43,109 bases of DNA from a virus. The translations under genes were made by a program, and so were the position numbers. Location: positions 1 to 43,109 of the IMG/VR virus record IMGVR_UViG_3300041411_000409. One strand, written 5' to 3'. Shown here in pieces: positions 1 to 43,109 of the stretch; position 1 is the stretch's first letter; each line of letters opens with the position of its first letter. Under the pieces are notes generated by a model that saw only the letters and a program-made list of their open reading frames with translations, did no database searches and had not been told where the DNA came from.

Positions 1-135
1 TTTAGGTTGCCATCGTTCAATATCCTCTAATGTGACTTGATCATTGCGAACAACTTTTACTTCCTGATCCAACTCGCCAAAGTACTGGACGATGTTGTAG
101 GTAAAAGAGTCGTAATTGTCGATCATTAGAAGCAT
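1..135 (-). CDS. trpG: Anthranilate synthase component II, glutamine amidotransferase (5' end, host gene)
   Basis: The minus strand reads an ATG at 135 and stays open to the window edge, giving the first 45 residues of a TrpG/PabA-type glutamine amidotransferase. The opening [14 protein letters not shown] is the hallmark of this family and is followed by VQYFGEL and the VVRND motif. TrpG supplies ammonia from glutamine to TrpE for anthranilate synthesis in the tryptophan pathway. The catalytic Cys lies outside the window. This is the only chromosomal gene visible and marks the left flank of the prophage. The phage junction sits just upstream of its start, so the native upstream region of trpG has been displaced. 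Confidence 0.93.
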
Positions 136-241
136 TTTAGATTCAACTCACTAATAAATAAGGGGATTTTATTTTGAGGTGGTTTTGATACTCAATTTGG
201 TACTCAAGATTGAGAAAGTACCTATGTCATTGTATAAAATA
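136..241. other. Left prophage-host junction (attachment site candidate)
   Basis: This short AT-rich stretch separates host trpG from the terminator of the phage early-left operon, so the left junction must lie in it. It contains a near-perfect 12-bp tandem repeat: TTTGATACTCAA at 184-195 and TTTGGTACTCAA at 196-207. The repeat could be the attachment core or recombinase arm sites, which is inference. No tRNA 3' end is recognisable here. The matching right copy would lie beyond the integrase start at the right window edge and cannot be compared. Confidence 0.45.
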
Positions 242-262
242 AAGCCACCTCAATAGGTGGCT
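232..262 (-). terminator. Terminator of the early-left operon
   Basis: A perfect 8-bp stem, AGCCACCT (243-250) and AGGTGGCT (255-262) with loop CAAT, is followed on the minus strand by a T-rich tract. It overlaps the last codons of the gene ending at 250. It stands between the phage operon and trpG, which run in the same direction, so it would insulate the host gene from phage transcription. Confidence 0.75.
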
Positions 263-519
263 ACTTTATCAGATTCTTTTGTGTCTGTAACGACAGATTG
301 TACGTAGGACAATAACCAATAACTTTTTCTACCATCCTTATATGGTTTTTGGTATCTACCTTCACGGATCCGAGTGTCTAGTGTTTCAGGTTCTATGTTA
401 AGCATATGTGCAAACTCAGCACGACCAACACGCCGTTCTTCTTTTGTCTGAGCAATTCGTTCAGCAACTGAAACAATTTTTTCAAGAATACTGGCTTCTA
501 TTTTAACAACTTGTCCCAT
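250..519 (-). CDS. Small helix-turn-helix protein, excisionase/AlpA-like candidate
   Basis: This encodes 89 residues. The middle part, RAEFAHMLNIEPETLDTRI around residues 33-51, looks like a helix-turn-helix in which a short recognition helix is followed by a basic wing (KPYKDGRKSYW). Such small proteins at a phage end are often excisionases or AlpA-type regulators, but the family match is weak. A good ribosome site, GAGGTGG, lies just upstream of the ATG at 519, and the preceding small ORF stops immediately before it (TAA directly followed by ATG). It is the last gene of the early-left operon and the one nearest the left attachment site, which suits a role in excision. Confidence 0.5.
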   Translation of the reverse strand: MGQVVKIEASILEKIVSVAERIAQTKEERRVGRAEFAHMLNIEPETLDTRIREGRYQKPYKDGRKSYWLLSYVQSVVTDTKESDKVATY

Positions 520-600
520 TTACCACCTCACCAAAAAACCATAATTAAAAAAGCTAAAAGCCATAAAATATTTGTTCCGTAGAGCGCTTCTTTCATCCAT
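520..600 (-). CDS. 26-residue micropeptide, possibly membrane-associated
   Basis: A 26-codon ORF fills the gap between two larger early genes exactly. Its ATG (598-600) lies inside the end of the upstream gene, with AGGAG five bases before it, and its TAA (520-522) abuts the ATG of the next gene. The product begins with a charged stretch (MDERSALRNK) followed by an aromatic, hydrophobic stretch to the C-terminus. The SD and the exact packing argue that it is translated. No function is recognised. A mere translational coupler is the alternative. Confidence 0.45.
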   Translation of the reverse strand: MDERSALRNKYFMAFSFFNYGFLVRW

Positions 601-1180
601 TAGCTCCTGATACGTTTGGCACACTATGAAAGTGCATCCAGTGTGAAGGTGGGTCATTGTGATAATTTGCCCATACACTATTTAAATCTTCATCAATAGT
701 CATATAGTCTTGTTCGGGGGTAACGTCTGGCGAATCTGCCCAACAAATTAGTACCATTATGTCAGTACGCGGCTCTTCTACTTCTACGCTGATCCAAGTT
801 GGCACCGTCTGGGTTTTTGATGCTTCCCAAATTATTCTCCCTGCAACCTCAATGATGTCATTAACATCATTTTTACTGAGATGAGCTGTAGCCTGGCGAA
901 GCGTGGCCATATTCTTTGACAGCCAATTATCATAAATTGGAAACTGTGGAATTGAGGGAATAGGCTGTTTAATCTTTAATAAATAAACATCGCCGTTTTT
1001 CTCAACATCAAGTTCTGCCAATATTTGCTTAATCGTTTTCGCACTAAGTTTGCAAACAGTCGCCAATTGCGAAACTGTTAAGCCATAAGTATCGTTTGCC
1101 AGAGCTCTATAAACTTTTGCTTTATATTTAGTGAAATTCGTCATTTCATTGGCTTTTTTAAGTTCAGCTGCAGTACTCAT
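593..1180 (-). CDS. Winged-helix plus DUF551-like phage protein
   Basis: The protein has 195 residues from the ATG at 1180. A longer start at 1195 exists, but only the inner ATG has GGAG at proper spacing, and the preceding small gene stops two bases before it, so 1180 is preferred. Residues of about 20-70 form a winged-helix-like region (YGLTVSQLATVCKLSAKTI). The C-terminal part, starting at TWISVEVEEPR and ending HWMHFHSVPN, matches the DUF551 pattern common in phage early proteins. The molecular role is unknown. It is part of the early-left operon. Confidence 0.65.
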   Translation of the reverse strand: MSTAAELKKANEMTNFTKYKAKVYRALANDTYGLTVSQLATVCKLSAKTIKQILAELDVEKNGDVYLLKIKQPIPSIPQFPIYDNWLSKNMATLRQATAHLSKNDVNDIIEVAGRIIWEASKTQTVPTWISVEVEEPRTDIMVLICWADSPDVTPEQDYMTIDEDLNSVWANYHNDPPSHWMHFHSVPNVSGANG

Positions 1181-1182
1181 TT

Positions 1183-1326
1183 TCACTTTCTCCATGTGGC
1201 TTCTTTAAACTTTACATTCACTAAGCAAGCATCGATTTCAGAAGGATTAACATTGTCGAACTGGTGATTCATGTGTGCGCCTATTACCAGTAAAATGCGC
1301 GTCATTGTTGAGTAGTGATATTTCAT
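1183..1326 (-). CDS. 47-residue hypothetical early protein
   Basis: This ORF encodes 47 residues and begins MKYHYSTMTR. Its ATG overlaps the stop of the upstream 486-codon gene as ATGA (1323-1326), with GGAG eight bases before it, and its TGA (1183-1185) lies two bases before the preferred start of the next gene. These junctions are typical of translationally coupled phage genes. The first half contains a short hydrophobic run (ILLVIGAHM). No homology is recognised. Confidence 0.6.
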   Translation of the reverse strand: MKYHYSTMTRILLVIGAHMNHQFDNVNPSEIDACLVNVKFKEATWRK

Positions 1327-2783
1327 TGGCTTATCTCCAATGGTGCACCAGGTAATTGAGCTTCACGGTTTTTGTATGCTGTCATTGCTTCATACTTTTG
1401 AGTCCCGTTTTCAAGCAGGCGGATCTCGGCGAATAAAGCACGTAAAACATCTATGTTTTGTGCCGCATGGATTCGCTCAATTAGTGGTCTGCCTTTTAAC
1501 TCATTAAGGCGTTTATAAGAAGCATCTAGTAAAGGTTTGCGTTGTGCTTCTGACCATTGGCGAGTGCGGTCAAAGATTGCATTAACTTCCTCAGCGTTCC
1601 CAGCCATATCTATTTCAAAGGCCAATTCGTCTACAAGTTCTTCCGAATAAGTGAAAGCAGCATAAGCAGGATCAGAATCAATTAGATCAAGCTGTGAAAG
1701 TTGTTCTTTGCGTTGCTCACTTTGAATTCTCAACTCGCTTAAATCTTCAGAAGTAAGATTTTTTGAGCTTGCTAAAATAGTGTCATTAACTTTGGCTAAC
1801 TCATCTAATGTGTTGGCCTGATCAATTAGACTTATAAGGACTGCTTTGGGTTCCGATGTCGGTTTATCGCTGAAAGTTGTCTCTTGAATAACTTTCATTA
1901 AATAGTCACGTTCTTGATCTTCTAAATGCCCATTTGCACCAATTTTCCGCTTAACCGCTTGTAGTTCTTCAGCAGAAGTGCACGATTCAATCTCACCAAT
2001 GAATGAGTCGTATAAAACAGAAAATACTTGCTCACTTGCTGTATCAGCAGCTTCCATTTCAATAAAATCCAGCTCAGTTAAACGAGTCTGTTTAGCAACC
2101 TCAATTTCATCTAACTGCTCTTGCGTAAAGCCTTCTTTTTCAAGACCTGAGCAAACGTTCTCGACTTCTTGCTCTGAATTAGCAATTTTCAAAGCGTCCA
2201 ATAAAGCTTGGTGTTGTAAATTACTTGTAGGCAGGGAAGCTGAGTTATTTGTAGAAGGGGATCCCAATACTTCAGCATGAGTTGGTTCCTCATTCTTAGT
2301 TTCTTCTACTTGTTTTGTTGATGCCGCTTTAGTGGTTTTTTTCTTACCACCCTTTTGTTTTTCTGCACCTCCGATAGGAACGACTAGCGCATCACTTGTA
2401 TTAGCATCACGGCCAACAGCAGCACAAAATGCCTTTAGCTGGAGACGAGCATTCTCAATATCGGCTTGAGCAAAACCATTTGTAATAGCATTTTTAAGAG
2501 CAGCGGTTTCATTGAATTTGTACCAGTAAATGCTTCCGGTTGGTTCAATAAGGTAAATGTCTTGATCTGGCTTAACATCATCAAGCGTAAGAGGTTGAGT
2601 AAAAGTAATTCCAGCCAATTCAATTTTTGGCAGTTGAATACAATACTCATAGCCAGGCAATGAAAATACTGTAGCTGGGAACTGATCCAGCGTATCAAAC
2701 TCACCATCGATGTGACGGCAAAGAATAACTTTGCCGGACATCAAAGCATTAAAGGCTTCTTGGTTTGAAATTAAATTAGTCAT
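1323..2783 (-). CDS. Early protein with a phage N-terminal module and five helical repeats
   Basis: The product has 486 residues. Residues 1-120 form a compact module (QEAFNALMSGKVILCR near the start, then LPGYEYCIQL) that resembles small stand-alone phage proteins. Residues 135-190 are a linker rich in Lys, Thr and Ser. Residues of about 193-477 contain five diverged repeats of 42-49 residues, each starting with a Leu/Ile-rich helix plus an Ala/Asn-Ser/Thr-x-Glu-Glu/Asp-Leu/Val turn and ending in a helix with Arg and Leu. They lie near 193-238, 258-301, 314-362, 386-430 and 434-477. No enzyme motif is seen. The gene follows the annealing protein by 19 bp, so a role in recombination or in countering host nucleases is possible but unproven. 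Confidence 0.6.
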   Translation of the reverse strand: MTNLISNQEAFNALMSGKVILCRHIDGEFDTLDQFPATVFSLPGYEYCIQLPKIELAGITFTQPLTLDDVKPDQDIYLIEPTGSIYWYKFNETAALKNAITNGFAQADIENARLQLKAFCAAVGRDANTSDALVVPIGGAEKQKGGKKKTTKAASTKQVEETKNEEPTHAEVLGSPSTNNSASLPTSNLQHQALLDALKIANSEQEVENVCSGLEKEGFTQEQLDEIEVAKQTRLTELDFIEMEAADTASEQVFSVLYDSFIGEIESCTSAEELQAVKRKIGANGHLEDQERDYLMKVIQETTFSDKPTSEPKAVLISLIDQANTLDELAKVNDTILASSKNLTSEDLSELRIQSEQRKEQLSQLDLIDSDPAYAAFTYSEELVDELAFEIDMAGNAEEVNAIFDRTRQWSEAQRKPLLDASYKRLNELKGRPLIERIHAAQNIDVLRALFAEIRLLENGTQKYEAMTAYKNREAQLPGAPLEISQ

Positions 2784-2802
2784 GTTTAGTTCCTGCCTTT
2801 AA

Positions 2803-3549
2803 TTAATGATGGAGTGGTTGAGTTGGGTTTTGTTGCTGTTTTTGGCTAGGGTTGGTTTTCCAGCCCATTTGATCTGCACGAGCTCGACAAGCTGTTTTGA
2901 TGCCGGCTTCGTAGGTTGTGCCTTTAAAACGGTTTGCCGCAGCCTTAAGGATTGTTGTATCAGGCGCATCTTTAATTGCTTTTAAAGCATCCTGATAAAG
3001 TTGATCTTGTGTTCGTTTTGGCTGAGGATTCTGCGTTTGGTTATTTTTAGATACAGGTACAGAGGTATTTAGCTCAAGATAAGCAAAGTCATAGTTGTAT
3101 AAATATTTGCTACCATCAAAATTACCCAGGTAAATATCAGCAGCTATACCAATAGCTTTAAATGCAACCCCAAGCGCATCTGTTACAGCCTTTTTATAGC
3201 CTTCATCAATAGCGACTAATTTGCCTTTTTGAAGTTCAACAATTGCTGAACCTCCATTGCCAAAGAACTCCTCACCCCACACACCGTCTAATTTTGTTTT
3301 TACTGCCACCTCTGCAAATGCCATCATGGTTCCATCGGGTGCAGTTTCTGACCATAAGCGAACATGTCTATACGTCCACCCATGACCAACGGGCCCAAAA
3401 GCTTGAGTCATAGCCATTAAACGCCATTGAGGATTAATATCTGATTTGCCTTTTAAATAACCAAACTCAATTTTTTTTAGAAAATTGGTAGGAGTCTGTT
3501 TAACTGCATTCCAGATGTGTAAGTTGTCTTTTGAATTTTCAGTAGTCAT
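2803..3549 (-). CDS. Rad52/Sak-like single-strand annealing protein
   Basis: The protein has 248 residues. Two segments match the Rad52-type phage annealing fold: residues 58-104 (YRHVRLW, then AEVAVKTKLDGVW and EEFFGNGGS) and residues 115-150 (DEGYKKAVTDALGVAFKAIG, then YLGNFDGSKY). This is followed by a Gln/Pro/Asn-rich linker and a small C-terminal helical domain (180-235) that may bind partners. Such proteins pair complementary single strands during phage recombination. AAGGA lies upstream of the ATG at 3549. No partner exonuclease is recognisable nearby. It is the central gene of the early-left operon. Confidence 0.72.
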   Translation of the reverse strand: MTTENSKDNLHIWNAVKQTPTNFLKKIEFGYLKGKSDINPQWRLMAMTQAFGPVGHGWTYRHVRLWSETAPDGTMMAFAEVAVKTKLDGVWGEEFFGNGGSAIVELQKGKLVAIDEGYKKAVTDALGVAFKAIGIAADIYLGNFDGSKYLYNYDFAYLELNTSVPVSKNNQTQNPQPKRTQDQLYQDALKAIKDAPDTTILKAAANRFKGTTYEAGIKTACRARADQMGWKTNPSQKQQQNPTQPLHH

Positions 3550-3560
3550 TTTTATTATCC

Positions 3561-3887
3561 TTATCTTGAACCAGTGAAGCCGCGTTTTTGCTTATAAGCT
3601 TTGCGGTCCTGTGACGGAATGTGTGAACCAACTAGATCTTTAGCTAGTTGCTTAGAGCGCTGGGATCTAATTTCTTGAGTTAGAACTTCCCAAACTGCTG
3701 GGCTATCTTTTTTAAATTGCTCAACATTTAAAGGGGTTTTAACGTCATCCTTGCTGATTTTGTAAAGCACTTTGCCATTAGCGTTTGAAGCAAATACTTG
3801 CCAACCTATGCGAACTGAATAGAGACCAGTTTCATCACGGCCTAAATATGACTTGTAGCCGTCAGGGTGTTTCTTGAAATTAGTCAT
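3561..3887 (-). CDS. Hypothetical early phage protein
   Basis: The protein has 108 residues from the ATG at 3887. AGGAG lies at good spacing and the upstream gene stops two bases earlier, so a longer start at 3908 inside the neighbour is rejected. The protein is basic, with a predicted beta-rich N-terminal half (GYKSYLGRDETGLYSVRIGW) and a C-terminal tail rich in Lys and Arg, which suggests nucleic-acid contact. The family is not recognised. It precedes the annealing protein by 11 bp. Confidence 0.55.
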   Translation of the reverse strand: MTNFKKHPDGYKSYLGRDETGLYSVRIGWQVFASNANGKVLYKISKDDVKTPLNVEQFKKDSPAVWEVLTQEIRSQRSKQLAKDLVGSHIPSQDRKAYKQKRGFTGSR

Positions 3888-3889
3888 GA

Positions 3890-4330
3890 TTAAGACTCCT
3901 CGATCCAACGGTTACGATCGATGTAGCCAACCAATAAAATATTTATATTTTTATGGTCATCGCGATTGGTAAAGTCATTGAAGGGCTTGCCGCTTAGGTC
4001 TGTTACTGACTCAATGGCCAAGTTGGTAATTTCAGCAGTTGTAAAGTCAGATCCGGTAACGCCGTAGCTATCTTTTACGCCTTGAAAATCAAAGCCAACT
4101 TTTAGCTTGAATCCATCAATACGAATTACACCTTCACCTGAGTTTTCACCCGTTTTAGTTGCTGCTAATAATTGATATTCAGAACCAACTACTTGTTTGC
4201 TTTCGTAGTTGTAATTAGAAGGAACGCTAGAATTAGCGGTTTTGTATTCACAAGATGCTAAGGCTGCAAGTACAGCAATTGCTGTAACTCCAGTTACCTT
4301 GTGCTTGTTTGAAACGGTTTTTACGTTCAT
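3890..4330 (-). CDS. Predicted lipoprotein, first gene of the early-left operon
   Basis: The protein has 146 residues from the ATG at 4330. It has a clear lipoprotein signal: basic N-region (KHK at 9-11), a hydrophobic core of about 14 residues, and lipobox LASC with the lipidated Cys at 27. The mature part begins EYKTANSS and is acidic and mostly beta-like, with no known domain. It is the first gene behind the repressor-controlled left promoter, so it is expected very early in infection. Early phage lipoproteins can block a host receptor or DNA entry of rival phages (Llp of phage T5 is a known case). That role is inference. An alternative start at 4351 lies farther upstream but has no better ribosome site. 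Confidence 0.6.
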   Translation of the reverse strand: MNVKTVSNKHKVTGVTAIAVLAALASCEYKTANSSVPSNYNYESKQVVGSEYQLLAATKTGENSGEGVIRIDGFKLKVGFDFQGVKDSYGVTGSDFTTAEITNLAIESVTDLSGKPFNDFTNRDDHKNINILLVGYIDRNRWIEES

Positions 4331-4404
4331 AATTGATCTCGCAAGTTGCAAAGCACATCGAAAGGTCAGAGAGTCGGTGTGCTTTTTTGTTGTCTACGAG
4401 ACAA

Positions 4405-4433
4405 ATATTAACTATGGTTAATATTTTAGTCAA
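4405..4433 (-). promoter_or_regulatory. Early-left promoter (PL-like)
   Basis: On the minus strand a TTGACT -35 box (4428-4433) and a TAATAT -10 box (4405-4410) are separated by exactly 17 bases, close to the sigma-70 consensus. A 16-bp repressor palindrome (4407-4422) occupies the -10 box and part of the spacer, and a second copy lies 8 bases upstream of the -35. Bound repressor would therefore block polymerase directly. Confidence 0.8.
4407..4422. promoter_or_regulatory. Repressor operator OL1 candidate
   Basis: ATTAAC-TATG-GTTAAT is a perfect inverted repeat with 6-bp arms. The same pattern recurs at 4441-4456 and three times between the repressor and cro genes, which identifies it as the probable CI/Cro operator. 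Confidence 0.78.
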
Positions 4434-4440
4434 TAGAAAA

Positions 4441-4456
4441 GTTAACATTGGTTAAT
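4441..4456. promoter_or_regulatory. Repressor operator OL2 candidate
   Basis: GTTAAC-ATTG-GTTAAT matches the operator consensus with one mismatch in the left arm. It lies just upstream of the left promoter -35 box. A further half-site, ATTAAC, is present at 4464-4469. Confidence 0.72.
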
Positions 4457-4492
4457 AATATTTATTAACTTTAATTTATTTTTTATTAGCTA

Positions 4493-4517
4493 TAAGAAAA
4501 CCCACCGTGGTGGTGGG
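4493..4517 (-). terminator. Terminator of the repressor transcript
   Basis: The 6-bp stem CCCACC (4501-4506) and GGTGGG (4512-4517) is followed on the minus strand by TTTTCTT. It lies downstream of the repressor and its partner gene and upstream of the left promoter, so it separates lysogenic from early-left transcription. Confidence 0.75.
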
Positions 4518-4602
4518 CTGGAAGGAGTTTATTTTGGAGTTTTCAAACTGTGTCGGGTCAGGTTTTTATTATCCCGCCTTCAAAAAAATTGATTTAGGCT
4601 GC

Positions 4603-4905
4603 TTATGCATCAGAATATTTTTCTAAAAACTCATCTATCCATTCCTGTGCTGCCTCAAGATTAGTTATATCTTTTAACTTTAGAAGAGTGCCTTCTGCTT
4701 CATTAAAGCCTTCAATAATAGCTTCAAAGATATTCGCTTCACTAATGACTTCGCGTGCCATTTCCGCTGCATCATAGCTCTGCTTGGCTTTTTTAAGGGA
4801 AGTTATTTGTTTATCAATTCCAGCGCCAATTTTTCCTAATGCCAATTTAAATTCTTGACGATTGATCGTTAGCGCAGTTTTTGATTTATTAAGTGTTGCA
4901 ATCAT
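4603..4905 (-). CDS. Hypothetical protein co-transcribed with the repressor (rex position)
   Basis: The protein has 100 residues, mostly helical, with a charged coiled-coil-like middle (TSLKKAKQSYDAAEMAREVI) and an acidic C-terminal half. It has no signal peptide or membrane helix. It lies 84 bp downstream of the repressor gene on the same strand and is followed by a strong terminator, with no promoter visible in between. It should therefore be expressed in the lysogen along with the repressor. Lambda rexAB occupies the same place and excludes other phages. There is no sequence similarity to Rex, so the analogy is positional only. Confidence 0.55.
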   Translation of the reverse strand: MIATLNKSKTALTINRQEFKLALGKIGAGIDKQITSLKKAKQSYDAAEMAREVISEANIFEAIIEGFNEAEGTLLKLKDITNLEAAQEWIDEFLEKYSDA

Positions 4906-4989
4906 TATGTTCTCTTTTTTAAGAAATTTTAATTACTCAGCTCGCTATAACTGGCGAGCTGACCAGTAAGTTGCTCCGAGTTCATAGTT

Positions 4990-5655
4990 TTAAGAATGTT
5001 TGGTTCTTGATCTTCTTTTTGCTCTGTATGTATATCGCATGCAGTCAACTACTTGGCCCACAAAATGACAATGCTCATCCAAAGGAATGATATTCGGTTC
5101 AAATTTAGGATTTAGAGCTTGTAGAAAGCGAGAGCCATCTGTCTCGATAACAAGCTTTTTAAAAGTTGCATCTTCAAATCTTCGCACTACAACCATATCA
5201 CCAGATTGCATATCACTGTAGTAAACATCTGGATCAACAAGAATGTAATCACCCTCCAAAAAGTCTGGTTGATTACTAACGCCTTGAACTTTTAAATAGA
5301 AACAATTAGTACATTCATCAGGAAGTGGAAGCCACTCTTCAACTTGGGACAGGTCCACAGATTGAACATTCGTAAAAAGCCCTGCTTGAACCCATGAAAG
5401 TACAGGAGCTAATGTAGCTACTTTCTTAGAGACATTATTATCGATTTTTGGTTCTTCTTTACCACCATATAATAACCAATCATCAGAAACTTCTAAAAAC
5501 TTAGCAATAACTTTTAAATTATCAGCAGTTGGAATACTTACACCATCAAGCCATTTTTTTGCAGCAACTGGTGACTTCTTAGTTGCTCGTGCCAGGTCCG
5601 CAGCTTTTAGCTTTTTCTCATCCATTTTTTGCTTAATGCGTTGGTGTAAAGACAT
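4990..5655 (-). CDS. cI: CI-type prophage repressor (HTH plus S24 self-cleaving domain)
   Basis: The protein has 221 residues. Residues 1-65 form a lambda-type helix-turn-helix (LKAADLARATKKSPVAAKKW). Residues of about 85-215 form an S24/LexA-type domain with cleavage site Ala91-Gly92, catalytic Ser127 in VQGVSNQP and catalytic Lys166 in TFKKL. RecA-stimulated self-cleavage would inactivate it after DNA damage and induce the phage. It is transcribed away from cro, with three operator copies between the two genes and two more at the left promoter. It maintains lysogeny and shares its transcript with the 100-codon gene downstream. Confidence 0.92.
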   Translation of the reverse strand: MSLHQRIKQKMDEKKLKAADLARATKKSPVAAKKWLDGVSIPTADNLKVIAKFLEVSDDWLLYGGKEEPKIDNNVSKKVATLAPVLSWVQAGLFTNVQSVDLSQVEEWLPLPDECTNCFYLKVQGVSNQPDFLEGDYILVDPDVYYSDMQSGDMVVVRRFEDATFKKLVIETDGSRFLQALNPKFEPNIIPLDEHCHFVGQVVDCMRYTYRAKRRSRTKHS

Positions 5656-5673
5656 AACAATATTTCCAAAAAC

Positions 5674-5748
5674 ATTAACTAATGTTAATACACAGTATTG
5701 AAACTATGGTTAACAAGTGGTAAATTCCAACTATTAACTATAGTTAAC
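5674..5748. promoter_or_regulatory. Right operator region with three repressor sites
   Basis: Three 16-bp sites of pattern ATTAAC-N4-GTTAAT are present. ATTAAC-TAAT-GTTAAT lies at 5674-5689 and is perfect. The site at 5699-5714 keeps GTTAAC but has a diverged left arm. ATTAAC-TATA-GTTAAC lies at 5733-5748. The middle site covers the -35 region of the right promoter and the third covers its start point, while the first is nearest the repressor gene. This is the layout of a lambdoid OR region. Confidence 0.8.
5698..5726 (+). promoter_or_regulatory. Early-right promoter (PR-like)
   Basis: TTGAAA (5698-5703) and TAAATT (5721-5726) are separated by 17 bases. The expected start is near 5733, inside the third operator, and the cro ATG follows at 5760. 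Confidence 0.68.
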
Positions 5749-5759
5749 TTGGTGTAACC

Positions 5760-5948
5760 ATGAATATTAGTGACTTAATGAATTATCACGATTGTAAAAA
5801 TAAAAAAGAGTTATCCAACAAAACTGGATATTCGACTGTGACTCTTTGGAAATGGGAGAACAACGGAATACCAGCGAAAACTCAAACATTTTTGCAAGTC
5901 AAATCAAACGGAAAGCTTAAAGCAGACCCAAAAGTTTTAACCGCTTAG
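5760..5948 (+). CDS. cro: Cro-like regulator
   Basis: The protein has 62 residues and a small helix-turn-helix fold: KKELSNKTGYSTVTLWKW at about 15-32 reads as the two HTH helices, followed by a short strand region and a basic tail. It is the first gene of the right operon, divergent from the repressor, with the shared operators in between. By analogy with lambdoid phages it would shut off repressor synthesis and favour lytic growth. The ribosome site is weak (GGTG). Identification depends on size, HTH and position. Confidence 0.78.
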   Translation: MNISDLMNYHDCKNKKELSNKTGYSTVTLWKWENNGIPAKTQTFLQVKSNGKLKADPKVLTA

Positions 5949-5958
5949 GAATCTAACC

Positions 5959-6279
5959 ATGAGCAAATTATTAGATGAATTGCCTGCAAGCGCTAGCAAT
6001 AACGAATCGCTCATATTGCAAGCACTTAATGCAAGCAACCAAAGACAGGTAGCAGAGAGGGTAAAAGTGGATGCAAGTATCCTTTCTCGAATGAAAACTG
6101 ACAAGAAATCAAATGGATTGACTGAGGTTGAGTTTATTAGCTCATTGTTGACAGCCATTGGATTGAAAGTTGTGCCAGAAAATGATGTGTATTGCTCACC
6201 AGCAATTGCAGAGGCAACAAGAGTGTATTTGGCCCATGCATTTACATCACCTGAGTACATGCGAATTTTATTTAAATAA
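5959..6279 (+). CDS. cII: CII-family transcriptional activator
   Basis: The protein has 106 residues. It carries a CII-type DNA-binding segment (QRQVAERVKVDASILSRMK, about residues 28-46) followed by a helix typical of CII tetramerisation (FISSLLTAIGLKV). AGGAA lies upstream of the ATG. It is the second gene of the right operon, 10 bp after cro. Known CII proteins activate repressor and integrase transcription to set lysogeny. A long hairpin follows its stop and would act as a terminator for leftward transcription. Confidence 0.8.
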   Translation: MSKLLDELPASASNNESLILQALNASNQRQVAERVKVDASILSRMKTDKKSNGLTEVEFISSLLTAIGLKVVPENDVYCSPAIAEATRVYLAHAFTSPEYMRILFK

Positions 6280-6311
6280 AAAACCACTACCTGCTGGAAC
6301 AGGAGTGGTTT
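6266..6311 (-). terminator. Hairpin after cII, leftward terminator
   Basis: AAACCACT (6281-6288) pairs with AGTGGTTT (6304-6311), extended inside by CCTG and CAGG. On the minus strand it is followed by TTTTTTATTT, but on the plus strand no T-run follows. It therefore looks like a terminator for a short leftward, antisense transcript that would end at the cII 3' end, as OOP RNA does in lambda. A role as a weak rightward attenuator is the alternative. Confidence 0.5.
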
Positions 6312-6333
6312 CGATTCATCAATTTGGGAACCA

Positions 6334-6669
6334 ATGAATATGCAAACTAATTTATCAAATCAATCATCCAAAGACAAACTTTTAGAACAAAAGCGTCAGC
6401 AAAGTTATCAATCGTGGCATGAGCCAGCTTTAAGAACCTTGGCTGGTTTATTAAAAAAACGAAAGGAAAATTTAGCTCGTCAAAACCGTGATGAAAAAAA
6501 TGCAGCCGTAACACGTGATGAGTTTATGCAGTCGCTTGTCGATCAACATGGTGTTCACGGAATTAACCTTTATCACGCTGGAGTAATTATCTCGAGTCTT
6601 TATAGGGCTAAGCGGATCAGGTACTTAGGAACTTTCATTCAAATCATTGAGGAAGGTGAACTCAAGTGA
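6334..6669 (+). CDS. Hypothetical protein upstream of the replication gene
   Basis: The protein has 111 residues and is basic and helical. The N-terminal half is rich in Gln, Lys and Arg (LLKKRKENLARQNRDEK). The C-terminal half, TRDEFMQSLVDQHGVHGINL then LYRAKRIRYLGTF, may be a small winged-helix-like domain. It lies between cII and the O-like initiator and is transcribed with them, so a replication or regulatory role is likely. The family is not recognised. Confidence 0.5.
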   Translation: MNMQTNLSNQSSKDKLLEQKRQQSYQSWHEPALRTLAGLLKKRKENLARQNRDEKNAAVTRDEFMQSLVDQHGVHGINLYHAGVIISSLYRAKRIRYLGTFIQIIEEGELK

Positions 6670-6708
6670 GTAACTCAAGAAGCATTAAAACCATGAGGTA
6701 CTTACATC

Positions 6709-7863
6709 ATGAGTAAATTTACGCCTAATTCATTTATGGTGGCCAACGCATTTGTTGATGAAGCCATGAATAAAATCAGTGATGCATCTGTGAAAATCTA
6801 TCTTTTAATTATTCGTAAAACGCGTGGATGGACAAAAGAGAGTGATGCGCTCTCTTTGCGCCAGCTTGAAGCTTTATCTTTAAAAAGCCGACCTACCGTA
6901 ATTAAATGTTTAACTGAATTAGAAAACGTTGGTTTGATTAAAAAACACCATCAATCTAAATATGGAAATGTTTATTCACCAGTTGATGCTTATTATTTAG
7001 GTAATCTAATTAAATTTCCTACCAGAAAAATCTTAGTTAAGACATTTATATTGTTCAATAAAGAGGTGGTTAAAAATTTTAACCACTTTGGTTATGACCT
7101 TAAAATAGATCGTAAAGTGAACGGGTTTTACTTAAAAACGAATTGTGAAAATGCGGTACTGGTTAAAAATTTTTACCACCTTTACCCTGTGCATAGTTGT
7201 GTTGATAACTCACCAAGATGGTTAAATTTTTTTACCACCACAAATGGCAAGTGGTTAAATATTTTTACCGCAAGTGGTAAAGAATTTTTACCTCAAGTGG
7301 TTAAAATTTTTAACCCACAAAATACAACTATCAAAAGAAACTATCAAAATAAAAAAAATACGTGGTTTGTTTTGGAAAATTTGAAATTAGAAATTTGTTC
7401 AATCAATCCGTCAATTGATACCGACGAGATTTTTAATGCATCTTGGTTTGAGAGAGAGTTAAAAGCATTTAACGGATTTAATGAAGATCGAAATCACTCA
7501 GATGATTACATGGTTAAATTTTTTGCAGAGTGGATGCTTAAAGCTCGCGCTAAATACGCAAAGATGAAAACACCGGCACCACGTTCTTTTGAAAACAAAA
7601 GCTCAAATGGACAATCAGCACAATCTGAAAATCATATTCCTGAGGTGATTACCTTCGCATCCGAAAAACAGCTATTCACGTTTGCACGACGTCTTGTAAA
7701 CCATCCTGATTTCAAAGATTCATTTTGTCATTCCGGAGAATCTTGGATGGATGCTGGTAAGCGCATGGCCCAAAAGCTGGTAGACCCTGAGCAACAAAAA
7801 CCATTCATTCCGTATTTGATCGAGATGGGTTTTAAAACTCCATCCAAAGGGGCAGCAGCATGA
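6709..7863 (+). CDS. O-like phage replication initiator containing the origin
   Basis: The protein has 384 residues. Residues 1-95 match the phage replication protein O N-terminal domain: FMVANAFVDEAM, KIYLLIIRKTRGW, then a winged-helix segment SLRQLEALSLKSRPTVIKC. This domain binds origin iterons. The middle (about 120-205) is low-complexity because its DNA is a set of six inverted-repeat iterons. The C-terminal part has a W-rich helical segment (FNASWFERELKAF, YMVKFFAEWMLKARAKY) that may be DnaT-like, then a conserved tail ending FIPYLIEMGF. No helicase or loader gene follows, so it may recruit the host helicase itself. Its stop overlaps the next start (ATGA). Confidence 0.82.
   Translation: MSKFTPNSFMVANAFVDEAMNKISDASVKIYLLIIRKTRGWTKESDALSLRQLEALSLKSRPTVIKCLTELENVGLIKKHHQSKYGNVYSPVDAYYLGNLIKFPTRKILVKTFILFNKEVVKNFNHFGYDLKIDRKVNGFYLKTNCENAVLVKNFYHLYPVHSCVDNSPRWLNFFTTTNGKWLNIFTASGKEFLPQVVKIFNPQNTTIKRNYQNKKNTWFVLENLKLEICSINPSIDTDEIFNASWFERELKAFNGFNEDRNHSDDYMVKFFAEWMLKARAKYAKMKTPAPRSFENKSSNGQSAQSENHIPEVITFASEKQLFTFARRLVNHPDFKDSFCHSGESWMDAGKRMAQKLVDPEQQKPFIPYLIEMGFKTPSKGAAA
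7066..7370. other. Predicted phage replication origin: six iterons plus AT-rich unwinding region
   Basis: Six copies of a palindromic iteron lie inside the initiator gene: 7066-7086 (perfect: GTGGTTAAAA, one base, TTTTAACCAC), 7159-7179, 7218-7238, 7251-7271, 7274-7294 and 7297-7318. The last three start 23 bp apart, and the step before them is 33 bp. An A-rich stretch with two ACTATCAAAA-type words (7322-7362) follows and could be the unwinding element. Iterons inside the initiator gene followed by AT-rich DNA is the architecture of lambda ori. Confidence 0.8.
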
Positions 7864-8165
7864 GCGCTAACAAATTTATCAAAGAGCAAGGTGTGAATGC
7901 TGCCAAGGAAAGATTAAAAGTCGCTAAAGAAAGTGGTTTGGATATGTGGACGTATGGTTGGGGATTTACAACTAAACAGCTGGAGCAAGCCTTGAGCGAA
8001 GCGGATGTAAACACACTTGAAAACTTCGATATAACTGAAGCAATTGCACGTAGTGAAAAATTAAGAAGCAGATACAACCGTAGTGGTTTATCTAACACTG
8101 ATTACAACGAATTACTTCGATTAGAAAAAGCAGTTAAGGAAGCGGTTAAGGAAGGTGAAAAATGA
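7860..8165 (+). CDS. Hypothetical phage protein
   Basis: The protein has 101 residues, is largely helical and charged, and ends in a Lys/Glu-rich helix (RLEKAVKEAVKEGEK). It overlaps the initiator gene (ATGA) and the resolvase gene (ATGA) and so is tightly coupled to DNA metabolism genes. The segment MWTYGWGFTTKQLEQAL is distinctive but belongs to no family recognised here. Confidence 0.55.
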   Translation: MSANKFIKEQGVNAAKERLKVAKESGLDMWTYGWGFTTKQLEQALSEADVNTLENFDITEAIARSEKLRSRYNRSGLSNTDYNELLRLEKAVKEAVKEGEK

Positions 8166-8620
8166 GTAAGGTTTTAATCGGTGTTGATACTGGGGTGCAT
8201 ACTGGTTTTGCTGTAGCCATTGACCAGGGGAAAGGTGGCGAGCTTCAGGATGTTGGCTCACACACAATTACTCAAGCAATGAGCAAAGTGTTAGATCTTG
8301 CTGAAGCCCATGGGAAACAAAATATTAAATTATTTATTGAGGATGCCAGAAAACGCACCTGGTTCGGTAATGCCGATGCACGACAAGCGAAAAGCGGAGC
8401 TGGTACACGTGAGGGGGTTGGATCTGTTAAGCGTGATGCTCAGATCTGGGAGCAATGGTGTATTGAACAAGGTTTGAATTATTTGATGATTCACCCAGCA
8501 GCGAACAAAACCAAAACTGATGCTAAATATTTTTTGAAATTAACAGGGTGGGCGAAACGTACAAATGAACATGCGCGAGATGCAGCAATGCTTGTATTCG
8601 GGCGATATGCAAAATTTTGA
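8162..8620 (+). CDS. RuvC-like Holliday junction resolvase
   Basis: The protein has 152 residues and an RNase H-like fold. The first strand GVDTGVHTGFAV holds the catalytic Asp9. A second acidic site is LFIEDAR (Glu60, Asp61). The end HARDAAMLVFG carries His137 and Asp140, as in RuvC. The size is that of compact phage RuvC-type resolvases, which cut branched DNA after replication or recombination before packaging. It overlaps the upstream gene by ATGA. Confidence 0.8.
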   Translation: MSKVLIGVDTGVHTGFAVAIDQGKGGELQDVGSHTITQAMSKVLDLAEAHGKQNIKLFIEDARKRTWFGNADARQAKSGAGTREGVGSVKRDAQIWEQWCIEQGLNYLMIHPAANKTKTDAKYFLKLTGWAKRTNEHARDAAMLVFGRYAKF

Positions 8621-8680
8621 AGTGAAAGGTTTCAACAAGTTGTTTTTTAATAATGGTAAAGGGTAAATAGGAAGGCGATT

Positions 8681-9415
8681 ATGTTATTTGAAAAGTTTGA
8701 TTTTATTGAGTTACTTCGCCTTGCTATAGCTCAAAGCGAAGGTAAGGGGAAAATTACTAAACATGTGGTATTGGGGGAAATCGCATTATTGCCAGCAGGT
8801 GCAAAGAAATGGGCAGAGCTCCTACTTGAGCGCGTTGATTTTGAACGTATAACGGAGGTTACAGAAACCAAGAAAATTTATGAGACCCGGATAATTAACG
8901 GTCAGGAAGTAAAAAAGCGCATTGGTGAAATACCTGGCAAAGTGGAATTTAAAAAAGGTGAAATTAATTCTGGTGATTTTTTCCGTGTAAGAAACTTCTT
9001 GGCTGGGAAGATCCATAGGGAAATGATTAAAAAGAATTTCAAGCCGAACAATTGCCAGGGCGATTTAACAAATGTGGCCAAGGGAATAGCAGAAGTTGTT
9101 TTACGTGGGCGATTATTTACAAAGGCAATGTGTGGCCATTGTCAGGGGATGGGTAAATTAGAATTGTTTAATGAAAAGGGATATCCGGATGGATCTAAAT
9201 TTTGTGAAAAATGTGTAGGTACGGGTAAACGCCCTTATACATTGCATGAAAAAATTACGATTACAAAATTAAAAGTTTCTAAGTCTGGTTACTCTGAGCG
9301 ATATGAACCATATGAATTAATTGCTGAAGCATGTATCGAAAATTGGGAAAACAGCATTAGAACCAGCCTGGCTAGATCGTTTCATTTTGAACCGGAAGAA
9401 ATATCATTAGCTTGA
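8681..9415 (+). CDS. Q-type late antitermination protein
   Basis: The protein has 244 residues. Its C-terminal half carries two zinc-knuckle motifs of DnaJ-like form, CGHCQGMG (Cys151, Cys154) and CEKCVGTG (Cys175, Cys178), as in the phage antitermination protein Q family. AGGAAGG precedes the ATG at 8681. It is the last gene of the right early operon and is followed at once by an intrinsic terminator and then the late genes, the classic place for Q. It would bind near the late promoter and let polymerase pass the terminators of the late operon. Confidence 0.8.
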   Translation: MLFEKFDFIELLRLAIAQSEGKGKITKHVVLGEIALLPAGAKKWAELLLERVDFERITEVTETKKIYETRIINGQEVKKRIGEIPGKVEFKKGEINSGDFFRVRNFLAGKIHREMIKKNFKPNNCQGDLTNVAKGIAEVVLRGRLFTKAMCGHCQGMGKLELFNEKGYPDGSKFCEKCVGTGKRPYTLHEKITITKLKVSKSGYSERYEPYELIAEACIENWENSIRTSLARSFHFEPEEISLA

Positions 9416-9491
9416 CTTAAACAGAACGGTTGAGTATAAGTATTTCTAAAATGGGCGCTTTATACATAGATCGCCTGAAAAAATTTAAAGA

Positions 9492-9516
9492 GCTCGCCAA
9501 AACGGCGGGCTTTTTT
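9492..9516 (+). terminator. Terminator downstream of Q (tR'-like)
   Basis: GCTCGCC (9492-9498) and GGCGGGC (9504-9510) form a 7-bp stem with one G-U pair, followed by TTTTTT. A late promoter is expected in 9416-9490; TATACA near 9462 is a possible -10 box but has no good -35, as is usual for Q-dependent promoters. Antitermination here would switch on the late genes. Confidence 0.7.
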
Positions 9517-9535
9517 CGTATATGGAGTATTGAAA

Positions 9536-9832
9536 ATGGGTAATACTTGGCATGCTGATCAAGAAAAACCAGAATTAACTCCAGATGAGAAACCTTTAAA
9601 TTGCCCATTTTGTGGATCTGATTCAATTTGTACCGACTCATCGCATTATGGAAAACCTGATGAAGATGGTTCGATATGCTGGGATGCTTTTACGTGGTGT
9701 CATGATTGTGGATCAAAAGGACCGGATGCTTGGTCGATGATTGCATGGGATGAGAATTTTCATCACGAGAATGTTTATAGCGAAAGATCCATTGTTAATT
9801 ATGCAATCTGCCAATGGAATAAACGCGCATAA
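9536..9832 (+). CDS. Lar-like zinc-ribbon protein
   Basis: The protein has 98 residues from the ATG at 9536, with GGAG at 9524-9527; an upstream TTG start is not needed. It has a zinc ribbon formed by CPFCGS (Cys23, Cys26) and CHDCGS (Cys55, Cys58), and ends AICQWNKRA. CPFCGS near the start and an A-I-x-x-W-N-x-R end are typical of the Lar family, whose founding member in the Rac prophage eases restriction of phage DNA by type I systems. Antirestriction activity here is inferred from the family. It is the first gene after the Q terminator. Confidence 0.65.
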   Translation: MGNTWHADQEKPELTPDEKPLNCPFCGSDSICTDSSHYGKPDEDGSICWDAFTWCHDCGSKGPDAWSMIAWDENFHHENVYSERSIVNYAICQWNKRA

Positions 9833-9903
9833 GTTTTTTATCTTATGAGAGGTGTTTTATAAGCGCGCTTCTCTTTTTAGCCGGACGGATTACGGCGCAA
9901 ATG

Positions 9904-9943
9904 GCCCCGCTAAATATCGATTATTGGCGGGGCTTATTCTTTT
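9904..9943 (+). terminator. Intrinsic terminator in the late leader region
   Basis: A perfect 7-bp GC-rich stem, GCCCCGC (9904-9910) and GCGGGGC (9927-9933), with a 16-base loop, is followed by TTATTCTTTTT. It lies between the Lar-like gene and the next small gene. The rest of the gap (9833-9903) shows only a weak AT-rich hairpin. Confidence 0.65.
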
Positions 9944-9959
9944 TGTATTTGGAGATGCC

Positions 9960-10232
9960 ATGCTTCAAAATATTGATGTTGAAATTCGGGAAACCGAGCA
10001 AGAGTTAAAGCATATAGGCAGTTGCACAACAAAAGGCCTCACAGAAGAACAGATCGCTCAGTTAGATGAGCGATTTTTTTTAGTCATTAAAAAGTTAAAT
10101 TGGTTGAAAGGTCGCCGTGATGTAAGGGTGTTTATATGGAAGCCAGTAAATATTTCAAGCTCACAGGAAAGCGCCCACAGAAATCGAAATCAAAAAGTAC
10201 GCCGTTGCCGAAAGCCAAGCAAAACTATTTAG
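9960..10232 (+). CDS. Hypothetical small protein overlapping the nuclease gene
   Basis: The protein has 90 residues from the ATG at 9960, with GGAG five bases upstream; the longer reading frame to 9852 crosses the terminator and is rejected. The first 60 residues are helical and well formed (VEIRETEQELKHI, QIAQLDERFFLVIKKLNWLKGRRDV). The last 30 are basic and low-complexity and overlap the next gene by 97 bases in another frame, so the C-terminus may be a by-product of the overlap. Function unknown. Confidence 0.5.
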   Translation: MLQNIDVEIRETEQELKHIGSCTTKGLTEEQIAQLDERFFLVIKKLNWLKGRRDVRVFIWKPVNISSSQESAHRNRNQKVRRCRKPSKTI

Positions 10233-10570
10233 AAGCTGAAGCTACTTTAAAAGAAGAATTAACAGATTTAGCTATTGGTTTTGAAAGCAAGTTTCAACCC
10301 ATTCATACCAAGCATTGGCGCTTTGATTTCCATATTGTGAAATTACGCATATTGATTGAGATTGAGGGCGGGCCCTGGTCTGGTGGACGTGGTGGAAAGT
10401 TGGCTAATAAAGCATGGAGTCTTGATCGATATGATCTATCTGAAGAGATGGGATATAGGATTGAGCGCTTCCATCCAGATGCAATTTTATCGGGCTATGT
10501 AATTAACTTGATCAAAGAAAGATTAGCGAGAATAGAGAATGGAACAGATCAGACCATTTCCACCGACTGA
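10136..10570 (+). CDS. PD-(D/E)XK-type phage nuclease
   Basis: The protein has 144 residues. After a basic N-terminus, a core reads HWRFDFHIVK then LIEIEGGPWSGGRGGK, placing Asp64 and the pair Glu75/Glu77 as in small phage endonucleases with the motif RFDF-x(n)-LxIExxGGxW. The last segment, GYRIERFHPDAI, fits the final strand and helix of this fold. It lies upstream of the terminase genes, where such nucleases may help DNA maturation. The exact activity is inferred. It overlaps both neighbours. Confidence 0.65.
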   Translation: MEASKYFKLTGKRPQKSKSKSTPLPKAKQNYLEAEATLKEELTDLAIGFESKFQPIHTKHWRFDFHIVKLRILIEIEGGPWSGGRGGKLANKAWSLDRYDLSEEMGYRIERFHPDAILSGYVINLIKERLARIENGTDQTISTD

Positions 10571-11180
10571 TTTTATTGATCAGGCAGATGATGAAGAAGC
10601 TACACGCTTAACACCGGCACCAGATCTAATGGAGTGGGTTGTTAAAAATTATTTAACCATCGATGGTGAACTCTACAATCCAGACCATGACCATATTGCT
10701 GAGCTCATACATGAGAATGAGGGCTTTATTGCATTTGCCTGGGCATCACAAGCTTGTACCGTAAAAAAACAAATGGTTTCTGGCCAATGTGAAAAAGTCA
10801 TGTTTAACGTTGGTGGCTGGCGCAAGGCTCGCCAGGAACAACAAATGCGTGATTGGTTCGGCTATGTACCAGTTTATTTGATTACGATCGATGCAAGCTT
10901 TTGTGAGCAAGCTACGGATCGAGACTTTTGCGCTTTAATCGAACATGAGCTTTATCACATCGGCGTTGAGCGTGATGAAGACGGCGAGCCAATCCTTGGC
11001 GAAATGTCAGGTCTACCTAAACATTACTTAGCTGGCCATGACGTTGAAGAATTTGTTGGTGTAGTTAAACGATGGGGAGCAGACGAGAACGTGAAGCGAC
11101 TTATTGAAGTGGCGAAGCAAGCGCCGTTTGTATCTGATGTAAATATTTCCAAGTGCTGTGGAACTTGCCTAATTAGTTGA
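10539..11180 (+). CDS. Putative phage metallopeptidase
   Basis: The protein has 213 residues. The zinc motif HELYH (His136-His140) sits in ALIEHELYHIGVERD, matching the putative phage metallopeptidase family, where a third ligand lies downstream (His167 in GHDVEEF is a candidate). The substrate in this family is unknown. It has no signal peptide, so it acts in the cytoplasm. The gene overlaps the nuclease gene by 32 bases, and its stop codon lies in the stem of the following terminator. Confidence 0.68.
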   Translation: MEQIRPFPPTDFIDQADDEEATRLTPAPDLMEWVVKNYLTIDGELYNPDHDHIAELIHENEGFIAFAWASQACTVKKQMVSGQCEKVMFNVGGWRKARQEQQMRDWFGYVPVYLITIDASFCEQATDRDFCALIEHELYHIGVERDEDGEPILGEMSGLPKHYLAGHDVEEFVGVVKRWGADENVKRLIEVAKQAPFVSDVNISKCCGTCLIS

Positions 11181-11201
11181 GCCGTTTGGCTCATTTTTTT
11201 T
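11178..11201 (+). terminator. Intrinsic terminator before the terminase genes
   Basis: TGAGCC (11178-11183), loop GTTT and GGCTCA (11188-11193) are followed by eight Ts. The stop codon of the metallopeptidase forms part of the stem. Confidence 0.75.
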
Positions 11202-11239
11202 GACTTGTTTCCTTGATGAGCCTTGATGGATTTTGAATT

Positions 11240-11746
11240 ATGGCGAAGCTAAAAAAAGCCGAGCAACTCTTTATAGTTCGGTCACTTGCGCAATTCATGA
11301 CACCCACAGAAGTTGTTAAGGCCATCAAGGAAACTTTCAACATTATTGTGTCACCGCAGCAAGTGGAAGCATACGACCCGACCAAGGTTGCCGGGCGTGA
11401 CTTAAGGAAAGAGTTCAAGGAAATTTTTGAGACTACGCGAGAGGAATATCTCAAACAGCCAATTCATAACATTAGCGGCGCTAATGACATTGTTCAGTTA
11501 AAAATCTTGAGTGACTTACTTTTCGCCAAAAAAAATAACGTGACCATGACCATTAAGATCGTGGACCAAATGCAAAAGATTGTGAAAGGTTTTTACGAGA
11601 AGCGATTAGAAATTACTGGAGCTGGTGGCGGGGCAATTAAAACAGAAAATACCCAATTGCCACCTACGCCAGCATATAAACCTGAGGAGCTTGCAAAACT
11701 CACACCGGCTGAGCTTTCGCGCTTAGTGATTAATGGAAAGCTATGA
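11240..11746 (+). CDS. terS: Terminase small subunit (DUF2280)
   Basis: The protein has 168 residues and the DUF2280 pattern: FIVRSLAQFMTPTEVVKAIKE, then VSPQQVEAYDPTKVAGRDL. The N-terminal helix-turn-helix is expected to recognise phage DNA. A central helical part (about 75-120) probably forms the oligomer ring, and a Pro-rich C-terminus contacts the large subunit. The ATGA overlap with the large subunit gene (11743-11746) supports the call. Confidence 0.8.
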   Translation: MAKLKKAEQLFIVRSLAQFMTPTEVVKAIKETFNIIVSPQQVEAYDPTKVAGRDLRKEFKEIFETTREEYLKQPIHNISGANDIVQLKILSDLLFAKKNNVTMTIKIVDQMQKIVKGFYEKRLEITGAGGGAIKTENTQLPPTPAYKPEELAKLTPAELSRLVINGKL

Positions 11747-13401
11747 CATACGCATTAGATGAAATAGCCCCTTTAATTAAAGAGTGGACTATTAACGTAC
11801 GCTTGCCTGAAGTAATGACTGAAATGACACGGCGTTATTACTATAAGGCAGCTATTGAGCAAAACGAACTTAGCATTCAGGCAGAGTTATATAAGTGTAG
11901 TAAGGATCCTATTCATTGGTTTAACAATTGGATCTGGACATACGACCCGCGTGGCATGGCATTTGGATTGCCTGCAAATATTCCTTTTGTCTTACGGCCT
12001 AAACAGGTCGAGCTTGTAAATTGGTTGATTGAGCGTGAAAGCACACAAACACACGGTCTAATTGAAAAGTCGCGTGATGAAGGGATGAGCTATGTTGTAT
12101 TAGGGTTCTTTTTACATCGCTGGTTATTCGTTGAAGGTTTTGCGGGTGGTGTGGGTAGCCGTAAGGAAGAGCTTGTAGATAAAAAGGGCGACCCTAAAAC
12201 CCTATTTCATAAATTCCGCGATATGTTTAGCAAAATGCCCAATTGGTTAAAACCTAAGGGCTTTGTCGAGAAAGTGCATGATAACTATATGCGCATCATT
12301 AACCCGGATAACGGCGCAACAATCACAGGTGAAGCTGGTGACAATATCGGCCGTGGTGGTCGTACCACGATGTATTTTTTGGACGAATGGGCTTTCGTAG
12401 AACGGCAAGAAGCTGTAGATGCTGCTATCTCACAAAACACGAACGTTCATATCAAAGGATCAACACCGAACGGTATTGGTGATCGATTCCATCAAGATCG
12501 ATTCAGTGGCCGTTACGCCGTCTTTACGATGCCTTGGCGAGCCAATCCCGATAAAAACTGGACTGTTGCGTATAACGGCAAAGTTATTTACCCATGGTAT
12601 GAAAAGCAGCTTGCAACACTGGACGATGTCGTTTTAGCGCAAGAGGTCGATATTAACTATGCCGCATCGGTTGAAGGTGTATTGATTCCTAGTGCTTGGA
12701 TTCAAGCATCATTAGATGCGCACAAAAAGCTTCTAATTGAGCCTACTGGTGATCGTATCGGCGGATTAGACGTTGCCGATGAAGGTAAGGATAAAAACTC
12801 TTTTGCATCACGTCACGGCGTTGTCATGAAGTACTTGGCCACATGGTCAGGTAAAGGTGATGACATTTTTGGAACTACTCAAAAAGCTATGGATCTTTGT
12901 TTTGATCAATCTATAGATACGTTGTTCTACGATGCTGATGGTCTCGGTGCTGGGTGTCGTGGAGATGCCAGAGTCATTAATGAAAAGCGCCGTGAACTGG
13001 GATTACCCGAAGTAAATGTCGAGTCCTTCCGTGGTTCTGGTTCGGTTTATGACCCTGAGGGGGAAATGGTTGAGAAGCGTCTTAATAAAGACTTTTTCGC
13101 CAATCTTAAAGCTCAGTCTTGGTGGTCCTTGCGTTTGCGCTTCCAGGAAACTTTTAGAGCTATCGAAGGCCGTGATTATGATCCAGACATGATCATTTCA
13201 TTATCCACTGAAGATATTGATGCCAAGGAATTAGCATTGCTCACAACCGAGCTATCACAACCAACATATACAAAAAATGGTGTTGGAAAAATCCTTGTTA
13301 ATAAACAGCCTGATGGCACGGCGTCACCTAACCGGGCAGATAGCGTCATGATTTGTTTTAACCCACAGATTGGCGAGCTCAGTATTTGGGGCAAGCTTTA
13401 A
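11743..13401 (+). CDS. terL: Terminase large subunit
   Basis: The protein has 552 residues. The N-terminal ATPase has a diverged Walker A (EKSRDEGMSY, about 108-117) and a clear Walker B, TTMYFLDEW (Asp214, Glu215). The C-terminal RNase H-like nuclease carries GGLDVADEG (Asp343), LFYDADG (Asp397/Asp399) and RADSVM (Asp533). It is the motor that pumps DNA into the prohead and cuts the concatemer. The length is normal, and it is followed closely by the portal gene as in most tailed phages. Confidence 0.92.
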   Translation: MTYALDEIAPLIKEWTINVRLPEVMTEMTRRYYYKAAIEQNELSIQAELYKCSKDPIHWFNNWIWTYDPRGMAFGLPANIPFVLRPKQVELVNWLIERESTQTHGLIEKSRDEGMSYVVLGFFLHRWLFVEGFAGGVGSRKEELVDKKGDPKTLFHKFRDMFSKMPNWLKPKGFVEKVHDNYMRIINPDNGATITGEAGDNIGRGGRTTMYFLDEWAFVERQEAVDAAISQNTNVHIKGSTPNGIGDRFHQDRFSGRYAVFTMPWRANPDKNWTVAYNGKVIYPWYEKQLATLDDVVLAQEVDINYAASVEGVLIPSAWIQASLDAHKKLLIEPTGDRIGGLDVADEGKDKNSFASRHGVVMKYLATWSGKGDDIFGTTQKAMDLCFDQSIDTLFYDADGLGAGCRGDARVINEKRRELGLPEVNVESFRGSGSVYDPEGEMVEKRLNKDFFANLKAQSWWSLRLRFQETFRAIEGRDYDPDMIISLSTEDIDAKELALLTTELSQPTYTKNGVGKILVNKQPDGTASPNRADSVMICFNPQIGELSIWGKL

Positions 13402-13411
13402 AGAGAAAGTT

Positions 13412-14824
13412 ATGGGCTTAATTAAATTTACAAAAGATTCATTCCAGAACTTTGCCGCTCGCGTTGGGTTGGGTTCAGGGAACCAGCATGATCAATCAAC
13501 TTATGGATTTAACTATACTAGCCGTGACCGCTTAAAGCTTGAGGCTATGTATCGTTCTAGCTGGGTGGTTGGTCAAGCTGTAGATGTGGTTGCCGATGAT
13601 ATGACCCGTGAGGGGATTAATATCCGTGGCATGGAAGATCCTGAACATGTTGAATCAATCAATCAGGAACTAGACCGCTTACAAGTATGGGATAAGATCA
13701 ATGAAACAATTCGTTGGTCCAGACTATACGGCGGTGCTATCGCAGTTATGTTGATTGATGGTCAGAATGTTTCTACACCGCTAAATATCAATACGATTGG
13801 TAAAGACCAGTTTAAAGGCTTATTGGTTCTTGATCGTTGGATGGTTCTACCAGACCTTCAAGATCTTGTTACTGAATATGGCCCTGATTATGGGATGCCT
13901 AAGTATTACGATGTCATTACGGATTCAGTGGGACTATGTAATCAACGAATTCATTATTCCCGTGTAATGCGAATGGATGGGGTAAAACTTCCATATTGGC
14001 AAGCTATTGCGGAAAACTTATGGGGCCAATCAGTCATTGAGCGTCTTGAGGATCGTTTAACTATTTTCGATAGTGCAACTTTAGGTGCTGGTCAGCTTAT
14101 CTATAAGGCTCACTTGAGGACTTATAAAGTTAAAGGGTTGCGTAGCCTCATTGCTGCAGGAGGACCATTATATGAGGCTCTTGTTAAGCAAATTAACCAA
14201 ATCCGACTATGGCAGTCTAATGAAGGCATGACCTTGATGGATGCTGAAGATACTTATGAGGCCCACCAATATAGTTTTACTGGGCTTGATAATATTCTGA
14301 TGCAATTCGGCCAGCAAATAGCTGGAGCCTTAGGTATTCCATTAATTCGATTATTCGGCCAGTCGCCTGCAGGTTTTAATGCTACTGGTGAATCTGATCT
14401 TTCCAACTATTACGACAATATCAACCAACAACAAGAAGGGCGTATGCGTACGCCGTTGCATAAGTTGCTTGAAATTGTTTCTCGGTCAAAATTAGGTAAG
14501 CCGTTACCAAGCTCATTTAAGTTTGATTTTGCTTCATTGTGGCAAATTGATGATGAGAAAAAGGCAAGTATTGCGGCAAAAGTTGCTGAGGCAGTTACGA
14601 AGGTTGAAGAATCTGGAATCATCTCACGTCAAACGGCGTTAAAAGAATTGCGCCAGTCTAGTGAATCTACTGGAATTTTCTCACATATAACTGATGAGGA
14701 AATTAACCAGGCTGAAGATGATCCACCACCGCCAAATGAAGGTTATGACGATGAAGAACCAAATAAGTCGGATAACGCCGAATCTAGCGAGAAAGACAGA
14801 GATACGTTACAGCCAGCAGCTTAG
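13412..14824 (+). CDS. Portal protein (DUF1073 type)
   Basis: The protein has 470 residues from the ATG at 13412 (MGLIKFTKDSF), which follows the terminase stop by 10 bases with an AGAGAAAG ribosome site; a start at 13370 inside the terminase gene is rejected. The sequence AMYRSSWVVGQAVDVVADDMTREGI and the later FGQSPAGFNATGESDLSNYYD fit DUF1073 portal proteins. The portal forms the DNA entry ring at one capsid vertex. The acidic, Pro-rich C-terminus (from about residue 440) overlaps the next gene. Confidence 0.85.
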   Translation: MGLIKFTKDSFQNFAARVGLGSGNQHDQSTYGFNYTSRDRLKLEAMYRSSWVVGQAVDVVADDMTREGINIRGMEDPEHVESINQELDRLQVWDKINETIRWSRLYGGAIAVMLIDGQNVSTPLNINTIGKDQFKGLLVLDRWMVLPDLQDLVTEYGPDYGMPKYYDVITDSVGLCNQRIHYSRVMRMDGVKLPYWQAIAENLWGQSVIERLEDRLTIFDSATLGAGQLIYKAHLRTYKVKGLRSLIAAGGPLYEALVKQINQIRLWQSNEGMTLMDAEDTYEAHQYSFTGLDNILMQFGQQIAGALGIPLIRLFGQSPAGFNATGESDLSNYYDNINQQQEGRMRTPLHKLLEIVSRSKLGKPLPSSFKFDFASLWQIDDEKKASIAAKVAEAVTKVEESGIISRQTALKELRQSSESTGIFSHITDEEINQAEDDPPPPNEGYDDEEPNKSDNAESSEKDRDTLQPAA

Positions 14825-15482
14825 AAAGATTGCTGGCTATGTGGATACCATTGTTAAGGGCTTTGATGTAAATGATCCGAGCACATATCCTTTAATGGCG
14901 GCCTCATTAAATGATTATGCAAATACTCTCCACCATTGGGCACAAAATGCAGCAGGTCGAATTATTACCGATGTTGCACTACGTGATGAGAAAACTTGGC
15001 TTATCTATGCAAATGATCTTTCGCGTGGAGTTAGAGAGCAGATCCGCAATACTGATACCGGTGCTGTATATCAACAACTCTTAAATGATCAAGTGCGACT
15101 TATTAAGTCTTTACCACTTGATGCAGCACAGCGTATTCATGACCTATCTACTCGATCACTAATTGAGGGCAACCGTTCAAGTGAGATAGCCGGATTGATC
15201 ATGGCTACGGGGCGTGTGACTCGATCCAGAGCAAATACAATTGCACGTACTGAGGTTAGTCGTGCTTCATGCGTATTCACACAAGCTAGAGCAGAGAATC
15301 TAGGTTCTGAGGGGTATATCTGGCGAACCAGTGAAGACGGCGATGTAAGGCCAAGTCATGAGGGAATGAGTGGGAAGTTTGTAAATTGGAATAAGCCTCC
15401 AACGTTAGATCGACTTACTGGTCATGCAGGGTGTTTACCCAATTGCCGGTGTTATCCAGAACCAGTTATTCCAGAACTTTAA
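14751..15482 (+). CDS. Head morphogenesis protein (SPP1 gp7/MuF-like)
   Basis: The protein has 243 residues from the ATG at 14751, which has AAGG eight bases upstream; earlier in-frame ATGs from 14694 lack a better site. The C-terminal MuF-type domain is clear: TIARTEVSRASCVFTQARAE, YIWRTSEDGDVRPSHEGMSG, and the end GHAGCLPNCRCYPEPV with its paired Cys residues. Such minor head proteins sit at the portal vertex and help assembly or are injected. The first 74 bases overlap the portal gene in another frame. Confidence 0.8.
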   Translation: MKNQISRITPNLARKTEIRYSQQLRKIAGYVDTIVKGFDVNDPSTYPLMAASLNDYANTLHHWAQNAAGRIITDVALRDEKTWLIYANDLSRGVREQIRNTDTGAVYQQLLNDQVRLIKSLPLDAAQRIHDLSTRSLIEGNRSSEIAGLIMATGRVTRSRANTIARTEVSRASCVFTQARAENLGSEGYIWRTSEDGDVRPSHEGMSGKFVNWNKPPTLDRLTGHAGCLPNCRCYPEPVIPEL

Positions 15483-15483
15483 G

Positions 15484-15504
15484 CCACCTTCGGGTGGTTT
15501 TTTT
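15484..15504 (+). terminator. Intrinsic terminator in the head operon
   Basis: CCACC (15484-15488), loop TTCG and GGTGG (15493-15497) are followed by seven Ts. Confidence 0.7.
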
Positions 15505-15525
15505 ATGCCTGAAAAAAGGTGAACC

Positions 15526-16839
15526 ATGTTTAAAAAGAAACCTAAATCAAAGGCCACTGTAGATCGATCCAATTTCTACACTACTGGCCAAATTGGGCGG
15601 ACACGGGAAACTACCCCAGAAGGTTATTTACTTTGTCGAGATGTGCCATTAGCTCGCATTGGTAAGTTGCTGTACAGCGATGGTGAGGTGCCAGTTACCG
15701 CCGATAGCTCAGGCCTAATCATTATTGAGCGTGGTGAAGATGTTCTATTTGATCCGCGTACGATCGCAAGTTTTGAAGGTAAATCGGTCACGGATGATCA
15801 TCCCAAGGATTGGGTAACCCCAGAGAATTGGAAAAAATATACAAACGGCACAGCACACGATGTTCGCCGTGGTACAGATGATGATTCTGATTGTTTGGTA
15901 GCGGATTTACTCATTACAGATAAAGACATGATTGATGCTGTGATGAAAGGAAAGGTTGAAATCTCTCTAGGGTACGACGCTGATTACACCGAAATTAGCG
16001 TAGGAAAAGGGATTCAAACAAATATTTTTGGAAATCACATTGCCCTGGTTAAAAAAGGGCGTTGTGGGTCGCGTTGTAAAGTCGGAGATAGTTTTATGCC
16101 TAAACCTAATAAAGGCTGGTTGGATAGCTTACGCAAAGCTAAACGTACAATTGATGAGGCTTTAGATAAGGCCAAAAGCACTGATGAGGAGGAATCCGAG
16201 ACAGAAGATGAAGAGGATGACGACGAAGGCGGCGGTAAAACCACTGATGCAGCTATCAATCAACAACTCTTGAAAGTTCTCAAAACAGTCCAAACAATTG
16301 ATAAGCGATTGTCAAAATTGGAAAAGAAAAAAACCAAGGATTCTGAAACAGAAACCGAAGATGATGACGACGAAGAAGGCGACGGTAAACGTAAAGAAAC
16401 CGAAGATGATGTTTTAGAAGCTGAGCAAGCTCAAAAATTATCAGAACAAGGTATTCAGAATCATACCGGTGACTCCCTTCAAGAGGTTTTATCGCGAGCT
16501 GAAGTTTTAGTGCCCGGCTTTAAAATGCCTACTTTCGACAGTGCTAATAATGGTCCAGCCGTTTTAAACACAAAACGAAATGTATTAAAGCAAGCTCATG
16601 CTACGGCGGACGGCCAGAAAGCATTAGCTCCATTTGTTGGGGCTAATCCTAATTTTGACACAATGCCCGTTCACACCATTGATGCCGCATTTATTGGAGC
16701 ATCTGAACTCATCAAGCATCAAAACAATTCAGCAGGTGTGCGTTCTGGTATTTCTACCCGTGATTTTGGCCGCGCGCCACTTACACCGGCAGAAATGAAC
16801 AAAATTAACCGCGAATACTGGTCAAACAAAGGAAAGTAA
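15526..16839 (+). CDS. DUF2213 prohead protease fused to scaffold
   Basis: The protein has 437 residues. Residues 20-185 match DUF2213 (YLLCRDVPLARIG, KSVTDDHPKDWV, VEISLGYDADYTE, NHIALVKKGRCG). His92 in DDHP and Ser147 in ISLGYD are candidate catalytic residues of a capsid maturation protease. Residues 190-320 form a Lys/Glu-rich, coiled-coil scaffold with two very acidic stretches near 218-236 and 272-286. The C-terminal part (from about 320) is less charged. The arrangement suggests a self-processing protease-scaffold protein. The neighbouring capsid genes agree. Confidence 0.78.
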   Translation: MFKKKPKSKATVDRSNFYTTGQIGRTRETTPEGYLLCRDVPLARIGKLLYSDGEVPVTADSSGLIIIERGEDVLFDPRTIASFEGKSVTDDHPKDWVTPENWKKYTNGTAHDVRRGTDDDSDCLVADLLITDKDMIDAVMKGKVEISLGYDADYTEISVGKGIQTNIFGNHIALVKKGRCGSRCKVGDSFMPKPNKGWLDSLRKAKRTIDEALDKAKSTDEEESETEDEEDDDEGGGKTTDAAINQQLLKVLKTVQTIDKRLSKLEKKKTKDSETETEDDDDEEGDGKRKETEDDVLEAEQAQKLSEQGIQNHTGDSLQEVLSRAEVLVPGFKMPTFDSANNGPAVLNTKRNVLKQAHATADGQKALAPFVGANPNFDTMPVHTIDAAFIGASELIKHQNNSAGVRSGISTRDFGRAPLTPAEMNKINREYWSNKGK

Positions 16840-16843
16840 TAAA

Positions 16844-17320
16844 ATGGGTAATTCATTTTTATATCGTATGCCTTCAGGCATTCCGGGTGATATTTCACGA
16901 AAAGCGCACTCTACAGTGGAGGCACATATTACCAAAGGCAATTTTGGGGCATTTGGTATTTTTGGAAAATTGACAGCTTTAGGTTTTGTTCCATTAGAAG
17001 CCGCTGATACAGATGTATATGGTTTGATTGTTCGCTCATATCCAACGCAATCTGCTTTAAATGGTATCGGGTCTGCAGTTCCTCAGTCAGGCATTATCCA
17101 TGACGTTATGCGCCGTGGCTACATGACTGTTAAATGTAATGTTGGAACAGCAAAAACGGCTGGTAAAGTTTATGTGCGTGTTGCTACAGGCTCGGATCTA
17201 AAGCCGATCGGCGGGATTGAAGCAGTTGCTGATGGTGCAAATACAATTGAAATCAAAAATGCCATGTTTATGCACGATGCAGATGCACAAGGCAACGTAG
17301 AAATCTCTTACAACATCTAA
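16844..17320 (+). CDS. Structural cement (Gp24-like) capsid protein
   Basis: The protein has 158 residues. It begins MGNSFLYRMPSGIPGDISRK followed by STVEAHI, the usual opening of the phage structural cement protein Gp24 family, and continues with Gly/Val-rich beta strands (GKVYVRVATGSDLKPIGGIE). These trimeric proteins sit on the outside of the capsid and stabilise it. The position directly before the major capsid gene is typical. Confidence 0.72.
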   Translation: MGNSFLYRMPSGIPGDISRKAHSTVEAHITKGNFGAFGIFGKLTALGFVPLEAADTDVYGLIVRSYPTQSALNGIGSAVPQSGIIHDVMRRGYMTVKCNVGTAKTAGKVYVRVATGSDLKPIGGIEAVADGANTIEIKNAMFMHDADAQGNVEISYNI

Positions 17321-17329
17321 TTTATTTTT

Positions 17330-17363
17330 GACGTAAATCACGGCGCTATAGGCGTCTTTTTTT
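17330..17363 (+). terminator. Possible terminator before the major capsid gene
   Basis: GACG (17330-17333) pairs with CGTC (17353-17356), followed by seven Ts. The interior pairing is imperfect, so the call is weaker than for the other late terminators. Confidence 0.4.
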
Positions 17364-17384
17364 ACGCCTGGAGAATATAAAAAC

Positions 17385-18410
17385 ATGAGTAAATTACTCT
17401 TAGCTTCAACCATGGCTCAAGCCGTAGCAATGGGGCAACCGATCCGTGCACGTACACGCGATTCAGGCACAATGCATACTTTCGACGCGCGTACGATCGA
17501 TAGTACCGGTGCTTTTCTTTTAGGTGAATTGGAACGCCTAGACCAAACACTACACGAGCCGTTAGCAAACATTACATGGGGCCGTGATATTGATTTGCGC
17601 TCAGATGTATCAATTGCTGATGAAGTATCGTCATTCACCAACTCAACTTTTGCTGCAGCTGGTGGCCCGTCTCCGACTGGTAAATCTTGGATCGGTAAAA
17701 ATACTGATGCTATTGCCGGTATTGCTTTGGATATTGGTAAGACAGCACAGCCATTAAGCCTGTGGGGTATGGAAATTGGCTATACCATTCCTGAATTGGA
17801 GTCTGCGCGAGCTATTGGTCGTCCGGTTGATAGTCAAAAATACAAAGGTATGAACCTGAAATATCAAATGGATATTGATGAACAGGTATATATCGGCGAT
17901 GACACTCTTGGTGTGGAAGGTCTTTTAAACTCATCAAAAGTGGGTGCAACAAACGTTAATAAAAACTGGAAATTAGCAACACCTCAAGAAATTTTAGATG
18001 ATGTAAACCTCATCTTAAATAACGCATGGTTAGCCTCTGGTTTTGCTGTTTGCCCAGATAAGCTTTTATTGCCACCTGTGCAATTCAGCCTCTTAACATC
18101 ACGTATTGTTAGTGAAGCTGGGAATATTTCTATTCTTGAGTTCTTGAAGCTCAATAGCTTGAGTAACTCAGTGAATGGCCGACCACTAGATATTCAACCT
18201 TCTAAGTGGTGTGTAAAACGAGGTGTTGGTGGTACTGACCGTATGCTGACTTACACCCAAGCTGAAGATCGTGTGCGCTTCCCACTTGTTCCTTTACAAC
18301 GCACACCAATTGAATATCGCGGTATTCGTCAAATCACAACCTACTTTGGCCGTTTAGGTGTCGTTGAATGGGTTTACCCTGAAACCGCTTACTACGCTGA
18401 TGGTCTATAA
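17385..18410 (+). CDS. Major capsid protein (DUF2184 type)
   Basis: The protein has 341 residues. The pattern AFLLGELERLDQTLHEPLANITWGRDI, LWGMEIGYTIPELESA and IGDDTLGVEGLLNSSKVGATNV fits the DUF2184 family of HK97-fold capsid proteins. The C-terminus ends in a beta-rich P-domain-like stretch (YRGIRQITTYFGRLGVVEWVYP). No long delta domain is present; that role is supplied by the upstream protease-scaffold protein. Confidence 0.87.
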   Translation: MSKLLLASTMAQAVAMGQPIRARTRDSGTMHTFDARTIDSTGAFLLGELERLDQTLHEPLANITWGRDIDLRSDVSIADEVSSFTNSTFAAAGGPSPTGKSWIGKNTDAIAGIALDIGKTAQPLSLWGMEIGYTIPELESARAIGRPVDSQKYKGMNLKYQMDIDEQVYIGDDTLGVEGLLNSSKVGATNVNKNWKLATPQEILDDVNLILNNAWLASGFAVCPDKLLLPPVQFSLLTSRIVSEAGNISILEFLKLNSLSNSVNGRPLDIQPSKWCVKRGVGGTDRMLTYTQAEDRVRFPLVPLQRTPIEYRGIRQITTYFGRLGVVEWVYPETAYYADGL

Positions 18411-18419
18411 GGAATTGTT

Positions 18420-18905
18420 ATGTCTGAGTTAGTACAAATTCTTCTAAGCAAACAGCTAACAGTGAACCTTGGTCGTGATGACCAAGGGGAAGCTAAAACA
18501 GTAGTGTTACAGGCTGGACTTCAGGAAGTAGAGAAAGAGATTGCTGAGCACTGGTTTGTGGCTGCTCATTCTCAAGAGATCCCAGCACATTCGGCCTATG
18601 CTAGTGAACTTGAAGAGATCATTAAGCAAAAAGATAGTGAGCTTGCAACAATGCAAATTCAGCTTGATGAGGCTGGAAAACAAATCCTTAAGCATGGCGA
18701 GGAAATGAAGGCCAAGGATAAAGAGCTTAGTGATCTTAAAATCCAGTCTGCTAAAGATCTTCAAACGCATGCGGATGAGTCTAAAACTGCTCTTGATCAA
18801 GCTCAAAAGTTGATTAATGAACGCGATAAAGAAATCGCCAAGTTAAAAGCCGATGCAGCTAAAGCAGCTCCAGCAAAAGAAAAAGACGCGCCAAAGGAAA
18901 CTTAA
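18420..18905 (+). CDS. Coiled-coil phage protein after the capsid gene
   Basis: The protein has 161 residues. Residues 1-50 form a small beta domain (LTVNLGRDDQGEAKTVVLQAG, HWFVAAHS) found in proteins located next to capsid genes. Residues 60-145 are a long heptad-rich coiled coil with many Lys and Glu, and the tail is Ala/Lys/Pro-rich. It may be a capsid-associated or assembly protein. The exact role is unknown. Confidence 0.6.
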   Translation: MSELVQILLSKQLTVNLGRDDQGEAKTVVLQAGLQEVEKEIAEHWFVAAHSQEIPAHSAYASELEEIIKQKDSELATMQIQLDEAGKQILKHGEEMKAKDKELSDLKIQSAKDLQTHADESKTALDQAQKLINERDKEIAKLKADAAKAAPAKEKDAPKET

Positions 18906-18908
18906 CCC

Positions 18909-19295
18909 ATGATCAGTGAATCCTCTTTTCGTGAAGAAATGCCGGCTTTTTCTGATACAACGCAATATCCATCATTTCAGTTTAATTTCTATTTAAACCT
19001 TGGGAAAAAGTTACTTCGCCCAGAACGTTGGGAGGATTTGCTTGATTACGGTTTGACATTGTTTATTGCTCACTATCTCACGCTTTATCGGCGTGGGATG
19101 AATGCTGCAAGCATTGGCGGTGATGCCGGGAAAATTTTAGGTAATGAGACATCTAAAGCAGTTGATGGTGTTTCAAAGTCTATGGACGTTTCAGGTGTAC
19201 TTATTGCAGATGCTGGCCATTGGAACCAAACCACATGGGGCGTTCAGTTTTATCAGTTATTGCTGATGGCTGGCGCTGGAGGCATTCAGCTATGA
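18909..19295 (+). CDS. Head-tail adaptor (DUF4054)
   Basis: The protein has 128 residues. It matches DUF4054: FREEMPAFSDTTQYPSFQ, WEDLLDYGLTLFIAHYLTLY, then TSKAVDGVSKSMDV and WNQTTWGVQFYQLLLMAGAGG. These proteins form the connector ring below the portal. Its stop overlaps the next start as ATGA. Confidence 0.78.
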   Translation: MISESSFREEMPAFSDTTQYPSFQFNFYLNLGKKLLRPERWEDLLDYGLTLFIAHYLTLYRRGMNAASIGGDAGKILGNETSKAVDGVSKSMDVSGVLIADAGHWNQTTWGVQFYQLLLMAGAGGIQL

Positions 19296-19852
19296 GTAGC
19301 GGGGTTAAATCTTCTGGTAAAGGCCTTGCAGATATCTTTCAAGCTTTCGCTGAATTGTCGCAAATGGATGTGTTAGTTGGTATTCCTCATGGTGAAGCCA
19401 GAACTGATGGTGATGGTCTCACTAATGCGCAAATTGGCTACCTTCAGGAAAATGGCTCACCAGCAATGAATATTCCTGAACGGCCATTTCTATTACCTGG
19501 TGTTGAGCAAGTTCAAGAAAAGGTTGGCGACAAGCTAGTTAAAGCAGTTGATGCTGGATTAGCTGGCAATAGTCAAAGAATGATGTTGTTGCTTGAATCC
19601 GCAGGAATGATTGCAATGAATTCCGTCAGAGCCTATTTCGTCAATGGTGAATTTGCTCCTCTATCTTTGGCCACAATCCGTGCTCGAGCACGGCGTGGAC
19701 GTAAGGGCGCTAAACAGTATCTTAAACAGCTTGAAACTGGTCCTGCAGAAACAGGTCTGGTTCGGCCGTTGATCGATACGGGCGAGCTCAGAAAGTCCGT
19801 TACTTACATCATCATGAAAAAGGACAAGGAGATTAAGCGTGCCTCAACTTGA
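19292..19852 (+). CDS. Head-tail/tail completion protein (HK97 gp10-like)
   Basis: The protein has 186 residues from the ATG at 19292, chosen because of the ATGA overlap with the adaptor; an open frame begins earlier at 19220 but lies inside that gene. The segment LTNAQIGYLQENGSPAMNIPERPFL is the signature of this family, followed by a helical region and the end LIDTGELRKSVTY. It joins the connector to the tail end. Confidence 0.72.
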   Translation: MSSGVKSSGKGLADIFQAFAELSQMDVLVGIPHGEARTDGDGLTNAQIGYLQENGSPAMNIPERPFLLPGVEQVQEKVGDKLVKAVDAGLAGNSQRMMLLLESAGMIAMNSVRAYFVNGEFAPLSLATIRARARRGRKGAKQYLKQLETGPAETGLVRPLIDTGELRKSVTYIIMKKDKEIKRAST

Positions 19853-20207
19853 TGTCTCAGATGTTCTTTTAGATCCTGACTTTATGTACACGGGCATTAT
19901 TTGTAAGCGTACAGAAGTCATCGTGGGAAATAATGGACGGCCCCAAGAGACGACTACAACAACCCCTTTTAATGGTGTCGTTACAACTAACAACGGTATC
20001 AATATGGATCGCCGTGCAGATGGCACCTTGATTAAGGGGGCAATCAACATTCACACGCAATTTCCTTTAATTGCGGGCGATAAAAACACCAAAGCTGATG
20101 AGATTATCTGGAAGGGTAAAACCTACATAGTGTCTCAAGTGCTGGATAATTTGCACTATGGCCAAGGTTTCATAAAAGCAATTTGCGAGCTAAAACCACT
20201 GGGGTAA
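19839..20207 (+). CDS. Head-tail joining or tail completion protein
   Basis: The protein has 122 residues and is beta-rich. Key segments are VLLDPDFMYTGIICKR, NMDRRADGTLIKGAINIHTQF and ADEIIWKGKTYIVSQVLDNLHYGQGF. Its order, between the gp10-like protein and the neck terminator, is that of a stopper or completion protein. The identification is by position and general pattern. Confidence 0.6.
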   Translation: MPQLDVSDVLLDPDFMYTGIICKRTEVIVGNNGRPQETTTTTPFNGVVTTNNGINMDRRADGTLIKGAINIHTQFPLIAGDKNTKADEIIWKGKTYIVSQVLDNLHYGQGFIKAICELKPLG

Positions 20208-20210
20208 TAC

Positions 20211-20756
20211 ATGGGTGATTCTGCTTCAGGGGGATATATCACCCCTAGTGGCGGATCTGCTTATGACCAAGCCCTTGAAGATATTTTTCAAGCTTTTATT
20301 GTCGGGATTACTTCTTTACCCGGTGCGATGGTTCGTCCACGCTTCCAGAGAGATCCGCCGCCATTTCCTGAGATTGGTGAGGATTGGTGCGCCTTCGCTG
20401 TAAAGTCAATAATTCCTGATGATGGGCCTTACTTCGAACAGAAAGACGAATCAATGGATTCAGTTCGACATGAAGAATTGACGCTGTTTTTATCTTTCTA
20501 TGGTGACCACGGCCAATCAATAGCAAACATCCTCAAGGATGGTCTAGCAATTCCGCAAAACATCGCGCAGCTCAAAGCGCAAAAAATCAAATTTATCAGT
20601 GCCGGTGAGATCATTACCGCGCCTGACTTTCTCAATAATCAGTATGTACATCGATATGACCTTACCGCGGTATTCAAGCGGAAAACATTACGCACGTTTG
20701 CTGTTAAGTCATTTGTAGATGCTGGCCATATAGAATTTCCTAGGAGTAATCCATGA
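20211..20756 (+). CDS. Neck/tail terminator protein
   Basis: The protein has 181 residues. The core, ALEDIFQAFIVGITSLPGAMVRPRFQ, then PPPFPEIGEDWCAFAVKSI and DFLNNQYVHRYDLTAVFKRK, matches phage neck terminator proteins of myoviruses (gp12-like). It caps the tail tube and sheath at the head side. It overlaps the sheath gene by four bases. Confidence 0.7.
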   Translation: MGDSASGGYITPSGGSAYDQALEDIFQAFIVGITSLPGAMVRPRFQRDPPPFPEIGEDWCAFAVKSIIPDDGPYFEQKDESMDSVRHEELTLFLSFYGDHGQSIANILKDGLAIPQNIAQLKAQKIKFISAGEIITAPDFLNNQYVHRYDLTAVFKRKTLRTFAVKSFVDAGHIEFPRSNP

Positions 20757-22228
20757 CATTGCCTGTTCAAGACGTTGTTAATGTCTCCATTAGTTTAGCG
20801 GCATTAGCAGCAGGGCCGCGTAGTTTCGGTAACTTACTTATTCTTGGTGCAACTGATGGTGTTGTAGATCCAGTTGAGCGTTTACGTGAATACTCTGGCC
20901 TTACACCTGTAGCATTAGATTACGGTACTGATGCACCAGAATATAAAGCTGCTGAACTGTACTTTGGACAATCGCCAAAACCACGAACTTTATATATTGG
21001 CCGTTGGGTTAAATCGGCGAGTTCAGCCGTTTTGAAAGGTGCGGTTTTATCTGCAGCTCAACGTGATATTTCAAACTTTACAGCTATTTCAGATGGTTCT
21101 ATGAAAATCACCATTGATGGTTCTGAAAAGGTTGTAACTGCCCTGAATTTATCAGCTGTCACCAATTTAAATGGCGTGGCATCTGCTCTAACAGCCAAGC
21201 TGGGAACCGCTTCAGTAACTTGGAATGATGTTTATAACCGTTTTGAAATTACTTCATTAACCACAGGTACCACTTCAACCATTTCTTACGCTATTGCAAA
21301 TGCAACCGGCACGGACGTTTCTTCATTAATGGGTTTAACAGATGGTCATGCTTCGGTACCAGTCAGTGGCTATGCGGCAGAACCTTTAATGGATGCGATT
21401 ACGCACTTAGCTGACAAATCCCTTAAATGGTATGGGTTAGATATCGCTGAGCCAATTTCGGAAGCTGATGTTGAGGCAGTAGGAGATTTTATTCTTGCTG
21501 CAAATCCACCCCGTATTTATGGCCAGACAATTACGAACGCTTTGGCTTTGGATGGTACCAGTACAACTGATCTGGCTTATAAGCTCAGCAAAGCCAATAA
21601 CGGCCGAGTTTTTACAATCTTTTCGGGTGATACCCCACATGCAGCCGCATCGGTGTTTGGGCGAGCATTTAGTGTCAATTTCAATGGTACCAACACGACA
21701 ATTACATTGAAGTTTAAGCAGCTTCCGGGTGTTGAAGCTGAAGACTTACAAGTATCTCAGGCGAAAGCTCTTAAAGCTAAAAACTGTAATGTATTTGCTG
21801 GATACAACAACGACACGGCCATTTTACAAGAAGGTGTGATGTGTGACGGCTCATTCATTGATGAGCGTCATGGGCTCGACTGGTTACAAAATCATTTAGA
21901 GACAGCTTTGTGGAATCTTTTTTACACCACACCAACTAAAGTTCCGCAGCTGGAGAGTGGCGTAAATCGCCAATGTACGGTGCTTGAACGAGCATTAGAA
22001 CAAGCTGTAACTAATGGTCTTATTGGTCCCGGTCAATGGAATGGTGATTCTTTTGGGGCATTAGAAACGGGTGACTATCTACCAAAAGGATATTACGTCT
22101 TTGCTAACAGTTTAGATGATCAAGCTCAATCAGAACGTGAAGCGCGTAAATCTCCAGTTTTCCAAATCGCAATCAAATTGGCTGGTGCAACACATTTCTC
22201 TGATGTGCTTGTCTCAGTAAATCGCTAA
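20753..22228 (+). CDS. Contractile tail sheath protein (DUF3383)
   Basis: The protein has 491 residues. It matches DUF3383 from the start (VVNVSISLAALAAGPRSFGN, LLILGATDGV) to the end (YVFANSLDDQAQSEREARKS, PVFQIAIKLAGATHFSDVLV). The middle carries an inserted beta domain (about 110-210), as in other sheath proteins, probably outward-facing. The sheath is the evidence that the virion has a contractile tail. Confidence 0.85.
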   Translation: MTLPVQDVVNVSISLAALAAGPRSFGNLLILGATDGVVDPVERLREYSGLTPVALDYGTDAPEYKAAELYFGQSPKPRTLYIGRWVKSASSAVLKGAVLSAAQRDISNFTAISDGSMKITIDGSEKVVTALNLSAVTNLNGVASALTAKLGTASVTWNDVYNRFEITSLTTGTTSTISYAIANATGTDVSSLMGLTDGHASVPVSGYAAEPLMDAITHLADKSLKWYGLDIAEPISEADVEAVGDFILAANPPRIYGQTITNALALDGTSTTDLAYKLSKANNGRVFTIFSGDTPHAAASVFGRAFSVNFNGTNTTITLKFKQLPGVEAEDLQVSQAKALKAKNCNVFAGYNNDTAILQEGVMCDGSFIDERHGLDWLQNHLETALWNLFYTTPTKVPQLESGVNRQCTVLERALEQAVTNGLIGPGQWNGDSFGALETGDYLPKGYYVFANSLDDQAQSEREARKSPVFQIAIKLAGATHFSDVLVSVNR

Positions 22229-22243
22229 TAAGGACAAGAAAAT

Positions 22244-22687
22244 ATGTCTACATATTCATTTATGGATACTCAATGCACTCTCGCCAGTGATGATGGGGTA
22301 ATTGACCTAGGGTATGGTGCTGGCGTGGCAGATGAAGGTATTACCATTGCTATGGCTGCTGATGCCAACCAAATGACTATTGGCGCAGACGGTGAAGGGA
22401 TGCATTCATTAAGTGCTAATAAGTCTGGCACTGTGACTGTACGATTATTAAAAACATCTCCGGTTAATGCCAAGCTATCCAATCTTTACCACATCCAGCG
22501 TTCAAGCACGAAGAAGTGGGGCAAGAACACAATCACATTGAACCATACCGGATCTGGTGACAACGCTACCGCTACGAAGTGTGCTTTTAAGAAACATGCC
22601 GATTTAGCATATAAATCAGTCGGTGACTTTAACGAGTGGGCTTTTGATGCAATCAAAATCGATCAGAAGTTAGGAGCGTATGACTGA
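22244..22687 (+). CDS. Tail tube protein (DUF3277)
   Basis: The protein has 147 residues. It begins MSTYSFMDTQCTLASDDGVIDLG-like and contains SANKSGTVTVRLLKTSPVNAK and KKHADLAYKSVGDFNEWAFD, typical of DUF3277 tube proteins that always follow a DUF3383 sheath. AAGGA lies upstream of the ATG. Its stop overlaps the next gene by one base. Confidence 0.83.
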   Translation: MSTYSFMDTQCTLASDDGVIDLGYGAGVADEGITIAMAADANQMTIGADGEGMHSLSANKSGTVTVRLLKTSPVNAKLSNLYHIQRSSTKKWGKNTITLNHTGSGDNATATKCAFKKHADLAYKSVGDFNEWAFDAIKIDQKLGAYD

Positions 22688-23151
22688 TGCAAATTGGTAA
22701 TCATAATTACGAAATTGGCCGCTTAGATGCTTTTGATCAATTTCACGTATCGCGAAAAATTGCACCCATAGTACCTACGATTGTTCCCTTCATGACAGAG
22801 ATTCTGAAAAGCAATGTAATGGATCTCTTAGATAAATTTGGTGATGATCCTGACAACCCAGATTTAAGCGCTTTAGAAGATTTTGACCTAAATAGCTTTG
22901 GTGAAGCGATTCAGCCTTTTATCGATGCATTTGCGAAGATGCCTGAAGAAGATGCTAACTACGTTATGAAAAAGTGCCTGGCAGTCGTTACACGCGATGG
23001 TGCAAGATTAGTAGTTAAAGATGCATTGATGTTTGACGACTTGGGTATCGAGCACATCCTTCCGCTAACAATTGCAGTGATTCGCATTAACTTGGGAAAT
23101 TTTATTCAAGGGTTGCTTATGAAGGCATTGAGCAAGAAGCAGCCCACTTAA
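22687..23151 (+). CDS. Tail assembly chaperone, short form
   Basis: The protein has 154 residues and is helical (QFHVSRKIAPIVPTIVPF; acidic middle GDDPDNPDLSALEDFDL; EHILPLTIAVIRINLGNF). Its place between tube and tape measure is that of the lambda G gene. It contains a -1 slippery site at 23094-23103 near its 3' end, and the -1 frame stays open to 23339. Such chaperones coat the tape measure during tail assembly. Confidence 0.78.
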   Translation: MQIGNHNYEIGRLDAFDQFHVSRKIAPIVPTIVPFMTEILKSNVMDLLDKFGDDPDNPDLSALEDFDLNSFGEAIQPFIDAFAKMPEEDANYVMKKCLAVVTRDGARLVVKDALMFDDLGIEHILPLTIAVIRINLGNFIQGLLMKALSKKQPT

Positions 23152-23339
23152 AATTTAAGCATTTACCAGACCACGAAGATTGGCTTTTACGGCCCGTGAT
23201 TCGTGGTCTTTGTCGTTTTGAGTCTTTAAAAGATGGAACAGTAGATCTGGCTGATATTGCATTGATGAACGATGCATTGGATGTGCAGGCAGATAACCAG
23301 TTTTTACTCGAACAATATAACGAACAGAAAAAAAGTTGA
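22687..23339 (+). CDS. Tail assembly chaperone, long -1 frameshift form (G-T-like fusion)
   Basis: A -1 shift at the slippery site would give a protein of about 217 residues: 138 from the zero frame, then 79 from the -1 frame. The extension contains EGIEQEAAHLKFKHLPDHED, WLLRPVIRGLCRFESL and DLADIALMNDALDVQADNQF, a well-formed protein sequence with no start codon of its own and ending just before the tape measure gene. This mirrors lambda gpGT, whose T part binds the tape measure. The 195-base stretch 23152-23346 would otherwise be unexplained. Confidence 0.75.
23094..23103 (+). promoter_or_regulatory. Tandem -1 frameshift slippery site
   Basis: In the zero frame the codons read TTG GGA AAT TTT, so G-GGA-AAT (23094-23100) is a perfect X-XXY-YYZ heptamer close to lambda's GGGAAAG. 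It overlaps a second heptamer, A-AAT-TTT (23097-23103). Both shift the ribosome into the same open -1 frame. Confidence 0.8.
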
Positions 23340-23346
23340 GATAGAC

Positions 23347-25371
23347 ATGAGTGATACAGTTATTCGTGATTTCTTAGTGTCCTTAGGTTTTTCTACAGAC
23401 AATGATGGCGCTAGAAAAATGGGAGATGCCCTTAAAGGGGTAGAGCTCAAAGCAACACTACTGCATAAAACATTATTGCTTCTTGCGACTGGGGCCGTTG
23501 TTGCTGTGGCTAAGACAGCTAGTGAGTTAGATAAGCTGTATTACTCATCTCAACGTATTGGCGCTTCTGCATCAAATATCAGAGCATACGGTGATGCAAT
23601 TTCTCAGATGGGTGGTAATTCCCAAAATGCTTTACAGTCGCTTGAGAATGTAGCGCAGAAGATGCGTAATTCACCTGGATATGAAGGCATGCTTACTGGA
23701 ATGGGTGTTGCTACCCGTGACGGTAACGGCCAGTTACGTGACCGCGTCGAAGTAATGAAAGACCTTTCACAAACAATGAAAGGCATGGATTACTACCAAG
23801 CAAATGCTTATGCCAGCTCATTGGGTATTGATGAAAACACCCTTATGGCCATGCGTGATGATAAGTTCATTGGCAATATGGAGAAGTATCAAAAGTTACG
23901 GCAGGACGTTGGTTTAACCGATGATCTAACTAAATCTGGTACAGAGTTCATGGTCCAGTTCCGTGACATTACGATGACGACTAAGGCAATTACTGAAGTT
24001 GTTGTAATGACCGCAGGGCAGGCACTGATACCCATTCTTAAGATGATTAATAACTTCTTGCGGAGTGCTATAGCCTGGTTCTCTGAATTAGATCCACGAT
24101 TTAAAGCAATTCTGGCCACGGGTCTAAAGTTTGCTTTACTCGCCGTTATCTTTGGTGGCTTTATTGGCACGATCGCTAAATTAGCCTCAGTGTTACCAAT
24201 GCTTAAAGGACTTTTATTCCTGATCAAGTCTTTACGTTTAGCCTTCTTAGCATCACCAATCGGTATTGTCTTGGCTTTAGCTGCTGCAATTGCTGCATTG
24301 TGGGATGACTACCAAACTTGGAAAAATGGCGGTGAAAGCCTTATTGATTGGTCTAAGTGGGAAAGCGGCATAGAGACAGCCATTAAACGTATTAAAGAGT
24401 TGGCCGAGCTTATAAAAAACCTCAAGGATAAAACTGTAGAGTTTGTGACCAAGGCAATTGATGATCCAGCTGGAACTGCAAAAGAAACGGCCGAGGCAGC
24501 TACCCAAGCAGCTAAAACTGGTGCAGCAGTTGTGGCGAGTGTGGCTAAGTCAACCGTGAGTACTATTAAGAAAAGCGTTTCTAAGAGTTATGGTTTTAGC
24601 TTTGGTAAAGATGTTGATCGATACATTCATGAGGCTGCTACAAAATATGGTCTTGATGAGAAGGTTTTACGTGGCTTCGTTAAAATGGAGGATGGTTGGA
24701 CTGGGAAAATGTCACCTACTGGAGCAATTGGTACTGGACAGTTTATTCAATCGACTTGGGATGGTTTGGCAAAAACTGCCGAAGGAAAAGAAATTGGTAT
24801 GACTAAAATTGGCAAAAGATTTCGCACTAAAAACGATCCTCGTTATGACAAGCATATTAATACTTTGGCAACAGGTCTATTGGCTAAACAGAATGCAGAT
24901 ATTCTCACGAAAAATGGGTTACCTATAACGGGAGAGAATCTTTACATGCTCCATAATATAGGACCTGGTGTTATACCAGCATTGAAAGGATCAAATGAGA
25001 TTTCGGCAAAAACTCTTAAAGCGATGCGTCAAAATGGCATGAAGAAAGGCATGACACCAAGTCAGTTCGTTAAGTTTCAAAAGGGTAGGTTTAACAAACA
25101 ATTCAATGTGGCAAATGCGGGGGAAAAGATTATTAATAGTGGTGACACTAAAATTAATAATTTCGGTCCACCTAATGGTAATCCAGATAAAACCCAAATC
25201 AACAATTCATCAAGTGCATCAGCCAGATCTGTAGTGATTCACCAAACATATAAGACTGATATGGTTCTTAATGGTGTTAGAGAGCCAATTGAGTCTGCAA
25301 ATGCAGTCAAAAAACAGCATGAAAATACAATGATTCTTATGGCTCACAACACTAAAAGTTTAATTGGTTAA
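23347..25371 (+). CDS. Tail tape measure protein with lytic transglycosylase domain
   Basis: The protein has 674 residues from the ATG at 23347 (MSDTVIRDFLVSLGF); a longer open frame to 23272 overlaps the chaperone extension and is rejected. The N-terminal half is helical, with hydrophobic segments (about 235-290) of the kind that insert in the inner membrane. An Ala/Lys-rich hinge follows (about 370-410). Residues 422-560 form an SLT-type transglycosylase domain (AATKYGLDEKVLRGFVKMED, Glu448 as likely catalyst, PTGAIGTGQFIQSTW). It sets tail length and cuts peptidoglycan locally during DNA entry. Its stop overlaps the stop of the reversed gene that follows. Confidence 0.87.
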   Translation: MSDTVIRDFLVSLGFSTDNDGARKMGDALKGVELKATLLHKTLLLLATGAVVAVAKTASELDKLYYSSQRIGASASNIRAYGDAISQMGGNSQNALQSLENVAQKMRNSPGYEGMLTGMGVATRDGNGQLRDRVEVMKDLSQTMKGMDYYQANAYASSLGIDENTLMAMRDDKFIGNMEKYQKLRQDVGLTDDLTKSGTEFMVQFRDITMTTKAITEVVVMTAGQALIPILKMINNFLRSAIAWFSELDPRFKAILATGLKFALLAVIFGGFIGTIAKLASVLPMLKGLLFLIKSLRLAFLASPIGIVLALAAAIAALWDDYQTWKNGGESLIDWSKWESGIETAIKRIKELAELIKNLKDKTVEFVTKAIDDPAGTAKETAEAATQAAKTGAAVVASVAKSTVSTIKKSVSKSYGFSFGKDVDRYIHEAATKYGLDEKVLRGFVKMEDGWTGKMSPTGAIGTGQFIQSTWDGLAKTAEGKEIGMTKIGKRFRTKNDPRYDKHINTLATGLLAKQNADILTKNGLPITGENLYMLHNIGPGVIPALKGSNEISAKTLKAMRQNGMKKGMTPSQFVKFQKGRFNKQFNVANAGEKIINSGDTKINNFGPPNGNPDKTQINNSSSASARSVVIHQTYKTDMVLNGVREPIESANAVKKQHENTMILMAHNTKSLIG

Positions 25372-25724
25372 TTAGCGTTAATATCGGACTGCAATTGTTG
25401 AGCTCGGTCTTTATTTAACTTAACTACGCAATTTGAATGGTTGTTCTTTTCCCCATGATAGTTACTGTATGCATCACAGTAACTATTTCGGTAAGTTAAC
25501 CAATCCTTTTGAGACTTGCTGAGTTCTTTTATAACATTAGGGTTGTAACTCATTTGTTCTTTGGAAAGATCAGTTAACTTTTTAAAATTGGTAGTTACTT
25601 TGGCAAATGATTCATCTTCATAACATTTGGCAATATCTACTGGATCATTAAAGTAAACTTCACAGTTTGCTAATGAACCCAAACTTAATAAAGATGTAGT
25701 AACAAACAAGATGATTTTTTTCAT
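25368..25724 (-). CDS. Secreted LprI/DUF1311-like protein (moron)
   Basis: The protein has 118 residues with a clear signal peptide (MKKIILFVTTSLLSLGSLA) and predicted cleavage before NCEVY. The mature part has the DUF1311 pattern: four Cys residues, then ELSKSQKDWLTYRNSYCDAY and NCVVKLNKDRAQQLQ. This is the family that includes the lysozyme inhibitor LprI. It would act in the periplasm. The gene runs against the tail operon and is the second of a two-gene unit, coupled by TAATG. Its 3' end meets the tape measure stop exactly. Lysozyme inhibition is inferred from the family only. Confidence 0.7.
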   Translation of the reverse strand: MKKIILFVTTSLLSLGSLANCEVYFNDPVDIAKCYEDESFAKVTTNFKKLTDLSKEQMSYNPNVIKELSKSQKDWLTYRNSYCDAYSNYHGEKNNHSNCVVKLNKDRAQQLQSDINAN

Positions 25725-26185
25725 TAATCTTTATTCCGAATAGTTGTAGTGATATTTAAAGTATCGCTTTGATTTTTACTGTCAGCAATACTTTCATGTT
25801 TCTTATAATCTTCTTCAGTAGGAATATATTCATGAGCTGCTTTTTCAGCCTCTTCAGTGAATTCATCTTTACTTGGGTTTGGGTCTGAATTTTCTTGTAA
25901 AGAGGTTTTTGATTTATCCTCTTTGGGATTGTCATCAGATATAGCTACGTAAGCTCCAAAAATGATTAAACCAATTATTAAATATAGAACAAATTTAAAT
26001 ATCCATTTGAGACAACCACCTTTAGTTGTATTGGGTGATTGATCAAAGACAGGATTATTTACTGAAAAGCTTTGTCCGCAATTCTTGCATGTAAATGTTG
26101 ATGTTAGTAGACCAGATTCGGTCGATTTATATCTTGTCTGCTTACTATTGCAGTAAGGACAATTAGGTCGTGTTGTCTGAGTCAC
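25724..26185 (-). CDS. Zinc-ribbon membrane protein (moron)
   Basis: The protein has 153 residues. An N-terminal zinc ribbon is formed by CPYC (Cys9, Cys12) and CKNC (Cys33, Cys36). One transmembrane helix follows at about 58-82, and then an acidic, low-complexity tail rich in Ser, Asp and Glu. This is a membrane-anchored zinc-ribbon architecture. Function is unknown. It is the first gene of the reversed unit inside the tail operon, with its own promoter upstream, and so is probably expressed in the lysogen. Confidence 0.6.
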   Translation of the reverse strand: MTQTTRPNCPYCNSKQTRYKSTESGLLTSTFTCKNCGQSFSVNNPVFDQSPNTTKGGCLKWIFKFVLYLIIGLIIFGAYVAISDDNPKEDKSKTSLQENSDPNPSKDEFTEEAEKAAHEYIPTEEDYKKHESIADSKNQSDTLNITTTIRNKD

Positions 26186-26227
26186 AATGTTAAACCTTTA
26201 TTTTAAAGTGATTTATGTTTAATCAAA

Positions 26228-26257
26228 ATTATATAGGTTTAGTTAAAGTATTGCTAA
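26228..26257 (-). promoter_or_regulatory. Moron promoter
   Basis: On the minus strand a perfect TATAAT (26228-26233) lies 43 bases upstream of the zinc-ribbon gene start. TTAGCA (26252-26257) is a weak -35 at 18 bases. The leader is AT-rich. An own promoter is what a lysogenic conversion gene needs. Confidence 0.55.
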
Positions 26258-26280
26258 GCTACATTTTTTGAAAACATACA

Positions 26281-26304
26281 AACCCACCAACTGGTGGGTT
26301 TTTT
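26281..26304 (+). terminator. Intrinsic terminator after the moron, before the baseplate genes
   Basis: AACCCACC (26281-26288), loop AACT and GGTGGGTT (26293-26300) are followed by TTTT. Late transcription from the tape measure would have to pass it by antitermination. Confidence 0.75.
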
Positions 26305-26321
26305 AATGCCTGGAGAAAAGC

Positions 26322-26915
26322 ATGGCACTTACCGAAACAGTGGGGTCACTCTTGTTTGGTGGCCACCGTTCAATTATGGGTTTGTTTGCTGATGTGGTGA
26401 TTGAAGAAAACCATTCTGATGAGCTTGTAATTACTGAGCATCCAGTTGAAAAGGGTTCACCGATTTCTGACCACTGCTATAAAGCACCGCCCGAAGTAAC
26501 AATGAAAATTGGTTGGTCCGAGAGTGCTGGAAGAATGAATGGCCTTATTGGTAATACATTTATCGGTTCTGATTTGTCTCTTTTAGGGATCTACCAAGGC
26601 TTGCAGGAGCTACAAGGCAAGCGGCTTATCATCTCAACAGGTAAGCGTCTCTATACAGACATGCTCATCAAGTCTTTAAAGAACGTCACGGATGAGACTT
26701 CAGAAAATGCATTGATGATCGATATTGTTTTTAAGAAAGTGTTTATTGTTTCTACTAAAGAAACACTGGTCTCGATCACTGATCAGAAGAATCCAGAAGT
26801 TACCTCTGATGTGGTGGATACAGGCACTAAACAGCCGAAAGAGGTAGATAAATCATTTATTGGTTCATTAACTGGCTTAGGTCAAGCTGGTGGCGCATAC
26901 AAATGGGGTTTTTAA
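26322..26915 (+). CDS. Baseplate/tail protein, Dit-like
   Basis: The protein has 197 residues. It has the opening MGLFADVVIEENHSDELVIT, then EHPVEKGSPISDHCYKAPPE, typical of the phage tail protein that follows the tape measure in this myovirus group. The C-terminal part is rich in Lys and Gly. It probably forms a ring at the distal tube end. Confidence 0.68.
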   Translation: MALTETVGSLLFGGHRSIMGLFADVVIEENHSDELVITEHPVEKGSPISDHCYKAPPEVTMKIGWSESAGRMNGLIGNTFIGSDLSLLGIYQGLQELQGKRLIISTGKRLYTDMLIKSLKNVTDETSENALMIDIVFKKVFIVSTKETLVSITDQKNPEVTSDVVDTGTKQPKEVDKSFIGSLTGLGQAGGAYKWGF

Positions 26916-26916
26916 C

Positions 26917-27210
26917 ATGGCTTTGTATGAAATCCCTTTGCTCGATCGGAACCAAAAGTTTTTTATCAAACTCAACAAGGTGAATTACCAACTCAAACTT
27001 ATTTACCGCAAACGATGGTACCTAGATATTTATCAAGCTAATGCTGAACCGGTTGCCTTAGGCATTCCTTTGGTTTCAGGTATCGATATTTTAAGCCCAT
27101 TTAGTCATGTAATTAACGGTTCTATGTACGTTCAAAACCTCAATGAAGATGAGAGCCAATCATTTAATGACTTAGGTACCAACATAAAACTTTATTGGCA
27201 GGATCCTTAA
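26917..27210 (+). CDS. Baseplate plug protein
   Basis: The protein has 97 residues from the ATG at 26917 (MALYEIPLLDRNQKF); an earlier in-frame ATG at 26890 lies inside the previous gene. The sequence QLKLIYRKRWYLDIYQANAE and the Pro/Gly-rich part GIPLVSGIDILSPF match small baseplate plug proteins. The gene lies two bases after its neighbour's stop and abuts the hub gene. Confidence 0.65.
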   Translation: MALYEIPLLDRNQKFFIKLNKVNYQLKLIYRKRWYLDIYQANAEPVALGIPLVSGIDILSPFSHVINGSMYVQNLNEDESQSFNDLGTNIKLYWQDP

Positions 27211-28170
27211 ATGAGTGAACAATGGAAGCGAAATTGCAGGCTAACCGTTCAACTTAAATATGGTGAGCCCGAGGCATTAGATTTATCAGAAATGCGGATT
27301 GTTTTTCGAATTAATCAACCTACAGCTGAAACCCCAAAAGCAGCCGAGTTTTATATCTACAACTTATCAGTCGATACCATGAATCGACTTGCCGGCGAGA
27401 ATAATTCTAACGTTGGTGCCATGGTCACTTTCGAGGCTGGTTACGGTGATGAGTTGGCCACAATTTTTAAAGGTTCAACATTCCAATATCGCCGTGGCCG
27501 TGAAAGCCCAACTGATACCTTTTTGTGCATTCTGGCTCAGTCTGGTGATAAAGCTAAAAATTATGCGTTGGTCAATAAAACTATTGCAGCTGGTACCACA
27601 GTTGATCAGGTCAAAAATGAACTTGCAAAAGAGTATCAAGCCAATGGCGTGGAAACTGGTGAACTGCCCGAATTGAGTGATCAAAAATATGTTCGTGGCA
27701 AAGTGATGTTTGGTTCATTAGACGATCAGATCCGCCAGTTTTGCAAAGACACAAACACCGAGTACTTCATTGACGATGAATATTTATTCATGGTGGGTAT
27801 CAGTAGTTACTTATTAGATTCAGTTTTTGAAATGGATGCCAATTCGGGAATGATTGGAATGCCTCAGCTTACTACAGAGGGGCTAATGGTTAATTGCTTG
27901 CTCAATCCTCAATTGCGCCGTGGTGGACGCATCCATGTTGATACTACAAGTATTCAAACTCAGGCCTTTGATATTGATTACCAGACTCAAGGCCAAGACC
28001 AGGCACAAAAGGACCTTAAAACAGCTGGCGGCATTAATGGTATTTACATCATTAAAGCGGTCGAGCATTACGGAGATACACGCGGCGATGATTGGTATAC
28101 AAGTCTTGTTGCCGTTGGCCAAGGTGCAGTAGTTCCTAAATCTGGTATTACAATTATGGCGGTGGATTAA
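27211..28170 (+). CDS. Baseplate hub protein (gp27-like)
   Basis: The protein has 319 residues and is beta-rich. The segments IVFRINQPTAETPKAAEFYI, YNLSVDTMNRL and FEAGYGDELATIFKGSTFQY are typical of the hub protein that carries the spike. A C-terminal part includes NGIYIIKAVEHYGDTRGDDW. It is followed by the spike gene. Confidence 0.7.
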   Translation: MSEQWKRNCRLTVQLKYGEPEALDLSEMRIVFRINQPTAETPKAAEFYIYNLSVDTMNRLAGENNSNVGAMVTFEAGYGDELATIFKGSTFQYRRGRESPTDTFLCILAQSGDKAKNYALVNKTIAAGTTVDQVKNELAKEYQANGVETGELPELSDQKYVRGKVMFGSLDDQIRQFCKDTNTEYFIDDEYLFMVGISSYLLDSVFEMDANSGMIGMPQLTTEGLMVNCLLNPQLRRGGRIHVDTTSIQTQAFDIDYQTQGQDQAQKDLKTAGGINGIYIIKAVEHYGDTRGDDWYTSLVAVGQGAVVPKSGITIMAVD

Positions 28171-28171
28171 T

Positions 28172-28834
28172 ATGGCTTTAAGTAATAACGAAAGATCGCC
28201 TCATTTGCTTAATACGGTCAATGACGCGATCAAAGCTGCTTTGGCCGTAGTGTGGACCAATCTTCCTTGCATTGTTGAATCCTATGACGATGATGCTCAA
28301 ACAGTATCTGTTACTCCAGCTATTCAAATACCAGTCATGCGTGAAGATGGTTCAATGGAATTAGTGGATCTACCATTAATACCAGATGTGCCAGTGTGCT
28401 GGCCGAAAGCTGGAGGCTTTGCTTTAACATTTCCAGTTAAGCAGGGTGATGAGTGTTTAGTGCATTTTTCTTCACGCTGCATAGATCTTTGGTGGCAAAA
28501 CGGTGGAATCCAGCCACCATTTGAAAACCGTAAACATGATCTATCTGATGGCTTCGCTACCTTTGCGCCGCAATCTCAACCTAAACGTTTAAAGAATGTG
28601 GCCACTGATGCAGCAGAATTAAGAAATGATGCTGGTAATGCCAAGATCCGTATTAATGATGCTGGAGAGTTGGAGTTTTTAGGTACCAAAGCTACTTTTA
28701 ATTGCCCAGTTGAAATGAAGGATGGATTAGGCGTCTTAGGGGCATTAAAAAATAACGATGTGGATGTTGGATCTGGTCACGGCCATACGAAAGTACAACC
28801 GGGTAATGGTGAGTCTGGTCCACCGAAACCATAA
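28172..28834 (+). CDS. Gp138-like membrane-puncturing spike protein
   Basis: The protein has 220 residues. The N-terminal OB-like domain (about 20-125) shows VVWTNLPCIVESYDDDAQTV, PDVPVCWPKAGGFALTFPVK and LVHFSSRCIDLWWQNGG, matching the Gp138 N-terminal domain. The rest is a repetitive beta-helix-like tip ending in GSGHGHTKVQPGNG, where HGH could bind iron as in other spike tips. It pierces the outer membrane on contraction. Confidence 0.8.
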   Translation: MALSNNERSPHLLNTVNDAIKAALAVVWTNLPCIVESYDDDAQTVSVTPAIQIPVMREDGSMELVDLPLIPDVPVCWPKAGGFALTFPVKQGDECLVHFSSRCIDLWWQNGGIQPPFENRKHDLSDGFATFAPQSQPKRLKNVATDAAELRNDAGNAKIRINDAGELEFLGTKATFNCPVEMKDGLGVLGALKNNDVDVGSGHGHTKVQPGNGESGPPKP

Positions 28835-28845
28835 ATGAATGAGGG

Positions 28846-28868
28846 GTCGCTGAAAGGCGGCTTTTTTT
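28846..28868 (+). terminator. Intrinsic terminator between spike and wedge genes
   Basis: GTCGC (28846-28850) and GCGGC (28857-28861), with one G-U pair, are followed by seven Ts directly before the next ATG. The T-run takes the place of a normal ribosome site there, so the start of the next gene may be weak. Confidence 0.6.
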
Positions 28869-29222
28869 ATGCGCTATAGAAAGCTAGATGAAGATGGGGA
28901 TTATAGCTTTGGCCAAGGCCAAAATAATTTCCATATAAATACACCTGAGGGTGTGGCGCAGGCGGTAATGACGCGTCTTAAGTTTTGGGTGGGTGAATGG
29001 TTTGCCGATACCTCAGATGGTACGGGGTGGACAACAGACGTTTTAGGAAAATTTACCGATCACCTATTTGAGCTCATGATTCGCCAGCGCATTTTAGGCA
29101 CGCCAGGTGTACTCAGAATTGATTCATTTGATAGTCAATTTGATGGCGATACACGTAAGTTATCCATTCAATCGAGTATCACCACCATTTACGGTTCAGC
29201 CAATTTGCAAGGGGAGATTTAA
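28869..29222 (+). CDS. Baseplate wedge protein (gpW/gp25-like)
   Basis: The protein has 117 residues. The pattern YRKLDEDGDYSFGQGQNNF, TPEGVAQAVMTRLKFWVGEW and MIRQRILGTPGVLRIDSF fits gp25-like baseplate proteins, which start sheath polymerisation. The lysozyme-like name of the family does not imply activity. It lies directly before baseplate J, as expected. Confidence 0.75.
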   Translation: MRYRKLDEDGDYSFGQGQNNFHINTPEGVAQAVMTRLKFWVGEWFADTSDGTGWTTDVLGKFTDHLFELMIRQRILGTPGVLRIDSFDSQFDGDTRKLSIQSSITTIYGSANLQGEI

Positions 29223-29224
29223 AG

Positions 29225-30409
29225 ATGGCATTAACTAGCATAGCCCCTGTAATTAATCAGTATGGTGCTACAGCTGCAACGTATAGTGAAGTAGTTGAGT
29301 ATCTAAAGGAAAAGTACCGGGAAATTTATGGCCAAGATGTTTATTTGGAAAATGACAGTCAGGACGGTCAGTGGATTGGTGTTATTGCTCGTGTCATTGC
29401 AGACTGCAATGCTGAAGTTATAAATGCTTATAACTCTATGTCGCCGAGTACTGCCGATACGGATGCGCTTTCTCGGAACGTAAAGATTAACGGTATTCGA
29501 CGAGCAGTGGCTACAAAATCCAGTGTGTCAGTTGTTCTGGTTGGTGTTGCCGGCACGATCATAAATAATGGAATTGTGAGTGACAAAAATAATAATCGTT
29601 GGTTATTGCCGGCACAAATTATTATCCCAGCTGAAGGGGAAATTGTTGTATCTGCTGTAGCTGAAAAAGCGGGAGCAATTCTAGCGCTACCAAACGCTAT
29701 TACTACTATTTCAACACCTACACGTGGTTGGCAATCTGTAAATAATCCTCAGGCGTCCACCTTAGGTGCTCCAGTCGAAAGCAATACTAAATTACGTCAA
29801 CGCCAAGCTTTATCAACGGCTATTCCTTCTCGTTCTTATACAGAGGGGATTTTAGGAGCTCTATTTAGCCTTGATGGTGTTAGCCGGTGTAAGGTTTATG
29901 AAAATCAGAAATCTTTTAATGATCCGCTTGGCTTGCCGCCGAATTCTTTGGCCGTTGTGGTAGCTGGTGGAGATGATCAACTGATTGCTGAGACGATTCG
30001 TGTAAAAAAGGCACCCGGTTGTGATCTGTTCGGAAATACAACTGTGATTCGCCCAACAGTTTACGGTGATCCCGTATCTATCGAATACTGGCGACCTATT
30101 CAGAAGTCTATTGGCATCCGTTTTGAATTAACGACTAATTCAGATTACACGGTAGATATTGGGGAGCAAATAAAGAGCGCTTCAGCTGATTACATTAACC
30201 AGCTCGATATCGGGGACCGTATCGCAATTAATAAGCTGTATGTACCAGCAGGCTTATACGGCGCATTAGATGCAAGGTCTTATGAAATTGAAAGTCTTCA
30301 ATTAACTGTAGATGGTGTACCGGTAGAAGGTGATTACACATTAGCTTTTAACGCCGTAGCCTATTGTGATTCAGACAATATCGAGATCAGTGTTGCTGGA
30401 GGTGGTTAA
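29225..30409 (+). CDS. Baseplate J-like protein
   Basis: The protein has 394 residues. It carries the baseplate J pattern: YLKEKYREIYGQDVYLENDS, QDGQWIGVIARVIADCNAEV, the GTIINNG and IIPAEGEIVVSAVAEKAGAI repeats, and the C-terminal LDIGDRIAINKLY. It forms the wedge ring around the hub. Its last base is the first base of the next gene's start. Confidence 0.87.
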   Translation: MALTSIAPVINQYGATAATYSEVVEYLKEKYREIYGQDVYLENDSQDGQWIGVIARVIADCNAEVINAYNSMSPSTADTDALSRNVKINGIRRAVATKSSVSVVLVGVAGTIINNGIVSDKNNNRWLLPAQIIIPAEGEIVVSAVAEKAGAILALPNAITTISTPTRGWQSVNNPQASTLGAPVESNTKLRQRQALSTAIPSRSYTEGILGALFSLDGVSRCKVYENQKSFNDPLGLPPNSLAVVVAGGDDQLIAETIRVKKAPGCDLFGNTTVIRPTVYGDPVSIEYWRPIQKSIGIRFELTTNSDYTVDIGEQIKSASADYINQLDIGDRIAINKLYVPAGLYGALDARSYEIESLQLTVDGVPVEGDYTLAFNAVAYCDSDNIEISVAGGG

Positions 30410-30999
30410 TGCAAACAGATGATTACTTGAATCTGATCATTAATGAACACCGATCTAAACCAAACTTTAATGAGACGGTCAAAGTATCGATTGAGCCGAT
30501 TATTGATTGCATGAACGTGCTGCAAAGCATGAATGAGAAGTTTGATTTAGATACAGCAAGCGGGGATCAATTAAATATTTTGGCTGAATGGGTAGGAGCT
30601 CCAACAGTAGTACCTGACATTGTGCCACTTCCTTTCTTTGGCTTTGATGGGCAACCAGAGTCATTAACATTTGGTGAGATAGATGATCCTGATATTGGCG
30701 GATTTTGGCGTGAATCAGGTGTTAGTAGCTATCGAGGCCAAAGTATCCCACCTCAAAAATTACCGTCTGTTGTGAAAGCAAAAATCTTGCTTAATAACTG
30801 CGATTGCACACTCGATGAAGCATTTGAAATCTGCAAGTTGTTGACTGATGCGCCTTTCAAATTAAAGGACAACAGAGATATGACAGTTATCTTTGAATTC
30901 CTTGCTGAGTTTCAACCCATAGATAAAGAACTAGTTCGCTTGTTATTTCCATTGCCAAGCGGAGTTGAGCTAATTTTTTCGGATGAAGTAGATGGATAA
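30409..30999 (+). CDS. DUF2612 baseplate protein (gpI-like)
   Basis: The protein has 196 residues. NFNETVKVSIEPIIDCMNVL, DTASGDQLNILAEWVGAP and YRGQSIPPQKLPSVVKAKIL fit DUF2612. It links the wedge to the tail fibre. It overlaps the tail fibre gene by eight bases. Confidence 0.75.
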   Translation: MQTDDYLNLIINEHRSKPNFNETVKVSIEPIIDCMNVLQSMNEKFDLDTASGDQLNILAEWVGAPTVVPDIVPLPFFGFDGQPESLTFGEIDDPDIGGFWRESGVSSYRGQSIPPQKLPSVVKAKILLNNCDCTLDEAFEICKLLTDAPFKLKDNRDMTVIFEFLAEFQPIDKELVRLLFPLPSGVELIFSDEVDG

Positions 31000-31600
31000 G
31001 TTAGAAGAATTTAGCCTTAATGGGCCAAAAAATACCGATGGGTTAACTCTATTGAGTGGCTTCCCATCAAATAAAAAGCCAGCTCGACAATGGTTTAACT
31101 GGTTGTTCAATTCACTTACCAAAAAGATCAATGAAATTATTGATGGAAAGTTGGATGCAGAGGCTAATGCTGTTTCAGCTGACAAATTAAAAACCGGTCG
31201 GACTATTACGTTCACGGGAGTAATTCAAGGAAGTGGGGATTTTGACGGCTCTGAAGACATCACAATCAATACTAAAGGTGGTGGAACCTTAGGCGAGAAA
31301 GCAATCGCGATTATCCGTCTAAACGGAGCAAGTTTCGATTTAGTTAAAAGCCGTGGCTTTGCTTCAGTGACAAATGAAGGTGGTGGTCAGATTGAGTTTA
31401 CTTTAAGTGCTGAAGCACCTGATTTGGATTATGGACTTGTGTGTACAGGGACGAGCAATCGTGCGGATGCTGTAAGCTTGCAAGAGCGAGAAGACTTTGT
31501 CAGGACAAAAACAAAATTTCGCTTAACGGGAGCGTTCGGTGGGGATAATGCTCCAGGTGCATACACTCCCAAGATTTGTACAGTAGTCGTCTATTACTAA
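30992..31600 (+). CDS. Short tail fibre protein
   Basis: The protein has 202 residues. It begins with a baseplate-attachment-like part (KPARQWFNWLFNSLTKKINE) followed by the fibre repeat motif ADKLKTGRTITFTG and GSGDFDGSEDITI, and ends in a beta-rich C-terminal domain. It is short for a fibre, so it may be an adaptor for the large tailspike that follows. A terminator comes directly after. Confidence 0.6.
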   Translation: MDKLEEFSLNGPKNTDGLTLLSGFPSNKKPARQWFNWLFNSLTKKINEIIDGKLDAEANAVSADKLKTGRTITFTGVIQGSGDFDGSEDITINTKGGGTLGEKAIAIIRLNGASFDLVKSRGFASVTNEGGGQIEFTLSAEAPDLDYGLVCTGTSNRADAVSLQEREDFVRTKTKFRLTGAFGGDNAPGAYTPKICTVVVYY

Positions 31601-31621
31601 TCTGATTTTATAAATTTTATG

Positions 31622-31642
31622 ACCGCCTTCAGGCGGTTTTTT
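31622..31642 (+). terminator. Intrinsic terminator before the tailspike
   Basis: ACCGCC (31622-31627), loop TTCA and GGCGGT (31632-31637) are followed by a T-run. It matches the other late terminators in form. Confidence 0.75.
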
Positions 31643-31663
31643 GTTGCGTGGAGATCCTAAAAG

Positions 31664-34609
31664 ATGGCAACAAACTGGAATGCGGTTTTAGCAAATATTA
31701 ATAATGCTTCCGATATTTTGGCAATCCTTCGAAAAGTTCTAGGCTTGCTAGATGGTAAAGTCGATTTAACCAAAATCGATGAAATTATTAATGACATCAC
31801 CAGTATGCAAACTGATGTTGATACTGCATTAATAAAAGTTGGTAATGCTTTATCTGAGTTTGATACAGAAGCTCAAGAAACAATCCAAAATATTATTTCA
31901 GCAGGATTAATGGAAGGATTTGCCACCGAAGCAGAACTTTTGGCGACACGTCCTATTGTTCCTAAAAAATATGCGAAAGCTGAAGATACAGATGTTGTCT
32001 GGTTTTGGAATAAGCCTGAAGGTTCCTCAGATGGAAATTACTGGACAAGTACGGGACTGAGTGAATACAACCGGGCAATTAATTATGTTGATGCAAATCC
32101 TTTGTTTAAACCTATTAAAATTGTCGCTGGAGATGACTTTAATAAATTAACAAAGCAAGGTAATTATTTTCATTGGGGTGCCAACTTAACAAGTGATCAG
32201 GTGTTAAATGCACCTTTATATGTAAGTGACAATTTAGCATTTGGTGTATTAATTGTTCGCAATCCAGATCCAAACGGTTCTAAAAACGCAGGATGCACAC
32301 AAACTTTTTATCCTTTAAATGATGGCTTTGCTCCTTTCCACCGCAAGGTATCTCAAACAACTAATGATTTCCCTGCATGGGGTGGTTATGTTACTAGGGC
32401 TACTCAGTACACCTATCTTGAACCACTGACTGCTGATCAAGATGTTCTTAAACTTCCAGTCGGACGCTACAACATCCCAACTATTCCAATTGGTAATTCG
32501 TTGGTAAATATGCCGGCAAATATACCTTATAAGTTTGGCCGCATTGAAGTTGATTACACGGCTAATAATACTTATAAGGTTGTCCGCTTTATTCCCTATG
32601 GACGTGATACCAATAAATATGAAAATAAAAGCTTTGAATCAGATGCTTGGTCTGGTTGGAAAACTTTTAAAGATTATGAAGCGTGCAAAGCGGAGAGTGA
32701 TGCATTATATGCCACAAAAGTTGGTTTAGCCCTTGGTTTAAATGAAGTACTGAAGAACATCACAAAGGATAAGTTCTTTGGTAAAAAATTCGCTCCAAAT
32801 GAATTGGTCGGCTCTGATGTTTATGCTGGCGCTAATTATTTGGGATACAACAGTATTACAGGTAATACACCTGAGAGTTTTAATATTGTTAAAGGGAGAA
32901 TATGGAATCCGGATGGAGGTGAGGTTCAGTACCGTATTTATTACGGAAGCAAAGTTTCCTCTAACCCCAATAACTTTGGTTACTACGTCGCGCAGAATAA
33001 TATTAATAGCCCAGATTATTCGGGTGTTTGTAAGTATTTCCCAAATACTGATACTGCCGATGCTCAAGAAATCGCACTAGATCAAATTGTTACTATTCCA
33101 TCTGAAACACCATTTGTTATCGTATTTCGGGATACAGATATCCGATCCATGCGTATCGGTCATTACAAAATTGTGAATGGTAACCTTGAAAGCCGTGGGT
33201 TTAACCTTTCCACATCTGTAAATGATTGGAGTGCAACGGTCATTTCAGTTGGTTCTGTACCAGCATTTACACAAGCTGGGTTTCAATTATTATTAAATCT
33301 GCCCTTCAGTAATAATCCTGAACCAGTAGAACCATTTAAACCAAAGCTTATCTTGCCGCCAAAAATGTATGTGATGGAGGGGGTGCAAGGTCATATCTAT
33401 CCAGAGCATGTCTTACTGCAACGGCCAAATGTATATGAGCACAATATCAACTGTACACGTGGTCGCCATATGGAGCGCGGTTGGTTGTGGGAGCATAATC
33501 CAAATGCGCCAGATCCAGTTGGGGAATACCCTTTAACTTGGGAACTGTTAGATCCTCTAACCTACGATTTGTTAACTAGCAAATCAACAATTGTTAAAGT
33601 TGTAGATAAAAATGCGAAAGCTGGCCAAACATTAAATATCAATGTAATTGGTGATTCTACAGTTGTGCCCGGTGTCATTACTCAGCGTTTGCTTGATCTG
33701 GCAGCTAATGATGTGATGAAGGTGAATTTAATAGGAACCCGAGGTACAAATCCAAACAGGCATGAGGGGCGAGGTGGTTGGACTATTAATGACTACACTG
33801 GGCCTGGGCGAACATATCAGTCATTTCTTGTTAGTGGTGTAAGTACTGTTCCGGCAATTAACTCAACTACATACACCTTCAACGGTACTGAGTTTTTAGT
33901 TCAAGAAACCTATTTGACTAATGGTACTGGAACAATTGCTTGTAGTATCAATTCAGGACCTGCACCTGTACCAGGAAGTGCCGGCACACTTATCAAAAAG
34001 AATACGGGGGTAGGTGATTCAAATATTAATTTTACAGATGTTCAGCCAGTAGCAGGTAACCCATTTTGGAATGCCTCTCTTACGCCTCCTGCGCTTGATT
34101 ATGCAAACTATTTAACTAGCAATCAATTTGCAACCACTGATATTGCAGTTATCAAGCTTGGGATAAATGACACCTTTGGTTTTATGACAGATCCTGCTGT
34201 AGTAGCGTTTTGTGGTCCTGCTTTTACTAATCAAGATAAATTGATTGCATCTATGAAGGCAGCAAACCCGAATATTAAAGTTATTCTGATGACCACACCT
34301 TCTTATGCAAATCAGGACGCATTCGGCATTAACTATGCTTGTGGTCAAACATCAAGTCGAGCTAAGCGCAATATCATTACTTATAACGAAGAGCTGATTA
34401 AGTATTACGGGAACAAAGCCGAACAAAATATTTTTGTTGTTGGCTCCGGGTATAACGTTGATTCGCTATTTAACTATCCGTCAGGACAATCACAAGTAAA
34501 TAGCCATAATACAACTATGGTTAGTCGACAAACGAATGGTGTGCATTTGGATGTTTCGGGAGGAAAGCAAGAAGGTGATCAATTATTCCTTTGCGCTAAA
34601 GATGTTTGA
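31664..34609 (+). CDS. Tailspike with C-terminal SGNH/GDSL esterase domain
   Basis: The protein has 981 residues. The N-terminal 90 residues are helical and probably bind the baseplate. A beta-rich middle (about 90-560) contains pyocin-knob-like segments (TQYTYLEPLTADQDVLKLPV, then GRYNIP). From about 655 an SGNH hydrolase domain has block I NVIGDST (Ser665), block III KLGIND (Asn835) and block V NGVHLD (His961). The usual Asp three residues before the block V His is Asn958 here. Such enzymes deacetylate surface sugars, so this gene probably determines the capsule or LOS type infected. It is flanked by terminators. Confidence 0.78.
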   Translation: MATNWNAVLANINNASDILAILRKVLGLLDGKVDLTKIDEIINDITSMQTDVDTALIKVGNALSEFDTEAQETIQNIISAGLMEGFATEAELLATRPIVPKKYAKAEDTDVVWFWNKPEGSSDGNYWTSTGLSEYNRAINYVDANPLFKPIKIVAGDDFNKLTKQGNYFHWGANLTSDQVLNAPLYVSDNLAFGVLIVRNPDPNGSKNAGCTQTFYPLNDGFAPFHRKVSQTTNDFPAWGGYVTRATQYTYLEPLTADQDVLKLPVGRYNIPTIPIGNSLVNMPANIPYKFGRIEVDYTANNTYKVVRFIPYGRDTNKYENKSFESDAWSGWKTFKDYEACKAESDALYATKVGLALGLNEVLKNITKDKFFGKKFAPNELVGSDVYAGANYLGYNSITGNTPESFNIVKGRIWNPDGGEVQYRIYYGSKVSSNPNNFGYYVAQNNINSPDYSGVCKYFPNTDTADAQEIALDQIVTIPSETPFVIVFRDTDIRSMRIGHYKIVNGNLESRGFNLSTSVNDWSATVISVGSVPAFTQAGFQLLLNLPFSNNPEPVEPFKPKLILPPKMYVMEGVQGHIYPEHVLLQRPNVYEHNINCTRGRHMERGWLWEHNPNAPDPVGEYPLTWELLDPLTYDLLTSKSTIVKVVDKNAKAGQTLNINVIGDSTVVPGVITQRLLDLAANDVMKVNLIGTRGTNPNRHEGRGGWTINDYTGPGRTYQSFLVSGVSTVPAINSTTYTFNGTEFLVQETYLTNGTGTIACSINSGPAPVPGSAGTLIKKNTGVGDSNINFTDVQPVAGNPFWNASLTPPALDYANYLTSNQFATTDIAVIKLGINDTFGFMTDPAVVAFCGPAFTNQDKLIASMKAANPNIKVILMTTPSYANQDAFGINYACGQTSSRAKRNIITYNEELIKYYGNKAEQNIFVVGSGYNVDSLFNYPSGQSQVNSHNTTMVSRQTNGVHLDVSGGKQEGDQLFLCAKDV

Positions 34610-34614
34610 TTTTC

Positions 34615-34637
34615 AGCCCCTTAATAGGGGCTTTTTT
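34615..34637 (+). terminator. Intrinsic terminator after the tailspike
   Basis: AGCCCC (34615-34620), loop TTAATA and GGGGCT (34627-34632) are followed by a run of Ts. Confidence 0.78.
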
Positions 34638-34662
34638 ATTACTTTAATTTCTGGAGAAATAA

Positions 34663-35052
34663 ATGGAACCAGTTTCCACTAGCGGTTTTACAGCACTATT
34701 AAAATTTTATGGGTTTGCAATTGTAGTGGCTTTGGCGGCCAGCTTGGTTGTAGCAGTCGTATTAATGACACGTATGCCACGTTCACCACAAGAGTGGGCA
34801 GTAGGTTTGATCTGTACGGTTGTTTCAAGCCTTGCAGGTGGCTCATTCATTATTGTGAAGTGGGGGCTTCATGAATGGGTTACTGATATATGGGGGATGA
34901 TTGCACTTGGTGGGTTCTTCTTTGTTTGTGGTTTACCTGGTTGGGCTTTAGTCCGCTGGATCTTTAATTTTATTAACAAACAGGAAGGTAAGACGATTAT
35001 TGAAGTACTTAAAGAAGTTAAGAAAGCCAAAAACGATATTACGAACAGTTAA
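34663..35052 (+). CDS. Holin-like membrane protein
   Basis: The protein has 129 residues with three predicted transmembrane helices (about 16-36, 48-66 and 78-98) and a charged C-terminal tail (IIEVLKEVKKAKNDITNS). It lies directly before the endolysin gene, with only a terminator and leader between. The holin call rests on topology and position; no family is named with certainty. Confidence 0.7.
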   Translation: MEPVSTSGFTALLKFYGFAIVVALAASLVVAVVLMTRMPRSPQEWAVGLICTVVSSLAGGSFIIVKWGLHEWVTDIWGMIALGGFFFVCGLPGWALVRWIFNFINKQEGKTIIEVLKEVKKAKNDITNS

Positions 35053-35054
35053 TG

Positions 35055-35074
35055 CCGCCTTCGGGCGGTTTTTT
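35055..35074 (+). terminator. Terminator between holin and endolysin
   Basis: CCGCC (35055-35059), loop TTCG and GGCGG (35064-35068) are followed by six Ts. It begins two bases after the holin stop codon. Confidence 0.7.
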
Positions 35075-35093
35075 ACATCTAAAGGAAACTGAA

Positions 35094-35639
35094 ATGAACA
35101 TTGAACAATATCTTGAAGAACTCCTTAAACGCGAAGGTGGTTATGTAAATAATCCCGCGGATCGAGGAGGGGCAACTAAGTACGGCATTACTGAAGCAGT
35201 TGCTCGCGCAAATGGTTTTAAAGGCAATATGCATGATCTGCCTTTAGATGTGGCCAAGTCAATTTATCGCAAACAATACTGGACAGCTCCGCGATTTGAC
35301 CAAGTGAATACAATCAGCTCAGCAGTGGCCGAAGAGCTGTTAGATACTGGTGTGAATTGCGGTAATGGATTTGCAAAACCTTTGCTGCAACGTGCTTTGA
35401 ACCTCTTAAATAATCAAGGTAAAGCTGGATATGCAGATTTGAAGGTTGATGGGGTTTATGGCTCTAATACTTTAGGTGCTCTAAAAATCTATCTGGCTAA
35501 GCGCGGTAAAGAAGGAGAGAAGGTATTAGTTCGAGTACTGAATATCATGCAAGGTCAACGTTACATAGAAATCTGTGAACGTAATCCAAGCCAAGAGCAG
35601 TTTTTCTATGGCTGGATTGCCAATCGAGTGGTGATGTAA
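35094..35639 (+). CDS. Endolysin, GH108 muramidase with C-terminal binding domain
   Basis: The protein has 181 residues from the ATG at 35094 with AAAGGAAAC upstream; an in-frame ATG at 35052 reads through the terminator stem and is rejected. The N-terminal EGGYVNNPADRGGATKYGIT is the GH108 signature, with Glu14 as catalytic residue. The C-terminal part (LKVDGVYGSNTLGALKIYLA, about 115-181) fits the PG_binding_3 type domain. No signal peptide or anchor is present, so release depends on the holin. Confidence 0.88.
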   Translation: MNIEQYLEELLKREGGYVNNPADRGGATKYGITEAVARANGFKGNMHDLPLDVAKSIYRKQYWTAPRFDQVNTISSAVAEELLDTGVNCGNGFAKPLLQRALNLLNNQGKAGYADLKVDGVYGSNTLGALKIYLAKRGKEGEKVLVRVLNIMQGQRYIEICERNPSQEQFFYGWIANRVVM

Positions 35640-35957
35640 ATGACTCAAACAGAAACGGTAACTGAGCTCACGCCATATTTGGAATACTGGAGTAGCGGCA
35701 TTTATATGTTTAAGTGCCCTGGGTGTAAATATTTACATCCATTCCATGTGAAAGAAGGTGCACATCATAGTGGCAGTACTTGGATTTTTAACGGCGATAT
35801 AAATAAGCCAACATTTACACCTTCTTTACTTGTTAATGATCATTACCCTGCAAGCCGCTGTCATTTGTTTTTGACCGATGGAAAGATTCAATTCTTATCA
35901 GATTGTCATCATGAATTGGCTGGTCAAACGGTCGATATGGTGCCGATCGATGTTTAG
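35640..35957 (+). CDS. DUF6527-like phage protein
   Basis: The protein has 105 residues. The pattern KCPGCKYLHPFHV, STWIFNGDINKPTFTPSLLV, RCHLFLTDGKIQFLSDCHHE and LAGQTVDMVPID matches a small family common after phage endolysins (DUF6527). The CxxC motif and clustered His residues suggest metal binding. The role is unknown. It begins right after the endolysin stop and overlaps the next tiny gene. Confidence 0.65.
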   Translation: MTQTETVTELTPYLEYWSSGIYMFKCPGCKYLHPFHVKEGAHHSGSTWIFNGDINKPTFTPSLLVNDHYPASRCHLFLTDGKIQFLSDCHHELAGQTVDMVPIDV

Positions 35958-36048
35958 GGCTTTATTGCTGTGCATTCTATTATCTGGATGCACAGCTCAT
36001 ACGATCAATAACAACGTGAATGTGGGTATTTGTGTGAAAGCTCTCTGA
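35950..36048 (+). CDS. 32-residue lipoprotein, Rz1-like outer spanin candidate
   Basis: This ORF encodes 32 residues with a lipoprotein signal: MFRALLLCILLSGC, with the lipidated Cys at 14 in lipobox LSGC. The mature part is only 18 residues (TAHTINNNVNVGICVKAL). It starts inside the last codons of the preceding gene and ends in the stem of the following terminator. Position at the end of the lysis genes and lipoprotein form fit an outer spanin, but it lacks the usual Pro-rich mature part and no inner spanin is found. A small unrelated lipoprotein is possible. Confidence 0.55.
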   Translation: MFRALLLCILLSGCTAHTINNNVNVGICVKAL

Positions 36049-36062
36049 AGAGAGCTTTTATT
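36037..36062 (+). terminator. Terminator ending the late operon
   Basis: AAAGCTCTC (36037-36045) pairs with GAGAGCTTT (36050-36058), then TTATT follows. It marks the end of the structural and lysis genes; what follows is accessory. Confidence 0.65.
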
Positions 36063-36187
36063 AACGGAAATAATAGTATGGCTATTCTTCTAAGCCATTA
36101 AAAATAAAAATTTAGATATATCACTTGCTTAAATTTAAAAAAGAATTTAATTATTTGAATGTAATAAACAAAACATCTGTAAATATT

Positions 36188-37108
36188 ATGATTGAAAATA
36201 AAGACTTTGATACCGTAGACGAATTAATGGATTTTATTTCACCTTGGGGTGAATCACCAAATCTAGACGGATATGTTTTTAGGGGGCATAGTCAAGAAAG
36301 TTTTAAATTAATTCCTAGTGCATTAAGACCAGAAAGTGTTGATAGATTTTGGGAGCTTACATCGTATGGAAGACCAATAGGTCACCAACATGAATTAGAT
36401 TTTTTTCAAATTAGAGCAGAATATTCATTAATAAGAGATTTTTATCGTTTAGCAGATAGGCAGGGTTTGGAGGTTCCAGTTTCATTAAAAATGAGAGAAA
36501 ACCTAGCGCAAGATTTCGACACAATTGCACTTTTTAATTTATCAGATGGTGGAAAATGGATACCTGATGATTTGCTTGAAGCTGTAGCATTAGCTCAACA
36601 TTATGGGATTCCTACGCGATTATTAGATTGGACATATGATATAAATGTTGCTCTATATTTTGCCTTTAATGGGGCAATTGATATGGAAGGTCGACTTGTA
36701 ATTTGGGCTATTAATAAAGAGCATCTATGTTTTCTAAAACCTACTACAAGTAGAATTAATGTAGATTTCATCACCCCACATTATGCTGGAAATCCTAATC
36801 TCTGTGCTCAAAAAGGGCTTTTTACACACTGGCAAATTGATCAAATATCAATGCGAGAACAGATTGAAATTAATATGCAAGGTGGGAACATGCCTTTGGT
36901 TAATAGAAAGTCTCTAGATGAGTTAATTGAGAATAATTTATCTGGTGATGATCAGCAAAATATTTTTAAAAAATTTACCCTTCCTTGCTCGGAAGCAAAG
37001 AAAGGTTGCCAACTATTAATAAAAATGGGGTATGGCCCAGCTAGATTGTTTCCTGGTTATCAAGGTGTTGCTGACCAAGTATTAAACAACCATAGATTGC
37101 ATGGATAG
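36188..37108 (+). CDS. FRG-domain protein
   Basis: The protein has 306 residues from the ATG at 36188 (MIENKDFDTVDELMDFI); an upstream TTG at 36125 is less likely and neither has a strong ribosome site. The FRG motif is clear: DGYVFRGHSQESFKLIPSAL, followed by VALAQHYGIPTRLLDWTYDI and NVALYFAF. The FRG domain occurs in many prophages and defence-associated loci; its activity is unsettled. The gene is more AT-rich than the late genes and stands alone after the late terminator, converging on the next gene across a shared terminator. It looks like an accessory (moron or defence) gene. Confidence 0.78.
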   Translation: MIENKDFDTVDELMDFISPWGESPNLDGYVFRGHSQESFKLIPSALRPESVDRFWELTSYGRPIGHQHELDFFQIRAEYSLIRDFYRLADRQGLEVPVSLKMRENLAQDFDTIALFNLSDGGKWIPDDLLEAVALAQHYGIPTRLLDWTYDINVALYFAFNGAIDMEGRLVIWAINKEHLCFLKPTTSRINVDFITPHYAGNPNLCAQKGLFTHWQIDQISMREQIEINMQGGNMPLVNRKSLDELIENNLSGDDQQNIFKKFTLPCSEAKKGCQLLIKMGYGPARLFPGYQGVADQVLNNHRLHG

Positions 37109-37142
37109 TTTAGGAAGATTTAATAAAGTTTAATTTGCATGG

Positions 37143-37167
37143 AAGCCCTTTGATTAGGGCTTTTTTA
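37143..37167. terminator. Bidirectional terminator between convergent accessory genes
   Basis: AAGCCCT (37143-37149), loop of six and AGGGCTT (37156-37162) are followed by T-rich DNA rightward. The left side is less A-rich, so termination is best rightward. The stem overlaps the end of the minus-strand gene. Confidence 0.65.
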
Positions 37168-38344
37168 CAGTTTCTTTTATATCACTTACCATTTTAGCAA
37201 TGTCAGAAATAGTGGACTTTAAGCCTTCTAGTTCACTGGTTTTTTCATTGCTACATTCCTGTGAGTGATTTGCCCCTCTAAAATAGTTATTAGATAAATC
37301 AATAATTAATTGTTGTCTTTGTTCCTTGTCTAATTCACGCATGTATTCTGGCATTGTTGAAATTTCGAGTACATTCATTTTATAGTGATCATGAAGTTTA
37401 ATAAGTCTATTTCTATCTTTTACAAAATAAGCAATTAATGCTGAGCAGGATAAAATTAAAGAGATAAAAGTTAGGAAATTATAAATATTACTAAAATTAT
37501 CTAAATTAAATAATAAAAATATAATTTTAAAAGCAATAGCAACTATTATGGTTGTGAATAAAACCACTATATATAATTCTAACTTATCAATTCTTGTCTT
37601 TAGCGTTTTTGCTTCTTCAGCATAACCATTGTTCAAATTCTTATTGTTTTCAATAGAAACATTTTCTTTTATTTGTTTTAAAATTTCACTACTATCTTTT
37701 ATTTCTTTAATATTATCTTTTAAATTAATAAGTTCAACAATAGTATCAATTTCACCTATCTTACTTTCGATTCTAAATCTATATTCATCATTTGATTGTG
37801 ATATTAATAAGTTTCTTATTTCTATAAGGATTTTAGAAATCTCATTTTTTTGATTTGGCTTAGCATTTTTATAAGTATCAAGAGCAATATGACTTTCAAT
37901 TGAAATACCTTTTCTTTTAATTTCATCTGTTAGAATCGAAAATTCACTATCGCTCAATGTTTCAATGACTATGTATCGAATGTGATCTAGTATATGGAGG
38001 TAAGTTTTATCTGAATTATTAGCAAGATAGTTAAGTGAGTCTAAAAATTCACTTTCTGGAGCCACTACTGCAATTGACTGATGAATATTAGATAATTGAT
38101 CATATAAAGATTCTAAAATTTGTACTAATTGCCCCAATTCTGGACCGATTAAATTTTTTCTTGTATTTGCTGTACTTACAAATTTACCAAAACCTTCTTT
38201 TATTTCTTCAAATCTATGAAATAGTATACCATCATAAAATTGTTCGTAATCCCTTGAAATATTGATAATTTCAGAATTAACTACACCAATCCATATATTA
38301 AATTTTTCTTCGAGAGTAGCATCAGGTGCAAATTGAGGTTTCAT
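37154..38344 (-). CDS. Two-helix membrane protein with long coiled coil
   Basis: The protein has 396 residues. The N-terminal 250 residues are helical and coiled-coil-like (about 195-250 rich in Lys, Glu, Ile and Asn). Two transmembrane helices follow (about 257-278 and 288-308). The C-terminal part is cytoplasmic and ends in a helix (DIAKMVSDIKETVKK). It is AT-rich with many Ile and Asn. It has no known domain. It lies 40 bp downstream of umuC on the same strand with no terminator visible, so it may be part of the SOS-type operon. A role in defence or membrane stress is speculation. Confidence 0.6.
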   Translation of the reverse strand: MKPQFAPDATLEEKFNIWIGVVNSEIINISRDYEQFYDGILFHRFEEIKEGFGKFVSTANTRKNLIGPELGQLVQILESLYDQLSNIHQSIAVVAPESEFLDSLNYLANNSDKTYLHILDHIRYIVIETLSDSEFSILTDEIKRKGISIESHIALDTYKNAKPNQKNEISKILIEIRNLLISQSNDEYRFRIESKIGEIDTIVELINLKDNIKEIKDSSEILKQIKENVSIENNKNLNNGYAEEAKTLKTRIDKLELYIVVLFTTIIVAIAFKIIFLLFNLDNFSNIYNFLTFISLILSCSALIAYFVKDRNRLIKLHDHYKMNVLEISTMPEYMRELDKEQRQQLIIDLSNNYFRGANHSQECSNEKTSELEGLKSTISDIAKMVSDIKETVKKP

Positions 38345-38384
38345 TTTTTCTCATTAATTTATCATTTTAATAAATAATAGAATT

Positions 38385-39683
38385 TTAATTATTTATCGTC
38401 AATAATTCATCAAATTTGAAAGGATTCTTACTTAATTTATCCCTACTCATAGACCATGTGCGACATGGAACATAACAGGTACTAATACCGATTTTTTTCT
38501 TTCCAAATTTTGCGTGCACGCTATCTAGCGTTTTCATCAATTGTTCTTTCTTTTCTATAGCTTCAAAATCTGTGAGCAGGTCGTAAGTGTGACCAGCCTT
38601 AGGTTCTAAACCTGTTAGTATCACGCCGCATTTCTTATATTTGATACCTTCTTTATAAATGTGAGAAACCATTTTTACGGCTGCTTTTACGAAGTCTAGA
38701 GCACAATCGGTAGGTTCAGAAAAAGAGCCGGTTATAGACTTGTTGTAGTAAGGGGCGCTTTCATCAAATGGGCTAGATTGAACAAATACAAGAAGACAAC
38801 CGCAAAGCGACTCTTCATCACGTAACCGCTTACATGCTTCCTGTGCATGCATGGCTATAGCTTCTTTCAAATCATCTAGCTCAGTTACTTTGTGACCAAA
38901 AGAACAAGATTTTATGATTTGTTTTTTTGAAGGGGGAGTATCTTCAATCTCTATGCATGCTATGCCTTGCAATTCATTAATTGTTCTAGCCATTACTATT
39001 GAAAATTGGCGTTGCATTTCGCGGGCTTCAGTGCAGGCAAGGTCTAATACTGTTTTAACTCCCATTGAATGTAACTTCTTTGCATGTTTACGGCCAACGC
39101 CCCAAACCTCACTGACATCGATTTGAGCGAAATAATATTCTTTGTTGCAAGGATCCATATTTACGAGATCGCACACACTGTTAAAGCCAGGATTCTTTTT
39201 TGCGATATGGTTAGCAATCTTCGATTCTGTTTTACTTCTGCCAATACCTACGCAAACTGGTAAGCCAAGCCACTTCCAAATTTGTTGGCGCATCTCTTGG
39301 CCAACTTTCCCTAAATCAAAGTTCTTCTCATAAGCCGAGAAGTCAACGAAGCACTCATCAATCGAATAAGGTTCAACTTCTTCATCAGTTACGTACGAAC
39401 TCAGAATCTTATGAAAACGTCTCGACATTTCAGCATACATTGCATAATTGCTTGAAAGTACGATTACGTTGTGCTGCTGAACAATGTCTTTAATTTGGAA
39501 TAACGGCACACCCATTTTTATATTTAGGGATTTCGATTCATTGCTGCGCGCCACGGCGCACCCATCATTATTACTGAGAACAATCACAGGCTTATTGTTC
39601 AAACTAGGATCAAAGACTCTCTCACATGAAACGTACATATTATTTACATCGATGAGAAAGAAAACTTTGTTCTCATGCTTCAT
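38385..39683 (-). CDS. umuC: DNA polymerase V catalytic subunit UmuC
   Basis: The protein has 432 residues, of Y-family length. Catalytic motifs are [19 protein letters not shown] (Asp12) and [13 protein letters not shown] (Asp109, Glu110). A helix-hairpin-helix thumb region contains [20 protein letters not shown], and the C-terminal little-finger and DUF4113-like tail contains [20 protein letters not shown]. With cleaved UmuD it performs error-prone synthesis across lesions. The start overlaps the umuD stop as ATGA. Acinetobacter genomes often carry extra umuDC copies on mobile elements, and this is such a copy. Confidence 0.93.
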
Positions 39684-40180
39684 GATTTTTTTCTTGTCAT
39701 TTTAATGATATGAGTGACAACCCCCCAAATAATCAATTCTTGGCCATCCATTAGATAGATATTTTTATAATCTGGATTTTCTGCTTTTAGCCATTGGCCT
39801 TTTTCATCAATCATCAGGCGCTTAACTGTAAAATCATTATCGATTAGTGCCACGACGATATCGCCGTGTTTAGCATCTAAGCTACGATCGACAATGAGCT
39901 CGTCATCAATGTCGATGCCAGCGTTGAGCATTGAGAGTGATGCGACTTTGACAATAAACGTAGCAGTTTCATTTTTTATTAAGTGCTCGTTCATATCGAG
40001 AGCTTTGTCGATGTAATCTTGTGCTGGGCTGGGAAAACCTGCGGAAATTTTTTCTAAAGCATAGGGGATAAGCATGTGAGTTGTTGGGACAACTTGCTTG
40101 AATGATAAGGCTTCAGATAAAACAGCGCCTTGAGTGAGGTACGGTTTTATCTGGATGATGGATGGTGCAATTTCGCTCAT
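39680..40180 (-). CDS. umuD: UmuD-like self-cleaving polymerase subunit
   Basis: The protein has 166 residues from the ATG at 40180, with AGGGGA well placed; the longer frame to 40216 runs into the SOS-type palindrome and is rejected. The cleavage site Ala47-Gly48 lies in [13 protein letters not shown], catalytic Ser83 in SLSML and Lys120 in FTVKRL. About 46 residues precede the cleavage site, roughly 22 more than in E. coli UmuD but fewer than in the Acinetobacter regulator UmuDAb, and no HTH is seen. It is therefore a polymerase subunit rather than a repressor. Confidence 0.9.
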
Positions 40181-40194
40181 AGAATATCCCCTAA

Positions 40195-40217
40195 CTTGAA
40201 TTTGTAACATATTCAAG
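40195..40217. promoter_or_regulatory. UmuDAb-type SOS operator upstream of umuDC
   Basis: A perfect inverted repeat with 7-bp arms, CTTGAAT (40195-40201) and ATTCAAG (40211-40217), and spacer TTGTAACAT. Trimmed to TTGAAT-N9-ATTCAA it resembles the 21-bp site described for UmuDAb in Acinetobacter (as recalled: TTGAAA-N9-TTTCAA with TGTAAC in the spacer). It sits directly after the -10 box, 14 bases before the umuD ATG. Confidence 0.75.
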
Positions 40218-40247
40218 ATGATATGCTAGAGCTTAGTTAAATTTCAA
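40218..40247 (-). promoter_or_regulatory. umuDC promoter
   Basis: On the minus strand TTGAAA (40242-40247) and TATCAT (40218-40223) are separated by 18 bases. The expected start point falls in the SOS-type palindrome, so bound repressor would block initiation. Confidence 0.62.
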
Positions 40248-40530
40248 ATTTAAAAACTTGTGGATAAATAATGATTAGTCACAACTTGTCGCACATTATT
40301 GTGCATTTGGTCGGAAATTCTTCAAATTAAATTACTTTGTAAACTTAGAATTATAGGGTGAAAAAAGTAACAGGAAAATTATAACAAAATGAGTCACTTC
40401 AAGAACAACTTGCATCTAAGTTATTGATTTTAGAGTTATCCACAAAGTTATCTATAAATGTTTTTTAACAGCTTTGCTATGCTAAATCCATATGAATCAT
40501 ACAGATAAAAATTAAGTAAAAAGTCAAGAT
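40248..40530. other. Intergenic region with two DnaA boxes
   Basis: No gene is seen. Two perfect consensus DnaA boxes, TTATCCACA, occur in opposite orientation: 40259-40267 (minus) and 40436-40444 (plus). A small palindrome, GCACA-TTAT-TGTGC, lies at 40291-40304. The rest is AT-rich. The boxes may be regulatory sites that tie umuDC or the small RNA to DnaA, or relics of a replicon. Confidence 0.5.
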
Positions 40531-40539
40531 TGATATACT
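40531..40539 (+). promoter_or_regulatory. Extended -10 promoter of the small-peptide transcript
   Basis: TG (40531-40532), one base and TATACT (40534-40539) form an extended -10 element. A -35 (TTAAGT, 40512-40517) is weak, as extended -10 promoters allow. Transcription would start near 40545. Confidence 0.5.
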
Positions 40540-40912
40540 ATAAGAAATCCAATATCTTAGGTACATAGACGCAAAAAGTGTCTATCTCACTAAATTTGAT
40601 ATCTAGTAAGAAATTATTTTGATTCAAGAGGTGAGAATAGGAGCTACCCACCAAGCCGAATTATTCTTCACGGGATTGCATCGACTTGAGGGTAGTAGAA
40701 CTGAAACGCATTGTCTTAGTCCGTAAAGTTAGCTGTAATTTGTAATGTTGGAAGCATTACTTACTACTGCGAACTTAGACTGCGATACGAATCGCTTAGT
40801 TAACAACGGCTGAATATCAGACGCTATTACCGATGACGACTTTCGTTATGCATTAGCTGTATTAAAGCGCAAAAAACGGCACAAGGCAATGTCTCTTTAA
40901 AAGGAGACTGCT

Positions 40913-40996
40913 ATGACGAAGATATTTATCTTCGGCTTAAAATTACTAAGCTTAATTGCTGACGTAGTTCAAGTAGCTGATTTTATTATTCGCTAA
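40913..40996 (+). CDS. 27-residue hydrophobic peptide, type I toxin candidate
   Basis: This ORF encodes 27 residues, beginning MTKIFIFGLKLLSLIADVV and ending DFIIR. It has an excellent ribosome site (AAAAGGAG, seven bases before the ATG). The peptide is an amphipathic hydrophobic helix with basic residues at 3, 10 and 27 and acidic residues at 17 and 23. A small hairpin, GAAGAT-ATTT-ATCTTC, starts right after the ATG (40919-40934). Size and pattern recall TisB (29 residues, SOS-induced, membrane-depolarising). It lies beside umuDC and has a strong terminator. Homology is not claimed. Confidence 0.55.
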   Translation: MTKIFIFGLKLLSLIADVVQVADFIIR

Positions 40997-41028
40997 TGTA
41001 TTTGCTGCTTATTAGTAGCGATATATAA

Positions 41029-41055
41029 ACCGCTGGCTTAGGCTGGCGGTTTTTT
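41029..41055. terminator. Terminator shared by the tiny peptide gene and the SRAP gene
   Basis: ACCGCTGGC (41029-41037) pairs with GCTGGCGGT (41042-41050), with two G-U pairs and loop TTAG, followed by TTTTTT on the plus strand. The minus strand continues into TTTATAT. The SRAP gene stop codon lies in the loop. Confidence 0.75.
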
Positions 41056-41676
41056 GTTGGCTTTAGGAAAGTAACTAGCAGTAAATTCACCGATCGGCAT
41101 CTCAAAGAAAAACTTATCAGCATCTTCTTTTTTACAGTTCAACCAATCGTCTCGATACTCCTCTGGAATCACGATAATCGATCGTTTCTCATCTTCTGGT
41201 TTATGAAACTGCGACATAAAAGGGTGGTTATCAGCATTAATAGTCAGCATCGACATAGATCTTACTTGCTGCCCATCAATCACAGACGAATCATAAATAG
41301 CAGCTAATGTAAAAGGTAAGCCATCCTCTCGATAAATTCCCCATCTTTCCGCTTTACCATTCACATATCTCGGTTCATAGATCTTTTCTACAGGTATTAA
41401 AGCAAACTGGCTTTTAGCCCACGCATGTCGAAAACTCGGCTTTTTATCTACCGTCTCAGTTCTAGCGTTATAAGTATACTTTGAGAATTTTAGGTCATGG
41501 TTCCAAGGTGGAATCATGCCGAACTTAACTTCTCGCCATTCTATGTGGCCATCCTTAGAAAAAATAAGAGGGCAGTCATAGCCAGGATAAACATCGGCTT
41601 TATAGTCGAAGGTAGGCTCTAATAGATCTAGCAAGTGCACCCGGTCTTTATTTATTGGTTCGTAGTTTGCGCACAT
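41038..41676 (-). CDS. SRAP-domain protein (YedK/HMCES-like)
   Basis: The protein has 212 residues. It begins MCAN, giving the catalytic Cys2 after Met removal. It has NARTET (Asn70), ALIPVEKIYEP (Glu101) and QFHKPEDEKRSIIV (His158), the SRAP active-site set. These proteins form a covalent link to abasic sites in single-stranded DNA and protect them. The older name is SOS response-associated peptidase. It lies next to umuDC in opposite transcription units and suits replication through damage. The length is normal. Confidence 0.88.
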   Translation of the reverse strand: MCANYEPINKDRVHLLDLLEPTFDYKADVYPGYDCPLIFSKDGHIEWREVKFGMIPPWNHDLKFSKYTYNARTETVDKKPSFRHAWAKSQFALIPVEKIYEPRYVNGKAERWGIYREDGLPFTLAAIYDSSVIDGQQVRSMSMLTINADNHPFMSQFHKPEDEKRSIIVIPEEYRDDWLNCKKEDADKFFFEMPIGEFTASYFPKANKKPPA

Positions 41677-41688
41677 AACCCACCTCTA

Positions 41689-41913
41689 CTAATCAATACA
41701 TCGAGTATTAATGAACTCAATAATAATAGCTAAGCATTCTTGAGATCCTTCAATTTGTTTTTTAAAATTACTATTTCCTATATGCTCTTCTTGAAAGAAT
41801 TCATCCGCCATTTGCCATGACTTAATAACTTCAATCACGTCTTCTTTGGTCCATTCTTTTGCTAATTTAGATATTTCTTCTTCAGTAAGATTCTTTTTCA
41901 TTTTATTGTCCAT
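41689..41913 (-). CDS. Small hypothetical protein coupled to integrase
   Basis: The protein has 74 residues, is acidic and fully helical (TEEEISKLAKEWTKEDVIEV, ECLAIIIEFINTR). Its ATG overlaps the integrase stop as TAATG, though an inner ATG at 41901 (MKKNLTEEE) is possible. It may be a regulator or a directionality factor, but it is acidic and lacks a visible DNA-binding motif, so no function is assigned. Confidence 0.5.
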   Translation of the reverse strand: MDNKMKKNLTEEEISKLAKEWTKEDVIEVIKSWQMADEFFQEEHIGNSNFKKQIEGSQECLAIIIEFINTRCID

Positions 41914-43109
41914 TAACTTGCCCAGCTATCTACGATATTAGCCCAGTCTTGCAGCATTTTTCGTCTGCTTTCTAGGTATTTTGCATGGTTATATGTAGCT
42001 CTGGTTTTATTTCCATCTGCATGTGCCAATTGCTTTTCAATCCACTTGTCATCGTAATCTTTTTCATTAAGCAAGGTTGATGCAGTAGCACGAAAATCGT
42101 GTGCTGTTACATCTGACAAGCCTATGTAATCAAGCATTTTATTAAGTGTTGTGGCTGAAAGCATTCCGTCTTGATAGATAGCTGGAAAAACATACTCACG
42201 GTTGCCAACAATCTTACGTTGCTCTTGAAGAATATTGAAAACTTGGTCAGACATTGGGACGATGTGAATGCGCTTCTTTTTCATCATCTCTTTTGGGAAT
42301 GTGATTGTTCTTGCTTCAAAATCTACATATTCCCATTTCATGCGACGGATCTCGATAGTTCTTAGCATAGAGTAGAGCATTACTAACCCAGCATTTTTAA
42401 CTGTAGTGGATCCACCGTAGTTGTTTAGTTTATTTCGAAGTTGTACCGCCTCATGTTTTTCCATTGGCCTAGCATGGTCTATTTCAGGACGTTCTACGAC
42501 ATTTTTGACCGCATATGTTGGATCATAGTCAGCTCTTAGTGTAGCGATTGCATAACGCATTACGCCACCAATAAAAGTACGATTTTGGATTGCTGATACT
42601 TCTCCAGTACCATGGTTTTTTTGACGCTTAACTCGTGCAATTGTCTTTTTCATAATTGTCAAAACGTCTGCCGAGGTAACCTCTTTAATATCTTTATCGC
42701 CAATAACTTTTAATATGTCTTTATCAAGAGCTCGCTGAAAAGCCTCTTGATATCTCTCTGATCGATTATTTAATTTTTCTTTTTTGTATTCTGCAGCAAC
42801 ATTTTTAAATAGAACCCTATTGTCATATTCTTCGTGTTTAGCTTTTTTCTGGTTTTCTTTTTCTTCTACTGGATTAATACCATTAGCAACTAATGACTTA
42901 GCCTCATCTCGTTTTGTGCGCGCTTCAGCTAATCCAACAATAGGGTATTCGCCCAAACTCATCATTTGAGTTTTTTTAAGCCACTGAAAACGATAGCGCC
43001 AATACTTCTTACCATTGGGTTTAATTTCAACGCACAAACCGTCGGAATCACCAAGACGATAAAGCTTTTCTTTTGGTTTTGCACTTCTGATTTTTGAGTC
43101 GCTTAACAT
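41913..43109 (-). CDS. int: Tyrosine integrase with DUF4102 N-terminus
   Basis: The protein has 398 residues and is complete, with its ATG at the right window edge. The N-terminal DUF4102 arm-binding domain starts MLSDSKIRSAKPKEKLYRLG. A core-binding domain spans about 95-200. The catalytic domain holds Arg250 (MLRTIE), His337 and Arg340 (AHDFRATAST), His363 (LAHADGN) and nucleophile Tyr373 (ATYNHAKYLE). It inserts and excises the prophage. Integrases of this type normally lie beside one attachment site with their 5' end toward it, so the right junction should be just beyond 43109. Confidence 0.92.
   Translation of the reverse strand: MLSDSKIRSAKPKEKLYRLGDSDGLCVEIKPNGKKYWRYRFQWLKKTQMMSLGEYPIVGLAEARTKRDEAKSLVANGINPVEEKENQKKAKHEEYDNRVLFKNVAAEYKKEKLNNRSERYQEAFQRALDKDILKVIGDKDIKEVTSADVLTIMKKTIARVKRQKNHGTGEVSAIQNRTFIGGVMRYAIATLRADYDPTYAVKNVVERPEIDHARPMEKHEAVQLRNKLNNYGGSTTVKNAGLVMLYSMLRTIEIRRMKWEYVDFEARTITFPKEMMKKKRIHIVPMSDQVFNILQEQRKIVGNREYVFPAIYQDGMLSATTLNKMLDYIGLSDVTAHDFRATASTLLNEKDYDDKWIEKQLAHADGNKTRATYNHAKYLESRRKMLQDWANIVDSWAS

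What the first reader, a model, noticed from the sequence alone, without database searches (positions are those of the whole stretch)
40531..41055. A 27-residue hydrophobic peptide with a long leader beside umuDC: possible SOS-linked type I toxin
An ORF too small for routine annotation (40913-40996) has a near-ideal ribosome site, an amphipathic hydrophobic helix and its own terminator, and follows an extended -10 promoter and about 370 bases of leader without a credible gene. This matches the form of TisB-like toxins, which are made in the SOS response and have structured leaders. The neighbours are umuDC with an SOS-type operator and an SRAP gene. No antisense RNA was located by eye.
Basis: partly seen in the sequence, partly recalled or inferred. 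Interest (0 to 1): 0.75.

Follow-up and report, generated by a model that had tools for sequence, protein, structure and literature searches.

The report
Prophage toxin-like peptide on borrowed nrdA promoter
Some Acinetobacter prophages and one plasmid carry a small unannotated gene for a membrane-seeking peptide, locked inside a folded mRNA, probably held down by an antisense RNA, and driven by a copy of the host's own DNA-damage-induced nrdA promoter; it looks like a new family of self-poisoning (type I toxin) modules.

Summary
The 27-codon ORF at 40913-40996 belongs to a conserved, apparently Acinetobacter-restricted peptide family: about 27 copies, at least five sequence types, invariant A-D-x-x-Q-x-A-D, pN/pS 0.32. 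It sits at the 3' end of a structured transcript with its own terminator. In nearly all types, despite different sequences, the Shine-Dalgarno lies in a hairpin just before the start codon and a second hairpin follows it. The module is portable: between umuD and SRAP in many prophages, in an unrelated prophage, and on an A. piscicola plasmid.

Two corrections. First, the promoter is not SOS-type. Bases 40418-40558 are an 84% copy of the host nrdA promoter, with homology ending at the last base of the -10. In A. baylyi nrdA is induced 7-fold by mitomycin C without RecA or UmuDAb. No UmuDAb-like box lies at the element. Second, there is an antisense candidate: an invariant -35/-10 pair on the minus strand (40889-40861), at the same relative place in three or four leader types but not in type B.

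Best reading: a new type I-like toxin module, resembling TisB/IstR in logic but failing the TisB family model. Toxicity, both transcripts and the antitoxin remain untested.

The parts
40418..40558 (+). promoter region homologous to the chromosomal nrdA promoter of Acinetobacter, including a DnaA-box-like TTATCCACA (40436-40444)
   Evidence: 84% identity over 141 bp to the region upstream of nrdA, ending at the last base of the -10; identity drops to 9-42% beyond
40530..40558 (+). core promoter: -35 TTGATA (40530-40535), 17 nt, -10 TATCTT (40553-40558); transcript start expected near 40565
   Evidence: shared with nrdA
40565..41055 (+). predicted toxin mRNA with about 350-nt structured leader
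   Evidence: fold z -5.35; type A consensus fold with 25 of 91 pairs showing a change on both sides; ends inferred from promoter and terminator
40643..40696 (+). large leader hairpin, present at the equivalent place in every leader type with different sequence
   Evidence: z -2.6
40708..40718 (+). 5' arm of a predicted long-range helix (GCATTG...) with the region just upstream of the Shine-Dalgarno hairpin (about 40881-40892)
   Evidence: columns 158-168 with 339-349; mostly invariant, so little covariation support
40861..40889 (-). candidate antisense promoter: -35 TTGCCT (40889-40884), 17 nt, -10 TTTAAT (40866-40861); antisense RNA would start near 40854 and cover the leader
   Evidence: 12 of 12 hexamer bases invariant in ten type A sequences, spacer 10 of 17, block enrichment P 1.7e-6; same relative place in types C and D, weaker in E, not in B
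40891..40908 (+). hairpin that sequesters the Shine-Dalgarno (AAGGAG 40901-40906)
40913..40996 (+). ORF of the 27-aa amphipathic peptide MTKIFIFGLKLLSLIADVVQVADFIIR
   Evidence: family alignment A1; pN/pS 0.32; genome hits E 3e-10 to 9e-15
40917..40934 (+). hairpin in the first codons (CGAAGATATTTATCTTCG)
   Evidence: a hairpin at this place is kept in all types by different sequences
41027..41052 (+). intrinsic terminator of the module
   Evidence: z -5.1; kept in the type A and B alignments with changes on both sides

Best explanation
The element is a portable type I-like toxin module. A promoter copied from the host's nrdAB operon makes a roughly 490-nt mRNA, expected to rise when replication is blocked or DNA is damaged. 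The mRNA is born translationally closed, with the Shine-Dalgarno and first codons each in a hairpin, so ribosomes probably have to load in the long leader. An antisense RNA from the minus strand starts about 60 nt upstream of the ORF, covers the leader and keeps it silent. When sense transcription outruns the antisense RNA, a 26-30 residue amphipathic peptide is made that inserts into the inner membrane and stops growth or helps kill the cell, to the benefit of the prophage or plasmid (defence, induction or maintenance). Shown by sequence: conserved coding peptide, nrdA-type promoter, structured initiation region, terminator, antisense promoter motif, mobility. Inferred: both transcripts, standby loading, antisense repression, toxicity, and the benefit.
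For: Peptide conserved as protein: invariant A-D-Q-A-D, silent-site divergence, pN/pS 0.32 against 0.55 in the +1 frame. Physical properties match TisB: net charge +1, helical moment 0.53 vs 0.50, mean hydrophobicity 0.44 vs 0.47. Hairpins before and after the start codon recur across types with unrelated sequences, Fisher P about 6e-6 and 1e-6 against shuffles, 6e-5 against synonymous recoding. Structured leader and terminator. Antisense promoter motif invariant and at the same relative place in several types. Promoter copied from nrdA, which is induced 7.0-fold by mitomycin C in A. baylyi without recA or umuDAb (PMC3978071). Variable cargo site shared with AbiH, PIN_8 and caspase-like genes, plus a copy on a plasmid and in another prophage. 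The logic (sequestered site, upstream loading, antisense RNA) is that of tisB and timP (PMC7708055, PMC11228461).
Against: No transcript, translation or toxicity data. Type B leaders lack a convincing antisense promoter and no clear intrinsic terminator for an antisense RNA was found in type A. A single type's antisense score is not exceptional on its own (P 0.02-0.7 for any site in the leader). The synonymous-recoding test is not significant for types D and E alone, and the upstream hairpin is weak in L028 and L018. Similarity to TisB by alignment is marginal (P 0.03-0.07 in most, none in type B) and the Pfam TisB model does not match.
Confidence: 0.62

Rival explanations
1. A small damage-induced membrane peptide of the prophage that is not a toxin-antitoxin pair: for example a lysis helper, a superinfection-exclusion peptide or a membrane modulator. 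The leader structure alone limits its translation and the antisense motif is not used.
For: No antisense RNA is proven and type B lacks a clear antisense promoter; in one carrier prophage the element lies next to lysozyme-like and Rz-like genes (L105, L133); the hokW-sokW pair of prophage Sp5 is reported to help phage release after mitomycin C (PMC8621323).
Against: The antisense hexamers are the conserved part while their spacer is freer (12 of 12 vs 10 of 17), at the same relative place in unrelated leaders. A plasmid copy argues against a purely lytic role.
Confidence: 0.2
2. A functional structured RNA (regulator, sponge or antisense target) in which the peptide is a minor or relic product.
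For: Long, strongly folded leader with covarying pairs; leader longer than the ORF.
Against: The peptide C-terminal half is the only part conserved in sequence across all types, with silent-site substitutions; leaders differ almost completely between types, the reverse of what a functional RNA core would show.
Confidence: 0.08
3. TisB-like toxin of the SOS (UmuDAb/RecA) regulon.
For: Neighbour umuDC has an exact TTGAA-N11-TTCAA operator (40196-40216); the module has TisB-like form.
Against: No such operator at the element; the promoter is of nrdA type and nrdA induction needs neither recA nor umuDAb in A. baylyi; copies exist away from umuDC.
Confidence: 0.06
4. The conserved frame just upstream (D-D-x-R-Y-A-x-x-x-L-K-R-K-x-W-H-K-A-M) is a real mok-like coupled ORF, and its coding function rather than an antisense promoter explains the conserved block at about 40843-40891.
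For: Frame open and similar in all type A sequences, ending inside the Shine-Dalgarno hairpin in several of them; hok/mok works that way.
Against: No ATG in that frame upstream of the block in the sequences read; absent from leader types B, C, D and E; the invariant bases coincide with the antisense -10 and -35.
Confidence: 0.04

Closest known systems
tisB/istR-1 (type I toxin-antitoxin, E. coli)
   Same: 27-29 aa amphipathic hydrophobic peptide of the same charge and helical moment with a Q-x-x-D-x-x-x-K/R pattern; long structured leader; sequestered ribosome site; damage-linked expression; antisense control expected far upstream of the ribosome site
   Different: not a match to the Pfam TisB model; no LexA or UmuDAb box; nrdA-type promoter; candidate antisense promoter lies inside the leader rather than in a divergent gene; mobile in prophages and a plasmid
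dinQ/agrB (SOS-regulated type I system, E. coli)
   Same: 27-aa single membrane peptide, several structured transcripts, antisense RNA control (PMC3567139 abstract)
   Different: no sequence similarity above shuffles; separate sRNA genes; SOS control
hokW-sokW of prophage Sp5
   Same: prophage-borne, type I logic, response to mitomycin C, antisense RNA antitoxin
   Different: unrelated toxin (own knowledge: Hok proteins are about twice as long and use a mok frame); response reported as RecA-dependent (PMC8621323)
timP/TimR
   Same: mRNA closed by its own structure, translation relies on elements far upstream of the ribosome site, antitoxin acts there (PMC11228461)
   Different: enterobacterial, no sequence relation known to me
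nrdAB promoter of Acinetobacter
   Same: 141 bp up to and including the -10, 84% identical
   Different: drives ribonucleotide reductase in the chromosome; here drives the module

Membership tests
type I toxin-antitoxin system | small hydrophobic, membrane-type peptide encoded and conserved as protein | tested here: met
type I toxin-antitoxin system | toxin mRNA with inhibitory structure over the ribosome site | tested here: met
   prediction only:
type I toxin-antitoxin system | antisense RNA to the toxin mRNA | tested here: inconclusive
   promoter motif invariant and placed alike in types A, C, D, weak in E, absent in B; no terminator in A; no transcript data
type I toxin-antitoxin system | peptide toxic when made, neutralised by the RNA | not testable with these tools
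   needs expression assay
TisB family (PF13939) | match to the family model | tested here: not met
   E. coli TisB matches at 2.5e-9; none of 14 members match
TisB/IstR system | SOS (LexA-type or, in Acinetobacter, UmuDAb-type) operator at the toxin promoter | tested here: not met
   no TTGAA-N11-TTCAA at 40420-40560 with up to 1 mismatch
known Rfam RNA family | match above gathering score | tested here: not met
nrdA-type promoter | homology to the chromosomal nrdA promoter through the -10 | tested here: met

The most novel reading that the evidence does not exclude
A previously undescribed, Acinetobacter-specific type I toxin family whose carriers keep a copy of the host's own nrdA promoter, following the host's promoter subtype, so that the toxin fires on replication stress or dNTP demand outside the SOS circuit. 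Leader/antisense and peptide parts reassort as modules at a prophage site shared with anti-phage genes, which points to a role in phage defence or prophage competition.
Probability: 0.42. Interest if true: 0.78.

Novelty: new variant of a known kind. Interest (0 to 1): 0.62.

Why it matters
If true, it would be a type I toxin family in Acinetobacter, for which my searches of an open-access library found none described, and a case of a mobile element carrying a copy of a host replication-stress promoter to control a toxin. It offers a simple test of how damage responses that bypass RecA and UmuDAb are wired in a genus without LexA, and a set of natural leader/peptide combinations for studying antisense specificity and structure-gated translation.

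Tried and rejected
Rfam, Pfam, NCBIfam and PHROGs gave no family for the window peptide; one PHROG hit at 8e-4 for another member (phrog_37266, unknown function) was not followed to a conclusion. DNA search with the window's transcript finds only two of 176 Acinetobacter genomes, because leaders diverge; the peptide profile finds six. Profile hits with E 0.01-0.05 cover only part of the peptide and were treated as chance. Pattern hits L118, L119, L121, L156, L157, L159 are unrelated proteins. Inverted repeats between the upstream region and the leader gave nothing beyond short chance pairs, so an IstR-like divergent RNA is not supported. The upstream frame ...LKRKTWHKAM was considered as a coupled ORF and set aside. 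Searches in the rest of the family (299 genomes) and class (369 genomes) found only Acinetobacter carriers already known. No structure prediction was run: the window peptide is below the 30-residue minimum and a single helix would add little.

Full report
What was checked. The ORF 40913-40996 is present as described, with AAGGAG six bases before the ATG and an intrinsic terminator at 41027-41052. The window is an IMG/VR virus record that ends in a tyrosine integrase (41913-43109), with close relatives in Acinetobacter prophages. The 521-nt transcript region folds 30 kcal/mol below its shuffles (z -5.35). No Rfam family matches.

Relatives. SRAP relatives and DNA patterns in the peptide gave loci in which the same place could be read. 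Between the SRAP stop and the umuD promoter 58 of 92 loci have only a short gap and 34 carry an insert; by my reading 16 of these inserts are the present module, and others include genes for AbiH (PF14253), a PIN_8 protein (PF18476) and a caspase-like protein. The module thus lies in a cargo site. It also occurs near lysozyme-like and Rz-like genes and, in L105, an integrase of a different prophage (L105, L133), and on the 184-kb A. piscicola plasmid pYH12207-1 (NZ_CP048660.1). In 176 Acinetobacter species genomes a peptide profile finds six carriers (E 3e-10 to 9e-15); 299 genomes drawn from the family and 369 from the class add none.

The peptide. Fourteen distinct peptides of 26-30 residues align with invariant A16, D17, Q20, A22, D23 and a common end close to ADLLQVADFIIR. 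Over 15 codons of the conserved half, pS is 0.60 and pN 0.19 (ratio 0.32; +1 frame 0.55), and between distant types silent sites are near saturation while pN stays at 0.13-0.2. It is therefore a selected coding sequence. Its length, charge, hydrophobicity and helical moment are close to those of E. coli TisB, but alignment to TisB is only marginal and the Pfam TisB model, which finds TisB itself at 2.5e-9, does not find it. It works like, but is not shown to be, a TisB relative. The TisB and DinQ sequences used here were entered from memory; the TisB one is confirmed by the Pfam match.

The initiation region. In the sequence types the Shine-Dalgarno lies in a hairpin just before the start codon and a second hairpin occupies the first codons, built from different sequences: GTCTCTTTAAAAGGAGAC and CGAAGATATTTATCTTCG in the window, GCTCTTTTAAGGAGAGC in L023 and L027, AGCAACGCT...AGCGTTGCT in L012, ATGCCCTAATTTTGGGGGCAT and GAATACAATCGTATTC in L136, TTAAGACTTAAAGTCTTGA in type B. 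Combined over seven types the hairpins exceed shuffles with Fisher P near 1e-6 (start) and 6e-6 (upstream), and synonymous recodings with P 6e-5; single types are uneven, and the upstream hairpin is weak in L028 and L018. The N-terminal residues change with the hairpin while the C-terminal half is held as protein. This is what a translation-gated toxin mRNA would show.

Leader. The leaders fall into several types (A: window and nine others; B: L087 and others; C: L018, L012; D: L136; E: L105, L133). All contain a large hairpin of different sequence at an equivalent place. The type A consensus has 91 pairs, 25 with changes on both sides, and a long-range helix between GCATTG near 40708 and CAATGC just before the Shine-Dalgarno hairpin. 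Within type A nearly identical leaders carry different peptides (L024 and L102), and different leaders carry the same peptide type, so leader and peptide have been exchanged.

Promoter. Bases 40418-40558 are 84% identical to the region upstream of chromosomal nrdA; the match ends at the last base of the -10 TATCTT and identity then falls to 9-42%. A DnaA-box-like TTATCCACA and the block around the -35 (GTCAAGATTGAT) are the best kept parts. The copy in L018 matches the nrdA promoter of its own genome (86%) and not that of A. nosocomialis (66%), whereas the other copies match the A. nosocomialis type (77-84%) better than the L018-host type (60-71%): the promoter follows the host subtype. In A. 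baylyi nrdA rises 7.0-fold after mitomycin C without recA or umuDAb (PMC3978071; also PMC7273328). The UmuDAb-like operator of this region is at 40196-40216, at umuD, and none lies at the element. That the captured promoter behaves like nrdA is an inference.

Antisense. A scan of both strands of 24 elements found one recurrent minus-strand site about 91 bases before the conserved Ala-Asp codons: TTGCCT-17-TTTAAT in all type A sequences, TTGCTA-18-TACATT with an extended -10 in type C, TTGATA-17-TTTAAT in type D and a weaker one in type E. Against shuffles the chance of such a score at that place is 0.003-0.013 for type A, below 0.004 for C, 0.017 for D and about 0.06 for E; type B has none there. 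These probabilities were computed after the site was seen, and the scoring matrix is an approximation of the E. coli one. In type A all 12 hexamer bases are invariant, against 10 of 17 spacer bases and 35% of the leader (block P 1.7e-6). This also explains the conserved frame ...LKRKTWHKAM, which has no ATG, upstream of the ORF. An RNA from this site would start near 40854 and cover the leader. Type C has a terminator-like hairpin about 130 nt downstream; type A has none.

Mechanism and verdict. The anatomy fits a type I system: damage-linked promoter, closed mRNA, antisense RNA over the leader, amphipathic peptide, terminator. tisB and timP are precedents for a sequestered site fed from far upstream (PMC7708055, PMC11228461), and hokW-sokW for a prophage-borne pair that acts after mitomycin C (PMC8621323). 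The defining functional tests, toxicity and neutralisation, could not be made here. I rate it a new variant of a known kind.

Noticed in passing
window 40217-41040 and the equivalent gap in L005, L007, L061, L088, L096, L097, L098: The umuD-SRAP gap of these Acinetobacter prophages is a cargo site: besides the module it holds AbiH (PF14253), PIN_8 (PF18476), caspase-like and small secreted or membrane proteins.
   Followed up: partly
window 36125-37105: FRG-domain protein matching PADLOC candidate defence family PDC-S15 (E 1e-34), beyond umuC and the 396-aa gene; a second possible defence cargo of this prophage.
   Followed up: partly
window 37157-38344: 396-aa predicted membrane protein next to umuC with no Pfam or PADLOC match; the L016 insert in the umuD-SRAP gap encodes a 334-aa protein that looks similar in form (two membrane helices, coiled coil) and also has no Pfam match.
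   Followed up: no
L024 vs L102; L027, L028, L078: Nearly identical leaders joined to different peptides, with the switch close to the conserved antisense promoter block: modular exchange.
   Followed up: partly
L136 (A. piscicola plasmid NZ_CP048660.1): The leader hairpin loop reads as nearly the reverse complement of the type B/C loop (TCCTCGACTAAAATTTCGA vs TCGAAATTTTGGTCGAGGA), as if sense and antisense roles of the loop were swapped.
   Followed up: no
window 40436-40444 and 40258-40267: TTATCCACA, DnaA-box-like, kept in the nrdA-type promoters of the module; a second inverted copy (TTGTGGATAA) lies near the umuD promoter.
   Followed up: no
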